Positions 1-64,000 of a stretch of 64,000 nt of DNA are shown piece after piece. The stretch is from NCBI RefSeq assembly GCF_000316645.1, contig NC_019684.1, positions 2,819,501 through 2,883,500 on the forward strand, given 5' to 3'. Position 1 is the first letter of the stretch; each line of letters opens with the position of its first letter. Position numbers and translations under genes: made by a program. A model generated the notes under the pieces. That model was not told where the DNA came from, did no database searches, and saw only the letters and a list, made by a program, of their open reading frames with translations. This DNA comes from Nostoc sp. PCC 7524. GTDB taxonomy: Bacteria; Cyanobacteriota; Cyanobacteriia; Cyanobacteriales; Nostocaceae.

Positions 1-1632
<1,632 letters not shown>

Positions 1633-2563
1633 GAGGGTGTTTGAAAAGTCAGGTATGTTGTAAAAAAGCTCTCTCAGTATACGCTGTGAATAGATAATCA
1701 ACAGCACCGAGAGAGCGACATGAGTAAAGCTTACCCCAGTAACCTGAGCCTCGCACAATATGAATTTCTTAGCGACTTGATTCCAGAAGGGAAACCGGGT
1801 GGTCGTAAGCGTGAAGTCGATATGTGGGAAGTCCTGAATGCAATTTTTTACATCCTGCTAGAAGGAGTGAGATGGCGATGCCTACGGCGGGCTACGCCTA
1901 CGCTACCTGGGGACTTTCCTACGAGAGCAAACAGTGTACACATATTTCCGAAACTGGCGTAAAGACGGGACATGGTTGCACATTCACGATAGTCTCCGAG
2001 AGTGGACGAGAATCGAAATTGAACGTCATCCGAGTCCATCGGAAGCGATAATTGATAGCCAAAGCGTCAAGAGTGCGGCAATGGTGAGTCAATCAGTAGG
2101 CTTTGATGCTGGCAAGAAAATCAAAGGACGCAAGAGATTTATGACCGTTGATACCTTGGGGTTAGTGCTGCGGGTTTTGGTAACAGCAGCCAATGTCGGT
2201 GAGCGAGAAGGAGGCAAACAAGTTCTCCAACGAGTTAAACAGTCTCAGCCACAATCTCGGTTAACCACCATCTGGGTTGATGGTGGCTTTGATGGGGAAC
2301 CGTTCATGCAGTGGGTCATGAATTTTTGTCGCTGGATTGTACAGGTGGTGCTGCGACCAGAGCAAAGCAAGGGCTTTGTTTTACTCAAAAAACGTTGGGT
2401 GGTGGAACGCACTTTTGGCTGGTTCATGGGATGTCGGCGATTGGTCAGAGATTATGAATTATTGCCCGAAACCTCAGAAACTTTTATCTATCTTGCAATG
2501 ATCCGTATTATGGTGAAGCGATTGGCTTAATTTTTGACTCCCTAAAACTTTTCAAACATCCTC
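1633..2563 (+). mobile_element. IS5-family insertion sequence (931 bp) with TTA target duplication
   Basis: The ends are inverted repeats: GAGGGTGTTTGAAAAGTC at 1633 reads inward and its near copy (GAGGATGTTTGAAAAGTT) reads from 2563 on the other strand. A TTA triplet flanks each side (1630-1632 and 2564-2566), the short TNA-type duplication known for IS5-group elements. One transposase gene fills the interior but is frameshifted, so this copy is probably not autonomous. Confidence 0.85.
1720..2530 (+). pseudogene. IS5-family transposase, broken by a frameshift and a small in-frame insertion
   Basis: This DDE transposase is split between two frames. The first part (from ATG 1720) carries the N-terminal domain (LSLAQYEFLSDLIPEG, WEVLNAIFYILLEGVRW). 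The second part (in frame to 2530) carries the catalytic core: IIDSQSVKSA (first Asp), WVDGGFDG (second Asp), VVERTFGWF (Glu). The frames meet near 1925-1935, where one extra A in GCAAACAG would explain the shift, since removing it restores TRATVYTYFRNW. Just before, at about 1874-1897, a 24-base run (TGCCTACGGCGGGCTACGCC...) adds CLRRATPT-like residues between VRWR and LPGDFP, where relatives have almost nothing. It looks like a tiny dispersed repeat inserted in frame. A programmed frameshift is possible in IS5 elements, but no A6-type slippery run is seen. Confidence 0.8.
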
Positions 2564-2640
2564 TTAGGTTTCGTGTTAACTTTTCCCCTATAACTTAATC
2601 GACTCAAGCCAATGCACCTATCCCATATACTGCTTCAGAG

Positions 2641-3090
2641 TTAGCCAACTGAATCTAAACTAATCTTGACAACTTTGTGCTTCTCTTCTTCAGCTTTAGG
2701 CAGTATTAGATTCAAGATACCATCTTTATATTCTGCCTTGACGTTGGTATTTTGAATACGTACAGGCAAAGGAATGACACGTTGGAATTTACCATAGTGA
2801 AATTCACTCTTGATTGTGCCTTTATCTTCCATTTTAGTTTCAGATTTACGTTCACCACTAACATAAACAGCCTTGTCAGTGACTTGTAAATCTATATCTT
2901 TGGCTTCCATACCTGGAATTTCTAACTTCAGATGCACTGCATCATCTGTTTCATGAATTTCAGCCGCAGGCACTTTTACTAAGGTTTTATCAAAAACTGT
3001 GGTAGGTAGCATATCGTCTTCAAAAAAACGATTGAGTTGGCGTTGCATGGTGTTTAATTCTTGCCAAGGGTTCCAACGTATAAGTGTCAT
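2641..3090 (-). CDS. Small heat-shock protein, Hsp20/alpha-crystallin family
   Basis: An ATP-independent cytoplasmic chaperone of 149 aa that holds unfolding proteins. After an N-terminal arm (MTLIRWNPWQELNTMQRQLN) comes the alpha-crystallin domain, with VHLKLEIPGMEAKDIDLQV, the GERKSE loop and the hallmark YKDGILNLILPKAEE near the C-terminus. I place the start at 3090 rather than the upstream in-frame ATG because AGGAGG sits a normal distance before it and family proteins begin near this point. It resembles cyanobacterial Hsp17/HspA. No CIRCE element is seen upstream; the 5' region does hold a TTCGGTT/AACCGAA inverted repeat (3186-3222). Confidence 0.92.
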   Translation of the reverse strand: MTLIRWNPWQELNTMQRQLNRFFEDDMLPTTVFDKTLVKVPAAEIHETDDAVHLKLEIPGMEAKDIDLQVTDKAVYVSGERKSETKMEDKGTIKSEFHYGKFQRVIPLPVRIQNTNVKAEYKDGILNLILPKAEEEKHKVVKISLDSVG

Positions 3091-3557
3091 ATCACTACCT
3101 CCTATCAGGATTATTTGGGGCAATCAGTTAAAGCTTTTGGTTTTTGATTTGTTTTCATAATATTACGAAATAAAAGTATTTTAAATTCGGTTTTTCTCAC
3201 CTCATAAATGATGATAACCGAACGTAAAAGTATATTTTCAAAAGTACGGTAAACCAGTATTTTATCTGTTCGGTAAACCCTATAATTGGTAGTGGGTAAG
3301 TAGATAAGCGTAAATAAGTAGAACGACTAAAAAAAACAAACTATGTGAAGTAATGTAAAAATATTGGCATCTAGTTCGTAGTAAAGACTACCCGTTGGGA
3401 AGGCTCCGCGAACAGTCCTTATTAGAGGACTAAAGTTCTACAAAGCTGTCGTCTAAATAGCAGAATTGCTTAGTTGATTACTCATAAGATTTATATTTAG
3501 CAAAGGCAATTATCAACTTTGCTGACACTATACAGTTGTCAAGAGTTCACGACAAAT
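3091..3557. other. Divergent intergenic region hsp20 / SMR gene with repeats
   Basis: 467 bases. Near the hsp20 side are an inverted repeat TTCGGTT (3186-3192) / AACCGAA (3216-3222) and two direct copies of CGGTAAACC (3247-3255, 3271-3279) 24 bp apart, which could be operator-like. At 3377-3442 lies a compound palindromic element (GTAGTAAAGACTAC, then AGTCC...GGACT, then GGACTAAAG) that recurs in shorter form at 33737-33759. Confidence 0.5.
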
Positions 3558-3878
3558 ATGTTAATCAATTGGGTTTACCTGCTTGCAGCAATTTTATTTG
3601 AAGTTTTAGGCACAACCTGCATGAAATTGTCAGAAGGATTTAATAATCTTATTCCTTCTATCTTGATATTTGTCTTTTATGGATGTGGTTTTACCTTCTC
3701 TACCCTCGCTCTTGAAAAATTGGACATTAGCTTTGCTTATTCTATTTGGTCAGGATTGGGAACGGCTTTAATTGCTAGTATTGGCATTATTTGGTTCCGT
3801 GAGTCTATGTCCTTGGTAAAATTTGCATCCATTGCTTTAATTATCATGGGTGTAATTGGTATAAATGCGAGTAAATAA
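3558..3878 (+). CDS. Small multidrug resistance (SMR) family transporter
   Basis: This 106-aa protein has four predicted membrane helices and is typical in length for the EmrE/QacE/SugE family, proton-coupled exporters of cationic compounds that work as dimers. The membrane-embedded glutamate expected of the family lies in AAILFEVLGTTCMKLSEGF, followed by FSTLALEKLDISFAYSIWSG and a last helix ending MGVIGINASK. I start it at the ATG of MLINWVYLL because the family begins directly with helix 1; the in-frame upstream codons add 13 atypical residues. The ribosome binding site is weak. Substrate cannot be read from sequence. Confidence 0.9.
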   Translation: MLINWVYLLAAILFEVLGTTCMKLSEGFNNLIPSILIFVFYGCGFTFSTLALEKLDISFAYSIWSGLGTALIASIGIIWFRESMSLVKFASIALIIMGVIGINASK

Positions 3879-4061
3879 CCCTGGTCATCATCATAGTGAT
3901 ACCTACGGCAACGTGTAGCTTATAGCCTGTGATAAAAAAACCCCATTCATATCATCATGAATGAGGTAAATAGCAGAGGAAATCAACAAAGGTGATAAGT
4001 CTAACTTTGCTTTTGAAGACAGGAGAATGTATCGCGATCGCTACCATCAACTATAATGTCA

Positions 4062-4090
4062 GCAGACTAACTCAATTAGCCTGCTTTTTT
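4062..4090 (+). terminator. Rho-independent-type terminator hairpin
   Basis: The stem is GCAG-a-CTAA / TTAG-c-CTGC with a CTCAA loop, followed directly by TTTTTT. It lies 185 bp after the SMR gene, so it may end that transcript or an unannotated small RNA encoded between 3880 and 4090. Confidence 0.6.
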
Positions 4091-4235
4091 GTTAGCAGAA
4101 GGAGCTTCAACCTTATATAATCAGGTCTGCAATCACTTTACACTCAATACTCTAACAGAGTTAATTGTGTATTTGTAGCCAGTTTGGCGCTTTTTTATAT
4201 CCGTAATTTATATGATTGTGCATTACACGAAGTCC

Positions 4236-4267
4236 TTGTAGAGACGTAGCAATGCTATTCTCTACAA
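4236..4267. repeat. Palindromic dispersed repeat (TTGTAGAGA ... TCTCTACAA)
   Basis: The arms TTGTAGAGA and TCTCTACAA enclose a short inner palindrome (TAGCAATGCTA). Related elements built on the same GTAGAGACG core occur at 41306-41336 and 53924-53953. Confidence 0.7.
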
Positions 4268-4554
4268 ATAAATTGATACACTTTATTAACTTTTTGCGAA
4301 TTTTCCAATTATGAGACTGTAGACAACAAAGTTCATCCTATTGTGTAGTATAAATGCAGCAATCAGAGACAACGGTATGTCAATATAGTATCTGTAGAGC
4401 AATAGCCGATACGAAAATTAATCGGATAAATCACAATTATAACTATATCTCAAGTATCTCCTGACCTAAGATTACAAATAATACACATAACTGTATATTC
4501 ACACTTGCTCAATTTTGAATTTTAAATTTTGTAGGCAATTTTGAATTTTAAACA

Positions 4555-7500
4555 ATGTCTCCACTCGGTATCACTACCAGTCACTTAACTCATACCCTAA
4601 AAACCGGAGAAGCGAAACTTTGGTTGTTGCTAGTGGGAGTCAACCAATATCAAGATGAGAGACTACCATCATTACGCTACTCGGCTGTTGACTGCCAAGG
4701 TTTAGCAACAGCTTTAGCCGATGCAACTCAAGGTTTCCCCCACAAGCAAGACTACATTCACCATGATTTTGTGGCTCTACAGCCCCTACTAGCTAAAGTG
4801 CGTGAGAGCTTAACTCAAATTACTCAGGCAGCTCAACCACAAGACACAATTTTATTTTATTTCTCCGGTCACGGAATGCTAGAACCAAATTCCCAGCAGG
4901 CAATTTTGTGTCTAGCAGATACTCAAACAGACGACTTACTCAACACGGGTTTAGGGTTACAAGAACTTTTACAACTGTTAGGCAATAGTCAGGCACAAAC
5001 CCAGTTAGTTTGGTTAGATGCTTGTCATAGCGGTAGCCTCACATTCCGGGGTGCAAAAAGTGAAATCACCCCACCTACCCCATCTAACCCAACACCGCAG
5101 ATTGTAGAATTATTACGCCAAAAAGCCAAACAGAGTAAAGGGTTTTATGCCTTGCTGTCTTGTGACACCAATCAACAATCTTGGGAATTTCCCGAACTGG
5201 GGCATGGGGTGTTTACATATTACTTGATGCGGGGTTTGCGGGGTGAGGCGGCTGATAGTCAAGGTTTAATTGATGCTGACGGACTTTATCGATATGTTTA
5301 TCAGCAAACTAAGCAATATATCGAACAAACCAACCAACAATTAAGACTGATTAATCAACAAAATCGCACCAGAGGAGACACCAAACTTTACTCGGAATAT
5401 CCATTGCAAACGCCTAAACGGATTGTGGAAGGCGTGGGTGAGGTGATTTTAGGTATCAAACCTGCATCGGTGAAAGTTTCTGATTCTCGCCAAGCACTCA
5501 TTGTAGAAGGATTGACAACTAATCAAACTACCCTGGCTTTTAGCAAACTTCTGTGTGCTGTTGGTGGATTTGAGATAGAGTATTGGCCAAGAGCCAACAC
5601 CACCCAAGATTTACAAACTACAATTCAAACCTGTCTGCAAACTATAGAGCCGCCAAACCAGCAACAAAATTTGGCGACAGTCCTGTTATATTTACGTGGA
5701 CGCTTAGAAACTACTGAAGTTGGAGAACCTGCATTGGTAGTGGCTGAAAATATTCGTCTGAGTCGTTCTTGGTTAAGGCAACAACTCCGACGCTCTCCTT
5801 ATAGCCAACAAATCATCATTCTAGATTCTCCCATAGGACAGCACGGTTATGCACTTCTACCGGATTGGGTAGAAGATTTACAACTAGGGTTTGAGCAAGG
5901 ACAGTGTATCATTGCTGCGGCTTCATCACCAGACAACCCAGAACAATTTGCCCAAATGTTACACTCCAGTCTGGAAACAGCTCAAGGGCAATCGAGTTTA
6001 TCAGCTGCGGTTTGGATTAGCCAATTACAACAAATATGGTGCCAAACTTCCCTACCTTTGCAGATTTGGCTATCTGGTAGTCAAGGGGTAATTGAAATCA
6101 TCCCCGCTAGTCGGAGTAATAGGAACAATCAGTCAAAAACCACCATTGATTTAGGAATTTGCCCTTATCGGGGATTACAGGCTTTTTGTGAAGAAGATGC
6201 TCAGTATTTCTATGGTAGGGAAATTCTCACCCAGCAACTTATCGCTGACTTAGAGAGAAAATCATTTATTGCTGTGGTGGGAGCCTCTGGTAGTGGGAAA
6301 TCTTCTTTGGTGCAGGCGGGTGTCATGGCGCAACTGCGTCGGGGTAAACAATTACTTGGTAGTCAAGATTGGTGGATAAGAAGCTTTCGCCCTGGTGCCA
6401 ATCCCCTAGAAGCTTTATCCCGATGTTTGGTTGATAGCGGGACTGAACGCGAAAAAGCCTATCAAAACGCGCAATTGGAAGGAATGTTGTATCAAGGTGC
6501 GGCAGGTTTAGCCCATTGGGTGAAGCAGCGTTCCGAACCAATGTTAGTTTTAGTTATAGACCAGTTTGAAGAATTATTTACCCTGGCTCCTCATGAAGAT
6601 AGGTACAGGTTTTTAGAAATTATTTTAGGGACACTGGAGCGATCGCCAGAAAAGTTTAAACTGATCATTACTCTACGGGCTGATTTTATTGCCTCTTGTT
6701 TAGAAGTACCAAAATTAGCCAAGCTGTTGCAGCAGTCAAGTGTCCTGCTACCACCATGCTTAAATCAAGAAGAATATCGTCGCATTATTCTGCACCCTGC
6801 CGAACAAGTCGGGTTAACACTAGAGTCAGAATTAGTCGAGGTATTGTTACAGGAGTTAGACTACTCACCTGGGTATTTGCCATTACTGGAATTTGTATTG
6901 GAACAGTTATGGGAGTATCGTGAGCAAGGAGTCATTAGTTTACAGGCATACCAGCAATATTTGGGTGGAATTAAAGGCACACTAGAAAAGAAAGCCCAAG
7001 CAGTCTACGAAAGTTTAGAACCAGAAGCTCAAGAATGCGCCCGGTGGATTTTTTTAGCCCTGACTCAGTTGGGTGAAGGTACAGAAGATACTAGACGGCG
7101 GGTATTGAAATCAGAGCTAATGGTGAAAAAATATCCCGTGGCTTTGGTGGAAAGAACATTGCAGATATTAATTGCTGCCAAGTTGGTAGTAGTGAATGTC
7201 GAAGACGACATCATTGAGGGACAACATAGAACCGCCTCCCCATCCCCCACTGCCAACTCCCAACTCCCCACCCCCTCCGTCACAATAGAGGTAGCCCATG
7301 AAATTTTGATTCGCCACTGGTCAACACTACGCTGGTGGTTAGAGGAAAATCGTAGTAGATTGCGATCGCTACGTCAAATTGCACAAGCTGCTACTTTATG
7401 GCAGCAACATAACCGTCAACCAGACTTTTTACTGCAAGGTGTTAGGCTCGCAGAAGCAGAAGAAATTTATCTCAATTACACTGATGAGCTGTCTTTGGAT

Positions 7501-9690
7501 GTGCAGAACTTCATTGCAGCTGGTTTACAAGAAAGACGACGACAACAGCTAAAAGAACAAAATCGCCTCCGACAAGCACAAAGGGCTGTAGCTATTATCA
7601 GCACCCTGGGATTGACGGCTTTTGGTTTAGCTGTGTTTGCTTACCAACAAACCCAAAAAGCCCAGTTACGGGAAATTCAGGCGGTAAGTTCCCTCTCTCA
7701 GAATTACCTACTGTCCCATCAGCAGTTAGAAGCATTGTTAGCAAGTGTCCAAGCGGGTAAGGAAGTCCAAAAAATTTATTTAGGAGTCCCCGCAGATATC
7801 CGCAATCAAACTACAACTATCCTGCAACAAGCTGTCTACAGTACCCAAGAACGCAATCGCTTTCTACATAATTCCTGGGTAACTAGCGTCAGTTTCTCAC
7901 CAGATGGAGAGATATTAGCTGCTGGTAGTGCAGATAATACAATTAAAATTTGGCGTAAGGATGGCAATTTACTCACTACCCTCACCAATCACAGCGATGG
8001 GGTCAATAGCATCATGTTTTCCCCTGATGGTGAGCTGTTAGTTTCTGGTAGTGCTGACAGTACCATTAAACTCTGGAATCGTAGCGGTCAATTACTCACC
8101 ACTCTTAACGGTCATAGTCGTGCAGTTAATAGTGTCAGCTTCTCCCCAGATAATAAGATTATCGTCTCTGGTAGTGCTGATAATACCGTCAAACTTTGGA
8201 CGCGTGACGGACAGCTACTACTCACCCTCAACGGACATAGTGGGGAAGTGAATACCGTCAATTTTTCCCCAGAAGGGGATACTATCGCCTCCGCCAGCGA
8301 TGACGGCACAATTAAACTATGGGGTGTAGATGGCCGTCTGTTAACTACTATCCCAGCCCATACCAAAGAGGTGCGGAGTGTGAGTTTTAGCCCTGATGGT
8401 AAGACAATTGCTTCCGCTAGTGCCGACAATACCGTAAAACTGTGGAGTCGTAACGGTACTTTACTCAGAACTCTGGAAGGACATCAAGAAGCTGTCTGGC
8501 GAGTGATTTTTTCCCCCGACGGACAGATGATTGCTACAGCTAGTGCTGATAGAACCATTAAACTTTGGTCAAGGGATGGTAATGTTTTGGGAACATTCCT
8601 TGGGCATAACCATGAAGTCAACAGCCTCAGTTTTAACCCAGACAGTAGCATTCTAGCTTCAGCTAGTGATGATAATACTGTCAGGCTATGGAATGTAGAT
8701 AGAACAATACCCAAAACTTTTTATGGGCATAAAGGCAGCGTCAATAGTGTGAACTTTATCAATGATGGTAATACCATTACTTCCCTGAGTTCTGATAACA
8801 CCATGCGGCTGTGGACTTTGGACGGGCAACTAACCAAAACCTTAACTTCTCCCATTCCTGATGTCACCAGCGTCAGCTTTAGTGCTGATGGTAATACAGT
8901 AGCATTAGCTAGTGCTGATCAAAGTATTCAAATTCGCGATCGCGATGGCGCTTTGCTGCACACCATGCAAAGTCATAGCCATTGGGTAACAACCATGAAT
9001 TTCAGCCCAGATAATCAACTCCTCGCTTCTGGTAGCGCCGACAAAACCATCAAACTCTGGAGTGTAGACGGGCGCTTACTCAATACCCTCTCAGGACATA
9101 ACGGTTGGGTGACAGATATCAAATTTACCCCCGATGGCAAGAGAATTATTTCTGCTAGTGCTGATAAAACTATCAAAATCTGGAACCTCAACGGCAAACT
9201 CCTCAAAACCCTACAAGGTCACAGTGCCAGTATTTGGAGTGTTAACATTGCTCCTGATGGTCAAACCATTGCCTCCGCTAGCCAAGATGAGACAGTTAAA
9301 CTCTGGAACTTAGAGGGTAAATTACTCCGCACCCTGCAAGGACATAATGATTTAGTTTTTCATGTCAATTTCTCACCCGATGCTAAAACTCTCGCCTCCG
9401 CTAGTGATGATGGCACCATTAAACTGTGGAATGTTGCCAACGGTACTGTGTTAAAAAAAATTCAAGGACATCAAGGTGGTGTGAGGAGTGTGAGTTTTAG
9501 TCCCAATGGTAAACTATTGGTTTCTGGGGGACAGGATGCCACAGTCAAACTGTGGAACTTAGAAGGGATAGAACTACAAACCCCCGACTTAACTCAACTA
9601 CTCAATCGAGCTTGCGATCGCCTAGCTGATTATCTCACCAATAGCCCCAGTGTCACTACAGAAGACTATCAAATGTGTTTTGGGGAGTAG
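4555..9690 (+). CDS. Caspase-like peptidase - nSTAND ATPase - 14 WD40 repeats
   Basis: A 1711-aa cytoplasmic signalling ATPase of the STAND class. Residues about 20-260 form a caspase/metacaspase (C14) domain with the catalytic dyad visible: His106 in YFSGHG and Cys157 in LDACHSG. After a poorly conserved linker, an nSTAND module begins at CPYRGLQAFCEEDAQYFYGR (about 535), with Walker A GASGSGKSS (about 576) and Walker B LVLVIDQFEELF (about 665). A hydrophobic stretch (AIISTLGLTAFGLAVFAY, about 1015) could anchor it to a membrane. From about residue 1103, 14 WD40 repeats of about 41 aa follow, enough for two seven-bladed propellers. Such proteins are thought to sense a ligand through the WD40 part and release the protease, as in programmed cell death or antiphage defence; here that role is inference. 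A low-complexity TASPSPTANSQLPTPS insert (about 7229-7280) is encoded by STRR-like DNA. Confidence 0.93.
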   Translation: MSPLGITTSHLTHTLKTGEAKLWLLLVGVNQYQDERLPSLRYSAVDCQGLATALADATQGFPHKQDYIHHDFVALQPLLAKVRESLTQITQAAQPQDTILFYFSGHGMLEPNSQQAILCLADTQTDDLLNTGLGLQELLQLLGNSQAQTQLVWLDACHSGSLTFRGAKSEITPPTPSNPTPQIVELLRQKAKQSKGFYALLSCDTNQQSWEFPELGHGVFTYYLMRGLRGEAADSQGLIDADGLYRYVYQQTKQYIEQTNQQLRLINQQNRTRGDTKLYSEYPLQTPKRIVEGVGEVILGIKPASVKVSDSRQALIVEGLTTNQTTLAFSKLLCAVGGFEIEYWPRANTTQDLQTTIQTCLQTIEPPNQQQNLATVLLYLRGRLETTEVGEPALVVAENIRLSRSWLRQQLRRSPYSQQIIILDSPIGQHGYALLPDWVEDLQLGFEQGQCIIAAASSPDNPEQFAQMLHSSLETAQGQSSLSAAVWISQLQQIWCQTSLPLQIWLSGSQGVIEIIPASRSNRNNQSKTTIDLGICPYRGLQAFCEEDAQYFYGREILTQQLIADLERKSFIAVVGASGSGKSSLVQAGVMAQLRRGKQLLGSQDWWIRSFRPGANPLEALSRCLVDSGTEREKAYQNAQLEGMLYQGAAGLAHWVKQRSEPMLVLVIDQFEELFTLAPHEDRYRFLEIILGTLERSPEKFKLIITLRADFIASCLEVPKLAKLLQQSSVLLPPCLNQEEYRRIILHPAEQVGLTLESELVEVLLQELDYSPGYLPLLEFVLEQLWEYREQGVISLQAYQQYLGGIKGTLEKKAQAVYESLEPEAQECARWIFLALTQLGEGTEDTRRRVLKSELMVKKYPVALVERTLQILIAAKLVVVNVEDDIIEGQHRTASPSPTANSQLPTPSVTIEVAHEILIRHWSTLRWWLEENRSRLRSLRQIAQAATLWQQHNRQPDFLLQGVRLAEAEEIYLNYTDELSLDVQNFIAAGLQERRRQQLKEQNRLRQAQRAVAIISTLGLTAFGLAVFAYQQTQKAQLREIQAVSSLSQNYLLSHQQLEALLASVQAGKEVQKIYLGVPADIRNQTTTILQQAVYSTQERNRFLHNSWVTSVSFSPDGEILAAGSADNTIKIWRKDGNLLTTLTNHSDGVNSIMFSPDGELLVSGSADSTIKLWNRSGQLLTTLNGHSRAVNSVSFSPDNKIIVSGSADNTVKLWTRDGQLLLTLNGHSGEVNTVNFSPEGDTIASASDDGTIKLWGVDGRLLTTIPAHTKEVRSVSFSPDGKTIASASADNTVKLWSRNGTLLRTLEGHQEAVWRVIFSPDGQMIATASADRTIKLWSRDGNVLGTFLGHNHEVNSLSFNPDSSILASASDDNTVRLWNVDRTIPKTFYGHKGSVNSVNFINDGNTITSLSSDNTMRLWTLDGQLTKTLTSPIPDVTSVSFSADGNTVALASADQSIQIRDRDGALLHTMQSHSHWVTTMNFSPDNQLLASGSADKTIKLWSVDGRLLNTLSGHNGWVTDIKFTPDGKRIISASADKTIKIWNLNGKLLKTLQGHSASIWSVNIAPDGQTIASASQDETVKLWNLEGKLLRTLQGHNDLVFHVNFSPDAKTLASASDDGTIKLWNVANGTVLKKIQGHQGGVRSVSFSPNGKLLVSGGQDATVKLWNLEGIELQTPDLTQLLNRACDRLADYLTNSPSVTTEDYQMCFGE

Positions 9691-9833
9691 TTATTGGGCA
9701 TTGGGCATAACTGGCTTTTTGAGTGTGGGGAGAGGGGGAAGAGGAGGAGAACGTTCTCCCCACACCTCCCACACCCTACCCTGACGAGGTTTCAGCTTTA
9801 CAAGCGTGCCATTCGTCCCCTACACCTCTGACA

Positions 9834-10604
9834 TTAAAAGTAACCTTTTTGACGTTGTTGTAATTTCTGCAATACCAGCAAACCAAATGCTGCACCTAAA
9901 CTAAGAGTCATAGCTGGTTCAGGAACAGTCCGGGTAATATCAGACTGAAGTTTCACATCACCAACAAGTAGCGCAGATGTCACACTGGTATCAAAATCAT
10001 CAACTATGGCAAAACCTAAAAGGTAATTGCCAGCTGCTAGCGGTTGAGATTTGAAGATATTCATTCCTGTTTCTGCGAGGAAATCTAAATTAGTGCTAGG
10101 GGAACCAAACACACCGTTAGTATCTCCTAAACCAATCACAGTAGATATAGCTGAGTCAAGATTTTTCAGGATAACAAAAGCCGCATCATTAGTACCGAAT
10201 ACATCTGGTGTTTCTTCATTAGTTAAGAATTTCCAGTTCAAACTTAAAATATCCCCAGCTTGAGCTGTAAATGTTTGCTTGAGGGCAGAACCTTCAGTGG
10301 CATATTCGCCTAAATCAAAAGGGTTAACACCAACAAAAGTTTCTAAATCACCGATATAACTTACTTCTGTACTGGAGAAATTGAACTTGCCAGCAGGTTC
10401 AGGAAAATCATCTTCCAGAGTCGAGGATGCGTTTGTTAACAAAGCCTGTCCTTGGAAAATACTGACATCTCCAGTAGTTTCCCATTGACTTAAACCATTG
10501 CTAAAGCCACCGTTGAGAATAGCAGCTTGAGCAGGAGTCACCCACCCCAAAACACTAATAATGCTAGTCAAAATTGCGCGGTTAGTGAATGTAGAAAGAG
10601 TCAT
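9834..10604 (-). CDS. PEP-CTERM sorting-signal protein, secreted
   Basis: A 256-aa exported protein. It has an N-terminal signal peptide (MTLSTFTNRAILTSIISVLG, cleavage after TPAQA), an extracellular beta-rich body (ILNGGFSNGLSQWETTGDVS ... LNWKFLTNEETP) and a C-terminal PEP-CTERM signal: VPEPAMTLSLGAAFGLL followed by a basic tail. In this system an exosortase cleaves at the PEP motif; no exosortase gene is in the window. The start at 10604 is chosen over the in-frame ATG at 10637 because AAAGGTGG precedes it and the signal peptide then has normal length. It lies 83 bp downstream of the RTX giant on the same strand, separated by a strong hairpin. Confidence 0.85.
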   Translation of the reverse strand: MTLSTFTNRAILTSIISVLGWVTPAQAAILNGGFSNGLSQWETTGDVSIFQGQALLTNASSTLEDDFPEPAGKFNFSSTEVSYIGDLETFVGVNPFDLGEYATEGSALKQTFTAQAGDILSLNWKFLTNEETPDVFGTNDAAFVILKNLDSAISTVIGLGDTNGVFGSPSTNLDFLAETGMNIFKSQPLAAGNYLLGFAIVDDFDTSVTSALLVGDVKLQSDITRTVPEPAMTLSLGAAFGLLVLQKLQQRQKGYF

Positions 10605-10649
10605 TAAATTCCACCTTTGTAAAATATTTTTCCACAACAGTTAAGACAT

Positions 10650-10681
10650 TTTGAGCCAAAAGGAAGTGCTTTTGGCTCAAA
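10650..10681 (-). terminator. Perfect 12-bp hairpin after the RTX gene
   Basis: TTTGAGCCAAAA and its exact complement are separated by eight bases, just after the stop of the RTX giant and before the PEP-CTERM gene on the same strand. The T-run after it is weak, so it may be an imperfect terminator or a processing site between the two genes. Confidence 0.6.
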
Positions 10682-10687
10682 TCAGCA

Positions 10688-13600
10688 CTAGAAGATAAAG
10701 TTATTGGGATTATTCAATGTATTGGTATTAATACCTTCGCCTTGAACCAAAATAAACGGACGGAACACACCATCTGTATTTAAGGTGATTTGCGTACCTT
10801 GCGCTACATTATTAAACCCAACATTGGCGGAACTAATACCCAAGTTACTCAATAGTTGGCTCATGTCAATCTGGTCTTCACCCAAGGTAAAGTCAGTAAT
10901 GATATCTCCCCGGTCTGTTAAATTAATGTAGACAAATCGGTCGTATCCACGGCCACCAGTGAGGATGTCTTGACCTTGGAGTCCAATAATCATGTCGGGG
11001 CCATCTGTGCCGACTAGAGTATCGCGGCCTGGTGTACCCATGATTCTATTAAACTCATCATTATCCTCAATTTCTACCGTCAGGTTAGAAAGTGGTAGTT
11101 GATTGTAGCCAGAGTCATTACTGCTGACATTGAGAGTAATCGTACCAGTGTGATCTCCCTCTATAATCAAATCATCTACCGCCGTGACACTGACAAACTG
11201 CGGATTTAAAGCATTTTGTGGCGTAAATATCAAGGTGATTGGGTTGTTGCCTCCTTGACCTAAATCTAGCTGTTTATCTGGGTCAATGGTAATAGTGACA
11301 GTATCTGTAGGTACAGATTTCAGTGCTACCAAGAAGCCATCCACTTTACCACCTTCTGCCACACTCAAACCGTCTTCACTGCGTGTGGTAATAGATACAC
11401 CCGGCATCACTGTGACAGAGGGATCAACTGTTCCCAATGTGCCAGCTTTCAAGAACACAGCCGAATCTAACAAACCATCTCGGACATCTTTGACAGTCAC
11501 AACTAAGGTATTTTTCTCATTGGGGATGGTGGGGCCGACAAAGGTTAATACCTTGGTGTAACCATCAAGCTTAGTTTGCTCACTGGCTGGGCCTGTTCCG
11601 ACTGGATTATAGATAAAGTCTGGGTGATAACCAAAGGGAGTGGGAGCGAGATTGTTGATTGTAACTGCTTCGCCATCACTTAATAAAGCCAAATCCAGAC
11701 CGTTCAACTTCAAGCTGAACTCGTCATTAAACTGACTACCGCCAAATTCAACAAACTCTTCAGAACCGAAGACAAACTGGAAGTAAACTAATGGTGCTGT
11801 GGGGTCAGCGACAAACTCGATTTGCATCGAGATAGTGTCATTGGCTGCCCCTGGTAGACCAAAGTCGGTGCTGAGGTCGTTGAGTCCACTGAGGGAGCGA
11901 TTGGAAACAGAAATATTTCCGTCTAAATTTTCACCATTGTTACCAGCTTCAGCAACGTAAAGATACAGAGGCTGTCCGGGAGATACAGCTGATGTGAGGT
12001 CAAATCCTACTTTGCCATTAACACCTAAGCTAGCAAAACCCTTGGGATTGCTAACTGAACCAGTGCCATCAAAGCTCCCTAGGGTAGCACTTCCATTATG
12101 GATGTAGCCGTTAATAGTACCAACCAGATCACCTATGAAATTTGGGTTATTAGTAGGAGACTGATCTCCTGGAATAAAGGTAGTTCCTAAAGGACTAAAG
12201 TCAAAGACATTTAACCCAGGTAAAGCTTGAACCTGTGCTGCTGAGGTTACAAGAGTGCGACTAAGTTTGATTGCATCCAGGTCAAATCCACTAAATATAC
12301 CAGGGCTGCCACCAGGGCTACCTGAGTCACCTATTGTTAAAGAACGCAGATCAAATCCTAGATTAGAAAGGTTAGCGACAAAAACAGCCGAGCCTGGTTG
12401 ATTGTTGCTGGTATCACCTGCCACACCAGGCAAACGGGTAAAGTTGAGAGGCACACTAATACCAGGAGAAAAGTCCCCATCAGCTGTGTTACCACTTGCT
12501 AAATCTTGGACTCTGCCCGTACTTAAAACTACCCCAGAACCTAAGCCAAAGGGATCATCTTGGAATGTCCCAAATGCTCTGCGATCGCCTACCAATTTAA
12601 TGCTAAAGTCACTCAGTCCCGCAGTATCACCTAGTAATGTGCTTAACAAAGTAGAAGCATCATTAGTTTGGGTAACAGAGAAGTTGTCATCCAGATTTTC
12701 CAGAACATTTGCGTCTTCTACTTCGAGTAGATTAGTGGCTGGTTCCTCCACTGGGGAATCAACTGACAAAACCTGGGGTTCGTTGTCTTCTGTGAATAAA
12801 CTCTCTATTGTTGAGAAATCATCACTTGTAGCATCATCAGACAAAATGATGATAGGTGGGCGACTAACATATCTGATATAACTTGCACCTAGGTCAAAGT
12901 CAGTTACTCCTTGAACAATGCCGATGAGTTCTCTATCAGGGAATTCAATGTCGGTTGTGGTGATACGGAAAATTTGTGTAGAACCGTTAGCAACTACTGT
13001 GGTGTAGTTACTACGAGTACCGTTAAGTTGAATGATGTCGCCTTCATTGGGATTTAAGTCTGTAATTAGGGCATAGTCTGTATTACCATCCCTAAAGGCC
13101 ACAAAATCGTTGTAGAAGAAATAATCTTGATTACCTAGCCAGAATTCATCTGCTCCTGCACCGCCTGTTAATACATCTATCTCGCCGACAGAACGTCCAG
13201 AAGAGTTGATGTAATCAACACCGATCAAGATATCATTACCATCACCACCATTGAGGGTGTCACTACCTCTACCACCAATGAGAGTGTCGTCACCGTCTCC
13301 GCCGCTTAATTGGTCATTGCCACCATTAGCAAAGATAGAATCATTACCACCATTACCAATTAAAGTGTCCTGTCTATTTCCACCTATAATCTGATCATCT
13401 TGGCTAGTGCCTGTGATTCGGAAACGTTCAACATTACTGAAGGTAACTTGGTCAAAGATAGCACCAGCAGTATCTCTGCGATATAAGCGTCCACCGAAAG
13501 AAGCATTCAAGCCCTGCAAGTCTGCATATTGGATACCTGTACCAATATCTCCCACGGAGTAATCGACAATTAGCAGGTCATCATCTTGGATACCACCAAC

Positions 13601-16327
13601 ATCATCGCCACCAGGTTCTATACCACCGCCACCATCGACAATATCAATGCCTAAGCCCGAATTGATGATGTCATCCCCGGCACCAGTGCGGAAAATATTA
13701 TCTACACGCCCTAATTGAGTCAGTCTGTCATTGCCAGCACCAGTTTCAATATCTTGGAAAACCTCAAACCGAGTAATGGCACTACCATCTGCAAGTCTCA
13801 AGGCTTGATTGGGATTTTCTTGTAGAGGATCTAGGCTAACTAAGACGATATTATCTGGCTTACCTGATAAATCAATTGATAGGGTATCAATTCCTCTGCC
13901 ACCATCTAAGTAAATAAAACTATTGGCGGCAGGAGTACCGGCAAATCCTAAGTTAATATCATTTTGGTCTGTAATAACATCATCACCGTCATCAGCCAAA
14001 ATCACGTTACTACCACGACCACCATAGATAGTGTCATCTCCAGTACCACCTAAGAGAATGTCATCTCCAGGGCCACCTCGAATCTCATCGTCTTGAGTTG
14101 TACCAATGACTGTGAGATGTTCAATATTGCTGAAACTAACAGAATCGAGAATGGTGTTATTGTTATTGCTGACATTTCGGTATAAGTACCCAGCACTGGT
14201 CAAACCCGTGAAGTAGCCACCGATAATGCCAGTACCGATATCATTGCGGGAATAATCGATGATCAAGCGATCGCTACCACCGTTACCATTAACAGTATCA
14301 AGAACACCATTGCTTAAACCAGGGTTAATGATATTGTTACCGTTATCTCCAATCAGGACATCGTTAAAGTCAGACCCTAATAAATTCTCTACCGTGGCTA
14401 TTTGCCCATTGTGAACGAAAGTATCACCTTCGCCATGACCACCAGTATTAACCGCACCAGGAAGTAAACTTACCCTCACCCCAGATGGTGACTCGCTATA
14501 GTCTGCCCAGTCAATACCGGTACCACCATCGAGGACATCAGCACCTATACCACCAATTAAGGTGTCATTACCAGCATTGCCTCGTAATGTGTCATTACCA
14601 ATAAGTCCTCTGAGGATGTTATTAGCAATATCACCCTCTAAGGTGTCGCTGAAGTTGGAGCCTTCCAGGTTTTCAATTGAGCTTCTATTAGCAATGGGAT
14701 CACCATTCGCATCACTAGCTCGCTCAATCACATCCCCAGCCGCATATCCACCACTGTTGTTATTGGTCAATAGACTGACATTCACACCTGCATTAGAGCG
14801 TCTGTAAGTCACCCAGTCACGACCATTGCCCCCATCCAGGTTATCAGCCTGAGCGCCAGCGACGAGAATATCATCGCCATCCAAACCAGATACATTCCCA
14901 GCTGCATCACTAGCCACGAGAATGTCGTTATAAACTGAACCCTGGACATTCTCAACATTAAAGATTCTGTCGCCGTTAGCCTCACCCCCAAATCCTCGAT
15001 TAGCAGGTAGACTGGTCAACACTTTATCTATGGGGGAGATAAAAGTTACATTGCTATTGGAGACGTTGACATAAACTCCAGCTTTGGAACCAATGTAGGT
15101 GATTGTATCTTTACCCTCTCCACCATCTATATAATCAGCCCCGGCTCCTGCTAGTAGTACATCATCACCACCTAATCCTAATAGGGTATCGTTACCGTTG
15201 TCACCCTGAAGCACATTATTTTCATTGTTGCCAACAATGGAGTCGTTGAACCTTGAGCCAACAATATTTTGAATATTGATGAGAGTATCCTGAGTACCAT
15301 ACCCATCATTGCTAGCCTGTCCTAAAGCCAGGTTAACTACAATCCCGCCTGGGGAATCGCTATACTCAGCCGTGTTGCCACTCTTATTCTTAGCACCACC
15401 ATCAATGATGTCGTTACCAGCACCACCAGATATAAAGTCATCGCCCAAGCCACCAAAAATGCTGTCATTACCATTACCGCCTTTGATTTGACCAGGGGCA
15501 ATCACACCGTTAATGAAGCGAATTTCATCATCCCCATTACCAGCATCAATAACTACCAACTTGACATTTTGATAGCGTTTAGGTTCTGGGTCTAAACCTC
15601 GAACTTCAACAACTTCATTGCTGGCATCACCAGAGATGTGTTCGACGATGATAATGTCATTACCATCAGTACCTGTACGAATCACCACCCCAGCATCATT
15701 TAACTGTTCGGCTAGGGGTGAATCGGGAGCGGGTTCTCTATCAATGACGTTATAGTATTGATCGGGATCACCAATGCAAAAGTCTTCAAAGTCTTCTGGT
15801 GTAAAGCTGATGAGTTTAATGTTGGCTAAATCTAGTTTGCGGGAGAAACTGAAGAAGCCAAAATCTAGTTCAATTTGACCAAAGACAATAAAGGTTAATT
15901 CACCACTGGGATTGAACAGACACAGAATATTTTGCCCCTGCTCTATGGTGTTTAATATTTCACTGCCGCGAACTGTATAATTGTTGGACTCATCACCCAA
16001 GTCCATGAAGACTGTTAGTGATAAACCACCGCCTATAGATGCGTTCACAGCTTTGGTGTTTAACTGTGCTTCAGCAGTAATTAAACCACCCAGTTCGAGG
16101 TTATGATCTCGCTCACCATCTTCATCTTTATCTCCGGTGGGTCTGCTGGCGTAAAATCCATCTAAAAGTTTGCTGGCATCACTAAAACCACCTTGGCGAT
16201 ATTCTATGAACCCTTGGGTATCATAACCGACTGCGATCGCAGCATTAGCAAAGACACCTCCTTTAAACTGTAGGGATACTGGGCCAAAAATGGGAATGGC
16301 TGGAGGTTCAAATGTATAGGAAAATGC
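10688..16327 (-). pseudogene. RTX / choice-of-anchor / Calx-beta giant protein, C-terminal fragment (cut off by an IS1 element)
   Basis: This is the larger part (1880 codons) of a gene that starts at 18435 and is interrupted by an IS1-type element at 16328-17080. In gene order it has a beta-rich region (FSYTFEPPAIPIFGPVSLQF), many RTX calcium-binding nonapeptides of the GGxGxDxx type (for example GGNGNDSIFGGLGDDFISGG), a choice-of-anchor L-type domain (ASTLLSTLLGDTAGLSDFSI ... FVFGSEEFVEFGGSQFND), a Calx-beta motif (GLSVAEGGKVDGFLV ... DDLIIEGDHTG), and a last RTX block ending VQGEGINTNTLNNPNNFIF. The tail fits type I secretion without a signal peptide. The ATG at 16459 lies inside the IS and is not a native start. 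The intact protein would have had about 2,330 residues and a probable surface or adhesive role. Confidence 0.85.
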
Positions 16328-17080
16328 GGCGTTGCATAATATAGGGAGGAATTGAGGTAAACTACTGTGCATTGTCCATACTGTGAGTCTACGGAGATCA
16401 GAAAAAATGGTAAACGTCGAGGTAAACAGAATCACATCTGTGTGAGTTGTGGTCGCCAATTTATCGATGTCTATAGTCCCCCAAAAGGGTACTCAGATGA
16501 AATCAAACAAAGTTGCTTGCGCTCGTATGTCAACGGCATGGGATTTAGAGCGATTGAACGTGACAAAGGGGTTCATCACACAACTGTCATTAATTGGGTA
16601 AAACAAGCAGGCGAAAAACTCCCAGATGCGCCACCAATTGAACAAATACCACTGGTTGGCGAGCTTGATGAATTAGAGACTTTTGTCGGGTCAAAAAAAC
16701 AAAATCTGGTTGTGGACGGCAGTAAATCACTTCCAAAAAATATTTTAGCTTGGGTCTTGGGAGACCACAGTGCAGAAACCTTCCAACCTTTATGGGATAT
16801 TGTTTCTTTATGGCAATGCTATTTTTATGTCTCTGATGGATGGCCGGTCTACGCGAGTTTTATTGACTCAGGAGACCACATTATTAGCAAAACATACATG
16901 ACCAGAGTAGAAGGAGAAAATACACGCGGCAGTCATTATTTAGCACGTCTACATCGCAAAACGTTATGTTATTCCAAATCAGTAGATATGCTTAAATATT
17001 CAATTCGTTTATTACTCCATTATCTCAAGTATAGACGAATACCTGTATTTAGTTAACTCATCCCGCATTTATGCAACGCC
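16328..17080 (+). mobile_element. IS1-family insertion sequence (753 bp) interrupting the RTX giant
   Basis: The ends share a perfect 12-bp terminal inverted repeat, GGCGTTGCATAA, at 16328-16339 and (complement) 17069-17080. Size and gene content fit IS1. IS1 normally makes 8-9 bp duplications, but the flanks (GGAAAATGC on the left, AGAAATAGT on the right) are only similar, not identical. Removing 8 bp would restore the host reading frame, so either the duplication has diverged or the insertion came with a small local change. Confidence 0.88.
16367..17056 (+). CDS. IS1-family transposase (single-frame InsAB type), apparently intact
   Basis: A 229-aa transposase close to the usual fused InsAB length (about 230). 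The N-terminus is a zinc finger with Cys3, Cys6, Cys25 and Cys28 (CPYCES ... CVSCGRQF), followed by a helix-turn-helix (GMGFRAIERDKGVHHTTVIN). The catalytic part contains LVGELDELETFVGSKK, VSDGWPVYASFI and TRVEGENTRGSHYLARLHRK, all typical of IS1. Unlike E. coli IS1, no frameshift is needed to read through. No defect is visible, so this copy may be active. Confidence 0.92.
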   Translation: MHCPYCESTEIRKNGKRRGKQNHICVSCGRQFIDVYSPPKGYSDEIKQSCLRSYVNGMGFRAIERDKGVHHTTVINWVKQAGEKLPDAPPIEQIPLVGELDELETFVGSKKQNLVVDGSKSLPKNILAWVLGDHSAETFQPLWDIVSLWQCYFYVSDGWPVYASFIDSGDHIISKTYMTRVEGENTRGSHYLARLHRKTLCYSKSVDMLKYSIRLLLHYLKYRRIPVFS

Positions 17081-18435
17081 AGAAATAGTTTAATGTCTGC
17101 TTCAACGGTGAGTGGGTCAGCGTCAATTTCTAGACTCTCTAAATTGTTGAACCTGACTCGACCATTACCATCGACATTGCTACCTGCTTCTAGTGTTAGG
17201 TCAGCCGCAAAATCAGCTGTCAGTATACTCCCTCTGTCAGTAGCCTCGATTTGCAGAAAGCCCAAAGTACCATCTAAAATCAGGGGTTGATCACTGTCAT
17301 CAACCAATTTACCGACAAATTTCGCTTGGAATTCTTTAGCAACTGAGGTTTCTAAAAAGATGGCATTTTGATCATTACTGAAATTGTCAACCCCAAAGCC
17401 AACGCTTAACTTAATGTCTAAATCACCCTTGAGTCCACCGCCGAGATTTAAACCTAAGTTTGGTGAACCCAGATTTTCGTCTAGGGAAATATCAGGATCA
17501 AGTTTGACCCCTACGTCAAATTTGAAGGCAATACTATTAGCATCCTGGGGTGTCTTGATGTCGTTGATACTAATGTCGTCACCTTCATCATCGGAATCTA
17601 ACAGGATACCTGCGCCGTTCAAGGCATCAAATAGTGCTTGCCGGATAGTGTCAACTGCATTATCTTGAAGGGTTTCCAGCTTACTTTTAATTTCGGTTTC
17701 AACTTGGTTAACAAACTCAATTACACGGGATTTGAGGTCAAATTTATCACCTACAATTGGCAGATTGGCGGTGTCTGGAATATTTTGCTCCAGAATCGTC
17801 CTAATAGAATTGAATAAGTCTGTAATTTTACCCGGTAAAAATTGCAGATTATCGGCTGGGTCTGTATTCGCTTCTACTTCTAGTGTTTGACCATCAATTG
17901 TAATGTTAATAACATCATCTGCTGATTTCAGTTGTTGTAATTCTGGCTCAGAGAGGGTAAGCCCTTGAACTATCTTGGCAAAGATTTTGCCTTCGTCTCC
18001 TCGCGAATCTTCTTGATTAATCTGGGAATCGATAAAGTGACCTATTTCTTCAAGTAAAACATCCTTAATTAAGCTAGAATCTTCACGCAACAAATCTGCT
18101 GATACATAGACTGTGTTGGTACTGCGAGAAAAAGCAGCCCTTGCACCTCCAAGGTCTGCGGCTGAACGAACTTCAAATTTTGGCAACCCGGAAAAATCAC
18201 TGGTAGCCCACTGTTGACGCAGGGTTTCTAATTTTTCAGGATTGAAATCATTACCAAAGGCTGGTGTGATTGCTGTTGAAAAGTCAATACTAGATACAGA
18301 GGCAAAATTATTAAGAGTGGTGAAGATAGATAAAGATGTATCAGTAGCGACAAACTTGAGTGATATGTCGAAGTTTTTCAGCAATGTTTCAATGGTCTGA
18401 AATTCGCGAGGCAATAGGGAATTACGTTTACTCAT
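17081..18435 (-). pseudogene. N-terminal fragment of the RTX giant protein
   Basis: About 451 codons of the 5' part of the gene continued at 16327. Translation runs into the IS and stops at 17053 after ten or so foreign residues (LALHKCGMS). The fragment starts MSKRNSLLPREFQTIETLLK with no signal peptide, as expected for type I secretion. Residues about 115-180 (VYVSADLLREDSSLIKD, LLEEIGHFID, RGDEGKIF) form a module that I recall from other cyanobacterial RTX proteins. EEIGH resembles a metal-binding helix but is not a canonical HExxH. The rest is beta-rich (GDLDIKLSVGFGVDNFSND). The promoter should lie in the 278 bp shared with the divergent NB-ARC gene. Confidence 0.8.
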
Positions 18436-18713
18436 GTTGATTTTTCCTAAACTTGATGCTTAGTCTCGTGGAGTACATTATTTCTGGTGTAATTTATGAC
18501 AATGCAGACTTATAACAGCGAAAAAGTTTATAAAAGCAATGGATAGCGCCAAAAAGGTTAATTGCTTTACTAATTCGTTAAAAACTAGCTCATTCTCATT
18601 AAATCTTGATGATGACTAAGTTTAAGACTGAGAATATACTGACTTGTGACTGACTTTAGAGTAAGATCATCTAAGTGTATTAAGTATTGTTACGCAGAAT
18701 TTTCCTGTATCGT

Positions 18714-21700
18714 ATGTCGCGATCGCTCAAAGTTAGTCCTCAAAGTCTGGAAAACGTGAGAGCATCTCTCAAACGCAATGGTTTTTCCAGCCAAAAAAGT
18801 CTTGCCCAAGACATGGGAATTGCTTTGGCAACTATCAGCAAGTTTTTAACGGGAAAACCTGTAGATTACGGTTATTTTCTCGAAATATGCTTAAAATTGG
18901 GGCTTGACTGGCAAGCGATCGCAGACTTAGGTGATCCACTTCAACCAGAGCCTGAACTCTTTCCCATTGAGATCATCTCCACACGCTCTGACTGGGGGGA
19001 AGCAATGGATGTTTCCACCTTCTACGGACGAACATCAGAACTGGAAACATTACAGCAATGGATTATAGAAAATAACAGCCGACTGGTGGCAGTGTTGGGA
19101 ATCGGAGGGATAGGTAAGACAGCCCTAACAGTACGATTAGCCCAACAAATACAACCAGAGTTTGATTATGTCATTTGGCGCAGTCTCCGCAACGCTCCAC
19201 CTTTAGACACATTGTTAACTGATATAGTGGCTTTTATTTCCCATCAAGAAGAAACCACAGCCGAAATTAATAGATTAATTCATTACCTCCGTTCCTCACG
19301 TTGCCTAATCATCTTGGACAACTGGGAAACTATTTTCCAAGAAGGTGATTATGTTGGTAAATATCGTCCAGGCTATGAAGGATATAGCGAACTCTTGAGA
19401 ATCATTGGAGAAGTAGCCCATCAGAGTTGCTTAGTGCTTACCAGTCGAGAAAAACCAGCCGAAATTGCTACCTTTGAGGGTGCAGATATGGCTGTGCGTT
19501 CTTTATTAGTGCGGGGTTCACCAGAAGTAGCACAAGCTGTAGTAGAAACTAAAGGATTATCGGGAAGCGAGAAAGAAAAGCAAGAATTATGCGATCGCTA
19601 CAGCAATACTCCCTTAGCATTAAAAATAGTCGCCTCCTCAATTCAAGACCTCTTTGATGGACAAATTAGCGAATTTTTACAACAAGATACAGTAGTTTTC
19701 AACGGCATTCGTCGTTTGCTTGACCAACAGTTCCAACGTCTTTCTTCCTTAGAGGAAAGCATTATGTACTGGCTAGCAATTAATCGAGAATGGACAAGCA
19801 TCAAAGAGTTACATCAAGATATTATCCCTGCGGTTTCCAGAGCCGACTTATTAGACGCACTAGAATCTTTGAGTTGGCGTTCTTTAATTGAAAAAAAAGA
19901 TAGCAGTTATACCCAGCAACCTGTAGTCATGGAATACGTGATGGAGCGATTGCTCAAGCAGGTTAGCACTGAAATGGTAGAAGAACAAACAATTTCAACA
20001 GAAAATTTTCCCCTGTGGCAAACTCATGCCTTACTGAAAACCACAGCTAAAGATTATGTCACAGAGACTCAACGCAGGTTAATTTTAGAACCAATAGTCC
20101 AACAAATCCGGCGCAAATTTTTTTCCCCACTAGCAATTGAACAGCAACTGCAATTGATGCTGAGGAGATTAAAAAGCAAGTCAAGGAAATTCTCAAGTTA
20201 CGGTGGTGGTAATTTAATTAACCTTTCTTATCACCTGCAAATTAACTTAACAGGATATGACTTTTCCTATTTACCAATTTGGCACGCCTATCTACAAAAA
20301 GTAAATTTACATCAAGTTAACTTTGCCTACTCCGATCTCACTAAATCTGTTTTCACTCAAACCATAGGCGGATTTGTCTCCGTTGCATTTAGTCCCAATG
20401 GTCAATTTCTCGCTACAGGGAATACTAACGGCAATATTTGCATCTGGCAAACTGCAAATAGTCAACCAATTTTGAACTGTGAAGGGCATCAAAACTATGT
20501 GCGAGCAGTGATTTTTAGCCCAGACGGACAAACCCTCGCCAGTGGTAGCGATGATCAAACTGTAAAGTTGTGGGATCTTCGCACAGGCCAATGCCTCAAT
20601 ACCTTAGAGGGACATACGAGTGCAGTTAACTCCGTGGCATGGAGTCCAGACGGACAAACCCTCGCCAGTGGTAGTGATGATCAAACTGTGAAATTGTGGA
20701 CTTTCCCCACAGGAAAATACCTCCACACCTTAACAGAGCATACGAGTGCAATCACCTCCATAGCCTGGAGTCCAGACGGACAAACCCTTGCCAGTGGCAG
20801 TGATGATCAAACTGTGAAGTTGTGGGATACCAACATATATCAATGCTTCCACTCCTTGCAAGGACATACAGGTATGGTCGGTTTAGTCGCATGGAGTCCC
20901 GACGGATGTATCCTTGCCAGTGCTAGTGCTGACCAAACCATCAAGCTGTGGGATATCGAAACCAGTCAATGCTTAAAAACCTTGCAAGCTCATAAAAATT
21001 GGGTATTTTCATTGGCATGGAGTCCCAATGGACAAACCCTTGCTAGTGGTAGTGCTGACCAGACTATCAGATTGTGGGATATCAAAACCAGTCAATGTTG
21101 GAAAATCTTACAAGGACATACGAGTGCAGTAGCTGCGGTGGCATGGAGTCCAGATGGACGAACCCTCGCTAGTGCCAGTTATCAACAAGCAGTCAAGTTG
21201 TGGGATACCAAAACTGGTCAATGCCTCAACACGTTGCAAGGACATACCAATGTAGTATTTTCACTAAGATGGGGTTTAGATGGACAAACCCTTGCCAGTA
21301 GCGGCGGCGACCAGACCGTAAGGTTGTGGGATACCCACACGGGTGAATGTCAGCAAATATTACACGGTCATGCTGATTGTGTTTATTCAGTGAGGTGGAG
21401 TCCCGATGGACAAACCCTGGCCAGTGGTAGTGGTGATCAGACCGTGAGGCTGTGGGATGCCCGCACTGGTGAATGTCAACAAATATTACAGGAGCATAGC
21501 AATTGGGTATATGCAGTAGCATGGAGTCCCGACGGCCAAACCCTCGCTAGTGGTAGTTGCGATCGCACAGTGAAACTATGGAATTCCCATACTAGTAAAT
21601 GTTTACAGACATTGCAAGAGCATAATAATTGGGTACTGTCCTTATCATGGAGTCCCGATGGCAACACCCTTGCCAGTAGCAGTTTTGATCAAACCATTAA

Positions 21701-22223
21701 GTTATGGGATACCCGCACAGGTCAATGCCTCACTACCTTGACAGATCATAATCACGGTGTATATTCCGTGGTATGGAGTCCTGATGGCAAAACCCTAGCC
21801 AGTGGCAGTTTTGATCAAACCATCAAGTTATGGGATACCAGCACGGGTCAATGCCTCAACACTTTACAAGGACATACCCATTGGGTATTTTCATTATCAT
21901 GGAGTCCCGATGGTCAAATGCTTGCTAGTACATCTGGTGATCAAACAGCTAGACTGTGGGATGCTCACACAGGTGATTGTTTGAAGACATTAGACGGGCA
22001 TCACAATATGGTTTATTCAGTAGCATGGAGTCCCGATAGTCAAACTCTTGCCATTGGCATTGCTGATGAGACTATTAAACTTTGGGATATTAAAACAGGT
22101 AAATACTTGAAAACCCTCAAGACTGGTGGCCCTTATGAGGGGATGAATATCACTGGAGTCACGGGAATTACAGAGGCTCAAAAAGTAATGCTGAAAGCTT
22201 TGGGAGCAGTTGAGGAAAGTTAG
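18714..22223 (+). CDS. HTH - NB-ARC ATPase - 14 WD40 repeats (STAND protein)
   Basis: A signalling ATPase of 1169 aa. Residues about 1-65 form a helix-turn-helix-like domain (SLAQDMGIALATISKFLTGK). The NB-ARC module follows, with FYGRTSELETLQQWI, Walker A VLGIGGIGKTAL (about 130), RCLIILDNWETIF as Walker B, and a GxP-type NTPLALKIVASS motif. A short pentapeptide-like linker (LTGYDFSYLPIWHAYLQKVN) leads into 14 WD40 repeats of 42 aa that are nearly identical in wording (AWSPDGQTLASGSDDQTVKL), enough for two propellers. No nuclease or protease effector is fused; the HTH may recruit one or act on DNA. I prefer the start MSRSLKVSP over nine residues upstream because the HTH begins there; there is no clear Shine-Dalgarno. 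A role in defence or cell death is inferred from the STAND family. Confidence 0.92.
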   Translation: MSRSLKVSPQSLENVRASLKRNGFSSQKSLAQDMGIALATISKFLTGKPVDYGYFLEICLKLGLDWQAIADLGDPLQPEPELFPIEIISTRSDWGEAMDVSTFYGRTSELETLQQWIIENNSRLVAVLGIGGIGKTALTVRLAQQIQPEFDYVIWRSLRNAPPLDTLLTDIVAFISHQEETTAEINRLIHYLRSSRCLIILDNWETIFQEGDYVGKYRPGYEGYSELLRIIGEVAHQSCLVLTSREKPAEIATFEGADMAVRSLLVRGSPEVAQAVVETKGLSGSEKEKQELCDRYSNTPLALKIVASSIQDLFDGQISEFLQQDTVVFNGIRRLLDQQFQRLSSLEESIMYWLAINREWTSIKELHQDIIPAVSRADLLDALESLSWRSLIEKKDSSYTQQPVVMEYVMERLLKQVSTEMVEEQTISTENFPLWQTHALLKTTAKDYVTETQRRLILEPIVQQIRRKFFSPLAIEQQLQLMLRRLKSKSRKFSSYGGGNLINLSYHLQINLTGYDFSYLPIWHAYLQKVNLHQVNFAYSDLTKSVFTQTIGGFVSVAFSPNGQFLATGNTNGNICIWQTANSQPILNCEGHQNYVRAVIFSPDGQTLASGSDDQTVKLWDLRTGQCLNTLEGHTSAVNSVAWSPDGQTLASGSDDQTVKLWTFPTGKYLHTLTEHTSAITSIAWSPDGQTLASGSDDQTVKLWDTNIYQCFHSLQGHTGMVGLVAWSPDGCILASASADQTIKLWDIETSQCLKTLQAHKNWVFSLAWSPNGQTLASGSADQTIRLWDIKTSQCWKILQGHTSAVAAVAWSPDGRTLASASYQQAVKLWDTKTGQCLNTLQGHTNVVFSLRWGLDGQTLASSGGDQTVRLWDTHTGECQQILHGHADCVYSVRWSPDGQTLASGSGDQTVRLWDARTGECQQILQEHSNWVYAVAWSPDGQTLASGSCDRTVKLWNSHTSKCLQTLQEHNNWVLSLSWSPDGNTLASSSFDQTIKLWDTRTGQCLTTLTDHNHGVYSVVWSPDGKTLASGSFDQTIKLWDTSTGQCLNTLQGHTHWVFSLSWSPDGQMLASTSGDQTARLWDAHTGDCLKTLDGHHNMVYSVAWSPDSQTLAIGIADETIKLWDIKTGKYLKTLKTGGPYEGMNITGVTGITEAQKVMLKALGAVEES

Positions 22224-22519
22224 ACAAATTCAATGCCCTATGCTGCTTACGCCCAGCTTTGTTAACAGCACTCAAAATTATTGTAATTGAGTGCGATCGC
22301 TGCTGTAGTCATTGGAGTCTCCAGTTTGTTTTCAGATGATACTTCATCAGCCTTGGAGGAAAATTTCCTTGATTGTAATATCAATTTCCCAAAATATTTG
22401 TGACAGGATAATTCTTGACCCTCCGAATTTTAGATTTTGGATTGAATCTAAAATCTAAAATCTAAAATCCAAAATTGATTGACTCATACCTGCAATAGAT
22501 GTAAGATTTACCTATAACA
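22224..22519. other. Intergenic region with AAAATCT tandem repeats
   Basis: After the NB-ARC gene, bases about 22425-22480 contain an A/T-rich repeat array (tandem AATCTAAA-type heptamers plus an inverted TTTTAGATTTTGGATT copy), which can form a long weak hairpin. The rest shows a HIP1 site and nothing else recognisable. The promoter for the riboswitch transcript should lie at its right end. Confidence 0.5.
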
Positions 22520-22670
22520 GAAGGGGAGTAGCTACTGGCAAAAAGTTTCCCAGCCAGTACATCTGAATCAACACACTGGCGATAAGCCTGGTTCAGATGA
22601 CAAATATTCAAGATTTGGTAGCGAGACCTTCACTAAGTTCACAAAAAATGTGAGCTTGGTGAGGTCTTTT
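22520..22670 (+). promoter_or_regulatory. yybP-ykoY Mn2+ riboswitch
   Basis: The conserved blocks of this RNA family are visible: AAGGGGAGTAGC at about 22521, stem GCTACTGGC/GCCAGTA, stem CATCTGAA/TTCAGATG, and GGTAGCGAGACCTT at about 22617. The last block runs into a long stem, GACCTTCACTAAG (22625) with CTTGGTGAGGTC and TTTT, which could serve as the switchable terminator. Members of this family bind Mn2+ and raise expression of Mn exporters. The gene that follows is a TMEM165/GDT1 protein, the standard partner, which supports the call. Confidence 0.88.
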
Positions 22671-22677
22671 GGCTCTC

Positions 22678-22716
22678 TTCAAGCTCACATGACACACGAT
22701 TCTTCAGGAGCTTGAA
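22678..22716 (+). promoter_or_regulatory. Hairpin that masks the ribosome binding site of the Mn exporter
   Basis: TTCAAGCTC (22678-22686) pairs perfectly with GAGCTTGAA (22708-22716). The right arm overlaps the Shine-Dalgarno AGGAG (22706-22710) and ends just before the GTG start at 22720. It lies downstream of the riboswitch and may add translational control. Confidence 0.55.
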
Positions 22717-22719
22717 AGA

Positions 22720-23349
22720 GTGATAACAGCTTTTACCGCCGGCTTATTATTAATTACAGTTTCAGAATTAGGGGATAAAACTTTTTTTATTGCTGTGATT
22801 TTGGCAATGCACCATTCACGGCGATTAGTATTTGTGGGAGTGGTAGCTGCTTTAGCTGCAATGACAATCCTGTCAGTGTTATTTGGACAAGCAGCATCTC
22901 TACTGCCAAAAGTTTATATTCATTATGCTGAAATCGGATTATTTTTAGCCTTTGGTATTAAGTTGTTGTATCAAGCTAGTAGGATGACGGCTGCGGTTGC
23001 ACAAGCCGAAATGAACGAAGAAATTGCAGAAGCTAAAGCCGCAGTAGAAAAAGCCGATTCCCAGCTACCAAAACAAAAAACTCCCTTATCGATTGTCATC
23101 GAAGCCTTTGTATTGACCTTTATGGCAGAATGGGGCGATCGCACCCAAATCGCCACCATAGCCTTAGCCGCCGGAAATAACGCCATTGGTGTCACCATAG
23201 GAGCTATTTTAGGTCATGCCATTTGTGCTGCGATCGCAGTCATTGGTGGCAAAATGATTGCCGGCAGGATTTCCGAGCGTCAACTCACCTTTGCAGGCGG
23301 ATGCTTGTTTTTGATTTTTGGCGTTGTTGCCGCTATAGAAGGAGCCTGA
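22720..23349 (+). CDS. TMEM165/GDT1 (UPF0016) family Mn2+ exporter
   Basis: This 209-aa membrane protein has six or so helices in two homologous halves. Each half carries the family motif E-x-G-D-[KR]-[TS]: SELGDKTFFIAV near the N-terminus and AEWGDRTQIATIAL in the second half, joined by a charged cytoplasmic loop (AQAEMNEEIAEAKAAVEKAD). The cyanobacterial relative Mnx of Synechocystis moves Mn2+ out of the cytoplasm towards the thylakoid lumen or periplasm and is needed for Mn tolerance. The start is GTG at 22720, preceded by AGGAG. Its leader contains a yybP-ykoY riboswitch, which independently points to Mn2+. Confidence 0.93.
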   Translation: MITAFTAGLLLITVSELGDKTFFIAVILAMHHSRRLVFVGVVAALAAMTILSVLFGQAASLLPKVYIHYAEIGLFLAFGIKLLYQASRMTAAVAQAEMNEEIAEAKAAVEKADSQLPKQKTPLSIVIEAFVLTFMAEWGDRTQIATIALAAGNNAIGVTIGAILGHAICAAIAVIGGKMIAGRISERQLTFAGGCLFLIFGVVAAIEGA

Positions 23350-23466
23350 GAAAGATAAGGGGATGAGGGGGATGAGGAGGATGAGGGGGATGAAGTAAAT
23401 AGAAATTCTTCCCCATCTCCCCCCACTCCCTCATCTCCCCCACTCCCCACTCCCCACTCCCTCATC
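23350..23466. repeat. STRR-like tandem repeats between convergent genes
   Basis: GGGGATGAG-type nonamers on the left and CCCCACTCC/CTCATCT units on the right form an imperfect inverted arrangement between the two converging genes. It could fold into a long G/C-rich stem in either transcript. Confidence 0.6.
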
Positions 23467-24339
23467 TCATTGCGGAGGAGTGCTTTCTGTCGTGGGTACA
23501 GGTGCAGGTGCAGGTGCAGGGGTTGCAGTAGCGGCTTTGTTAATTTCATCTTTGTATTGGGCTGGAGCTAAAGCCACAGCACTATCAAACAAAGGTTTGG
23601 CTTCTGCGGCTTTACCCTGTTCCTTCAACAGCATCGCCTTAGCCAAAACTGGGCGGAAATCCTTGGGGTCTTTTTTAATGGCTTGATCAAAAGCAGAAAC
23701 AGCTTGAGGATAGCGTTTTTGGTTAGCGTGAACATTACCTAGTAATACCTGTACAGCCACTACATCAACACTTCCAGGCTGAATTGTGTTTGCTTGAGCC
23801 GCATTAGTGAGGGTATCTTGCAGTAAACCAATAGCTGCTTCTGGGCGTTGTTGATCTAACAACAGAGCCACCATTCCCTGCAAAGCCTTTAAATCTCCAG
23901 GTTTCGTGTCCAAAATTGTCCGATAAGCCTGAGCCGCTCCTTCCTTATCACCAATTTGCTGTTTGGCTTGAGCTAATAGCACACCGTATTCTGACTGATC
24001 GGGATTGAGTTTAGCTAGCTTTTCTAAAGGTTCAATGACCCCTTGAATATTACCTTGCTTTAAACTTAACAGTTGTAGTCGCGCTTGTAATAGACCCTTG
24101 AGTGCTGTTTGATTTTCTGGTTCCCGTTGCAAAACCAGTTCATAACCCCGCACAGTGTCTTGCAATTTTGTTTTCTGCTCAGAGGCGGCAGAATTGGTAC
24201 TGGGGCTAGCAGGATTCTGATTTGAGGATGTCGTATTGTTGATAGCACCAATAATGGGAACTACAGAAACACCTACAAAAGTCAGAACTGCCAGTGCTAA
24301 AATAATTTGAACTATCCAGCGATTGCGCGGTTGAGACAC
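23467..24339 (-). CDS. TPR-repeat membrane-anchored protein
   Basis: A 290-aa protein with one N-terminal membrane helix (NRWIVQIILALAVLTFVGVS) and a periplasmic or lumenal-side body of tetratricopeptide repeats. Repeats are seen at ELVLQREPENQTALKGLLQA, PLEKLAKLNPDQSEYGVLLA, TILDTKPGDLKALQGMVALL and FDQAIKKDPKDFRPVLAKAM. The tail is APAPAPVPTTESTPPQ, encoded by GGTGCA tandem repeats. I start it at GTG 24339, giving MSQPRNRW: GGAGAGG stands at the right distance, while the upstream in-frame ATG adds a non-conserved stretch. TPRs are scaffolds, so the partner is unknown. Confidence 0.8.
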   Translation of the reverse strand: MSQPRNRWIVQIILALAVLTFVGVSVVPIIGAINNTTSSNQNPASPSTNSAASEQKTKLQDTVRGYELVLQREPENQTALKGLLQARLQLLSLKQGNIQGVIEPLEKLAKLNPDQSEYGVLLAQAKQQIGDKEGAAQAYRTILDTKPGDLKALQGMVALLLDQQRPEAAIGLLQDTLTNAAQANTIQPGSVDVVAVQVLLGNVHANQKRYPQAVSAFDQAIKKDPKDFRPVLAKAMLLKEQGKAAEAKPLFDSAVALAPAQYKDEINKAATATPAPAPAPVPTTESTPPQ

Positions 24340-24713
24340 GATTTTGTCCCTCTCCAAAACTCTAATCTCATTATTATTGACACAAATTAGAAAGTTAAAA
24401 ATTTCCAAAACCGTGCGGAGAACAGCCAATTACCTGTGAATTTTATAACAAATGATTATCTGCACTGCTAAAGTAAGTGATGACTTTAGGGAGAGCCATC
24501 AGATTTGAAGCTATGATATGCTTCCGAAACTAGAGTAAAGACGCTAAATTACACATTTAGATTCTGAATGACCAATTTAGCGTCTTTACAATTGTATAGA
24601 GTGTTCTGATGTAATTTTGGAAAAAGCCAATATACTTTCATCTGTATAAACGCTCTTTCCGTCTGCCTTAGTAAAATCCCACAATGGGATGTGTCTCCGC
24701 CCAAGGAGTTTTT
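24340..24713. other. Divergent intergenic region with a perfect 16-bp inverted repeat
   Basis: 374 bases between the TPR gene and the 354-aa hypothetical. At 24535-24550 and 24574-24589 lies a perfect 16-bp inverted repeat (GTAAAGACGCTAAATT and complement) with a 23-base loop. It is not between converging genes, so a terminator is not the obvious reading; an operator or a small mobile repeat are alternatives. Confidence 0.6.
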
Positions 24714-25778
24714 ATGAATTCCGACCTGATGCCTTCGCCTGAATCCTCTAACTCTTTTCCTTCCCAGGAACCTCAAACTCAAACAGAGGCAGCTGCTCAT
24801 GTTCATGTAGCAGCAACCCAGCCCTCTAAGGTTGAGAATCCACCTGTCCAGTCCAGTGAAACCAACTCAAATGAAAACTTAGCCGATCACCTACAGTGGG
24901 GCGAAGCCCATCGCCAACAGCCGATTCCGCCGCCCAGTGAACCGATGCAGTACCGAGCCATCGGATTAGTTCGGGGACGCTATCGAGCCAGTGATGACCA
25001 ATTTACTCAAGGCATCTTACTGACCGCAGATGGCGTAGAACTAAATGCTGTCCTCCTAGGTCGGATTATGAGCCTAGTGAAAAATCACCTAGACCTAGAA
25101 AAAGATCATTTGTGGGTAGTTTATCCCCGCACCAGACAAGAAAATGACAGCTTACACATTCAAATTGTAGGGGTCTGGGAGCCAGAAAGTCTGGCCAAAA
25201 AGTCAACTGAAGAAAACGAGCCAGATTTGGAGTCACAAGTATTACAGACACCAGATGAGAGTTCAACCGATCAAAATCAAGCAACTACAAACCCCCCAGT
25301 ACCTTCATCTGGTATTCCCGATGGTGGTTTTTCTGTGCGTGGCGAGGTAGTTTACCAGTCTTTCGACGAGAAGAGCTTGGTTGTCAAAATTAAGCAGGCT
25401 CCACGTAAACCGACTGACAAACCCAAATATTTCAAATTAAAACTGCGCGGTGTGTTAACCACCAAAGCTGTAGGCAAGTTTTGGGACTTCCAAGCCAAGC
25501 GAGAAGCCGACGTATTAGTAGTAGAAACGGCGGAAGCGATCGCTGACTTACCCAAAAAACGTAGACCTCCATTCAAAGGTGGTGGTGGGCCTCGTGGTGG
25601 TGGCGGTGGCAGAAGACCATTCCCTCCCAGACGGCCAGGAGAAACTCCACGCCCCGTCAAGAGAGCAAGCGGTGAATCCTCGTCATTTCCCAAACCCTTG
25701 CCAAAATCGCCCTCGCCCTCGCCGTCGTCTACACCCATCCCGAAACCTGTAAAACGACCAAAGCCGACTCAAGAGTAG
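24714..25778 (+). CDS. Cyanobacterial hypothetical protein with Gly/Arg-rich and Pro-rich tail
   Basis: A 354-aa protein that I do not recognise as a named family. The first 75 residues are polar and probably disordered. A folded part follows (MQYRAIGLVRGRYRASDDQF ... GVELNAVLLGRIMSLVKNHL), then an acidic linker, then a second conserved part (FSVRGEVVYQSFDEKSLVVK ... YFKLKLRGVLTTKAVGKFWD). The C-terminus has KKRRPPFKGGGGPRGGGGGR and a basic Pro/Ser tail, the composition of nucleic-acid-binding tails. An RNA-related role is possible but unproven. The start at 24714 is supported by AAGGAG five bases upstream. No helices or signal peptide are seen. Confidence 0.75.
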   Translation: MNSDLMPSPESSNSFPSQEPQTQTEAAAHVHVAATQPSKVENPPVQSSETNSNENLADHLQWGEAHRQQPIPPPSEPMQYRAIGLVRGRYRASDDQFTQGILLTADGVELNAVLLGRIMSLVKNHLDLEKDHLWVVYPRTRQENDSLHIQIVGVWEPESLAKKSTEENEPDLESQVLQTPDESSTDQNQATTNPPVPSSGIPDGGFSVRGEVVYQSFDEKSLVVKIKQAPRKPTDKPKYFKLKLRGVLTTKAVGKFWDFQAKREADVLVVETAEAIADLPKKRRPPFKGGGGPRGGGGGRRPFPPRRPGETPRPVKRASGESSSFPKPLPKSPSPSPSSTPIPKPVKRPKPTQE

Positions 25779-25921
25779 GGATTGGGTATTGGGGATCGGG
25801 GATCGAGGATTAGGTATTAAGGATTAGATATGGTAAAAGGGATGTTTTTACACCCAGTCCCCAATCCCCAGTCCCCAGTCCCCAGTCCCCAGTCCCCAAT
25901 CCCCAGTCCCCAGCCCCCACC
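25779..25921. repeat. STRR heptamer array (CCCCAGT/CCCCAAT)
   Basis: On the left are GGGATTGGGTATTGGGGATC-type units. On the right, from about 25856 to 25918, roughly nine CCCAGTC/CCCAATC heptamers stand in tandem. The two sides are complementary in part, so a long hairpin could form between the converging genes, perhaps acting as a terminator. Confidence 0.75.
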
Positions 25922-27091
25922 CTAAAAGTCTGTCCAACGGTCTTGAGGGAGAAAAGAACGTTCCATCGGTATCGGGGCTACTGGTTCTGTGAGGGTAAAA
26001 CTGCCTGCTGCAATCCATTGTTTTAGCTCTAGGGCAACTTGCCGAGATAAAAACACACTTGCCAAAGGGGCGGCTCGCACTGTTTTCCCCTCAATGGTGA
26101 TACGCCCGGACTTCAGTTGGGCGTAACTCACCAAACCAAATGTCGGACGCACACGCCGAGGAATGGAAAAATCAACTATGGGCGCAACTAATTCTTGATC
26201 TTGCACTGCACAGTGTTCTACTACTTGTTCATTCAATATGGGGATTGGTACACCCACGCCCAACATTAACGAAGGCCCATAATTTTTAAAGTAACAACCT
26301 CGTACCCATCGGGCATCCATTTGTTTAGCATCACCAATTAACGCTAAAGTAGCAGCCGGGCCAATCGGTGTTTGATTCGCTAACCGCTTCTGTAAAGGAA
26401 AGTGTTGTGTACCTTCCCAAGCGACATAACCAACACCGCCGCCTAGAAAAATTCTGGTGCCAATGCCGATAAGTTGTAAATTCGGGTCATTAAATAGGGG
26501 AGAAATCGCACCAGGGTTAGAATAAACCGCATTACCCAAACGCGGTTGTAGAGGGCCGAGATAAGTATGAAGTTGGCGATCGCCTCCATTCACCCCCACG
26601 ATAAAATTCTGATAAAGATTGCGCGGATTAAATAAATAAAACTGATTAATAGTGTCGCGGGTAATAGAAGTTTCAAAACTAGCTCTGGGATAACAATCTG
26701 TAACTTGTCCTTGCGCTCTGACGTGAACAGGTTTACCTGCGATTAAATCCTCTATCACATGACCGCCACCACGCTCCCGAACTTCTTCCCCATCCATCGT
26801 ATCCACAGCACAGCTAGCACCCAAATATAAATCAACTGCGCCAAAACCACTGTATGCGGGAACGCCATCCACCCAACAACGGCGAATTTTGATTGGCGGG
26901 TCAGTATGTCCCAGGTTAATAATTGCACCACTTGATTCCATCGGCTCAAAAGTGCCAGTGGTGACAACATCAACCTCTTGGGCAACTTTACTCACACCGA
27001 CTTCTAAAACTCGTGCTTTAAATTCTTCAGATGTTAACACCACCGCAGTTTGACGGTGAATTTTCTCGTTAATTTCCGCAATAGTTCGCAT
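25922..27091 (-). CDS. Homocysteine biosynthesis protein (DUF39 / HcyBio family)
   Basis: A 389-aa soluble protein matching the DUF39 family from its opening MRTIAEINEKIHRQTAVVLT through VDVVTTGTFEPMESSGAIIN, GHTDPPIKIRRCWVDGVPAY and YLGASCAVDTMDG to GVGYVAWEGTQHFPLQKR. Members in methanogens and anaerobes take part in making homocysteine from aspartate semialdehyde with sulfide. Conserved cysteines (RRCWVDG, ASCAVD, VRGCYFKNYG) fit sulfur chemistry. CBS or ferredoxin domains fused in some relatives are absent. In cyanobacteria, which have other routes to homocysteine, the exact job is uncertain. Length and ends look complete; no clear Shine-Dalgarno precedes the ATG. Confidence 0.85.
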   Translation of the reverse strand: MRTIAEINEKIHRQTAVVLTSEEFKARVLEVGVSKVAQEVDVVTTGTFEPMESSGAIINLGHTDPPIKIRRCWVDGVPAYSGFGAVDLYLGASCAVDTMDGEEVRERGGGHVIEDLIAGKPVHVRAQGQVTDCYPRASFETSITRDTINQFYLFNPRNLYQNFIVGVNGGDRQLHTYLGPLQPRLGNAVYSNPGAISPLFNDPNLQLIGIGTRIFLGGGVGYVAWEGTQHFPLQKRLANQTPIGPAATLALIGDAKQMDARWVRGCYFKNYGPSLMLGVGVPIPILNEQVVEHCAVQDQELVAPIVDFSIPRRVRPTFGLVSYAQLKSGRITIEGKTVRAAPLASVFLSRQVALELKQWIAAGSFTLTEPVAPIPMERSFLPQDRWTDF

Positions 27092-27114
27092 TGTTTATGT
27101 AGCGGATTGACATC

Positions 27115-27978
27115 CTAATCCTGGGTTGATATTTCTGCTAAGTAATTGATTAAATCAGTTAGGCTAGAAAAATCTAAGAGTGCTTCTGCTAAATTTTCTA
27201 ATTGATTAGTTGATAGCTCATGAATCCTCTGTTGTATTTGAGGATCAAGATTACCAAATCGACGATGAAGCTGACGGATAATCAACGTTGCTTCCCCTTC
27301 CTGTTTTCCTTGTTGTAGTCCTTGTTGTAGTCCTTGTTGTAGTCCTTTTTGCAGGATATCCTGATAAATCACAGATTCTTGCATAATTTCCTCACGAAAT
27401 AGTTGTCGGATCAAATTTTGCTCAAAGCGCAACCCGGCTATCACTTGTACACAAGCTGAGATATTGATTCGCTCATCTGTTTCTTCAATCATATCGACAT
27501 GGGCTGCAACTTGCTCTAGGAGGGTATTGGGTGAATTAGTTTTAGCTAAAGTTGCTAAAGGTAAAAGTGCCGGGTTAGCTAGCAGTGGCGTGGGATCTTC
27601 TTCCCAAATCCGAATCACTCGATATTCATGTCTGGTTTTAGTGTCTACATACTCGGTATGAAAAACTATTTCTGCTGTACTCGGTTGCAGAAATATTACC
27701 ACCTGCTCAATTTGACACCAGTATTGTCGTTTCAATCTGGTGTAGTAATCCAGCATCCGAAAGTTAATTGGAGGATTGGATGTGGGTAAAGTTTGAAATT
27801 CTAGATGCAGAATTTGATTGGATATTTGTAGAAAAGTAACAGCATCAGCTCGAATGGGTTCAAGACTGAGTTCTGTTTTTAGTACCTGGATGTCTGAAGT
27901 TTCAGATGAGAGTAACCATCTAGAGAATTCAGCAGGATAGTTTTCTGCTAGGTATTTGCAGATATTATCGTAAGCCAA
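27115..27978 (-). CDS. Rpn-family nuclease / PD-(D/E)XK transposase-like protein with DUF4351
   Basis: A 287-aa protein of a type very common in Nostoc genomes. The N-terminus (AYDNICKYLAENYPAEFSRW) and the middle (ILHLEFQTLPTSNPPINFRM, LDYYTRLKRQY) fit the PD-(D/E)XK nuclease fold of Rpn proteins, with HLEFQT as the catalytic E-x-Q-like strand. The C-terminus is a DUF4351 helix pair (RQLHRRFGNLDPQIQQRIHE, LENLAEALLDFSSLTDL). Between them is a QGLQQGLQQGLQQG track encoded by exact 12-base tandem repeats at about 27310-27350, likely to vary in copy number. The start is a TTG at 27978, right after a HIP1 site and without a Shine-Dalgarno; the MAYDN opening of relatives supports it. Confidence 0.8.
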   Translation of the reverse strand: MAYDNICKYLAENYPAEFSRWLLSSETSDIQVLKTELSLEPIRADAVTFLQISNQILHLEFQTLPTSNPPINFRMLDYYTRLKRQYWCQIEQVVIFLQPSTAEIVFHTEYVDTKTRHEYRVIRIWEEDPTPLLANPALLPLATLAKTNSPNTLLEQVAAHVDMIEETDERINISACVQVIAGLRFEQNLIRQLFREEIMQESVIYQDILQKGLQQGLQQGLQQGKQEGEATLIIRQLHRRFGNLDPQIQQRIHELSTNQLENLAEALLDFSSLTDLINYLAEISTQD

Positions 27979-28044
27979 GGGCGATCGCGTATCAGTAGAG
28001 TCAGTAAAATATTATCCCTAATTCTGCGGTAAATTAAAGACTTC

Positions 28045-29565
28045 TTACTGGCGTGTGTAGCGATGCTTGACACCGATGGGGAAATATTCGCGATCGCCCA
28101 TTGGTGCTAACATCACTTGGGGTGTTTGGTATTCCTTCGGGACGTAATTGGCGAACTCGCTGTTCAGTCGCAACAGTTGGGTGAGAATTGAATTAGCTAT
28201 GGCTTGGTGTTTATCTTCACTACCTTCTACCTCTGGTGCTAATTCCACCACTACAGATAAAAATCGATTTTGATCGGCATCTTCTTTTACCTGCAAGACA
28301 AACTTACCTGTTACCCATTCTTTAATCACAGGTTGCTCTAACCCTACTGTGACATTTTCGGGGTAGATATTTGCGCCAAAGTAGGAAACTGTAAAATTAG
28401 AGCGTCCAAAGACGTAGACGAAGGGTAGTTTGCGAATACCTCTTGGGGAATGGGGAGTAGTAGAAGTCAGATTTTCCAGTGGGTTGAATCCCCAGTTTGC
28501 TAAAAACTGAAGCATAGCATCATAGCTGATAATTCCCCCAGTGTCTAAGATGTTATACCGGATTAGGGGAATACCGTTATTGCCAGAAAATAATAATTGC
28601 CCATCTTGCACTTCAAAAAAGCGGCTCACTGGATCATACTGCACCAGTGTAGGTAAACGGGATTCTCCAAATAATGCTTTAGCGGCTGTGGGGTTTTGTG
28701 CCAAAAAACGCCGAATACAAATACTCAAAGGGGTTTCATTGCCTAATACTCCCGCATCGGCTGTACCGTAAAGTGATGCGGAATCATAGCAGGGATGTTG
28801 AGAACCTACCCTTTCGCCTACTAAACTCCGCCATTCTTCGCTAAATACTTCACCTGCCATCACAAATTTAATCTGATAGCGTGGCCATTCCACACCACGA
28901 ACAATTCCTGTATCAATTACATCTTTCAGAAATGGTGGATATCCTAATAAAACCACCTGTTCAAAATTGCCACCTAGTTCCTGCACTACCCTGAATATTT
29001 CGTCTTTATTGTTACCGGGTGTAATCACAGTGATGGGGTAGCCTTTGCTGGCAAGATAGCGACAGCAATTTGTAGTGAACATCCCACCAACCCAAGTACC
29101 GAGGGTAAAACAAATTACTGCGAGGGTGCGTTTGGTATCGGCGGCGAAACTGTCGTAAAAAATTTGCTCAAAGCGTGTAGCAATTTGTAATTCATCGGTG
29201 AAGAACCGAGGCCAAAATGTCGGCTTACCTGTAGAACCGGAGGAAGCCGCAATCATATCGCAACCTTCTAGCTGCCCGTTGCGACATAAATTAGTTAGAG
29301 GATAACGCGAGATATAATTTTCTTTAGCGATCGCTGGAAGTTTCTGAAAATCCGCAAAAGTTTGGATACTATCGGGATTAATTCCTTTCTCTGCTAAGAA
29401 AGCTTTGTAAGCAGGCACATCAGCAGCTACATCATGAAATAAATCCAAGACAGCTGATTCACTAGCAGTGTTGATATGCTGCTGTAATAATGCTTCTAGA
29501 GGGGTAGATACAAAATCTTCCCATGCCTGGATTGCTTGCTGCCCTCGTAATTTGTTGTTCATCAT
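28045..29565 (-). CDS. Phenylacetate-CoA ligase-like adenylate-forming enzyme
   Basis: A 506-aa enzyme resembling PaaK and CapK. It has IAASSGSTGKPTFWPRF as the AMP/ATP-binding P-loop-like motif (Ser/Thr/Gly-rich, then K), SLYGTADAGVLGNE as the adenylate motif and a C-terminal small domain with YFGANIYPENVTVGLEQPVI, the usual PaaK C-terminal fold. The family activates carboxylic acids to acyl-AMP and often to CoA thioesters. No phenylacetate pathway is nearby, so the substrate is unknown. It begins MMNNKLRGQQ; either Met could be the start. It is followed 66 bp downstream by the Rpn gene on the same strand. Confidence 0.8.
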   Translation of the reverse strand: MMNNKLRGQQAIQAWEDFVSTPLEALLQQHINTASESAVLDLFHDVAADVPAYKAFLAEKGINPDSIQTFADFQKLPAIAKENYISRYPLTNLCRNGQLEGCDMIAASSGSTGKPTFWPRFFTDELQIATRFEQIFYDSFAADTKRTLAVICFTLGTWVGGMFTTNCCRYLASKGYPITVITPGNNKDEIFRVVQELGGNFEQVVLLGYPPFLKDVIDTGIVRGVEWPRYQIKFVMAGEVFSEEWRSLVGERVGSQHPCYDSASLYGTADAGVLGNETPLSICIRRFLAQNPTAAKALFGESRLPTLVQYDPVSRFFEVQDGQLLFSGNNGIPLIRYNILDTGGIISYDAMLQFLANWGFNPLENLTSTTPHSPRGIRKLPFVYVFGRSNFTVSYFGANIYPENVTVGLEQPVIKEWVTGKFVLQVKEDADQNRFLSVVVELAPEVEGSEDKHQAIANSILTQLLRLNSEFANYVPKEYQTPQVMLAPMGDREYFPIGVKHRYTRQ

Positions 29566-29577
29566 TAGTTAGTCAAT

Positions 29578-29640
29578 AGTCAATAGTTATTATCCTTATT
29601 TCCTTCCCAGTCCCCAATCCCCAATCCCCACTCCTTACTC
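29578..29640. repeat. STRR repeat upstream of two divergent genes
   Basis: TTAGTCAATAGTCAATAG units followed by CCCCAATC/CCCCACTC heptamers lie between the PaaK-like gene and the first kinase gene. Confidence 0.6.
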
Positions 29641-29701
29641 CGTAAATTAAACTGTATTAGTTGTAGTAATTTCTAAAAACCCTCATCTATCCTTCAGCGC
29701 C

Positions 29702-31396
29702 ATGCAGGTATATTGCAGTAAACAACACGCAAATAATAGCAGTAATCGTTTTTGCATTCATTGCGGTGAACCTTTGGCTCTTGCTGTTGGGCAAGTTGTA
29801 GATAATCGTTATCGGGTGATACGGCAATTAGGACAGGGTGGGTTTGGACGGACTTATTTGGCTGAGGATACTAAGAAATCAAATCAAACCTGTGTGCTGA
29901 AGGAATTTGCTCCCCAAGTTACTGAGAAACAGGATTTACAAAAAGCTAAGGAGTTGTTTGAGCGAGAAGCAAATGTTCTCAAAAAACTTCACCATCCTCA
30001 AATTCCGAGGTTTCACGCTTCGCTACAGGTGAAAATCGGCAGTCGGGATTTTTTCTTTTTGGTACAAGATTATATAGAGGGTGATAATTTTGACCAAATC
30101 TTAGAACAGCGTCAAAGTCAAGGGAAGACTTTTAGTGAAGAAGAAGTAATTACTTTAATACAACAGATTTTGCCAGTTTTATCTTATATTCACTCTCTAG
30201 ATGTAGTACACCGTGATATTTCTCCTGATAATTTGATTTGGCGGCGTGGTGATAATTTACCTGTGCTGATTGATTTTGGTGGGGTGAAGCAATTACCAGC
30301 TTCTGAGGGCTTCTGGTTTACTAAATTGGCTGTTAATCACACTTTACTAGGTAAAAAAGGTTACGCACCAGAAGAACAATTACGACAGGGAAAGGTATTT
30401 TTTAGCAGTGATTTATATTCTTTGGCGGTGACAGCTTTAGTTTTACTGACAGGAAAAGAACCGCAAAAACTATATGACAGCTATCAAGGTGTTTGGCGTT
30501 GGGGTAGAGAAATCAATGTTAGTACAAAACTAGAGTCGGTGTTAAAAAAGATGCTGGCTTATAAACCAAGCGATCGCTATCAAAACGCTGATCAAATTCT
30601 CAAAAATTTACCTTCACCATCTCTCACTCAACCGCCTGTCACCCATCTTACCAAGATTAAGACAATGGTAGTTGCCCCCGGACGCAAGGCAGCAGGCGCG
30701 ATTGTCAGTAAATTACATAACAAAACTCAAGCCGTTGCCCAAAAGTTACCCTTCCCGGTTTGGTTGCGTCCTTTTGCAGTGAGTTTTGGCGGGACAGCTT
30801 TAGTGGTTTTGACTGGTGCAGGTACTTGGGCTGTAGTCAATGCCGTAGTTCGTGGTGTATCATCAATTACTTTGCCATCAATCTCCTTACCCCAAATCCC
30901 ATCCTTACCCAATCCGATTGCTCAACCAGTCGGGAGTAAAACCAAAATTAGTCTGAGTGACATTCTCAGCCGTCGTCAACAATTAGAAATTCCGGAAGTA
31001 TTTTTTATTCGGACGGTAGATGGCTTATTCTATGCCCAAAAACCGGAACTTAAAGGACGAAGCCTCACTTCTAAACCGGAGGATAAAGCTTTACGGGATG
31101 AGTGGCAGACTATTGCTGGGGATTTATTGAATAAAATAGAACAAGCTAACCTCAGTACCGATTCACGCCGGAATTTAGGCAGCTATACTGAGCAAGATTA
31201 TCAAAGATGGAGAAGACAAGCCCGTTCTGGACAACTGGGAAAATACACAGTTAATGATCTCAATAGAGATACCAATCAAAAATTTGATCGGTTGTTTCCT
31301 GGTCAACAGCGTGGGAAACTGAATCAACAAACTTTAGGTCAAATTTGGTATGCGATCGCTGCTGATCAAGTTAATCAAGCCAAAAGCGGGAGATAG
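29702..31396 (+). CDS. Membrane Ser/Thr protein kinase with zinc ribbon (twin 1)
   Basis: A 564-aa Hanks-type kinase. The N-terminus is a small zinc ribbon (Cys5, His9, Cys18, Cys21). The kinase domain follows: P-loop LGQGGFGRTYLAED, Lys67 in CVLKEF, catalytic loop VVHRDISPDNL (about 170), and metal-binding Asp in LIDFGGVKQ (about 190). A single membrane helix (GTALVVLTGAGTWAVVNAVV, about 365) leads to an outside domain (FFIRTVDGLFYAQKPELKGR ... LGQIWYAIAADQV). That domain recurs in the next gene and in no family I can name. The gene is likely a duplicate of 31554-33680. Substrates are unknown. Confidence 0.92.
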   Translation: MQVYCSKQHANNSSNRFCIHCGEPLALAVGQVVDNRYRVIRQLGQGGFGRTYLAEDTKKSNQTCVLKEFAPQVTEKQDLQKAKELFEREANVLKKLHHPQIPRFHASLQVKIGSRDFFFLVQDYIEGDNFDQILEQRQSQGKTFSEEEVITLIQQILPVLSYIHSLDVVHRDISPDNLIWRRGDNLPVLIDFGGVKQLPASEGFWFTKLAVNHTLLGKKGYAPEEQLRQGKVFFSSDLYSLAVTALVLLTGKEPQKLYDSYQGVWRWGREINVSTKLESVLKKMLAYKPSDRYQNADQILKNLPSPSLTQPPVTHLTKIKTMVVAPGRKAAGAIVSKLHNKTQAVAQKLPFPVWLRPFAVSFGGTALVVLTGAGTWAVVNAVVRGVSSITLPSISLPQIPSLPNPIAQPVGSKTKISLSDILSRRQQLEIPEVFFIRTVDGLFYAQKPELKGRSLTSKPEDKALRDEWQTIAGDLLNKIEQANLSTDSRRNLGSYTEQDYQRWRRQARSGQLGKYTVNDLNRDTNQKFDRLFPGQQRGKLNQQTLGQIWYAIAADQVNQAKSGR

Positions 31397-31545
31397 GGAT
31401 TGGGGATTGGGGATTGGGGATTGGGGACTGGGGATTGGGGACTGGGGATTGGGGATTGGGGAAGCAGAGGAGCAGAGGAGCAGAGAAGTAGAGGAGAATA
31501 ACTATTGCCTATTGCCTATTGCCTATTGCCTATTGCCTATATAAC
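31396..31545. repeat. STRR heptamer arrays between the twin kinases
   Basis: About eight GGGGATT/GGGGACT heptamers (31397-31463), then GCAGAGGA units, then five ATTGCCT heptamers (about 31503-31540) that run up to nine bases before the start codon of the next gene. The second kinase therefore has a leader made of tandem repeats and no Shine-Dalgarno. Confidence 0.8.
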
Positions 31546-31553
31546 TAATAACT

Positions 31554-33680
31554 ATGTATTCTCTTTATTGTTCTAAAGGACACGAAAATTCTGCGGGGAG
31601 TCGCTTTTGTCTCCAGTGTGGTGAGAAGTTGGTGGATCATCCCCAAAGTTCTGGTATTCAACCGGGGCTAACTTTAAGCGATCGCTATGTAATTGTACGT
31701 CAAGTTGGTAAGGGTGGGTTTGGACGTACCTATTTGGCTGAAGATATTAATCGTTTCCGTGAACTTTGCATTTTAAAGGAATTTTATCCTCAAGTTCAAA
31801 CAGAATACGTTCTCCAAAAAGCAGAAGAATTATTTCAACGGGAAGCTAGCGTTCTGTATAAACTACAGCACCCCCAAATTCCCCGCTTTCGAGAACTGTT
31901 CCACACCAACCTCGAAGGTAAAGAATATCTATTTTTAGTTCAGGATTATGTGGAAGGGGAAACTTATAATGCCCTATTAAATGCCCGCAAACAACAGGGT
32001 TTAAGATTTACAGAAGCAGAAATTCGCCAACTTTTACAGCAAATTTTACCAGTGTTGGATTACATCCATGCTTTGGGTGTGATCCATCGGGATATTTCGC
32101 CAGATAACTTAATCCTTCGCAGTGTTGATCAATTACCAGTATTAATTGACTTTGGTGGTGTCAAACAAGTAGCAGCTGTTGTTGTTTCCCAATATTATCA
32201 ACCTGGGGCAGCTGTGCCGACTCCAGCCGCCACTCTACTGGGTAAGGTAGGATTTGCGCCACCAGAACAAATGCAAACTGGCTCGGTTTATCCTCACAGT
32301 GACTTATATGCTTTGGCTGTTACCGCATTGGTTTTACTGACTGGTAAACAACCCCAAGAATTACTCGATACTTACACTCTGGCTTGGCAGTGGCGACGGG
32401 ACATTAGCCTAAGTCCAATTCTAGGGCAGGTGTTAGATAAAATGCTAGCTCCTAGACCCGGCGATCGCTACCAATCAGCCCAGCAAGTTTTACAAGCACT
32501 CAACCCCACACAAACACCGATATATTATCCCGCAACTCAAGCACCAATTCCCACATCTCCACCCACAACAGCCCCCACATCCGCCACCCTGGCTGTCTCC
32601 CCCACTCCCCCATCTCCCCCTACTTCCCCCACTCCCCCACCTTCCCCACCCAAAAAATCGTGGACACCCACAAAACTTTTCTTAGCTGTAATAGCATTAG
32701 TTGGTGTTGGCGGATTAGCTTGGTGGGGATTGAATGGGAGAGGAGATGATCCCATCGTAGTTAACCCCACGCCGACACCAACTATTACCCAACCCACCAA
32801 TCCCTTAGATAAATATTCGCCAGCAGAACGACGACGCAAACAAAGATTAAGCGATCGCCGTCAACAGTTAGGTATAGACTTTAATTTCTATGTGAATTTA
32901 GTGAATCAACGCTTTTGGGAGCAAAATCCCAGTTTACGGGGACGCACCCTCAGCGATGAACCAGCAGATGAAAGTTTACGGGCAGAATGGGATCAAATTG
33001 CTGCACAATTATTAGAAAAACTGGCCCCCTTGAGTACCAAAGCCAGACGACAATTAGGAACTTACACAGCCGCAGAACGCGATCGCTGGAAAGTAGAAGT
33101 TAATCAAATCAACGTTAGTAGTCGGGCTTTATATGACTTGGGTGATGCAGCTTTCTTTAATGCTTTCCCTGAACAAAAAGGTCAAGATTTTCTTAATCAA
33201 CCCATCGGACAAATTTGGCACGCCTTTGTGAGTGACAAACTTAATGCACTCTTAGCTGGTAGTGCTTTACAAAGAATTGTTTTTGCTCCAGGTGCTACCA
33301 GTAAAACCGTCAGTGGTACTCTCAAACCTGCTGCGGGCAGAGCTTTTATTGCTGATCTTGGCAAAGACCAATCTTTAGATTTAAAGTTACAAGCAAATTC
33401 CAAAGTTTTGTTATCAGTTTATTCTCCTTCCGGCAAAATCGTATTTTTAGAAGATTCTCAGCAACGCAATTTATCCACTGAACTACCAGAATCAGGATTT
33501 TATGAGTTCGTTGTGGTATCTACTGCATCCACACCAGCAGATTATCAACTTAGCCTGACAGTAGAAAGTCCTACCTCACCGTCAGAACCTACATCAACGC
33601 CCACAGAAACCACCACACCCATACCCACACCCACCGAAACCCCAACCCCAGATCCGACACCAACAGTAACACCTGAATAA
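31554..33680 (+). CDS. Membrane Ser/Thr protein kinase with zinc ribbon and C-terminal beta domain (twin 2)
   Basis: A 708-aa relative of the preceding kinase. It has a zinc ribbon (Cys6, His10, Cys19, Cys22), P-loop VGKGGFGRTYLAED, Lys75 in CILKEF, VIHRDISPDNL (about 178) and LIDFGGVKQ (about 198). A Pro/Ser/Thr-rich linker (SPTPPSPPTSPTPPPSP), encoded by STRR-like DNA, precedes the membrane helix (KLFLAVIALVGVGGLAWWGL). The outside part repeats the module of twin 1 (FYVNLVNQRFWEQNPSLRGR ... IGQIWHAFVSDKL) and adds a PPC-type beta domain (ADLGKDQSLDLKLQANSKVL ... SGFYEFVV) and a Thr/Pro tail. It probably senses something outside and phosphorylates inside proteins. Confidence 0.92.
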   Translation: MYSLYCSKGHENSAGSRFCLQCGEKLVDHPQSSGIQPGLTLSDRYVIVRQVGKGGFGRTYLAEDINRFRELCILKEFYPQVQTEYVLQKAEELFQREASVLYKLQHPQIPRFRELFHTNLEGKEYLFLVQDYVEGETYNALLNARKQQGLRFTEAEIRQLLQQILPVLDYIHALGVIHRDISPDNLILRSVDQLPVLIDFGGVKQVAAVVVSQYYQPGAAVPTPAATLLGKVGFAPPEQMQTGSVYPHSDLYALAVTALVLLTGKQPQELLDTYTLAWQWRRDISLSPILGQVLDKMLAPRPGDRYQSAQQVLQALNPTQTPIYYPATQAPIPTSPPTTAPTSATLAVSPTPPSPPTSPTPPPSPPKKSWTPTKLFLAVIALVGVGGLAWWGLNGRGDDPIVVNPTPTPTITQPTNPLDKYSPAERRRKQRLSDRRQQLGIDFNFYVNLVNQRFWEQNPSLRGRTLSDEPADESLRAEWDQIAAQLLEKLAPLSTKARRQLGTYTAAERDRWKVEVNQINVSSRALYDLGDAAFFNAFPEQKGQDFLNQPIGQIWHAFVSDKLNALLAGSALQRIVFAPGATSKTVSGTLKPAAGRAFIADLGKDQSLDLKLQANSKVLLSVYSPSGKIVFLEDSQQRNLSTELPESGFYEFVVVSTASTPADYQLSLTVESPTSPSEPTSTPTETTTPIPTPTETPTPDPTPTVTPE

Positions 33681-33736
33681 AGGTAGTCATATTCAAAAGC
33701 TTACGCAAATGTCAAAAATAATTTAATCTCCAAAAT

Positions 33737-33759
33737 TAGGACTAAAGTCCTCACTACTA
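33737..33759. repeat. Small palindromic repeat GGACTAAAGTCC
   Basis: TTAGGACTAAAGTCCTCACTACTA is one unit of a palindromic family whose longer relative lies at 3377-3442. Confidence 0.55.
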
Positions 33760-33800
33760 ACCTCAAATAATTATCAGTGGAATAAGTCTGAGATAAATAA

Positions 33801-33835
33801 AAAACAATCGCTTTGGAATCAAGCGATTGTTTTTT
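33801..33835. terminator. Bidirectional terminator hairpin
   Basis: A 13-bp perfect stem (AAAACAATCGCTT and complement) with a 7-base loop, A-rich on one side and T-rich on the other. It sits between the converging kinase and BON genes and can end transcription in both directions. Confidence 0.85.
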
Positions 33836-33859
33836 ATTTAATTTCTAAAACCTTTACTT

Positions 33860-34318
33860 TTAAGATTTTTTCTGATCTTCAAGTTCTGCTTCTACTTTGA
33901 CGTTGTTAACTCCCTTCACCTCTTTAACTAATTTTTCAGCTTTTTCTAGTTCTTCTTTAGAAGCAGCCTTACCTTTAAGGGTAATTTCACCTTTGTTATT
34001 TTCTACTTCTAACTTATTTCCAGGTAAACCTTTCTGTAACTTTTTAATAACAGCATTTTTTAAATCTTGTTCAGATGTTGTGGCTGTATTATTTTGTTTA
34101 TCAGTTTTGAATTTACTATCTGGAGTAGTTGTTGATTTCTCAGTAGATTTGAGAGTTTTATCTGTGGGTTTTGTAGTTTGAGTAGCTTGTTTTTCAGGCG
34201 TTTTGGCTGTTCCATTTGTAGGAATAGGCGTTTCGGAAGTATTTTTTACAGCTTCTTGACAGCCAAATGTACCAACTAATAAACAAGCACTAACTACGAA
34301 GGTAACTAGCTTTTTCAT
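33860..34318 (-). CDS. BON-domain lipoprotein
   Basis: A 152-aa exported lipoprotein. The signal peptide MKKLVTFVVSACLLVGTFGC ends in a lipobox with Cys20. A Lys/Thr-rich disordered linker follows (KQATQTTKPTDKTLKSTEKS), then one BON domain at about residues 85-148 (LKNAVIKKLQKGLPGNKLEV, KGEITLKGKAASKEELEKAE, VKGVNNVKVEAEL). BON domains bind membranes and occur in osmotic-stress proteins such as OsmY. It should sit at the outer leaflet of the inner membrane or in the outer membrane. It converges on the twin kinases across a shared terminator. Confidence 0.88.
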   Translation of the reverse strand: MKKLVTFVVSACLLVGTFGCQEAVKNTSETPIPTNGTAKTPEKQATQTTKPTDKTLKSTEKSTTTPDSKFKTDKQNNTATTSEQDLKNAVIKKLQKGLPGNKLEVENNKGEITLKGKAASKEELEKAEKLVKEVKGVNNVKVEAELEDQKKS

Positions 34319-34835
34319 GTTTATCTCCAGATTGAATTATTGCAGCGAGTAATTGACCTGTGTATCTTGCTGAGGAGAAAGTTTAAATCAAAATAAAGTT
34401 TGAAATAGTAAATCTTAAAAGCAAGAAGCACAAGATCACTGACACTAGAAACTCTTACTACTTGTAAAGGCTAAAATCCGCTAGCCACTTTTTAAAAGTG
34501 TCCACTCAATTTTTATTACACTTACATATATTTGGCGTTGCGGTAGTCCATAGTTAAAAGTAATACTAATCACTATAGGAATCCGCTTTGATTACTGTTC
34601 GTGTAACGTGGCGTAGCCAAATTATTTGCGTAGGGAGGGAACAGGGAACAGGGAACAGGGAAGAAGAAATAAAAGTGTTAGGCAGCGAGGCTGGTATTGT
34701 CACAGGGGAAATTGCGCCTATTTTGTTCGGTTATACGACTGTTATTAGAGCGTAAATGACTATAACCTCTAAAGTAGTAGTGAAACTTTAAATCTCAAAG
34801 CTGCTAATCGCTCTTGAACCAAGGGGTGAAAGTCT
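34319..34835. other. Intergenic region with a dispersed repeat shared with 46782-46864
   Basis: 517 bases without a gene. Bases about 34573-34662 (CTATAGGAATCCG ... GGCGTAGCCAAATTATTTG ... GGGAACAGGGAACAG) form a repeat whose second copy lies at 46782-46864. The GGGAACA heptamers at its end are STRR-like. The remaining sequence shows nothing I recognise. Confidence 0.6.
34573..34662 (+). repeat. Dispersed repeat, copy 1 (AGGAATCCG ... GTAGGGAGGGAACAG)
   Basis: The two copies in the window share the head TATAGGAATCCG, the middle GGCGTAGCCAAATTATTTG and the tail GTAGGGAGGGAACAGGGAAC. They differ in the 20 or so bases before GGCGTAGCC, as if small repeats had been swapped inside. Confidence 0.75.
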
Positions 34836-36281
34836 GTGTACGAATGGATATTGCCAAGTCTGAGTGAAGTGCTAGCCGAAAGTCAATCAACTTTGGCTGA
34901 ATGCTCAGTCACCAAAGCAGAGCAGCAATGGCGGATGAGTTTAGCAGCGACAGAACAGCTGCTAATTAATACGTTAGCCACTGCCGCAATTGATGCAGTC
35001 CCTGGATTGGTTTTGGCTGCACCAGCACCCCTATTTAGTCAGCCAATATTAACTCAAAAGTTGCAAAAAGTAACTTTTACAGCCAAACCATTTAACCCCT
35101 TGGCGTTAATGCCGTTTCAAATGCCAAGTGCGATCGCTATTTCGGAAGCAGCAAATACTCCTGGCGAGTCGGTACTACCTTTACTACCAGCTGATCCCTT
35201 AGCATCAGAGCAGTTTTGTCTGGTATTTACAAATAAATTTAGCTTAGTGTTGGTTTTAGCAACCCACCCAGACGGACAAAAAACCTTTTCATTTTCCTTT
35301 GAACCAGAGATAGTACAACAAGCATGGCGATCGCTAGGTGCGCGAGTCATGCTCACTAATCCCGATTTTTTTACTGAATTGGACGCACTGGTACAAAACT
35401 ATCCCGTAGTTGCACCAGATTACCGTACTTTGCTTCAATTTAGTCAGTTGTTGCTCCAAGCCGTACCAGAATCAGAAGCGATTAAAGAAGACTTCTCCCA
35501 GTACCCAATTTCCCATCCCCCATCCCCAATTCCCAATCCCCAATGTCCACTCCCCAATCACTCCACCCCAAACCCTGATGTAGAATTACTCCAAGCCTTT
35601 GCTCACGAAGTCCGCACTCCACTAACAACTATTCGCACCATGACTCGCCTATTACTCAAGCGGCGAGATTTGCCAGCCAATGTGATCAATCGCTTAGAAA
35701 TTATCGATCACGAGTGTACTGAGCAAATTGATCGCATGGAGTTGTTATTTAAGGCAGCAGAATTAGAAACTTGTACCTCAAGCAAGGCTGCTAACACCTA
35801 CTTGACTGCAATGTCTCTAGATCAGGTGCTACAACAAAGCATTCCTCGTTGGCAACAAGCTGCACAACGTCGCAATCTAACTTTAGATGTGGTTTTACCG
35901 CAGCAATTGCCTACGGTAGTGAGTAATCCAGCCATGTTAGATCGGGTACTCACGGGTTTGATGGAAAACTTCACCCGCAGTTTGCCAGCTGGTAGCCATA
36001 TTCAAGTTCAAGTCATTCCCGCCGGAGATCAATTGAAGTTACAACTGTCGCCTCAAACTCTCTGTCAAGAGACAAATAAAGTTAGCGCACCTGCAACTCC
36101 TCCCATCCGTAAAGCCCTCGGTCAGTTGCTGATGTTCCAACCAGAAACAGGTACTATTAGTTTAAATATTGCTGCTACTAAACACCTATTTCAAGCGATC
36201 GGCGGTAAGTTAATTGTCCGTCAGCGTTCACAATATGGGGAAGTTTTGACTATTTTCTTACCCTTGGAAGTGAGGGGTTAG
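34836..36281 (+). CDS. Sensor histidine kinase (HisKA-type, degenerate ATPase domain)
   Basis: A 481-aa soluble protein with a GTG start. Residues about 1-215 form an input region without membrane helices (MYEWILPSLSEVLAESQSTL). A low-complexity stretch encoded by STRR repeats (about 35505-35575, SHPPSPIPNPQCPLPNH) links it to a HisKA dimerisation helix with the phospho-acceptor His (about 256) in FAHEVRTPLTTIRTMTRLLL. The ATP-binding part has a recognisable N-box (MLDRVLTGLMENFTRSL) and a final GEVLTIFLPLEV strand, but the G1/G2 boxes are hard to find, so activity is uncertain. No response regulator is adjacent. A HIP1-rich leader and no clear Shine-Dalgarno precede it. Confidence 0.82.
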   Translation: MYEWILPSLSEVLAESQSTLAECSVTKAEQQWRMSLAATEQLLINTLATAAIDAVPGLVLAAPAPLFSQPILTQKLQKVTFTAKPFNPLALMPFQMPSAIAISEAANTPGESVLPLLPADPLASEQFCLVFTNKFSLVLVLATHPDGQKTFSFSFEPEIVQQAWRSLGARVMLTNPDFFTELDALVQNYPVVAPDYRTLLQFSQLLLQAVPESEAIKEDFSQYPISHPPSPIPNPQCPLPNHSTPNPDVELLQAFAHEVRTPLTTIRTMTRLLLKRRDLPANVINRLEIIDHECTEQIDRMELLFKAAELETCTSSKAANTYLTAMSLDQVLQQSIPRWQQAAQRRNLTLDVVLPQQLPTVVSNPAMLDRVLTGLMENFTRSLPAGSHIQVQVIPAGDQLKLQLSPQTLCQETNKVSAPATPPIRKALGQLLMFQPETGTISLNIAATKHLFQAIGGKLIVRQRSQYGEVLTIFLPLEVRG

Positions 36282-36284
36282 AGA

Positions 36285-36335
36285 TGGGGGCAGGGGAGCA
36301 GAGGAGCAGAGGGGCAGAGGGGCAGGGGAGAATAA
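36285..36335. repeat. STRR-like GGGGCAGAG array
   Basis: Nonamer units GGAGCAGAG and GGGGCAGAG in tandem between the converging histidine kinase and protease genes. Confidence 0.65.
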
Positions 36336-36342
36336 TTATTGA

Positions 36343-36927
36343 CTATTGCTTACTTCTAGGATGAAATTCTACGGTTTTTTCTAATATTTTAATGTCGTAG
36401 TTATCAAAAAAGTCGTGACCTAGTAATCCAATGGGTGCTTGAGGTGCGATCGCTACTTCTACGTTGTTAGCTATAGCTCCACCTGCTGTCATCAAATTTA
36501 CTGTCCCTGTGGGGAATTGAATTAGGCTACCGTCAGCAATTTGTGCTGCCATTACTCCTGTAGGTTTGATTTGTAAAGCATTTGCTATTCCCATAGTAAT
36601 TACAGTATTGTTAGCACCCGTATCAACAATCATCTCAAAGGTTTTTTTGTTATTAAAGGTGACATCAATTACAGGAGTTCTACCCAGGCGGCGCTTGATA
36701 GGAACTCGAAACACTTTTTTTTCTGGTTCTGGAAATTTCTTGATCTCACTGGAATTATGACAAAGCTTATCTAACTTAATCGTTCTCCCAGAGGCGGTAA
36801 TCATAAAACAGTCGCCTGGAGATTGAGCAGTAGTACGATGGGATAATGCTAAAAACATTAGCATTGATATGGCTATAATTCCAGCTAAATTAATACTTGC
36901 AATCCTGCACTTAACCATATTTTTCAT
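36343..36927 (-). CDS. Exported retropepsin-like aspartic protease (clan AA)
   Basis: A 194-aa protein with an N-terminal signal sequence (INLAGIIAISMLMFLALSHR) and one retropepsin domain. The active-site motif is MIVDTGANNTVI (Asp102), the flap region is GVMAAQIADGSLIQFPTGTV and the closing strand is APIGLLGHDFFDNYDI. Single-domain members act as homodimers. Short upstream Cys (SPGDCFMI, DKLCHNS) may form a disulfide, consistent with export. The substrate is unknown. The start could also be the second Met (MVKCRIAS). Confidence 0.85.
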   Translation of the reverse strand: MKNMVKCRIASINLAGIIAISMLMFLALSHRTTAQSPGDCFMITASGRTIKLDKLCHNSSEIKKFPEPEKKVFRVPIKRRLGRTPVIDVTFNNKKTFEMIVDTGANNTVITMGIANALQIKPTGVMAAQIADGSLIQFPTGTVNLMTAGGAIANNVEVAIAPQAPIGLLGHDFFDNYDIKILEKTVEFHPRSKQ

Positions 36928-37232
36928 ATTCTTTATTTCTCCAATGTTTTCTATAAATTTGAGGATAAAAATACTAATTTTTTAAAAAATAGAAAATTTT
37001 TACATCATTATTAGCTTGTGTATATTACTTCTTCAATTACTTAAATATTTCAGGTTAAATACCTAATTGTTTTAGGTATTTACTTGATACTAATAAATAT
37101 AAGCAATAGTAAATTATGGTTTATTTATATATATTACAGTAGATTTACTGACAACAAATAAAGTTTAAGTAAAGACTAAATAAAACTACTAAAAGCAAAT
37201 AAGATTTTGATTAATCTAAGAATTTTGCTATT
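36928..37232. other. AT-rich intergenic region
   Basis: 305 very AT-rich bases. A 10-bp hairpin, AAATACCTAA/TTAGGTATTT (37057-37081), could terminate the uridine phosphorylase transcript. Nothing else is recognisable. Confidence 0.5.
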
Positions 37233-38006
37233 TTAATTACAGTTTTTTGCGGCATATATAGCAGTTGCGATCGCATTGTTCACTGCCATATCCTTTTGAG
37301 ATAAGATAACTTCTTCAGTAATAGTGCGTTGCGCCACTACACCACAAACAGCCGCAGCTGCAAAGCCATAGACTCCAGCCATTTTAAACAGTGTGCCGCA
37401 TTCCATCTCGTAGTTCAAAATATTTAAACGCTGATATTCTCTGGTGATACCATGCAGCGATCGCATTAAATAAGGGTTAGCAGAATCGGTACGTTCTTGC
37501 CCTTCATAAAAAGTATCTACCGAAGCCGTAATTCCCATGTAATACTCAACCTTTAATGCTTGCGCCGCCTTCACCAAAGCTACAGTCAGAAACGGATCGG
37601 CGGTGGCTGGATATTCCACAGGAGCAATATCATTGGCTGCACCTTGACGACATAATGCCGCACTACTAATAACTATGCTACCGACTGGTATATGAGACTG
37701 GATGGAGCCACAAGTGCCTATGCGGATAATTTTTTTAATACCTACCTGCACTAACTCATTCACCACAATACTTAAGGAAGGCGCACCCATACCACTGGTA
37801 GCAGATAAAATTGGGCAACCATTGGGTAAGTATCCTAAATAGCTATTCAGTCCCCGATGCTCTGAAAGTAGGCAGACATCCTGTAAATAAGTGTGAGCGA
37901 TCAAACGCGCCCGTTCCGGATCGCCAGATAATACAGCCATACTAGGAGGTGAAGCTCCCAGATCATCTGGACTAAAACCAATGTGATAGAAGTATTTACT
38001 AGCCAA
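37233..38006 (-). CDS. udp: Uridine phosphorylase-type nucleoside phosphorylase
   Basis: A 257-aa cytoplasmic enzyme of the PNP/UDP family, which splits nucleosides with phosphate to base and ribose-1-phosphate. It follows E. coli uridine phosphorylase closely: YFYHIGFSPDDLGASPPSMA, the phosphate loop VLSGDPERARLI, LSIVVNELVQVGIKKIIRIG with GTCGSI, then ITASVDTFYEGQER and NYEMECGTLFKMAGVYGF, where the Met-Glu pair binds ribose. The length matches the family (253 in E. coli). Uridine is likely, but related nucleosides are possible. It is likely transcribed alone. Confidence 0.9.
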   Translation of the reverse strand: MASKYFYHIGFSPDDLGASPPSMAVLSGDPERARLIAHTYLQDVCLLSEHRGLNSYLGYLPNGCPILSATSGMGAPSLSIVVNELVQVGIKKIIRIGTCGSIQSHIPVGSIVISSAALCRQGAANDIAPVEYPATADPFLTVALVKAAQALKVEYYMGITASVDTFYEGQERTDSANPYLMRSLHGITREYQRLNILNYEMECGTLFKMAGVYGFAAAAVCGVVAQRTITEEVILSQKDMAVNNAIATAIYAAKNCN

Positions 38007-38035
38007 TGTCTAATTACTCCAAACCCATTCTATTT

Positions 38036-38108
38036 AGTAGAAGTAGGGGAAGTAGGGGAAGTAGGGGAAGAAAAACCCAGTCCCCAGTCCCCAGCCCCCA
38101 ATCCCCAA
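38036..38108. repeat. STRR arrays (GGGGAAGTA and CCCCAGT types)
   Basis: Three GGGGAAGTA nonamers are followed by several CCCCAGTC/CCCCAATC heptamers between udp and pcyA. Confidence 0.7.
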
Positions 38109-38112
38109 TCCC

Positions 38113-38850
38113 TCACTCTGGTAAATCAAACAATACTGTAGTCATGTAATTTTCTGCCCATTCGGAACCGAAGGCTTTTTCTAGTACCCGGCGGGTTTTA
38201 TCGTTCTGTTGCTGTTTGGTGCAGTAATTGCGTTGTCCGGCGAGAATTTGCTGCATCTTTTCAGACTCAACAGGACTAGATGCGATCGCTGCTTGGCAAT
38301 GAATTTGTAAAAACTCCCCCACCCGTCCTAAAAACATAGTTTCTTCGTCGGGAGAACTGGGACGCACAAACAGACAAAAATCTGAGAAAATTTTTCCCCA
38401 TTCTGGTAATTCACGAGGTTGTGAAAAGTCTAGAGATGGAAGAGATGACAATTGAGTGTCATAGGTTGCTGGTAAAATCCGCTCTGGGTTCACAGGAGAC
38501 AAGTCTGCGATCGCGGCACTAATTTGACCTCTACCCCCCACTAAATCACACCCAAACATCGGTAAGTCATATTCTGGACGGGGAAACATCACACAATGCA
38601 AAATGTCCAACATATTTCCCACCCTAGCCAGTTCCAAGTGCATTTTCCGAAACTGGGGTGTTTGATAGCAGCGATTTTCAATGATGAGTTTTTCACCTTC
38701 TAGCCTTCCTTCCACATACCCCAACTCAGCAGGCAAGTGATAAGGTGACAAATCCAGATTTTGATGCCAAACCGCTTCAATACAGTCAGCTAGTTGGCGA
38801 ATTAGGGGATGTTGTTGCTCTCGTAGCGAGGGCATGGAAGTTAATGACAT
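38113..38850 (-). CDS. pcyA: Phycocyanobilin:ferredoxin oxidoreductase
   Basis: This enzyme makes phycocyanobilin from biliverdin IXalpha with four electrons from ferredoxin, giving the chromophore of phycobilisomes and cyanobacterial phytochromes. The 245-aa product has the expected length. The catalytic residues known from Synechocystis PcyA (Glu76, His88, Asp105) are found three positions earlier: Glu73 in [11 protein letters not shown], His85 in DILHCVMF and Asp102 in [12 protein letters not shown]. The C-terminus [20 protein letters not shown] is also typical. It stands as a single gene; this is one of the firmest markers that the host is a cyanobacterium. Confidence 0.97.
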
Positions 38851-39189
38851 AATCTATCTGACAATGCTATCTAGATGTCAGTCTACGGCCTGCCATGCTC
38901 ATTCTGTTATGGCTTGCAATATAAGCAAACATTTAGGACTTGGGGCAGGGGGTAGGGTGCGTCAGTGAGAGAAAACCTAGCTGTACCAAGAAATTATTTA
39001 TACTGACGCACCCTACATTGTGGATATTTTTTTATCTGGAATTCTTTAAATTCATCCAATAGGCAGACTGACATAGTAAAGATGTCGCCTCGTTAGTCAG
39101 AGGACATTTAATCTTTCGCTTTTTACAATCAAACAACGGTAGCAAAAAGTTAAGTAACACTCAGGCATTAAAACCTACCTGGAGGTAAT
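38851..39189. other. Intergenic region with a MITE-like inverted repeat
   Basis: 339 bases. It holds the element at 38952-39017 and the leader of the stress cluster. A GGAGGT Shine-Dalgarno stands at its right end; no other site is recognisable. Confidence 0.55.
38952..39017. repeat. MITE-like palindromic element (GGGTGCGTCAGT ... ACTGACGCACCC), copy 1
   Basis: TAGGGTGCGTCAGT is matched by ACTGACGCACCCTA. The interior contains CCTAGCTGTACCAAGAAATT. A second copy lies at 57370-57429 with the same interior (CCTAGCTATACCAAGAAATT). Confidence 0.75.
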
Positions 39190-39597
39190 ATGCAACACGA
39201 TGAGTTTATCGGACAGGTACAACATCGCGCACATCTCAGTTCAAGGGGTGATGCTGAAGTTGCAACTCGTGCTACTTTAGAAACATTAGCCGAACGCATA
39301 GCTGGCAACGAACCTCTCAATGCTGCGGCTCAACTACCAAAAGGCATTGCCCAATATCTGCAACACCAATATGCAGGTGCTGGTACACGCTTCTCTCTAG
39401 ATGAGTTTTTTCAGCGAGTTAGCCTTTTAGAAGATGTAGACCTGCCAAAAGCGGTGCATCATGCCCGTACAGTCATAGAAGTATTGACAGAAGCTATTAG
39501 TCCAGGGGAAATCAACGATATTCGTTCCCAATTACCATCAGAATTTGACCCGTTGTTTGAGTCAGGAAGTCAAGGAAAAATGTGCGTCAACACTTAA
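39190..39597 (+). CDS. DUF2267 protein
   Basis: A 135-aa soluble helical protein. It opens MQHDEFIGQVQHRAHLSSRG and continues with ATRATLETLAERIAGNEPLN, LPKGIAQYLQHQ and FSLDEFFQRVSLLE, the usual wording of DUF2267, often found as two copies or next to stress genes. No enzymatic motif is visible. The start has a strong Shine-Dalgarno (GGAGGT). It is followed 33 bp later by a phosphoribosyltransferase gene and probably shares a transcript with it and with the HPF-like gene. Confidence 0.85.
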   Translation: MQHDEFIGQVQHRAHLSSRGDAEVATRATLETLAERIAGNEPLNAAAQLPKGIAQYLQHQYAGAGTRFSLDEFFQRVSLLEDVDLPKAVHHARTVIEVLTEAISPGEINDIRSQLPSEFDPLFESGSQGKMCVNT

Positions 39598-39630
39598 CCA
39601 GTAATTGTGATTTTGCAGGAGCGTGACACC

Positions 39631-40296
39631 ATGCTATTTAAAGACCGCACAGCCGCAGGCCAAGCTCTGGCTAGTCACTTAGCAGATTATGCTAACCAGT
39701 CAGATGTGCTAGTATTAGCCCTACCTAGGGGTGGTGTTCCCGTTGCCTTTGAAGTTGCTAAAGCCTTAAATGCACCCTTGGATGTCTTGATAGTACGTAA
39801 ACTTGGCGTACCTGATAATACAGAACTGGCAATGGGAGCGATAGCTTCCGGTGGTGTCCGCATCATTAATCAACAAATTGTTACTGAAGTTAATATTCCT
39901 GATGAAGTAATTGCCAGAGTTGCAGCCCAAGAACAACGGGAATTAGAAAGACGCGAAGCTATGTATCGCGGTGATGAACCTTTTCCAGAATTACAGGGAC
40001 GCACAATTATTTTAGTAGATGATGGTTTAGCAACTGGTGCAACCATGTGGGCTGCTGTACTTGCTGTGAGACAAAAGCAACCCAAAGAGATTGTGATTGC
40101 TATACCCGTTGCTGCATCTGAAACCTGTCAACAGTTGGAAAGCAAGGTGGAAAAAATTGTTTGTGCTGCCACACCTAGCCCATTTTATAGCGTGGGTATG
40201 TGGTATGAAGATTTTCCTCAAACTACAGATGATCAAGTCCGCGAGTTACTAATTCAAGCGAATAATCATCAATCATTATCTACTGTTGGGGATTAG
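39631..40296 (+). CDS. Phosphoribosyltransferase-domain protein
   Basis: A 221-aa protein of the type-I PRTase fold. The PRPP-binding motif is TIILVDDGLATGATM, the N-terminal strand is LVLALPRGGVPVAFEVAKAL, and it has the family block LDVLIVRKLGVPDNTELAMG. Proteins of this type occur in stress-linked clusters, and their substrate is mostly unknown, so a defined purine or pyrimidine salvage role should not be assumed. I start it at ATG 39631 because AGGAG is nine bases upstream; an in-frame ATG at 39607 lacks one. Confidence 0.85.
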   Translation: MLFKDRTAAGQALASHLADYANQSDVLVLALPRGGVPVAFEVAKALNAPLDVLIVRKLGVPDNTELAMGAIASGGVRIINQQIVTEVNIPDEVIARVAAQEQRELERREAMYRGDEPFPELQGRTIILVDDGLATGATMWAAVLAVRQKQPKEIVIAIPVAASETCQQLESKVEKIVCAATPSPFYSVGMWYEDFPQTTDDQVRELLIQANNHQSLSTVGD

Positions 40297-40429
40297 GGAT
40301 TGGGCATATAAATTCAAAATACTCCTGCAAAGAAGCAAACTACAAAATTCAAAATTGAATAAATTTTGCCTCCTGCTCCCCTACTTCTTCCTAGTCTCTA
40401 GCTTATAACCTTTAAACTCTAACTTTCAC

Positions 40430-41059
40430 ATGAAAATACCACTAGAAATTACTTATCGCAATCTCGATAAAACAGATGCGATTGATAACCTTATTAAAGA
40501 AAAAGTTGCCAAGTTAGAACATATTTGCAGTTATATCAATAGCTGCCATATTGCTGTTGAAAAAATACACGATCGCCCGCGTAGTGGTTCGCCCTATCGT
40601 GTCAGAATTGATCTGACTGTACCACCTGGACATGAACTTGTAGCCGAAAGTAATCCTGATCACGGTGTGCAGTATGAACCACTGGATGCCGTCATCCGTG
40701 ATGCTTTTGATGCAGCTCGTCAAAGGTTGATTAAACTGACTGAGCGTCAACAACAAAGCGATCGCGCCCAAGATCAAGAAGCTATTGGTGCCAATATCGG
40801 ACTTGTCACCAAACTGTTCCGCGATCGAGGCTATGGCTTCATCAAAACCTTAGAAGGCAGAGAAATCTACTTCCACAGAAATAGCGTCTTACATCACGAT
40901 TTTGACCGCTTAGAAATTGGTACTGGTGTACATTTCACTGTGGAGCAAGGTGAAGAAGGACCGCAAGCAACCACCGTCAAAATAGTTGATAAACCCGGTG
41001 CGCGTGCAGGTAAATCGGATCACATTGTTATTGAACCGCCCTTAGACTGGAGAGAATAA
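40430..41059 (+). CDS. HPF/RaiA-like ribosome protein fused to a cold-shock domain
   Basis: A 209-aa two-domain protein. Residues about 1-105 are an S30AE (HPF/YfiA) fold that docks in the decoding centre of resting ribosomes (IPLEITYRNLDKTDAIDNLI ... DAVIRDAFDAARQRLIKL). Residues about 125-195 are a cold-shock-like OB fold with NIGLVTKLFRDRGYGFIKTL and EIYFHRNSVL, the RNP-type motifs. The usual long-HPF C-terminal dimerisation domain is replaced by the cold-shock domain, so RNA binding may substitute for 100S-dimer formation. It fits the stress context of its neighbours. Confidence 0.87.
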   Translation: MKIPLEITYRNLDKTDAIDNLIKEKVAKLEHICSYINSCHIAVEKIHDRPRSGSPYRVRIDLTVPPGHELVAESNPDHGVQYEPLDAVIRDAFDAARQRLIKLTERQQQSDRAQDQEAIGANIGLVTKLFRDRGYGFIKTLEGREIYFHRNSVLHHDFDRLEIGTGVHFTVEQGEEGPQATTVKIVDKPGARAGKSDHIVIEPPLDWRE

Positions 41060-41063
41060 ACCC

Positions 41064-41276
41064 GTGAACAGTCAACTACAACAAACCGCATCTCAATTGT
41101 TAGCAGCCATGTTGTCTAACCCTCATATATACCCCCAAGTCAGCGATGAGGGAGGCTGTGGCAACATGGAACAGAAATTGATTTTGATAGCCCTAGAAAT
41201 GGCGGAAAAATTAAATCAGCAAATTGAAGAAGCTCATCCTCAAACTGAAAAAGAACTACAGCCAACAAATCAATAG
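41064..41276 (+). CDS. Small hypothetical protein after the HPF-like gene
   Basis: A 70-aa acidic, Gln-rich, helical protein (MNSQLQQTASQLLAAMLSNP ... QKLILIALEMAEKLNQQIEE) starting with GTG only four bases after the previous stop, so it is probably translationally coupled. I do not recognise it. Confidence 0.65.
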   Translation: MNSQLQQTASQLLAAMLSNPHIYPQVSDEGGCGNMEQKLILIALEMAEKLNQQIEEAHPQTEKELQPTNQ

Positions 41277-41305
41277 GAAAATACATAATTTCTCACGAAT
41301 ATATA

Positions 41306-41336
41306 TTTAGAGACGTTGCAGTGCAACGTCTCTAAA
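41306..41336. repeat. Perfect palindrome TTTAGAGACGTTGCA, GTAGAGACG family
   Basis: A perfect 15-bp inverted repeat around one central base, five bases left of the IS701 target site. It could also end the cluster transcript. Related elements lie at 4236-4267 and 53924-53953. Confidence 0.75.
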
Positions 41337-41345
41337 ATCTGTTAA

Positions 41346-42703
41346 CGGGACTTAGACAAAAATCAAGCCCAAATGTAACCCAAACTAGCTTTGTAAGCAG
41401 CAAACACGTCACGATTTAAGTTCAACCAATCAATAAATCGAAAAGACATGGCTGTTCTGAAAGCTTCTAAAGCTTCAGTAAAAGTATTTAAAGGTTTGTT
41501 TGCCCACCGTCGTCTTAATCCTCCAGTTAACTGATGCCAAAGAATAAAAGTATAGGCACAGAAAACCAAAATAAAATGGCGCAGTAAACTCCTTTTATCA
41601 CGAACTTGATATTCTTTAAGTCCTAACCATCCTTTAGCTTCCCTGTAAAAAACTTCTACCCAATTCCTTTGAGAATATGTATCAACTATCCATTGTGGTG
41701 TAACAATTGATGAAGATATATTAGTGATGAAGTAGTCAATATCGGTGGCTGCTGAGAAAGTAGAAGCATTCATGACGATAGCAATATTTCGCTTTCCAGT
41801 TAAACTTGATATTTCCACTTCACAAGTTACTACCCATAATGTTTTGGGTTTATCCAAATCTGTTTGAATTTCTGTGAAAGCCTCTTTGGGTAAGCTCTGG
41901 GCTAATTCATCTAACCGAATTGTTTGTTGAATATTATCTGTTTGATTAACTGTTACTTTTCGATTTTTAGCTAATCCTCCTAAATATTTTAATTGCCGTT
42001 TTTCCAACTCTAATAAAAATGATGTATTGTTGCCATATCCAGCATCTACAATTACTATCCCAGGTTGATATTTTCTGTTTAGGGCTTGATCTATTAACTT
42101 GATTGCTAGTTCTGGTTTTTTCTCAAATAGAGGATCTTGTTTTCCTTGAGCTAAAGAATCAGCGTGTTGATATAACTCTATATCTAACGGTAAGCTTTTT
42201 CTGCCATCATATAAATGCGTTGTTACTACTACGATTCCATTATCTGTTTTGCCAATTTCTCCAATATACTGTCTCCCCACACCAGCAGTAAAATTACCAC
42301 TTTTTCTATGACCAGAATCATCAATTATTAAGCTAAAACCTCTACTAATTCTCGTTTGACTGCACTTATTCATGATTTCCAATCGACGCTCATTCACCTG
42401 CCCACTAGACCAAGGTGCTTCGGTCAAAAAGTGATGTAATCGGTGGTAAGTTACACCTACAGCATTATCCGCCATTTGAAACAGGTTTTTTCTCTCACTT
42501 TCCCCCAGTAATCCCCCTATATAGTGTCTAAACTCTCTTTTTTGAGCTTTATGAGTAAACACATCATCAAATCTTTGACACCATCTTTCAAAGCACGGGG
42601 GCATCGCTGTGGGAGTGGTTTCTTTCATGAGCTTTTTCTAACGTGAAAGCTATGTTAGTTAAGCATTATACTCTTTTTGGGCTTAATTTTTGTTTAAGTC
42701 CCG
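41346..42703 (-). mobile_element. IS701-family insertion sequence (1358 bp), complete
   Basis: The terminal inverted repeats of about 25 bp (from CGGGACTTA at 41346 and its complement ending at 42703) match at 23 of 25 positions. A TTAA duplication flanks it (41342-41345 and 42704-42707), as known for IS701 (YTAA). The single transposase looks intact. The right target copy directly abuts the stop codon of the next gene at 42708, so that gene keeps its full coding sequence. Confidence 0.92.
41363..42628 (-). CDS. IS701-family transposase
   Basis: A 421-aa DDE transposase. It has the catalytic segments SLIIDDSGHRKSGNFTAG (first Asp), GIVIVDAGYGNNTSFLLE (second Asp) and WVEVFYREAKGWLGLKEY (Glu, in the Y-(2)-E block). 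The N-terminus ERWCQRFDDVFTHKAQKREF is typical of the family. No stop or frameshift interrupts it, so the element may be active. Confidence 0.93.
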   Translation of the reverse strand: MKETTPTAMPPCFERWCQRFDDVFTHKAQKREFRHYIGGLLGESERKNLFQMADNAVGVTYHRLHHFLTEAPWSSGQVNERRLEIMNKCSQTRISRGFSLIIDDSGHRKSGNFTAGVGRQYIGEIGKTDNGIVVVTTHLYDGRKSLPLDIELYQHADSLAQGKQDPLFEKKPELAIKLIDQALNRKYQPGIVIVDAGYGNNTSFLLELEKRQLKYLGGLAKNRKVTVNQTDNIQQTIRLDELAQSLPKEAFTEIQTDLDKPKTLWVVTCEVEISSLTGKRNIAIVMNASTFSAATDIDYFITNISSSIVTPQWIVDTYSQRNWVEVFYREAKGWLGLKEYQVRDKRSLLRHFILVFCAYTFILWHQLTGGLRRRWANKPLNTFTEALEAFRTAMSFRFIDWLNLNRDVFAAYKASLGYIWA

Positions 42704-42707
42704 TTAA

Positions 42708-43214
42708 TTAAACATTTACGTAACCTTGAATATTTTCTGGTTCAAATTGACGCAATACACGAGTAGCTTCCCGAATTATTCCCTCATTCCCTTGAACGAT
42801 AATTAAATATTTACCAGCATTCAGACGGTTACGGTAAGACAAAGCATCACCACTCCCAACAGTTAAACCAACTAATCTACCTACAACCCAAGCACCTAAT
42901 GCACCAGATGCAGCTCCTAATAAACCGGCAATTAACTGATTACCAAATGCTGTCGCTTGCGGTAAAATCTCAATGCTTGTCAACACATTAAAAGCATAAC
43001 CAGCAATAAATCCAAAAGGAATCAGCCAAGTTAAAAGCCGATTTACTTGTCTGCGGGCTGGTTTTTCAGGATTAATCAAACCAAATTCATCAGCACTTTT
43101 ATAACCCTGTCCCAAAATATTAACTTGTGATTCTGATAATCCTTGTTGTTCTAAAGCAGAGTACGCTGCTTCTGCTGTCGTTTTTTCGGGTAATACTGCA
43201 ACTAGATAATTCAT
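42708..43214 (-). CDS. Glycine-rich membrane protein, probable stress protein
   Basis: A 168-aa protein beginning MNYLVAVLPEKTTAEAAYSA, a ferredoxin-like fold seen in general-stress proteins. Two or so membrane helices follow (LLTWLIPFGFIAGYAFNVL and LIAGLLGAASGALGAWVVGR, the latter glycine-zipper-like), and then a second small fold (LNAGKYLIIVQGNEGIIREA). No function is known to me. It runs opposite to the HPF cluster and is separated from it only by the IS701 element. Confidence 0.7.
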   Translation of the reverse strand: MNYLVAVLPEKTTAEAAYSALEQQGLSESQVNILGQGYKSADEFGLINPEKPARRQVNRLLTWLIPFGFIAGYAFNVLTSIEILPQATAFGNQLIAGLLGAASGALGAWVVGRLVGLTVGSGDALSYRNRLNAGKYLIIVQGNEGIIREATRVLRQFEPENIQGYVNV

Positions 43215-43484
43215 ACTAATTCTTAGTTTGTAATTTGTAAGGCGTAATTATTTATATAGTTATATGATGAGCAGATATGTAATTTGATCTGCATCCAGGC
43301 AATAATATATATCTGAAAAATAAATTGGGAATTTCTCAAACTTTTAGCTAATTTGTCTTAATATTTCAGACTATTATCTGTCGGTTTGATAATTCCCAAG
43401 ATTTTAATTACTACTACTGCTAGTAAGCAGAATAACTGTTATGATTTTGATTTTCTTCTAACTAAAGAAGGAAATTACATACAG

Positions 43485-43688
43485 CTATTCTGGCTTTTTG
43501 TGCCAATTACCATCATCACCTTTTTCGTAGTCACGCTTAACAGCACTCCAAGCAACACGAAAGGCGCGTTCTTCTTCACTATATTCTTCTTCAGCACTGT
43601 TAAACGCTGCTCGAAAAATCTCTTGGGCGTGTTGGGGTAAATGTGATTTGACCGAATTTGGTAAGTCTTGAATCTGTTTGTAAGGCAT
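43485..43688 (-). CDS. ChaB-family protein
   Basis: A 67-aa soluble helical protein matching ChaB: MPYKQIQDLPNSVKSHLPQH, AQEIFRAAFNSAEEEY and RAFRVAWSAVKRDYEKGDDG. In enterobacteria ChaB was named as a regulator of the cation transporter ChaA, but its role in cyanobacteria is unknown and there is no ChaA here. A Shine-Dalgarno-like AGGAG is near the start. It is likely expressed with stress genes. Confidence 0.87.
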   Translation of the reverse strand: MPYKQIQDLPNSVKSHLPQHAQEIFRAAFNSAEEEYSEEERAFRVAWSAVKRDYEKGDDGNWHKKPE

Positions 43689-44134
43689 TAATTCAACTCC
43701 TTTACTGGCTGGTAAAGAGAGTCATGCTGTTTTCCGTATCAAGTTAAGTTAGTGTACATAGTCAAGTAACATTTTAAAAAACAAAACTCACCCAAGATAG
43801 AAAAATTTCAAGTCTCTCTTAGACTAACTATGTAAAATTAATACTTAATATCCGCTTGAATTACTATATAGCCAGGAATTTAAACAAAAAAAGCATCTTT
43901 TTATTAAATTTTTCATTTTGTATTGCTAAAACCTTTTCATGCCAATTGTTTTAGCCCATTTTTATTATTAATTTATTATAATTAATCTGGGAGAGCCAAT
44001 TTCAACAACTCAACTCACCCTATCTTCCATTTGATAATTTTTTGATAAAAACCAAAATCCCCACTCTCTATAGGGTGGGGATTTTCGCATAATTGGTGAA
44101 ACAAATCTTAATAAAAGACTATTAAGTTACTGGT
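43689..44134. other. Intergenic region before rpe terminator
   Basis: 446 AT-rich bases. Apart from the terminator at 44054-44086 nothing is recognisable; the chaB promoter should lie at the left end. Confidence 0.5.
44054..44086 (-). terminator. Terminator of rpe
   Basis: AAAATCCCCAC and its complement form an 11-bp stem with a T-run on either side. It lies 48 bp after the rpe stop on the minus strand. Confidence 0.8.
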
Positions 44135-44842
44135 TTACACCTTCGCCAGTTCGGGCGCAGGGCATTTGCTGTTGCGAATATTGGTAATTGCTTCAGCGTA
44201 ATCCTTAGCGTTAAATACAGCAGAACCAGCAACGATCGCATTTGCACCTGCTTCTAACACCTGCCAAGTATTATTAGCTTTGAGTCCGCCATCTACTTCA
44301 ATCCAAGGATCTAAACCGCGTTCATCACACATCTGACGCAGCTTACGGATTTTAGGCAACACCCCAGGAATAAAGCTTTGACCACCAAAGCCGGGGTTAA
44401 CGCTCATAATTAATACTAGGTCACACAGTTCTAGAACATATTCAATTAGTTCTAGAGGAGTACCAGGGTTAAGAACAACTCCCGCTTTTTTACCTAGTTC
44501 TTTAATTTGTCCCAGAGTACGGTGCAGGTGTGGAGAAGCATTATGCTCGCAATGTACAGAAATAATATCAGCACCTGCTTTAGCAAAGTCTTCTACATAC
44601 TTTTCTGGTTCCACAATCATCAAGTGGACATCCAGAGGCTTAGTTGTAACCGGACGAATCGCCTCCACAACCAGAGGGCCTATCGTAATATTAGGTACAA
44701 AACGACCGTCCATTACATCAACATGAATCCAATCAGCCCCAGCCGCGTCTACAGCACGAATCTCGTCACCTAGACGGCTAAAGTCTGCTGATAGGATAGA
44801 TGGAGCAATAACAATGGGTTTCTCAGATCGGTTTTGGGTCAT
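44135..44842 (-). CDS. rpe: Ribulose-phosphate 3-epimerase
   Basis: This enzyme interconverts ribulose-5-phosphate and xylulose-5-phosphate in the Calvin cycle and the pentose-phosphate pathway. The 235-aa TIM barrel has all landmarks: [35 protein letters not shown] (metal ligands and catalytic Asp), [46 protein letters not shown] and [10 protein letters not shown]. The start at 44842 ([15 protein letters not shown]) gives the usual cyanobacterial length; the 15 upstream codons look non-native. Confidence 0.96.
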
Positions 44843-44921
44843 GGCTAGTGGGTTTTTAAGCGTCCTCGTCTGTAAGCATTGTAACAAAATACTGTAACAA
44901 AATATTGAGAATTTTGGATAT

Positions 44922-45047
44922 GGGGATTGGGGACTGGGGATTGGGGACTGAGAGAAGATGGGGGAGATGGAGGAGAAAAACTATTAGACTATTAGACTAT
45001 TGCCTATTGCCTATTGCCTATTGCCTATTGCCTATTAACTATTAACT
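44922..45047. repeat. STRR arrays (GGGGATT/GGGGACT and ATTGCCT) upstream of the subtilase
   Basis: GGGGATTGGGGACT heptamers lie at 44922-44955, then tandem TATTAGAC, ATTGCCT and ATTAACT heptamers at about 44985-45047 run directly into the ATG. As with kinase twin 2, the leader consists of repeats and lacks a Shine-Dalgarno. Confidence 0.8.
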
Positions 45048-46643
45048 ATGACTAAAAAACTAACTTGGATAATTTGGGGTTTAGGTGCTTCCTGTTTGAG
45101 TTTGCCGGTGTTGGCTTCGGCTGTAAAAACTTCTTTGGGAACTTATGGTATTGATGTTCTGAAGTTACATCAACCTCCTTATAATTTGCTCGGTCGGAAG
45201 ATTGCTATCGGTCAGGTAGAAATCGGTCGTCCGGGGATGTTTGGTTGGGATAAGGCGGTGTCTAAAAATCGTGCTGTGTCTTTGGCGGCGGTTTTTTTAC
45301 GCAATGGGCCTGCTAAGTCTAATAATGGTGTTGACTCCCATGCTTATAATGTGGCTGGCGTTATGGTCAGTAGGGATAAAGCTTTACCTGGGGTTGCACC
45401 ACAAGCAAGATTATATTCTTCTGCGGTAGGTTCTACAAAAAATACGGGTCAACCAGAAGAATGTTTGTCAGCTCAACACATAGCTTTACAAAATAGTGGT
45501 GATGTTCGTGCCATTAACTTTAGTTTTGGTGAACCTCTCAACCGTGATCCCCGACCTGATGCTGTTTTAGATGGCAATGCTTTGTTAACCCTATGTGTTG
45601 ATTGGTCTAGTCGGGTTCATAATGTTTTGTACGCGATCGCAGGCAATCAAGGTAAAGGTGGCATTCCTATTCCTACAGATAATTTTAATGGCATTAACGT
45701 GGCTTTTTCATCCCGACGGGAGGGGATTTTTAATAAAGTCGATGTTTCCAATCTGGCGGGTCTAAATCAAGGGGTAAGTGGTCGGTTGGCTGGCAAGGAA
45801 TTCAATTTGGATGGGCGACGCGCTATAGGTATAGTTGCACCAGGTAGTAATATTTCTTTGCTCAATCCCGATGGCAAATTGAATAAAGTTACGGGTACAA
45901 GCTTTGCAGCGCCTCATGTCACAGCTACGGTGGCTTTACTCCAAGAATTTGGCGATCGCCAACTCCGCACCAAACAACCACGCTGGACTATTGATAGTCG
46001 CCGTCAGCAAGTGATGAAAGCTGTCTTACTCAATTCCGCCGAAAAAATCACAGATAGTGGTGATGGTTTACGCTTGGGAATGACTCGCACCCTAATTGAT
46101 AAACAAAATCAAGACTGGCTAGCTTCTGATGCTTACCAAGACCCAAAAATTCCTTTGAATGCTCAAATGGGAACAGGTCATTTAAATGCTTTTCGTGCTT
46201 ATCAACAGTTTAGTGCTGGTCAATGGCAGCCAGATGCGCCTGTGCCGGCAATTGCTTGGGATTATCGGCAAGTAGATGCAGGTAATGCTGTTGACTATGG
46301 GTTAGCAAAACCGTTAAAGCAGGGTAGTTTTGTCTCTATTACTTTGACTTGGAATCGTTTGGTGGAACTCAATGATGACAATAAAAACCAAATGTATGAT
46401 GTAGGTGAGAAATTTAGCGATCGCGGTTTGAATAACTTAGACCTCTATCTTGTCAAAGCTGATGCTCAAAAACCCGATGCTGGGGTAATTTGTGCTTCCA
46501 TTAGCGAAATCGATAGTGTAGAACACATTTTCTGCCCTGTTCCCGCTACTGGTAACTATAAAATTCGGGTGCAATTTCGTCAGAAAGTTAATGAAGCAAG
46601 TCAGCCCTATGGTTTAGCTTGGTGGACTGTTCCTGTTAAATGA
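45048..46643 (+). CDS. Exported subtilisin-like (S8) peptidase with Glu at the Asp position
   Basis: A 531-aa protein with a signal peptide (WIIWGLGASCLSLPVLASA). The Ser motif is intact (GTSFAAPHVTATVALL, about residue 285), the His motif is GVDSHAYNVAGVMV (His98), and the oxyanion Asn lies in LYAIAGNQGKGG. Where subtilases have V-I-D-T-G, this protein reads IAIGQVEIG, so Glu58 seems to replace the catalytic Asp. The C-terminal 150 residues form a beta-rich P-domain-like region (LTWNRLVELNDDNKNQMYDV). Activity is therefore uncertain; a pseudoprotease or a Glu-variant triad are both possible. Confidence 0.85.
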   Translation: MTKKLTWIIWGLGASCLSLPVLASAVKTSLGTYGIDVLKLHQPPYNLLGRKIAIGQVEIGRPGMFGWDKAVSKNRAVSLAAVFLRNGPAKSNNGVDSHAYNVAGVMVSRDKALPGVAPQARLYSSAVGSTKNTGQPEECLSAQHIALQNSGDVRAINFSFGEPLNRDPRPDAVLDGNALLTLCVDWSSRVHNVLYAIAGNQGKGGIPIPTDNFNGINVAFSSRREGIFNKVDVSNLAGLNQGVSGRLAGKEFNLDGRRAIGIVAPGSNISLLNPDGKLNKVTGTSFAAPHVTATVALLQEFGDRQLRTKQPRWTIDSRRQQVMKAVLLNSAEKITDSGDGLRLGMTRTLIDKQNQDWLASDAYQDPKIPLNAQMGTGHLNAFRAYQQFSAGQWQPDAPVPAIAWDYRQVDAGNAVDYGLAKPLKQGSFVSITLTWNRLVELNDDNKNQMYDVGEKFSDRGLNNLDLYLVKADAQKPDAGVICASISEIDSVEHIFCPVPATGNYKIRVQFRQKVNEASQPYGLAWWTVPVK

Positions 46644-47194
46644 ATGGCTATTTATTGGTTGTTCATGGATGCTTTTTTGGCAATTTATGTAGGTTATTAA
46701 CCTACATGATATTCTCATTTTTATCAGTTTTATGTAATCAATAACTCATATCATTTTTTGTTAGTTGTTTACAGAGGACTTCTATAGGAATCCGATTTGA
46801 TTCGTGTATCCCTTACGGGAGGCGTAGCCAAATTATTTGTGTAGGGAGGGAACAGGGAACAGAAAAGAAGGAATTTAGAGGTGTACTTTTCATCCACCCC
46901 TAAACACGCCACTTGGCTCAAGTTGGGAACCCCGCCCACGCCAGTGGCTCTCCTATACCCTTACCGGAGACGCTCCGTCTCTGGCTCCGCACCCCTACAC
47001 CCTACTCTCATCCTGCCTAGAAGCTAGAGGATCTGAAATTGTGTTTTCAAGAGCTGAAGATCATTACCTCTAATGGCTAAAATGCTTGTGACAGATAATT
47101 TGGCGGACTTTAGCAAGCAAATCAGCCTGTTAAGGCGTGTTTAGAATGAAATAGCTAGCAGCTGATTCTACACACAGAGCTACAGAGGAACGCA
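46644..47194. other. Intergenic region with repeats
   Basis: 551 bases. It has a near-perfect palindrome, ATGTAGGTTATTAACCTACAT (one-base asymmetry, 46687-46707), which may end the subtilase transcript, a dispersed repeat at 46782-46864, and an inner hairpin GAGACGCTCCGTCTC near 46970. GAGGAAC precedes the next start. Confidence 0.55.
46782..46864 (+). repeat. Dispersed repeat, copy 2 (AGGAATCCG ... GTAGGGAGGGAACAG)
   Basis: Second copy of the element at 34573-34662. Here the variable middle reads CGTGTATCCCTTACGGGAGG, itself a small palindrome. Confidence 0.75.
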
Positions 47195-48658
47195 ATGCTA
47201 ATTTTTGAGGAACACTTTCAAGATAATCGCTGTAGCTGGGTAACACGGGATAGTTCAGAGTGCAGTCTTTACATGGAAGTGGGTCACTATGTATTTGACC
47301 ACAAACGTCCAGGTGATGCTTATTGGCTATCGTGGAACTCGGCCGAATTCTTTTATGACAGAACTGATTTTCATATTCATATAGTTTTAGAAAAAGCTGC
47401 TGGTGTAGATGATCATGGGTACGGTTTTGTCTGGGGACTGTTAGATGATCGCAATTTCTTTGAGTTTGTGATTTCTGGTAATGCTTGTTATCGCATTGCT
47501 GAAGCTAGAAATGGTAGTTTTGTCAATTACACAGATTGGAAACGCTGCGATCACATTCAACGTGGTAATGCTGTTAACTTACTAGAGATTTGCCGTGTAG
47601 GTAACTGGGTAGAATTTTACATCAACAGTACCCTTGTAGATAAGTTCCCCGCCGAAAAGTTAATGGATGTCCCAGGCAGAAATTTTGGTTTCATCATCCA
47701 TGACACCATCAAAATGAAAGTTCATAGCCTCATGGTAAGTGCGCCAGATACGGAAAAGGACTTCAGTGAGGGCAATTCGGAGCTTTATGACTCCAGATGT
47801 GAAACCAAAGCTTCCTTCATTGAGCATGAGCCACCTGATGATGATACCTTAGAGCAAGTGTTTGCAGACTTACAGGCGTTAATTGGGCATGAACGCACCA
47901 AGCACCAACTTTTTTCTTTAGCTAACTTCCTCAAAGTCCAAACCGCACGTCAACAAAGAGGACTCAAAACCGTAGAAACATCACTACACCTGATGCTGTA
48001 CGGGCCACCAGGAACCGGGAAGACAACAATAGCCCGCTTAGTTGGGCGTTTATATAAACAATTGGGATGGCTTGAGCGTGGACACGTTGTGGAAACTGAT
48101 CGCGCAGGTATTGTCAGTGGATATATTGGACAAACGGCATTACGAGTAGAAAATGCTGTTCAGCAAGCCCTTGATGGTGTATTGTTCATCGACGAAGCCC
48201 ACGCTTTAGTTCCCGAAGATAGTCCCAATGACTATGGTAAAGAAGCATTGCAGATATTAATTAAACGCATGGAAGATAACCGCGATCGCTTGGCGGTAGT
48301 GATCGCCGGGTACACGGAGGAAATGGATCGTTTACTCGAATCCAACCCTGGTTTTAAATCCCGTCTCCATCGTTTATTTTATCTGGATCATTACACTCCC
48401 CATGAGTTGTTATTAATTTTTAAGAAATTCTGTCACGACAATGGCTACACCCTTGATTCATCAGCCCATATCATCTTACAAGCCACCTTTGAACTTGCTT
48501 ACGCCAACCGCGACAAAAGTTTTGGTAATGGACGTTTTGCCCGCGCCTTATTTGAACGCAGCATTGAAAAACAAGCCAACCGCATCGTCCATGATATCCA
48601 CACGCTAAACGATTCTCAGTTAATACTGATTACTGCTGAAGATTTATCTGGAAATTAG
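47195..48658 (+). CDS. Beta-sandwich domain fused to a CbbX/SpoVK-like AAA+ ATPase
   Basis: A 487-aa protein. Residues about 1-190 look like a concanavalin/LamG-type jelly roll (LIFEEHFQDNRCSWVTRDSS, YGFVWGLLDDRNFFEFVISG, VNLLEICRVGNWVEFYINST). Residues about 230-480 are an AAA+ module of the CbbX/SpoVK group: Walker A YGPPGTGKTTIARLVG (about 270), the pore-loop region GIVSGYIGQTALRV, Walker B VLFIDEAHALVPE (about 330), sensor 1 LAVVIAGYTEEM and sensor 2 FGNGRFARALFERS. CbbX remodels Rubisco; here no Rubisco gene is near and the N-terminal domain is different, so the client is unknown. Confidence 0.85.
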   Translation: MLIFEEHFQDNRCSWVTRDSSECSLYMEVGHYVFDHKRPGDAYWLSWNSAEFFYDRTDFHIHIVLEKAAGVDDHGYGFVWGLLDDRNFFEFVISGNACYRIAEARNGSFVNYTDWKRCDHIQRGNAVNLLEICRVGNWVEFYINSTLVDKFPAEKLMDVPGRNFGFIIHDTIKMKVHSLMVSAPDTEKDFSEGNSELYDSRCETKASFIEHEPPDDDTLEQVFADLQALIGHERTKHQLFSLANFLKVQTARQQRGLKTVETSLHLMLYGPPGTGKTTIARLVGRLYKQLGWLERGHVVETDRAGIVSGYIGQTALRVENAVQQALDGVLFIDEAHALVPEDSPNDYGKEALQILIKRMEDNRDRLAVVIAGYTEEMDRLLESNPGFKSRLHRLFYLDHYTPHELLLIFKKFCHDNGYTLDSSAHIILQATFELAYANRDKSFGNGRFARALFERSIEKQANRIVHDIHTLNDSQLILITAEDLSGN

Positions 48659-48811
48659 GAATTTCAGATAAATGAATTTAGGGGCTTGTACCATCAAGAA
48701 ATTATTGCTCAAAAAATATCTGAGATTTAGGGTATCAATTTAGGAACCATCACTTTCCGAAAAGATACCAGGCAAGGTTGTATTTTTACATCAGCATACT
48801 GTAGAGAAAAT

Positions 48812-49116
48812 ATGATGTTGAAGCCAATCAAAAAACTATCTCATTTAATTGCTGGAGCAACCCTAATTGCTGTGGGAACTATTGGTATTACACAACAATC
48901 TGAAGCTGCTTCTGTAACTTGGAATTTAAACAACTTCATATTTACAGATGGAGCCAAAGCAACAGGCTCTTTTGTTTGGGATTCTGATGTTAATTCTGTT
49001 TTAGACTTTAATTTTTTCATTACAGATGGGACAAATGATGACTTTTCCGCCATTAACTATTCTCGAATTAATGGTGACTCGGCAACAATATTCAGTGATG
49101 ATGAGGACATTTTATC
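48812..49116 (+). pseudogene. PEP-CTERM protein, N-terminal part (split by the ISL3 element)
   Basis: This 5' part encodes a signal peptide (KLSHLIAGATLIAVGTIGIT, cleavage near SEAAS) and 65 or so residues of a secreted protein (VTWNLNNFIFTDGAKATGSF). It is cut after ATTTTATC (49109-49116). The same eight bases restart the gene at 51434, in the same frame, so the original protein of about 195 aa can be rebuilt. Left as is, translation would end nine codons into the element. Confidence 0.88.
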
Positions 49117-49143
49117 GGTTCTTGGCAACTTTTGGTGATCTTA

Positions 49144-49190
49144 GCCGGGGGAAGGCAGAGGGCAGAGGGCAGAAGGCAGAAGTCGGAAGA
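49144..49190. repeat. GGCAGAG/GGCAGAA heptamer tract inside the left end of the ISL3 element
   Basis: Five or so heptamers (GGCAGAG, GGCAGAA) directly next to the left inverted repeat; the inverted counterpart is at 51367-51402. Confidence 0.8.
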
Positions 49191-49205
49191 GTAGAAGTAA
49201 TAATT

Positions 49206-49556
49206 TCAACCCTTGAGTTTGTTTAAAGTAGCAACTAATATACTTTGCATTTCCTCAACTTCATTTAATACGGGAGTGAAAAGGTCTTTATCAGCTAAAT
49301 CTACTTCTTTGGCAATGATTAATTGCGTATCAAGTTCTCTCAAAGAACCTAGCGCAATATGTAAAAACTGGATATATTCTGGTTTGGAACGCCTACCATA
49401 GCCTTCAGCTATATTAGACGCTACAGATACGGATGAACGGCGTATTTGACTAGTTAAACCGTACAATTCTGACTGAGGAAATAGGCGGGTAAATTTATAA
49501 CAATTGATAGCAAGTTGAACTGCCCTTTGCCAGATAAACTGATTTCTATAACTCAT
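49206..49556 (-). CDS. Four-helix-bundle protein (23S rRNA intervening-sequence type), IS passenger
   Basis: A 116-aa all-helical protein of the family named after proteins encoded in 23S rRNA intervening sequences. Markers are IWQRAVQLAINCYKFTRLFP, YGLTSQIRRSSVSVASNIAE with GYGR, YIQFLHIALGSLRELDTQLI and VEEMQSILVATLNKL. Its molecular role is unclear; the family is also linked to retron-like or diversity-generating elements, where it binds nucleic acid. Here it is the second gene of an ISL3 element, with no Shine-Dalgarno seen, and may be expressed from the transposase transcript. Confidence 0.88.
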   Translation of the reverse strand: MSYRNQFIWQRAVQLAINCYKFTRLFPQSELYGLTSQIRRSSVSVASNIAEGYGRRSKPEYIQFLHIALGSLRELDTQLIIAKEVDLADKDLFTPVLNEVEEMQSILVATLNKLKG

Positions 49557-49588
49557 ATAATCAAGTGTAAATTGTCAAAATTTTCTTT

Positions 49589-51301
49589 TCAAATAGCCAA
49601 CAGAAATCGTCGTTCTAGTAAGTCTATCTTGGCGCGACCATACATCTGCCGTTTTAACATTTTCAGTCGATTAATATGCCCTTCAACTGGGCCATTACTA
49701 ACTGACATAGTTACACCTGCTTTCACAGCATCGTAGTCAGACTCTAAACTAACAGCAAAGGAGCGCAACAAAGAAACCAAGCTGTTTTTAGCTTTGTTTA
49801 ACCAAGCATCGAGCTGCTCAGGCAGGCGTTGACGCACAAGAGATGCAAACTGTTGTGCTAGTTCAATAGCTGACTTCAAATCCGAATGGGCTTTTTGTAG
49901 TTGAGCGATGACTTCACGCTCATTAGGCTGTATTAATTCTGGTCGTCGCAAGACTAAAGCTGTGACGCGACTGGGGGTGAGAGGACGATGGGCGCAAGAG
50001 CTAACCCTGGGGGAAGCGTTTTTTCTTGAACCTTTTGCTGGCTCAAATCCGGGCAAGGTCTTGAGATAACGAGTGAAGCGAGCGACCGTGGCATAACTAC
50101 CGGTATAGCCGCAGGTGCGAATTTCTTCAAACAGTTCTTGGGTGTTGTGGTTCCCGCTATTCCAGCGACTGAGGAGGTAATCATGATAAGGGTTGAGAAG
50201 ACTCAGACCGTGGTCGCTACGTTCACGACGTTCGGTAAAAGTTGAGCTACGCAAGTAATTGAATACGGTAGTTTTAGAAACTCCCAGCTCTTGAGCGATT
50301 GCTAGCCCTGATAAGCCAATAGACCGCAGTCTCCAAACTTGCTCATGGATTTCTCTGCGTCTATCCCGTGCTTTGGCGGATTGAACTTTTCTTTTTAAAG
50401 ATGTGTTTTGGGGAAACCTTGGCACAACTGGACTCTTATTAGTCTCAGCAATCATGGAAAGGTTGTTTGCTGTTTCCACCTCTAAATGCACTTTAGTATC
50501 AGTATTAAAGACTTGTTTTTCCACTTCTTTTAGTGTTTTGGCGTGATTACCAAAGACTTGATAAAGCGTTTGAGATAAGTTCTGCAATAGATGAAAGCGG
50601 TCTGCAACTTGAATGGCTTCTGGCGCACCTTGGCGAATACCACTTTCATAAGTTTTTGACCGATCTCGTGAGACGACTTTGACACCAGGGTGAGCTTTTA
50701 ACCATTCTGCCAAAGTTTCAGCCTTTGCATCTTTGAGTAGAGCAATTGGTCGTCTGCGTTCGAGATCAATTAGTGCTGTGCCGTAAGTTTTACATTTACG
50801 AAAACAAAAGTCGTCTACCCCAAGAGTATGTGGCGTTACGATGGGTGGTAGTGGAATTGAGCGGACTAAATTTAATAGCGTGTTGCGAGAAACTTTTATC
50901 CCCAAGTCCTGTGAGAGTCTTACCCCTGCTGCACCACCATTAGCTAAACCAATCGCACTCAGTCTTTGAGCTAAACGTAGAGTTCTTCTCGCCCAAGGTG
51001 CGGTAACATTGGTCAGCCTTTCTGCAAAAATGCGCCGTTTACACAATTTATTAAGGCAAAAAAACTTCCGCACCCTTAACTGTAAAGTAATGCTGTAATC
51101 AGCCCAGGGTAAATCTGCTAACTTTCGCTCATAGCGACTATGAATTTTATGAGTTGGTTGGTTACAAACTGGACAATTAACTACTCTATTGATAGCAGAA
51201 ACAATCAACTTTATCTGAGTTTTTATCTCGTCAAGAATGCAATTTTCAAGTTTCAGGTTTGCTGAATCTGGTAATAGATAACTTAGCACTGACATAACCA
51301 A
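49589..51301 (-). CDS. ISL3-family transposase
   Basis: A 570-aa transposase, on the long side for ISL3. The N-terminal zinc fingers are CPVCNQPTHKIHSRY and FFCLNKLCKRRIFAERL. Central DDE landmarks are LGVDDFCFRKCKTYGTALID (first Asp), VVSRDRSKTYESGIRQGAPE with AIQVADRFHLLQNL (second Asp), and near the end SNGPVEGHINRLKMLKRQMY (Glu). A helix-turn-helix insert (GLSGLAIAQELGVSKTTVFN) stands in the middle. The frame is intact, so the element may be mobile. Confidence 0.94.
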   Translation of the reverse strand: MVMSVLSYLLPDSANLKLENCILDEIKTQIKLIVSAINRVVNCPVCNQPTHKIHSRYERKLADLPWADYSITLQLRVRKFFCLNKLCKRRIFAERLTNVTAPWARRTLRLAQRLSAIGLANGGAAGVRLSQDLGIKVSRNTLLNLVRSIPLPPIVTPHTLGVDDFCFRKCKTYGTALIDLERRRPIALLKDAKAETLAEWLKAHPGVKVVSRDRSKTYESGIRQGAPEAIQVADRFHLLQNLSQTLYQVFGNHAKTLKEVEKQVFNTDTKVHLEVETANNLSMIAETNKSPVVPRFPQNTSLKRKVQSAKARDRRREIHEQVWRLRSIGLSGLAIAQELGVSKTTVFNYLRSSTFTERRERSDHGLSLLNPYHDYLLSRWNSGNHNTQELFEEIRTCGYTGSYATVARFTRYLKTLPGFEPAKGSRKNASPRVSSCAHRPLTPSRVTALVLRRPELIQPNEREVIAQLQKAHSDLKSAIELAQQFASLVRQRLPEQLDAWLNKAKNSLVSLLRSFAVSLESDYDAVKAGVTMSVSNGPVEGHINRLKMLKRQMYGRAKIDLLERRFLLAI

Positions 51302-51433
51302 GCTGAGGCTTATCCCTCAAATGTTTGATGGAGTGAAGTTTGACGTATCTCAATTATATCTTTCTAACTTCTGCCTTCTGCCTTCTGCCCTCTGCCTTCC
51401 CCCAACCAAGATCACCAAAAGTTGCCAAGAACC

Positions 51434-51724
51434 ATTTTATCATTCAGTTCTCCAAGAAATGCCTTGAGTAGTAGACCGAGAGAGTTCCGTATTAGTATTG
51501 CCTCTTTTGACCTGTTAGATATTCCATCTGCCTCACTCGGTTTAGTTGACAGTCCCTACGCTCGCAACGGTTTTACGGAGTGTTACAATTGCGCCCCATT
51601 TAATGCCGGTCTCCCTGGAGCTTTCTTATCTTCTATTCCTGTTTCTGTTCCTGAGCCTGCCAGTATTGCCGGATTGGCATTGATCGGAATTGCCATTACA
51701 ACTACACGTCGCAAACTACAGTAA
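51434..51724 (+). pseudogene. PEP-CTERM protein, C-terminal part (split by the ISL3 element)
   Basis: The continuation of 48812-49116 in the same frame after the 8-bp duplication: ILSFSSPRNALSSRPREFRI, then RNGFTECYNCAPFNAGLPGA, ending in the sorting signal VPEPASIAGLALIGIAITTT and a basic tail. It has no start codon of its own apart from a TTG in the inverted repeat. Loss of the signal peptide means the fragment can no longer be exported. Confidence 0.87.
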
Positions 51725-51749
51725 TACTACAATGGTGAATATTAAGTAG

Positions 51750-51813
51750 GGTGTGTTACGGCTATGCAAGGATTTCGGAACGTAAGAGAGTGAGAATTAG
51801 CCGTAACGCACCA
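51750..51813. repeat. Palindromic element GGTGTGTTACGGCTA ... TAGCCGTAACGCACC
   Basis: 15-bp arms with one mismatch around a 34-base interior, between the split PEP-CTERM gene and the toxin remnant. It is similar in architecture to the 38952 and 57370 elements but has different sequence. Confidence 0.7.
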
Positions 51814-51855
51814 ACCACCGATCGCTCTGATATTTCCTAGCTACAATACCTGATG

Positions 51856-51952
51856 TTAAATTTCAAGATTTCTTTGTTTCCAGTAATTTGGTTTGCGCTT
51901 ACCATGAGCTATTGCTATAATCCAAATCACTTCTTCAAGCTCCGTATAAACT
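51856..51952 (-). pseudogene. RelE/ParE-type toxin, C-terminal remnant
   Basis: After the antitoxin stop, an open frame without a start encodes VYTELEEVIWIIAIAHGKRK followed by PNYWKQRNLEI. This matches the last strands of RelE/ParE toxins, where the ending I-x-A-h-x-H-x-x-R-x-P-x-Y-W is typical. The N-terminal two thirds are missing, so the toxin is dead. The frame continues upstream into the antitoxin gene (out of frame with it), suggesting a deletion that joined the two genes. Confidence 0.75.
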
Positions 51953-52171
51953 TCACGAATACTTTTCTCGTAACTCTTCAAAAACTTGATATATTGGCTC
52001 TCCAATAACTGTGTTGCAATTAATATCTTCCAACCTTTTACTTAATTCCGTATCCCAAACAGTTTCTAAATCATCATCTAGAGAATGAATTAAAAAGTAA
52101 GCAATTTCAGCACGTTCTTTTGCAGAAAGCTGAGAAAGTTCAAGTTTAAGTTTTTCGGCAGTTTCACTCAT
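51953..52171 (-). CDS. Antitoxin of the putative addiction module component family
   Basis: A 72-aa protein typical of the small antitoxins paired with RelE/ParE toxins: MSETAEKLKLELSQLSAKER, AEIAYFLIHSLDD and ETVWDTELSKRLEDI. The start at 52171 is family-like; the seven codons upstream are probably not used. The partner toxin just downstream is truncated, leaving a solitary antitoxin that may still repress its own promoter or neutralise a related toxin elsewhere. Confidence 0.8.
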   Translation of the reverse strand: MSETAEKLKLELSQLSAKERAEIAYFLIHSLDDDLETVWDTELSKRLEDINCNTVIGEPIYQVFEELREKYS

Positions 52172-52309
52172 ATTTTGGAGTCTTCCCAACAATTCTAATT
52201 ATAAGCTCAACTATCCGAGCATCACTGATTTAGGAAACTCTCAAAAATACATTATTCCGCTTCAAGTCATTGAGTGGTAAACAATAGTAATAGTGTTCCA
52301 CCAACTTCC

Positions 52310-53821
52310 TCAACCCAAAAACAGTTTATACGCCGGATTTTGGCTTTCATCCCAATACTGGTAGCCAAGGGTATCTAGAAACCCTTGCCATTCCTCCATT
52401 TCCTGGGGTGGTACTTGCATTCCTACCACAATGCGTCCATAATCTGCGCCGTTGTTGCGGTAGTGGAACATACTAATATTCCAGTTGGGACTCATGGAAG
52501 CTACAAACTTCATTAATGCACCGGGGCGTTCGGGAAACTCAAAACGGTAGAGTAATTCATTATGTGCCAGGGGAGAATGTCCGCCAACCATGTGCCGTAG
52601 ATGCAGTTTTGTCAGTTCATCATCGGTTAAGTCGATAGTTTGAAAACCACAATTTTCAAAGGTTTCTACCATCTTGGCTCTCTCAGCACGGTTTTGAATT
52701 TGCATCCCGACAAAAATATGGGCGATTTTCTCGTCAGCGATGCGGTAGTTAAACTCTGTCAGGTTGCGTCTGCCAATACATTCACAAAATTTATGCAGAC
52801 TGCCTGGTGTTTCGGGAATAGTGACTGCAAAGATGGCTTCGCGGCGTTCTCCAAATTCGGCTCGTTCAGCAACAAAGCGCAAACGATCAAAATTCATATT
52901 TGCACCGCAGGCGACGGCTATTAAGGTTTGTCCTTGGATTTGCTCCCGTTCTACGTAAGCTTTAGCGCCGGCGATCGCCAATGCTCCGGCAGGTTCTAAA
53001 ATTGAACGGGTATCCTCAAACACATCTTTAATCGCGGCACAGGTGTCATCTGTATCCACCAAAATAATGTCGTCTACATATTCTTGACACAACCGAAAGG
53101 TTTCTTCCCCAACTTCCCGCACAGCGACACCATCAGCAAATAAACCCACCTGCGACAACCTTACCCGTTTGCCTGCTTTTAATGATTGGTGCATGGCATC
53201 AGCATCTACTGGTTCTACACCAATAATTTTGATTTCGGGGCGGATGCGTTTGACATAAGCCGCAATCCCAGCAATTAAGCCACCGCCACCAATAGCTACA
53301 AATATGGCATGGATGGGTTGCTGATATTGGCGTAAAATTTCCATGCCAATAGTTCCCTGCCCTGCAATCACATGAGGATCATCAAAAGGGTGAATGAAGC
53401 TTAAACCCTTTTCTGCTTCTAGTTGTCGGGCGTAGGTATAGGCATCATCATAGGTATCTCCATGCAAAACTACCTCGCCGCCTCGTGCTTTGACTGCATC
53501 CACCTTGACTTGAGGCGTAGTTACAGGCATGACGATAATGGCTCTAGTTCCTAACCGCTTTGCACCCAAAGCCACACCTTGAGCATGGTTGCCAGCCGAT
53601 GCGGCAATTACACCTTGTGCCAGTAAATCTGGTGCTAGGTTGGCCATCTTGTTGTAAGCACCGCGCAGTTTGAAGGAAAATACAGACTGCATATCTTCGC
53701 GCTTCAACAAGAGTTGATTATTCAGTCTGGCAGAAAGATTAGGGGCATATTCCAGAGGGGATTCCTGGGCAACATCATACACACGAGCAGTCAGAATTTG
53801 TACCAGGTAGTCGCAAAGCAT
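52310..53821 (-). CDS. ilvA: Threonine ammonia-lyase, biosynthetic
   Basis: This PLP enzyme makes 2-oxobutanoate from threonine, the first step of isoleucine synthesis. The 503-aa product has the PLP lysine in SVFSFKLRGAYNKMANL, the Ser/Gly loop ASAGNHAQGVALGAKRLG, the phosphate-binding GGGGLIAGIAAY and two C-terminal ACT-like regulatory domains (IFAVTIPETPGSLHKFCECI, YRFEFPERPGALMKFVASM) for isoleucine/valine control. The length fits E. coli IlvA (514). I prefer the start MLCDYLVQILTARVYD four codons in; both Met are possible. Confidence 0.95.
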   Translation of the reverse strand: MLCDYLVQILTARVYDVAQESPLEYAPNLSARLNNQLLLKREDMQSVFSFKLRGAYNKMANLAPDLLAQGVIAASAGNHAQGVALGAKRLGTRAIIVMPVTTPQVKVDAVKARGGEVVLHGDTYDDAYTYARQLEAEKGLSFIHPFDDPHVIAGQGTIGMEILRQYQQPIHAIFVAIGGGGLIAGIAAYVKRIRPEIKIIGVEPVDADAMHQSLKAGKRVRLSQVGLFADGVAVREVGEETFRLCQEYVDDIILVDTDDTCAAIKDVFEDTRSILEPAGALAIAGAKAYVEREQIQGQTLIAVACGANMNFDRLRFVAERAEFGERREAIFAVTIPETPGSLHKFCECIGRRNLTEFNYRIADEKIAHIFVGMQIQNRAERAKMVETFENCGFQTIDLTDDELTKLHLRHMVGGHSPLAHNELLYRFEFPERPGALMKFVASMSPNWNISMFHYRNNGADYGRIVVGMQVPPQEMEEWQGFLDTLGYQYWDESQNPAYKLFLG

Positions 53822-53923
53822 GGGGTAGAACAAATGAGCAATTGCTGGATAAACCCTAATTTTACGTTAATTGTGTCCCCATACTGTCGTGTTTATGAGC
53901 GATCGCTGACAGATAATCATCTT

Positions 53924-53953
53924 CTTGTAGAGACGCGATTCATTGCGTCTCCC
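53924..53953. repeat. GTAGAGACG-family palindrome
   Basis: TTGTAGAGACGCGATTCATTGCGTCTC has arms GAGACGC and GCGTCTC. It sits in the spacer between two minus-strand genes and belongs to the same family as 4236-4267 and 41306-41336. Confidence 0.65.
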
Positions 53954-53964
53954 ACAGTATGCGT

Positions 53965-54984
53965 TTAAATCTTGCGTTTTTTGTCTAAACCCTGGAGCAA
54001 TTTACCTACGTACAATTCAAATTCGCTGGTGCGTCTTTGTTTAGATTGAATAATCTGCCAGCTATCGGGGAAATTAATCACAAAATTACCGATTTGAACA
54101 CCCAAAGGTTTTAAATGTCCTCCGGCTAAGGTTTCCTGAAAATCTACCGGTGGTTTGTGGAATTTATTAATAAACCAATTAACAGTTTCTTTGGCAATTT
54201 TATCAGAATTAAACTGCACTAATCCTAATAAATTAAATAGATCCGTAGCTTTGATTAATTCGTAAGTTTCGTCAGGGCTAGGTTTAACACCCCATCCTAA
54301 TTTATCAATAAAGTTGGCTAAAATTGGGGGAATTGCGCTATCAGTTCCGCTATTTACGGGAGCTAACAGTATAGAAGGCTGACCTTTGATGAACGGGCTG
54401 GAAAATATATTAGCTTGTTTTTTACCAAGATAATAACTAATTAATTGGGTAGCTTTCTTATCTTCTGCCTCAAGTTCATGAATTAGGTTTTTAATGTCTG
54501 AAACAATGCGCTGAATTTTAGCCTCGTTTTTGGCTTTGTCTGATGTATTGCTGGTTGCTAATACCATCTGCCGAATCCTTGCTTCTAATTGTTCAGGCTT
54601 TTCGGCTAAGTCGGTAAAACCTTCTAAAAGAGCAATATATTTACAACCTATACTATGCCCCATCCAAAAGAAATTTTTATCGTTGAGATAGATGTGATAG
54701 TCATAGTTGGCTAACTTCGCCATTCTGACAAGTTCTGGTGTGATTTCGTATTGTTCTTTGATGAGAAATCCCGCTTCTACATAATGGTTAAAAGTAAAAT
54801 TGAATGGTAAAAGGATAATAGTATATCCACTGTTAAATAAATATTGCAACAAATAACGGTAGAAAAACATGGGGCCAAAAGTACCAAAGAAAGCCCCACC
54901 AATAAATTGAATTACCCCTTTGGGTTGGGGATGTAAAGCTACCCAACTATGAGAAACAGGTTGAAATCTCAGTTTTTGATTCAT
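53965..54984 (-). CDS. DUF1350 protein (alpha/beta-hydrolase-like)
   Basis: A 339-aa protein of a family conserved in cyanobacteria and plastids. The opening (HSWVALHPQPKGVIQFIGGA, FFGTFGPMFFYRYLLQYLF) and the nucleophile-elbow-like MGHSIGCKYIALLEGF are characteristic. The G-H-S-x-G sequence suggests a serine hydrolase with Ser in that motif, but no activity has been shown that I know of. A long charged insertion (about residues 145-185) and a C-terminal segment with ETLAGGHLKPLGVQIGNF, perhaps supplying His, follow. It appears to be a single gene. Confidence 0.83.
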   Translation of the reverse strand: MNQKLRFQPVSHSWVALHPQPKGVIQFIGGAFFGTFGPMFFYRYLLQYLFNSGYTIILLPFNFTFNHYVEAGFLIKEQYEITPELVRMAKLANYDYHIYLNDKNFFWMGHSIGCKYIALLEGFTDLAEKPEQLEARIRQMVLATSNTSDKAKNEAKIQRIVSDIKNLIHELEAEDKKATQLISYYLGKKQANIFSSPFIKGQPSILLAPVNSGTDSAIPPILANFIDKLGWGVKPSPDETYELIKATDLFNLLGLVQFNSDKIAKETVNWFINKFHKPPVDFQETLAGGHLKPLGVQIGNFVINFPDSWQIIQSKQRRTSEFELYVGKLLQGLDKKRKI

Positions 54985-55351
54985 AATTTTCTATGCCTAA
55001 AAATTTTTCTCATTTGCTTTGTCAATTCCCTGATGTTTCCAGCTATGTTTCTCGATGATCACAAGTAGCGATCGCCTATGGGCTGAATAACTTCACAGAA
55101 CTGTGATTAGAACAAATACTGATACAGCACCTAAGCTGACAGTTCCAGAAATGTACTTATAGTAGGTGACAGGTGACAGACTTGAAAGCCTTTGAGTGTA
55201 ACGGTTTTATGATTGCTTGATGCCCTAATCTATAAGGCAACTGCTATTTTTGCTGAAAAATAGAAAGTGGGGAGTAGGGAACAATGCCCAATGACTGCTA
55301 CTAAAGCGAAAATAGCAATATCAGCAGTCTAGCTAAAGCAGGTATGCAACA
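54985..55351. other. Divergent intergenic region
   Basis: 367 bases with one HIP1 site and an AGGTGACAGGTGACAG direct repeat near 55165. I see no other structure. Confidence 0.4.
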
Positions 55352-57265
55352 ATGGTGCGTTTAAATCTGTGGCAGTGGGTAGTTTTGGCAACACCAATCG
55401 CCGCCATAATCATTTTCTTAGTGGTAGCGGCTGGAATGCAGATCCATGAGTGGGGAATCAATTGGATCTGGGGTGTGTTCACTCTGGTATTTTTAGGTTG
55501 GCGTTGGTTGTTGGTGCGGTGGACTCAACCTGTAATTACACAAGTAGAAGCTGCATTAGCCGAAGTCAGAGTAGAACTAGAAACTCAAATTGAGAATCCT
55601 ACCACACCAGTCAGTGGTGATATGACAAAGCAAGCAGAAGCCGCATTGCAAGAAATTCTCACCGTGGCTCAAAGCGATCGCCCCATTTGGGAAGACTGGC
55701 AAACTTTTTGGCAACGCTGTCAAGAGTTAGTAGTGGCGATCGCCCATATCTACCATCCAGAGGTGCAGTATCCTTTACTTAATATCTACGTTCCCCAAGC
55801 TTACGGACTAATTCGGGGTACGGTGGATGATTTAGATCAGTGGATGCAAAAGTTATCACCCGCTCTTAATCAGGTAACGGTAGGGCAAGCTTACCAAGCC
55901 TACGAAGTCTACCGCAAGTTAGAACCATCTGTACGGAAGGCTTGGCGGGCGTGGAGTTGGGCGCAGTGGCTATTAAATCCTGTGGCGGCAGTAGCTAACC
56001 GTGCTACTCAAGGGTACTCCAATCAAGCTAATCAGCAATTATTGGGGAATTTGGGGCAATTACTGCGAGAAGCGGCGTTGCGGAATTTGTGTAGACAGGC
56101 GATCGCTCTCTACAGTGGTGCAACCATCCCTGTGGAAACGCCCACAGTTTCTACACCAACCTTACCTAAAACTAAAACCCAAACTCTGCAAAACATTCTC
56201 GCTCAAGCTGAACCAGTAGAAAAGGTTGAGCAAAAACCAATCAGTATTCTTTTGGTGGGGAGAACGGGAGCCGGGAAAAGCAGCTTGATTAATACTTTAT
56301 TTCAGGGCGACTTAGCAGCAGTTGATGTTTTACCCAGCACCAACCAAATTCAAAATTATCATTGGCAAACCCAAGACGGTGAAACCCTGCATCTGTGGGA
56401 TACACCAGGATACGAACAAGTCAAACGGGAGGATTTGCGCCAACTGGTGTTAGATTACGCCACTAACGCCGATTTGTTGCTGTTAGTTACTCCTGTGCTT
56501 GATCCCGCCCTGCAAATGGATGTAGATTTTCTGCAAGCCATCAAAGCCACCATTGCAGATATCCCAGCGATCGCTGTCGTCACCCAAGTAGATCGACTGC
56601 GCCCGATTCGAGAATGGCAACCGCCTTATGATTGGCAATGGGGCGAAAAACCAAAGGAAATCGCCATTCGGGAAGCTACAGCCTATCGTGGGGAATTGTT
56701 GGGTGATTTTTGTAATTTAGTCTTACCTGTCGTCACCAGCGAACTCTCAACAGGTAGAATTGCCTGGGGAGTTGATGCTTTATCCTTGGGATTAATGGAG
56801 GCGATCGCACCTGCCAAACAACTCCGCCTAGCCCGCTTTTTGCGTAACCAGGAAGCCCGTACTGTGGCGGCTGCCAAAATTATCGATCATTACACCTTCC
56901 AAATGGCAACCACCCAAGGATTAACAGCACTGCTCAAAAGTCCTGTGCTTCAGTTCATTGCTACATTATCAACTGGCTCTCCGACTTTGGCATACATACT
57001 AGCCGAGCAAATCCCCGTAGAACAGTTACCGATTGTCATAGGTAAACTCCAGATGGCTTATGATTTATTCTCGCTGTTGCGTACAGAAGACTCTAATCCA
57101 CTCAAATTTGACTTATTATCTCTGTGGCCACTACTTGTAGAAAACCCTACCACACCCGATCGCAATGCTTGGGCATTTGGCCACGCCCTTGTAGAATACT
57201 GGACACAGAATTTAACTATAGAACAACTCCGGCAACGCTTTGACTACTATTTGCAACAGATATGA
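55352..57265 (+). CDS. Membrane-anchored Era-like GTPase
   Basis: A 637-aa protein. Two adjoining membrane helices stand at the N-terminus (WVVLATPIAAIIIFLVVAAG, WIWGVFTLVFLGWRWLLV), then a helical region, then a GTPase domain: G1 LLVGRTGAGKSSLI (about 303), G3 WDTPGYEQ (about 350) and a G4 that reads VTQVDRL (about 411), where NKxD or TKxD is usual. So G4 has Gln instead of Lys, as in some dynamin-like or YeeP-type GTPases. A helical C-terminal region (ILAEQIPVEQLPIVIGKLQM) ends it. The role is unknown, perhaps at the cell or thylakoid membrane. Confidence 0.87.
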   Translation: MVRLNLWQWVVLATPIAAIIIFLVVAAGMQIHEWGINWIWGVFTLVFLGWRWLLVRWTQPVITQVEAALAEVRVELETQIENPTTPVSGDMTKQAEAALQEILTVAQSDRPIWEDWQTFWQRCQELVVAIAHIYHPEVQYPLLNIYVPQAYGLIRGTVDDLDQWMQKLSPALNQVTVGQAYQAYEVYRKLEPSVRKAWRAWSWAQWLLNPVAAVANRATQGYSNQANQQLLGNLGQLLREAALRNLCRQAIALYSGATIPVETPTVSTPTLPKTKTQTLQNILAQAEPVEKVEQKPISILLVGRTGAGKSSLINTLFQGDLAAVDVLPSTNQIQNYHWQTQDGETLHLWDTPGYEQVKREDLRQLVLDYATNADLLLLVTPVLDPALQMDVDFLQAIKATIADIPAIAVVTQVDRLRPIREWQPPYDWQWGEKPKEIAIREATAYRGELLGDFCNLVLPVVTSELSTGRIAWGVDALSLGLMEAIAPAKQLRLARFLRNQEARTVAAAKIIDHYTFQMATTQGLTALLKSPVLQFIATLSTGSPTLAYILAEQIPVEQLPIVIGKLQMAYDLFSLLRTEDSNPLKFDLLSLWPLLVENPTTPDRNAWAFGHALVEYWTQNLTIEQLRQRFDYYLQQI

Positions 57266-57369
57266 ATAAATATCCAAAGTGGCTTTACTGACATCAATGC
57301 CTACCCACTGAGCAGTATTTTCCATATTTCACCCTCACAGATAACCTGAATCTTGGTAGATTTTTACAA

Positions 57370-57429
57370 GGGTGTGTCAGTGCGGGAAATCCTAGCTATA
57401 CCAAGAAATTATTCATACTTACGCACCCC
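57370..57429. repeat. MITE-like palindromic element, copy 2
   Basis: A second copy of the element at 38952-39017, with the shared interior CCTAGCTATACCAAGAAATT and ends GGGTGTGTCAGT/ACTTACGCACCC, so its arms have diverged more than in copy 1. Confidence 0.72.
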
Positions 57430-57535
57430 AATACTCATCATTAGTTGTAACAAATTCTGTAACAGCAACATTGTTTCAGGTTCCACTCGTTTAAATTGAT
57501 GAAAAATCTACAGGGAATCCCTGAATAAAGAGTTA

Positions 57536-58465
57536 ATGCTGCTCAAAGATATACGGGATTATCAAATTCTTTTTCTTAGCTTGTTCCTGATTTTAGGAAT
57601 TGGAACAAGGGATTGGACACTGCGACCAGAATTAATTGCAGTAGCGATCACCACCTGTTTGGCTACTCAGTGCATCTTGTCATTAGTGAAAGCCAGAGGC
57701 AGCAGGGGAGCAGAGGCAGCAGAGGTGAAAATTTCAATGCCCAATGCCCATTCCCCAATGCCCAATCCCCTGAATATCCGCAGTGCTTTAATTACGGCGT
57801 TAGGACTTAGCCTACTATTACGGGCTGATCATTGGACAACGATGGCTTTAGCCGCAGCTAGTGCGATCGCTAGTAAATTTTTCTTGCAAGTCAACAATAA
57901 ACATTTCTTCAATCCAGCGAACTTTGGCATTATTTCTGCCTTGGTGTTCACCTCTGATGCTTGGGTTTCTCCAGGACAGTGGGGTGAAGAATGGTGGTAT
58001 GGGCTGTTATTTGCTGGTGCTGGGGGCATGATTTTGCAACGCATTGGCCGATGGGACACGACAGCCGCCTTTTTGGGTGCTTACTCATTACTAGAGGCTA
58101 TGCGTAATCTCTGGTTGGGTTGGACTTGGGACGTTTATTGGCATCGGTTAATGAGTGGTTCTTTGTTGCTATTTGCCCTGTTTATGGTGACAGATCCTCG
58201 CTCAATTCCCAATGCACGACTTGGACGCATAGTGTGGGCAGTCTGTATTGCCATCTTTACCTTTATTCTGCGGAATTACTTCTTTATTCCCACCGCAGTT
58301 TTTTGGGCATTGTTTATATTTGCACCGTTAACTATCCTGTTTGATTTTCTCTATGCAGCACCCCAATTTTCGTGGGTGAAAGTTAGGAAAAATCAGCCAG
58401 ATGAGCAATTAGAAACAGACAGTAACAATACCAACAACTCACCACTCACTACCCACTACTCATAA
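57536..58465 (+). CDS. RnfD/NqrB-family membrane protein, orphan
   Basis: A 309-aa membrane protein with about eight helices. Segments NKHFFNPANFGIISALVFT and LFMVTDPRSIPNARLGRIVW, with LRNYFFIPTAVFWALFIFAP, match RnfD/NqrB, the subunits that carry a covalently bound FMN in Na+/H+-pumping redox complexes. The SGAT-type FMN threonine motif is not visible, and no other rnf/nqr genes are near. Residues about 57-78 (ARGSRGAEAAEVKISMPNAH) are encoded by STRR-like DNA inserted in frame between helices. The next gene (DUF2330) starts 27 bp later, so the two are probably an operon. Confidence 0.82.
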   Translation: MLLKDIRDYQILFLSLFLILGIGTRDWTLRPELIAVAITTCLATQCILSLVKARGSRGAEAAEVKISMPNAHSPMPNPLNIRSALITALGLSLLLRADHWTTMALAAASAIASKFFLQVNNKHFFNPANFGIISALVFTSDAWVSPGQWGEEWWYGLLFAGAGGMILQRIGRWDTTAAFLGAYSLLEAMRNLWLGWTWDVYWHRLMSGSLLLFALFMVTDPRSIPNARLGRIVWAVCIAIFTFILRNYFFIPTAVFWALFIFAPLTILFDFLYAAPQFSWVKVRKNQPDEQLETDSNNTNNSPLTTHYS

Positions 58466-58492
58466 CTCAGCACTTTAAACACGAGGTATAAA

Positions 58493-59872
58493 ATGCAGCG
58501 TTTTCGATTTATTCTTCCATTGTTTTTGTTATTAATATTTGTATTGTGCTTTGCACCGACAGCTTGGGCATTTTGTGGATTTTATGTTGCCAAAGCTGAT
58601 GCCAAGCTATATAACAAAGCTTCTCAAGTGGTGATTGCCAGGGATAGCGATCGCACCGTCTTGACTATGGCGAATGACTACCAAGGCGAAGTCAAAGATT
58701 TTGCAATGGTTGTCCCTGTTCCTACAGTGATCAAAAAAGAGCAAGTGCGCGTCGCTGAACCCAAAATGATCGAACGTTTGGATGCTTTTAGCGCACCGCG
58801 TTTAGTAGAGTATTTTGATGAAGATCCTTGCGCCCCAGTCGCCCGAAGAAGATCTGCATTTTTAGCTGTACCCTCAGCCGCAGTTAATGAAGCAGAAAGT
58901 ACCAGACGCGATCGCAGTTTGGGTGTGACAGTCGAAGCACGGTTTAATGTAGGTGAATACGATATTGTCGTATTGAGTGCCAAAGAATCCGGTGGCTTAG
59001 AAACTTGGCTCAATCGCAATGGTTACAAAATTCCTAGAGGTGCAAAACAGTTACTCAAGCCATACATTCGTTCCTCAATGAAGTTTTTTGTCGCCAAAGT
59101 TAATCTAGATGAATTTGAAAAATCTGGTTATCAGTTTCTTCGTCCTCTACAAATTTCCTACCAATCACCCAAGTTCATGTTACCGATTCGCTTAGGGATG
59201 ATTAACTCCACCTCTGAGCAAGATTTAATTGTCTACGTCCTCTCACCCAAAGGACAAGCTGAAATCACCAACTACAGGACTGTCAAAGTTCCTTCTAATG
59301 TCAACATTCCTGTATTTGTCAAAGAAGAATTTGGCGACTTTTATAAATCCACATTTCAAACCGCTTACACCAAAGAAGGTAAAAAAGTCGCCTTCTTAGA
59401 ATATGCCTGGGATATGAGTAACTGTGATCCTTGTGCAGCTGATCCCTTAACATCAGAAGAATTGAAACAAGCCGGTGTATTTTGGCTAGATGGCGACTCC
59501 CCAAGCAACGCACCCATACCCCCAAACTTTCGTCGTTCCTTTCCAGTCAGTAACGTCTTCATTACTCGCTTGCACGTCCGCTACACCCGCGACAAATTCC
59601 CCGAAGACTTGATGTTTCAAGACACCTCTAACCGTGAATCCTTCCAAGGACGATACGTTTTGCAACATCCCTTTACAGGAGAAGTTAAATGTCAAGCAGG
59701 TAAAGAATATAAGCGTTCCTTACCAAGACGCTTTGAACAAGAAGCCCAAACCCTAGCCAAACTCACCAACTGGAACATCCAAGACATCCGGCGCAAAATG
59801 CGATTGACTATAGGTAATCTCACCAGTTCTTGGTGGGAAACGTTATTTTCCTGGCTGGGGATAAGGATGTAG
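58493..59872 (+). CDS. DUF2330 exported protein
   Basis: A 459-aa protein with a signal peptide (FILPLFLLLIFVLCFAPTAW, then AFCGFYVAKADAK) and the DUF2330 body: ASQVVIARDSDRTVLTMAND, FAMVVPVPTVIKKEQVRVAE, CAP at about 120, and FLEYAWDMSNCDPCAADPLT further on. The Cys pairs suggest disulfides or metal binding outside the cytoplasm. The C-terminus (LTSSWWETLFSWLGIRM) is hydrophobic and could contact the membrane. A Shine-Dalgarno GAGGT precedes it. It is paired with the RnfD-like gene; function unknown. Confidence 0.85.
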   Translation: MQRFRFILPLFLLLIFVLCFAPTAWAFCGFYVAKADAKLYNKASQVVIARDSDRTVLTMANDYQGEVKDFAMVVPVPTVIKKEQVRVAEPKMIERLDAFSAPRLVEYFDEDPCAPVARRRSAFLAVPSAAVNEAESTRRDRSLGVTVEARFNVGEYDIVVLSAKESGGLETWLNRNGYKIPRGAKQLLKPYIRSSMKFFVAKVNLDEFEKSGYQFLRPLQISYQSPKFMLPIRLGMINSTSEQDLIVYVLSPKGQAEITNYRTVKVPSNVNIPVFVKEEFGDFYKSTFQTAYTKEGKKVAFLEYAWDMSNCDPCAADPLTSEELKQAGVFWLDGDSPSNAPIPPNFRRSFPVSNVFITRLHVRYTRDKFPEDLMFQDTSNRESFQGRYVLQHPFTGEVKCQAGKEYKRSLPRRFEQEAQTLAKLTNWNIQDIRRKMRLTIGNLTSSWWETLFSWLGIRM

Positions 59873-60054
59873 TGGGAAGGTGAAGCAGGGAGATGAGGGG
59901 GATGAGGAAGATGAGGGGGAAAGAATAACGCTTATATTGACCAAATTTCACTACTAATTCTCGACTTCCCCATCTCCCCCTACTCTCAACTCAACGAATC
60001 TTGGAGGAGAGTGACACGTAATACTAATATATTCTTGCTGATGCTTATAACTTC
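59873..60054. repeat. STRR-like GGGGGATGAG repeats
   Basis: GATGAGGGGGATGAGGAAG units lie at about 59893-59920 and the complementary CCCCATCTCCCCC at about 59968, able to pair as a hairpin after the DUF2330 gene. Confidence 0.55.
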
Positions 60055-60075
60055 TTGCCTTTTGTCCTGCCTATC

Positions 60076-60726
60076 ATGGTTGAATTCGATGAACAGCTAC
60101 GTAACTTAGTTTCTCAAGTCTGTGGACACCCTCCTGGTAGTCCTCAACGTCAGAAGCTACTTACACAAATTATTCGTCTGAGTTCTAAGAAACTTTGGCG
60201 AGAAAATACCCCCTACTATCAAGACGCATTACAACAAACTTGGTTATATTGCTGCCGCAATATTTGTGAAGGTTTGACAGGGCAAAAATATGATCCTACC
60301 TATGGTAGTGTTGTGACTTGGCTAAATGCTTATTTAAAACGCAGATTACAAGATTTTTATATCAATCAAAATAAAGAACAGGCGATAACGGTATCGTTAA
60401 GGATTCGCCAGTCTAAATCGGGTGATAGTAGCGAAACTATTGATCCTGTCGAAAACTTGGCGGCTACCCCTGAAGCACCACCAATTTTAGAAGAGTTAGA
60501 AACTTGGATCAAAACAGATCCCACGGGAGATTTACGCAGCACTCATATTAAAGGCCGTCCTGATGTCAACTGTCAGGTGTTAATTCTCAAGCGCCTACCT
60601 CCGGAAGTGAGTTGGAAAGAATTGTCTGAAGAATTTGGGTTAGCGATTCCCACCTTAAGCAGTTTCTATCAACGCCAATGTTTGCCACGTTTGCGTAAAT
60701 TTGCTGAGTCAGAAGGTTTGATTTAA
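60076..60726 (+). CDS. Sigma-70-like regulator of filamentous cyanobacteria
   Basis: A 216-aa protein. The first part (LLTQIIRLSSKKLWRENTPY with YQDALQQTWLYCCRNI) resembles sigma region 2, and TYGSVVTWLNAYLKRRLQDF continues it. The end (EVSWKELSEEFGLAIPTLSS, FYQRQCLPRLRKFAE) looks like a region 4 helix-turn-helix. The middle linker is acidic. It fits the small sigma-like proteins seen in heterocystous species, but I cannot assign a known sigma factor. The start MVEFDEQLRNLVSQ is chosen for conservation; there is no clear Shine-Dalgarno. Confidence 0.72.
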   Translation: MVEFDEQLRNLVSQVCGHPPGSPQRQKLLTQIIRLSSKKLWRENTPYYQDALQQTWLYCCRNICEGLTGQKYDPTYGSVVTWLNAYLKRRLQDFYINQNKEQAITVSLRIRQSKSGDSSETIDPVENLAATPEAPPILEELETWIKTDPTGDLRSTHIKGRPDVNCQVLILKRLPPEVSWKELSEEFGLAIPTLSSFYQRQCLPRLRKFAESEGLI

Positions 60727-60745
60727 AGACAGATAATGAAAATTG

Positions 60746-60777
60746 AGCGATCGCAGTTGTTCTAGCGATCGCTTTTA
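60746..60777 (+). terminator. Terminator built from two HIP1 sites
   Basis: AGCGATCGC and GCGATCGCT pair around a 10-base loop and are followed by TTTT, 20 bp after the sigma-like gene. Two copies of the HIP1 octamer form the stem. Confidence 0.8.
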
Positions 60778-60990
60778 AATCAGCTTTTACTAAAAAAATT
60801 ATAAAAACCACGAAAAAGCAGTAACTTTTTCCAGCCAAAAATTAGATATTACTTATAGTTAATACCAATAAGGTAAGTAGCTCAGTGTTAAAAATTATCG
60901 CTATGGCAAGGCAGGAGGCAGGAGGGAAGAGGGTTTGAGCCTAGTTTATTTTTCTTAACATAGTTGTGTTTTTTCCCACCGACTTACTTA

Positions 60991-61093
60991 ATACCAATTC
61001 AAAGATTATTTGCAATACCTCAATCATCTGTAGGAGTGCAAGGCCTTGCGCCCCTAAATAATTTATTGGCCACATTCTTTTTTCAATTGGTAT
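60991..61093. repeat. MITE-like element with inner palindrome
   Basis: The outer inverted repeat ATACCAATT (60991-60999) / AATTGGTAT (61085-61093) encloses an inner palindrome TAGGAGTGCAAGGCCTTGCG with CCCCTA (61031-61056). No coding sequence lies inside. The flanks are T/A-rich (TTA before, AAA after). Confidence 0.65.
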
Positions 61094-61204
61094 AAAAATC
61101 ATGAATTAGGCGAATCTTATATATTCTTCACCTAATTTTGATTTCAATTAAACAAGCATACAAGATATGAAATAGCAACAGATTAAGTTATTAGGTGGCT
61201 TAAT

Positions 61205-63751
61205 GTGTCTTCATTTATATTCAAAATAAAATCAAAGTTACAATTCTGTATCTGGATTAGTAGCTTGTTATTTTTTTTCTTAGATTCAAAATCAACAACA
61301 GCAGAAATAATTCCAGATACAACCCTACCCATAAATTCTACTGTCAGACCATCAGGAAGCATCAGAATTATTGAAGGGGGTACTCAAAGAGGAGAAAATT
61401 TATTTCATAGCTTTCAAGACTTTTCTTTCTCTGTGCTGACAAGAAATCGCACAGGAAATACAGCCTTATTCAATCATGATTTAGGCGTAAAAAATATCAT
61501 CACTAGAGTCACAGGCAGTTTACCATCTAGGATTGATGGCTTGATTCAAACTCGGCCAGGTAGCACAGCAAATTTATTTTTAATTAACCCAAGAGGTATA
61601 ATTTTTGGTGCCAGTGCTATTTTAGATATTGGGGGTTCTTTCATAGCGACGACAGCTAATAGTGTCAAGTTTGCTGATGGTATAGAATTTGGTGTTAGTA
61701 ACTCTGAAACATCACCATTATTAACAGTAAGTGTGCCTGTAGGTTTGCAATTTGGCAATAATCCAGGTACGATTACACAGCCAATTTCTGACTTTATCCC
61801 TTTAGGTTTAGAAGTTTCTGAAGGTAAAACTTTAGCATTAATTGGCGGTGATGTTTCTTTAGTAAATAGCTTTTTGGCAGCCCCAGGCGGCAGAATTGAG
61901 TTAGGAAGTGTGACTAACAATAGTTTTGTTAGCCTCACGAAAATTGAGCAAGGTTACGCTTTAGGATACGCAGATATTGGTAGCTTTGGAGATATTCAAC
62001 TGACAGCAGGTACAATTGTCGATGCCAGTGACTTTCCTCGCCTCAATCGGGGTGGTGCTATCCAAATTCAAGGCAGAAATATTACTCTGGATGATTCTCT
62101 AGTTTTTTCTGTCACCTTCGGCTCAAGCACAGGTGAAAATTTGGTAATTAATGCTAGGGAATCGTTGAGATTAAATAATAGTTCTAACATTGCTACGGCG
62201 GCTCAAGGTGCAGGTAAAGCCGGAGATATTTTGATCACAGCCCAAGATACTGTACAACTAGGCGCAACATCATTTATAAGTTCACAAGTTTGTCCTTTGG
62301 GTGGAAACTGTGAAACCGTTACAGGGAATGGTGGTAACGTGACAGTTGCAACTAGACAAGTGTTGCTGACAGATGGTGGAGGTATAGAAGTTTCCACCTT
62401 TGGACAAGGAAATACAGGTAATATCCTAGTCACAGCTAGAGAAAGCATCAATCTGATTGGGGAAACTCCAGATGGCAATATTCCCAGTGGAATTTCTGCT
62501 CAAGTTGATCAAGATGCCATAGATAATCCAGGTAATGTCGGGAATATCACCCTCGAAACCACAAATTTAACTATTCAAAATGGGGCGCAAATCTCTAATG
62601 CTGCTAGGTATTCGGGTAAAGGGGGAAATATTACAATCAACGCCGCAGATAATATCTTGATTAGTGGCGCTTCACCATTTGCCACAACTTCACCTGTAGA
62701 TATTTATCGTAGCGGTATTTTTGTCTCTGCCCAACCCGGTGCGACGAATAACGTCGGTTCATTGGATATCAATACTCAATTGCTGACTGTAGAAGATGGC
62801 GGGAGAATCACAGCCGATAATTTTGGTGCAGGTGAGACGGATATACAACAGTTAAATGTCGGTAAGTTGGTAATTCGGGATGGGGGAGAAATTAGAACAG
62901 GTGCATTTGGCGCAGGTGCTAGTGGAACTTTGATTGTCAAGGCTAGGGATGGCGTAGAAGTTACGGGTTCTGGAAGAATTGCTGAGAGTAATGTTGCTAG
63001 TAGCTTGTCTAGTAGAACTGAAGGTGACGGTAAGGCAGGCAACTTAATGATTGATAGTAAAAGTCTATTAATTGCAGATGGTGGAGAAGTTGCTGTTAGT
63101 AGTCAAGGTAATGGTGAGGTAGAGAATTTAGAAGTTACAGCTCGTGATGTGAAATTAGATCAAGGTAAGATCACTGCATCTGGAGGTGCTAATATCACGT
63201 TTAACCTCAGAGGTTTATTGCTACTGCGTAATAATAGTCAAATTTTGACTAGGGCAGGTGGCAAGATTGCCATTAACTCACCGTTTATCGTGGCTTTCCC
63301 TCAAGAAAATAGCGATATCACCGCTAATGGGGAAGGTGGGAAAGTGACAATCAATACCAAGGGCATTTTTGGTTTAGTTGTACGTAGTCGAGAGGAACTT
63401 GAGCAACTTTTGGGAACTACCGACTTTAGTCAACTTGATCCTCAACGTCTACCAACTAACGACATTACAGCCTTCTCTCAACCTATCCCATCATTAAATG
63501 GCTTATTCACTATCAACTCCCCAGAAGTGGAACCTAGCCAGAGATTAGTCCAACTACCTACAGATATTCATTTATCCCAGCAGATGACTATAAGTTGTAA
63601 CCCTGCCTCTGCTGTACCTAATTCCCATAAAATTGTTGAAGCTCAGGGCTGGATGGTCGATGCTCATGGCAACATTGTTTTAGTTGCTCAAAAAACAACT
63701 AATCATCTACACCCTTGGTTGCCATCTGCTGCTTGTCATGTTCATAAATAA
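61205..63751 (+). CDS. Two-partner-secretion haemagglutinin-type exoprotein (TpsA-like)
   Basis: An 848-aa exported protein with a GTG start. After a signal peptide (CIWISSLLFFFLDSKSTTAE) comes the filamentous-haemagglutinin N-terminal secretion domain: TLPINSTVRPSGSIRIIEGG, NLFHSFQDFSFSV, FLINPRGIIFGASAILDIGG and SFIATTANSVKFADG. The rest is a right-handed beta-helix of repeated G-x-N/D strands (GNGGNVTVATRQVLLTDGGG, GKGGNITINAADNILISGAS). Such proteins leave through a TpsB outer-membrane pore, which is not in the window. The C-terminus is short and contains one Cys pair (SCNPASA, SAACHVHK). It overlaps the next gene by 14 bp. Confidence 0.9.
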   Translation: MSSFIFKIKSKLQFCIWISSLLFFFLDSKSTTAEIIPDTTLPINSTVRPSGSIRIIEGGTQRGENLFHSFQDFSFSVLTRNRTGNTALFNHDLGVKNIITRVTGSLPSRIDGLIQTRPGSTANLFLINPRGIIFGASAILDIGGSFIATTANSVKFADGIEFGVSNSETSPLLTVSVPVGLQFGNNPGTITQPISDFIPLGLEVSEGKTLALIGGDVSLVNSFLAAPGGRIELGSVTNNSFVSLTKIEQGYALGYADIGSFGDIQLTAGTIVDASDFPRLNRGGAIQIQGRNITLDDSLVFSVTFGSSTGENLVINARESLRLNNSSNIATAAQGAGKAGDILITAQDTVQLGATSFISSQVCPLGGNCETVTGNGGNVTVATRQVLLTDGGGIEVSTFGQGNTGNILVTARESINLIGETPDGNIPSGISAQVDQDAIDNPGNVGNITLETTNLTIQNGAQISNAARYSGKGGNITINAADNILISGASPFATTSPVDIYRSGIFVSAQPGATNNVGSLDINTQLLTVEDGGRITADNFGAGETDIQQLNVGKLVIRDGGEIRTGAFGAGASGTLIVKARDGVEVTGSGRIAESNVASSLSSRTEGDGKAGNLMIDSKSLLIADGGEVAVSSQGNGEVENLEVTARDVKLDQGKITASGGANITFNLRGLLLLRNNSQILTRAGGKIAINSPFIVAFPQENSDITANGEGGKVTINTKGIFGLVVRSREELEQLLGTTDFSQLDPQRLPTNDITAFSQPIPSLNGLFTINSPEVEPSQRLVQLPTDIHLSQQMTISCNPASAVPNSHKIVEAQGWMVDAHGNIVLVAQKTTNHLHPWLPSAACHVHK

Positions 63752-64000
63752 ATTTTTGAGAGTCTTTTGTCATTATTTATTAGGTAAAAAGCCAAAAATA
63801 AAACTCAGTTTATTTATATACTTTCTGGTTGGTTTAGTCTTGACAATCAATATCCCTGTACTGGCTGGCGAGGGTACACTGGGAACTTCTAAACCTGCGG
63901 TGAGTATGTCACTGGCTGCGTCGCAGTTGGTGAATACTGACAGTGACTTGTTGATAGAACAGGGTAAATCTTTATACGATGCTGGACGGTTTGCTGAGGC
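63738..64000 (+). CDS. Start of a TPR (probably CHAT-domain) exported protein, truncated by the window
   Basis: An open frame from ATG 63738 to the right edge (about 87 codons). It has an N-terminal membrane/signal helix (LSLFIYFLVGLVLTINIPVL, then AGEG) and ends in LIEQGKSLYDAGRFAEA, the start of a tetratricopeptide repeat. In filamentous cyanobacteria, haemagglutinin-type genes are often followed by TPR-CHAT protease-like genes, which fits; the CHAT part would be outside the window. The start overlaps the previous stop by 14 bp, suggesting coupled translation. Confidence 0.72.
   Translation, partial: MFINKFLRVFCHYLLGKKPKIKLSLFIYFLVGLVLTINIPVLAGEGTLGTSKPAVSMSLAASQLVNTDSDLLIEQGKSLYDAGRFAE

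Follow-up and report, generated by a model that had tools for sequence, protein, structure and literature searches.

The window analysed here is a stretch of 64,000 nucleotides from the genome of Nostoc sp. PCC 7524. Positions 49117-51433 of it are occupied by a complete element of the ISL3 family, 2,317 bp long and flanked on both sides by ATTTTATC. Its parts, in window coordinates, are as follows.

49109..49116, no strand: target-site duplication, left copy, ATTTTATC (from the sequence; elsewhere in the genome, copies are flanked by 8-bp duplications of their own)
49117..49142, + strand: terminal inverted repeat, passenger side, 26 bp equal to the other end (comparison of the ends)
49154..49181, + strand: array of four GGCAGAR heptamers at the end on the passenger side, inverted with respect to its counterpart (from the sequence)
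49206..49556, - strand: passenger gene for a four-helix-bundle protein (IVP) of 116 aa, PF05635 / TIGR02436 (profiles; AlphaFold2 pLDDT 96.8)
49589..51301, - strand: ISL3 transposase, 570 aa from TTG (ORF and profile matches)
51369..51396, - strand: array of four heptamers at the end on the transposase side, facing inward on the other strand (from the sequence)
51408..51433, - strand: terminal inverted repeat, transposase side (comparison of the ends)
51434..51441, no strand: target-site duplication, right copy, ATTTTATC (from the sequence)

The outermost 26 bp (GGTTCTTGGCAACTTTTGGTGATCTT) are identical at the two ends of the element, and the inverted repeat extends to 72 nt at 92% because the heptamer arrays follow both ends; these tandem GGCAGAR units lie just within the ends in inverted orientation, with the G-rich strand facing inward. 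The original prediction had placed a complete ISL3 element here, with 26-bp ends, an exact 8-bp duplication and an intact transposase, and sequence and profiles bear this out, coordinates included; its account of the ends as 26-bp repeats holds for the identical outermost part and overlooked the inverted arrays just inside. The transposase ORF is intact, matches PF01610 (E 6.8e-31) and scores 339 bits against NF033550 ('ISL3 family transposase', cut-off 180). Its Pfam domains at E<=0.001 are DDE_Tnp_ISL3 and Zn_ribbon_ISL3, with DUF2481 and HTH_11 below their own cut-offs, and an in-frame ATG at 51295, two codons past the TTG, is the likelier start. The passenger gene lies 32 bp behind the transposase and, as had been proposed, reads in the same direction and belongs to the family known from 23S rRNA intervening sequences: PF05635 (23S_rRNA_IVP, E 9.8e-37) is its sole Pfam match at E<=0.001, and it both exceeds the curated cut-off for PF05635 / TIGR02436 and has the family fold. 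Membership of ISL3 is given by the PF01610 / NF033550 transposase, the terminal inverted repeats starting GG and the 8-bp target duplications. A single transposase gene is usual for ISL3, although not obligatory, and here a second gene is present in all 10 copies in the genome; transposase and passenger are the only recognised genes of the element. A PADLOC search gave no match that would make the passenger a defence gene, and Rfam gave no match at gathering score in 48500-52000. The element splits a target frame, with C-terminus VPEPASIAGLALIGIAITTTRRKLQ, which we take to be a PEP-CTERM gene.

The 6.72-Mb genome (3 contigs) carries 10 copies of the element, 100% identical over the aligned sequence, and an identical passenger is encoded by all ten. 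Nine are full length, including that of the window. The tenth matches positions 47-2317 at 100%; its passenger-side array is split by an insert of about 1.6 kb with a long ORF, presumably an IS110-type transposase, and its other end lies 1.6 kb away. The 8-bp duplications are exact in 7 of the 9 full copies and agree at 7 of 8 positions in the other two. The element is recently active. Copies of the same IS lacking the passenger, which the original prediction had named as the sign of a chance insertion, are absent from this genome. Outside the element copies it has three other PF05635 genes (72, 39 and 28% identity), and the other half of that sign, the occurrence of the passenger family in unrelated places, is seen many times over.

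Relatives of the transposase were collected by a scan of genome contigs, with the best 80 of 227 kept, and elements were delimited by their terminal repeats. A transposase at E<=1e-60 is found in 19 of 243 genomes of the order (own genome included), as against a PF05635 relative at E<=1e-15 in 83 of 243; the passenger family thus ranges more widely than the transposase, and the module has the element as just one of its hosts. The passenger is carried also by ISL3 relatives with transposases about 51-100% identical, and at those of the loci that have it the gene lies behind the transposase and shares its orientation; the two departures are L085, with a flipped passenger, and L045, with a fragmented one. 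Cyanobacterial elements at a greater distance (L133, L145, L146 and L152 among them) have the same type of end, no passenger, a transposase ~45% identical and a length of 1.8-1.9 kb. Multi-copy ISL3 relatives with neither IVP nor arrays occur in two genomes (G045 and G090), which means that the module is not essential to ISL3. Three relatives at 72-85% identity were also seen on viral contigs.

Mapped on a 97-transposase tree, presence of the passenger requires 7 changes (shuffled mean 25), a count that includes loci scored as passenger-less with a cut-off transposase or contig (L050, L064 and L079) or as fragments (L070 and L071). Six passenger-less loci from other genomes fall within the passenger's transposase clade; five of these are cut off, interrupted or fragments, and the sixth is L054. 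Its transposase is matched over residues 3-569 and the transposase-side array is present, as it is in L050, L064 and L079. No IVP match (best E 0.43) was found in the 3.5 kb behind the transposase, nor was the far end, and what is presumably group II intron-like sequence begins ~230 bp behind the transposase. L054 may thus be interrupted, or it may be a true exception to the pairing of passenger and array. L073 and L088 have neither array nor passenger, the former starting inside its own transposase and the latter being interrupted, while L062 has the passenger and a transposase outside the main clade on an open fork of the tree. On the IVP tree the IS-borne genes require 3 changes, with a least forced number of 1 (107 columns, giving little resolution); these figures neither contradict nor establish a single origin of the IS-borne IVP.

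The arrays follow the gene closely. Both ends could be located in 45 distinct ISL3 elements, of which one (L124) is from the own genome. By a strict rule, 20 of the 23 that carry the passenger have an array at each end, and all 22 passenger-less relatives lack arrays at both ends; it should be noted that the 45 are mutually related and these are not independent cases. The left end taken for one of the three exceptions (L052) is part of a neighbouring ISL3 element, and in the other two (L055 and L091) arrays are visible and too imperfect for the strict rule. In L085 the gene is flipped and both arrays are unmoved. These sequence comparisons support the view that gene and arrays form one heritable unit within the passenger-bearing ISL3 lineage.

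Substitution rates were compared with the window copy at 21 loci having dS < 1.5 for both genes (L132 was excluded since it represents the L074 element a second time; L044 and L118 share a genome, and L092 contributes 51 passenger codons only). dN/dS was 0-0.079 for the passenger (median 0.035) and 0.165-0.384 for the transposase (median 0.259), lower in the passenger at 21 of 21 loci, where all pairs share the one reference and are non-independent. The passenger is thus under strong purifying selection, far more constrained than the transposase. Solo PF05635 genes are also constrained: dN/dS is 0.032-0.078 for L168/L170, L157/L159/L160 and L174/L177 and up to 0.48 for others, with close pairs (dS < 1) at 0.03-0.35, so the low ratio shows a functional gene and not one specialised for the IS. 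The transposase and passenger trees, whose agreement had been proposed as a check, broadly agree, with recombination: third-codon divergences of the two genes correlate (Spearman 0.70, 28 loci, 368 pairs; none of 1000 permutations reached this value). Between L059 and L060 the third-position difference is 0.05 for the transposase and 0.27 for the passenger, and between L048 and L059 it is 0.57 and 0.17, respectively. These are clear signs that transposase and IVP have been exchanged between ISL3 elements.

PF05635 genes are present in 74 of 146 sampled Cyanobacteriota genomes, and we looked at their flanks at large in a set of 102 (29 best hits of the order scan, 30 best hits of the phylum scan, 40 from further down the phylum list and the 3 own-genome genes), of which 94 were usable once duplicates and short flanks had been removed. 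With a rule that names no unit and asks for a period of 6-9 within 400 bp, arrays were found upstream at 76 of the 94 loci, downstream at 83 and on both sides at 70. Matched inverted arrays on both sides were found at 62, in a set that is non-random, contains some related copies (G064) and includes one IS-borne locus (L154) scored as unmatched. When an upstream flank was mispaired with the downstream flank of another gene the mean was 4.2 and the maximum 9 (20 shuffles), and random placements in other flanks and the window gave arrays on both sides in 12 of 500 and matched arrays in 0 of 500. The period at the 62 matched loci is 7 (46 loci), 8 (13) or 9 (3), and at 58 of them G outnumbers C on the sense strand of the upstream array. 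The units vary by gene lineage, with GGCAGAA (near the window type), GGAAGAA, TGAAGTA, GTGTAGG, TTAGGGG, AGGAGTC and others. Unit similarity grows with protein similarity (Mantel r 0.31, 0/2000, 63 loci), the fraction of pairs with 12 of 14 bases in agreement being 0.01 at 20-35% protein identity and 0.67 above 70%; this covariation might reflect nothing more than shared ancestry. Seven plasmid loci from beyond Cyanobacteriota were examined as well, belonging to Bacteroidota, Spirochaetota, Bacillota, Chloroflexota (two), Gemmatimonadota and Pseudomonadota. Two of the seven pass the strict array rule, and a best inverted 21-mer scoring at least 17 is found at 6 of 7, as against 0 of 42 mispaired flanks and 8 of 172 random placements. 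By eye alone arrays seem to be present at 7 of 7, an impression on which we do not rely; the Azospirillum locus, also judged by eye, looks like a 23S rRNA gene with an intervening sequence.

Arrays also occur apart from any IVP gene. GGCAGANGGCAGANGGCAG is matched 87 times in the own genome, and by position 38 of these matches fall within IS copies; the reversed pattern is not matched at all. Among the first 30 matches listed, 10 of 16 array loci outside the IS have an inverted partner <300 bp away. A gene-less repeat of 219 bp with arrays at its ends is present in ten copies at 99-100% (nine full length, one over 215 of 219 bp), out of 25 matches in all, the remainder being partly shorter and 72-99% identical. 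The ten have a common left end, TTATCAAGAAAGGCAG, and right end, TGCCTTCTTCAA, in surroundings that differ from copy to copy, and no obvious duplication was seen in their flanks. In G064 a PF05635 gene with AGGTTTC-type arrays lies between unrelated ends (ACTGAYGTTACGCA), and 5-bp duplications could be read at three of the copies; there are roughly twelve similar ones, several with the gene interrupted, and as these were amplified too the gene is not needed in cis there. A scan without control found candidate short terminal repeats and target duplications outside the arrays at 9 of 97 IVP loci; two of the nine are the G064 element and the others are array-like sequence or possibly chance.

The module of gene plus arrays is well supported, and its biochemical role is what we infer from it. 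We lean, by a little, towards the reading that one ISL3 lineage captured an IVP gene together with its cognate arrays, and that the protein would recognise the end arrays and so aid or regulate transposition. An ancestral ISL3 would have captured the PF05635 gene (IVP) with its inverted heptamer arrays, giving the layout end, array, transposase, IVP, array, end, with the IVP as an integral part of the IS. Cutting and joining would be the work of the DDE transposase. The IVP, probably a pentamer of four-helix bundles judging by its relatives, would recognise the inward-facing arrays at both ends, bring together in a single complex either the two DNA ends or those of the element's RNA, and thereby help or regulate transposition; it would also work in trans on sequences with array ends at other sites of the genome. 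The structures 2gsc and 2rld have 5 chains each, the X. campestris PF05635 protein is described as a homopentamer in a passage of PMC4990558, and the window passenger was predicted as a monomer only. The original prediction had guessed that the passenger might bind the ends, and circumstantial support from sequence can now be given to that guess.

A possible, though not a probable, account places the module at the level of RNA: the arrays would pair in the transcript as a long stem and the IVP would bind this stem, DNA ends not being its target, so that the transposase message is shielded or RNase III excises the element from host transcripts with less damage as the outcome. It remains a strong competitor, since both ends of the element fold into one hairpin, the IVP fold is that of an RNA-protein component, and RNase III cuts rRNA intervening sequences at such stems, as part of PMC4990558 relates. 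However, the order of units is not clearly kept between the arms beyond chance, and exact pairing is not evidently selected. At 51 solo loci the excess of shared unit order over shuffled arms was positive at 28, negative at 16 and zero at 7, and reached the 5% level at 2 (with little power where the units are alike); exact in-register pairing of the arms is to that extent unsupported. As the arms share unit identity and not clearly order, and as gene-less array-ended repeats do disperse, we prefer recognition of the ends to an RNA stem.

It is rather unlikely that IVP and arrays are a selfish module riding on the IS and on other elements, selected for its own spread with no gain to the IS. Several observations would fit such a module: the unrelated end pair around IVP and arrays in G064, the ISL3 relatives that manage without it, the exchange of IVP copies between ISL3 elements, and the fact that among 32 loci only L154 and L156, both IS-borne, have a match to this transposase in the stretch examined. 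The long co-inheritance with the transposase seen in the third-codon divergences and the placing of the arrays just inside both ends of most passenger-bearing elements argue against it. That an IVP gene simply happened to land in this copy, which the abundance of such genes in the phylum might suggest, has next to no likelihood and is already refuted by the 10 of 10 own copies and 22 delimited elements in other records that carry it, together with the strong purifying selection.

Recognition of end arrays by the IVP can be extended, tentatively and at a little under even confidence, to a general two-part mobile system across bacterial phyla, in which PF05635 proteins and cognate inverted short-tandem arrays would provide lineage-specific recognition of ends with 7-9-base units; the cyanobacterial heptamers would be scattered target ends, the rRNA intervening sequences one landing site and the window ISL3 a hybrid. 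If PF05635 and heptamer repeats are joined in this way, an IVP would be expected to bind the heptamer that flanks its own gene but not the one belonging to another lineage, and the ISL3 element is a compact, recently active case in which binding of the own heptamer is measurable as a rate of transposition. The CC-licensed PMC literature yielded no paper that links PF05635 genes with flanking arrays as a general rule, and none that describes an ISL3 with a PF05635 passenger and inverted end arrays; the gene-plus-array module may be the part that is new, the element itself being a form of ISL3.

Among known systems, REP/RAYT has one protein family between inverted short repeats that also disperse without the gene, and RAYTs are HUH tyrosine transposases. 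The IVP module is alike in its flanking inverted repeats that disperse gene-free and unlike in that the IVP matches PF05635 only in Pfam; identity with REP/RAYT was rejected because the element has no HUH tyrosine transposase, only PF05635 and the ISL3 transposase domains (Pfam E<=0.001). Compared with Avd of diversity-generating retroelements, the window element has the transposase and passenger only among its recognised genes. Small mobile repeats in cyanobacteria were reportedly the subject of a 2008 paper. Cyanobacterial heptamer repeats are presumably the short tandem repeats named STRR, which like the arrays here are heptamer arrays dispersed in a cyanobacterial genome. Heptamer repeats have been studied as GGGGA(C/T)T in Nostoc and GGGAATC in Xanthomonas and are, in the passages concerned, generally not associated with mobile elements (PMC4692102); the main text of that paper has neither 'S23' nor 'four helix', and the arrays here differ from the repeats it describes in being tied to IVP genes and an IS. 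In Microcystis a 187-nt MITE is tied to ISL3 ends, in a paper whose main text likewise does not contain 'four helix' (PMC11448079). Passengers in ISL3 are already on record, as ISPpu12a (ISL3, 3372 bp) is described in part of PMC4447125 with a predicted CzcD passenger gene. The window element shares with ISL3 elements including ISPpu12 the DDE_Tnp_ISL3 transposase, terminal inverted repeats and 8-bp duplications, and is unlike ISPpu12 in its inverted end arrays and in a PF05635 passenger kept over the whole range of transposase identity given above. A likeness in gene and ends also exists to the 23S rRNA intervening sequences with S23p/IVP genes. Tandem heptamers precede the S23p gene of the Coxiella intervening sequence according to a section of PMC4990558, the same 2016 paper stating that PF05635 proteins are without known function, and in both cases a PF05635 gene lies between inverted complementary ends, those of the window element being the 72-nt arms. 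Unlike these sequences, however, the window element is not in rRNA and splits a protein-coding frame, is mobilised by a DDE transposase, and has two genes with arrays at both ends.

The ISL3 element in the window splits a reading frame, the two parts of which lie at 48812-49108 and 51442-51724; its terminal residues are VPEPASIAGLALIGIAITTTRRKLQ, and it is likely a PEP-CTERM protein gene. The tenth ISL3 copy in the same genome is itself broken within its heptamer array by inserted DNA (L307, 2817-4399) containing an ORF that we read as an IS110-type transposase. Ten further places in this genome (L309-L318) carry a 219-bp repeat without a gene, which has GGCAGAR arrays at each end, is 99-100% identical among the sites and has the same boundaries at all of them, with no obvious target duplication at any of the 10.

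One ISL3 element (L074, 3362-5232, and L132) is a 1,871-bp copy with an internal deletion that removes the middle of the transposase and retains the ends, the arrays, an open passenger frame and a still exact 8-bp duplication. At L054 (5390-6060), about 230 bp behind the ISL3 transposase and in the place expected for the passenger, there begins a stretch that looks like the opening of a group II intron (GTGCGACCCGAAAGTCGC). In G064, where a PF05635 gene (IVP) and AGGTTTC-type arrays lie between ends unrelated to those of the ISL3 element, several IVP copies (L253-L263) have a second small repeat (CTGAGTTCGG...CCGAACTGAG) behind the same point, amplified together with them.

Outside Cyanobacteriota, two IVP genes are flanked by restriction-modification system genes:

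L271, 1456-1812: IVP gene of Monoglobus, between hsdS and hsdR
L273, 1450-1815: IVP gene of Chlorohelix, between a helicase and an N-6 methylase gene

In Azospirillum lipoferum 4B an unannotated IVP-like frame (L275, 1480-1790), accompanied by inverted near-repeats, lies inside an apparent plasmid-borne 23S rRNA gene, and this insert is apparently an intervening sequence.
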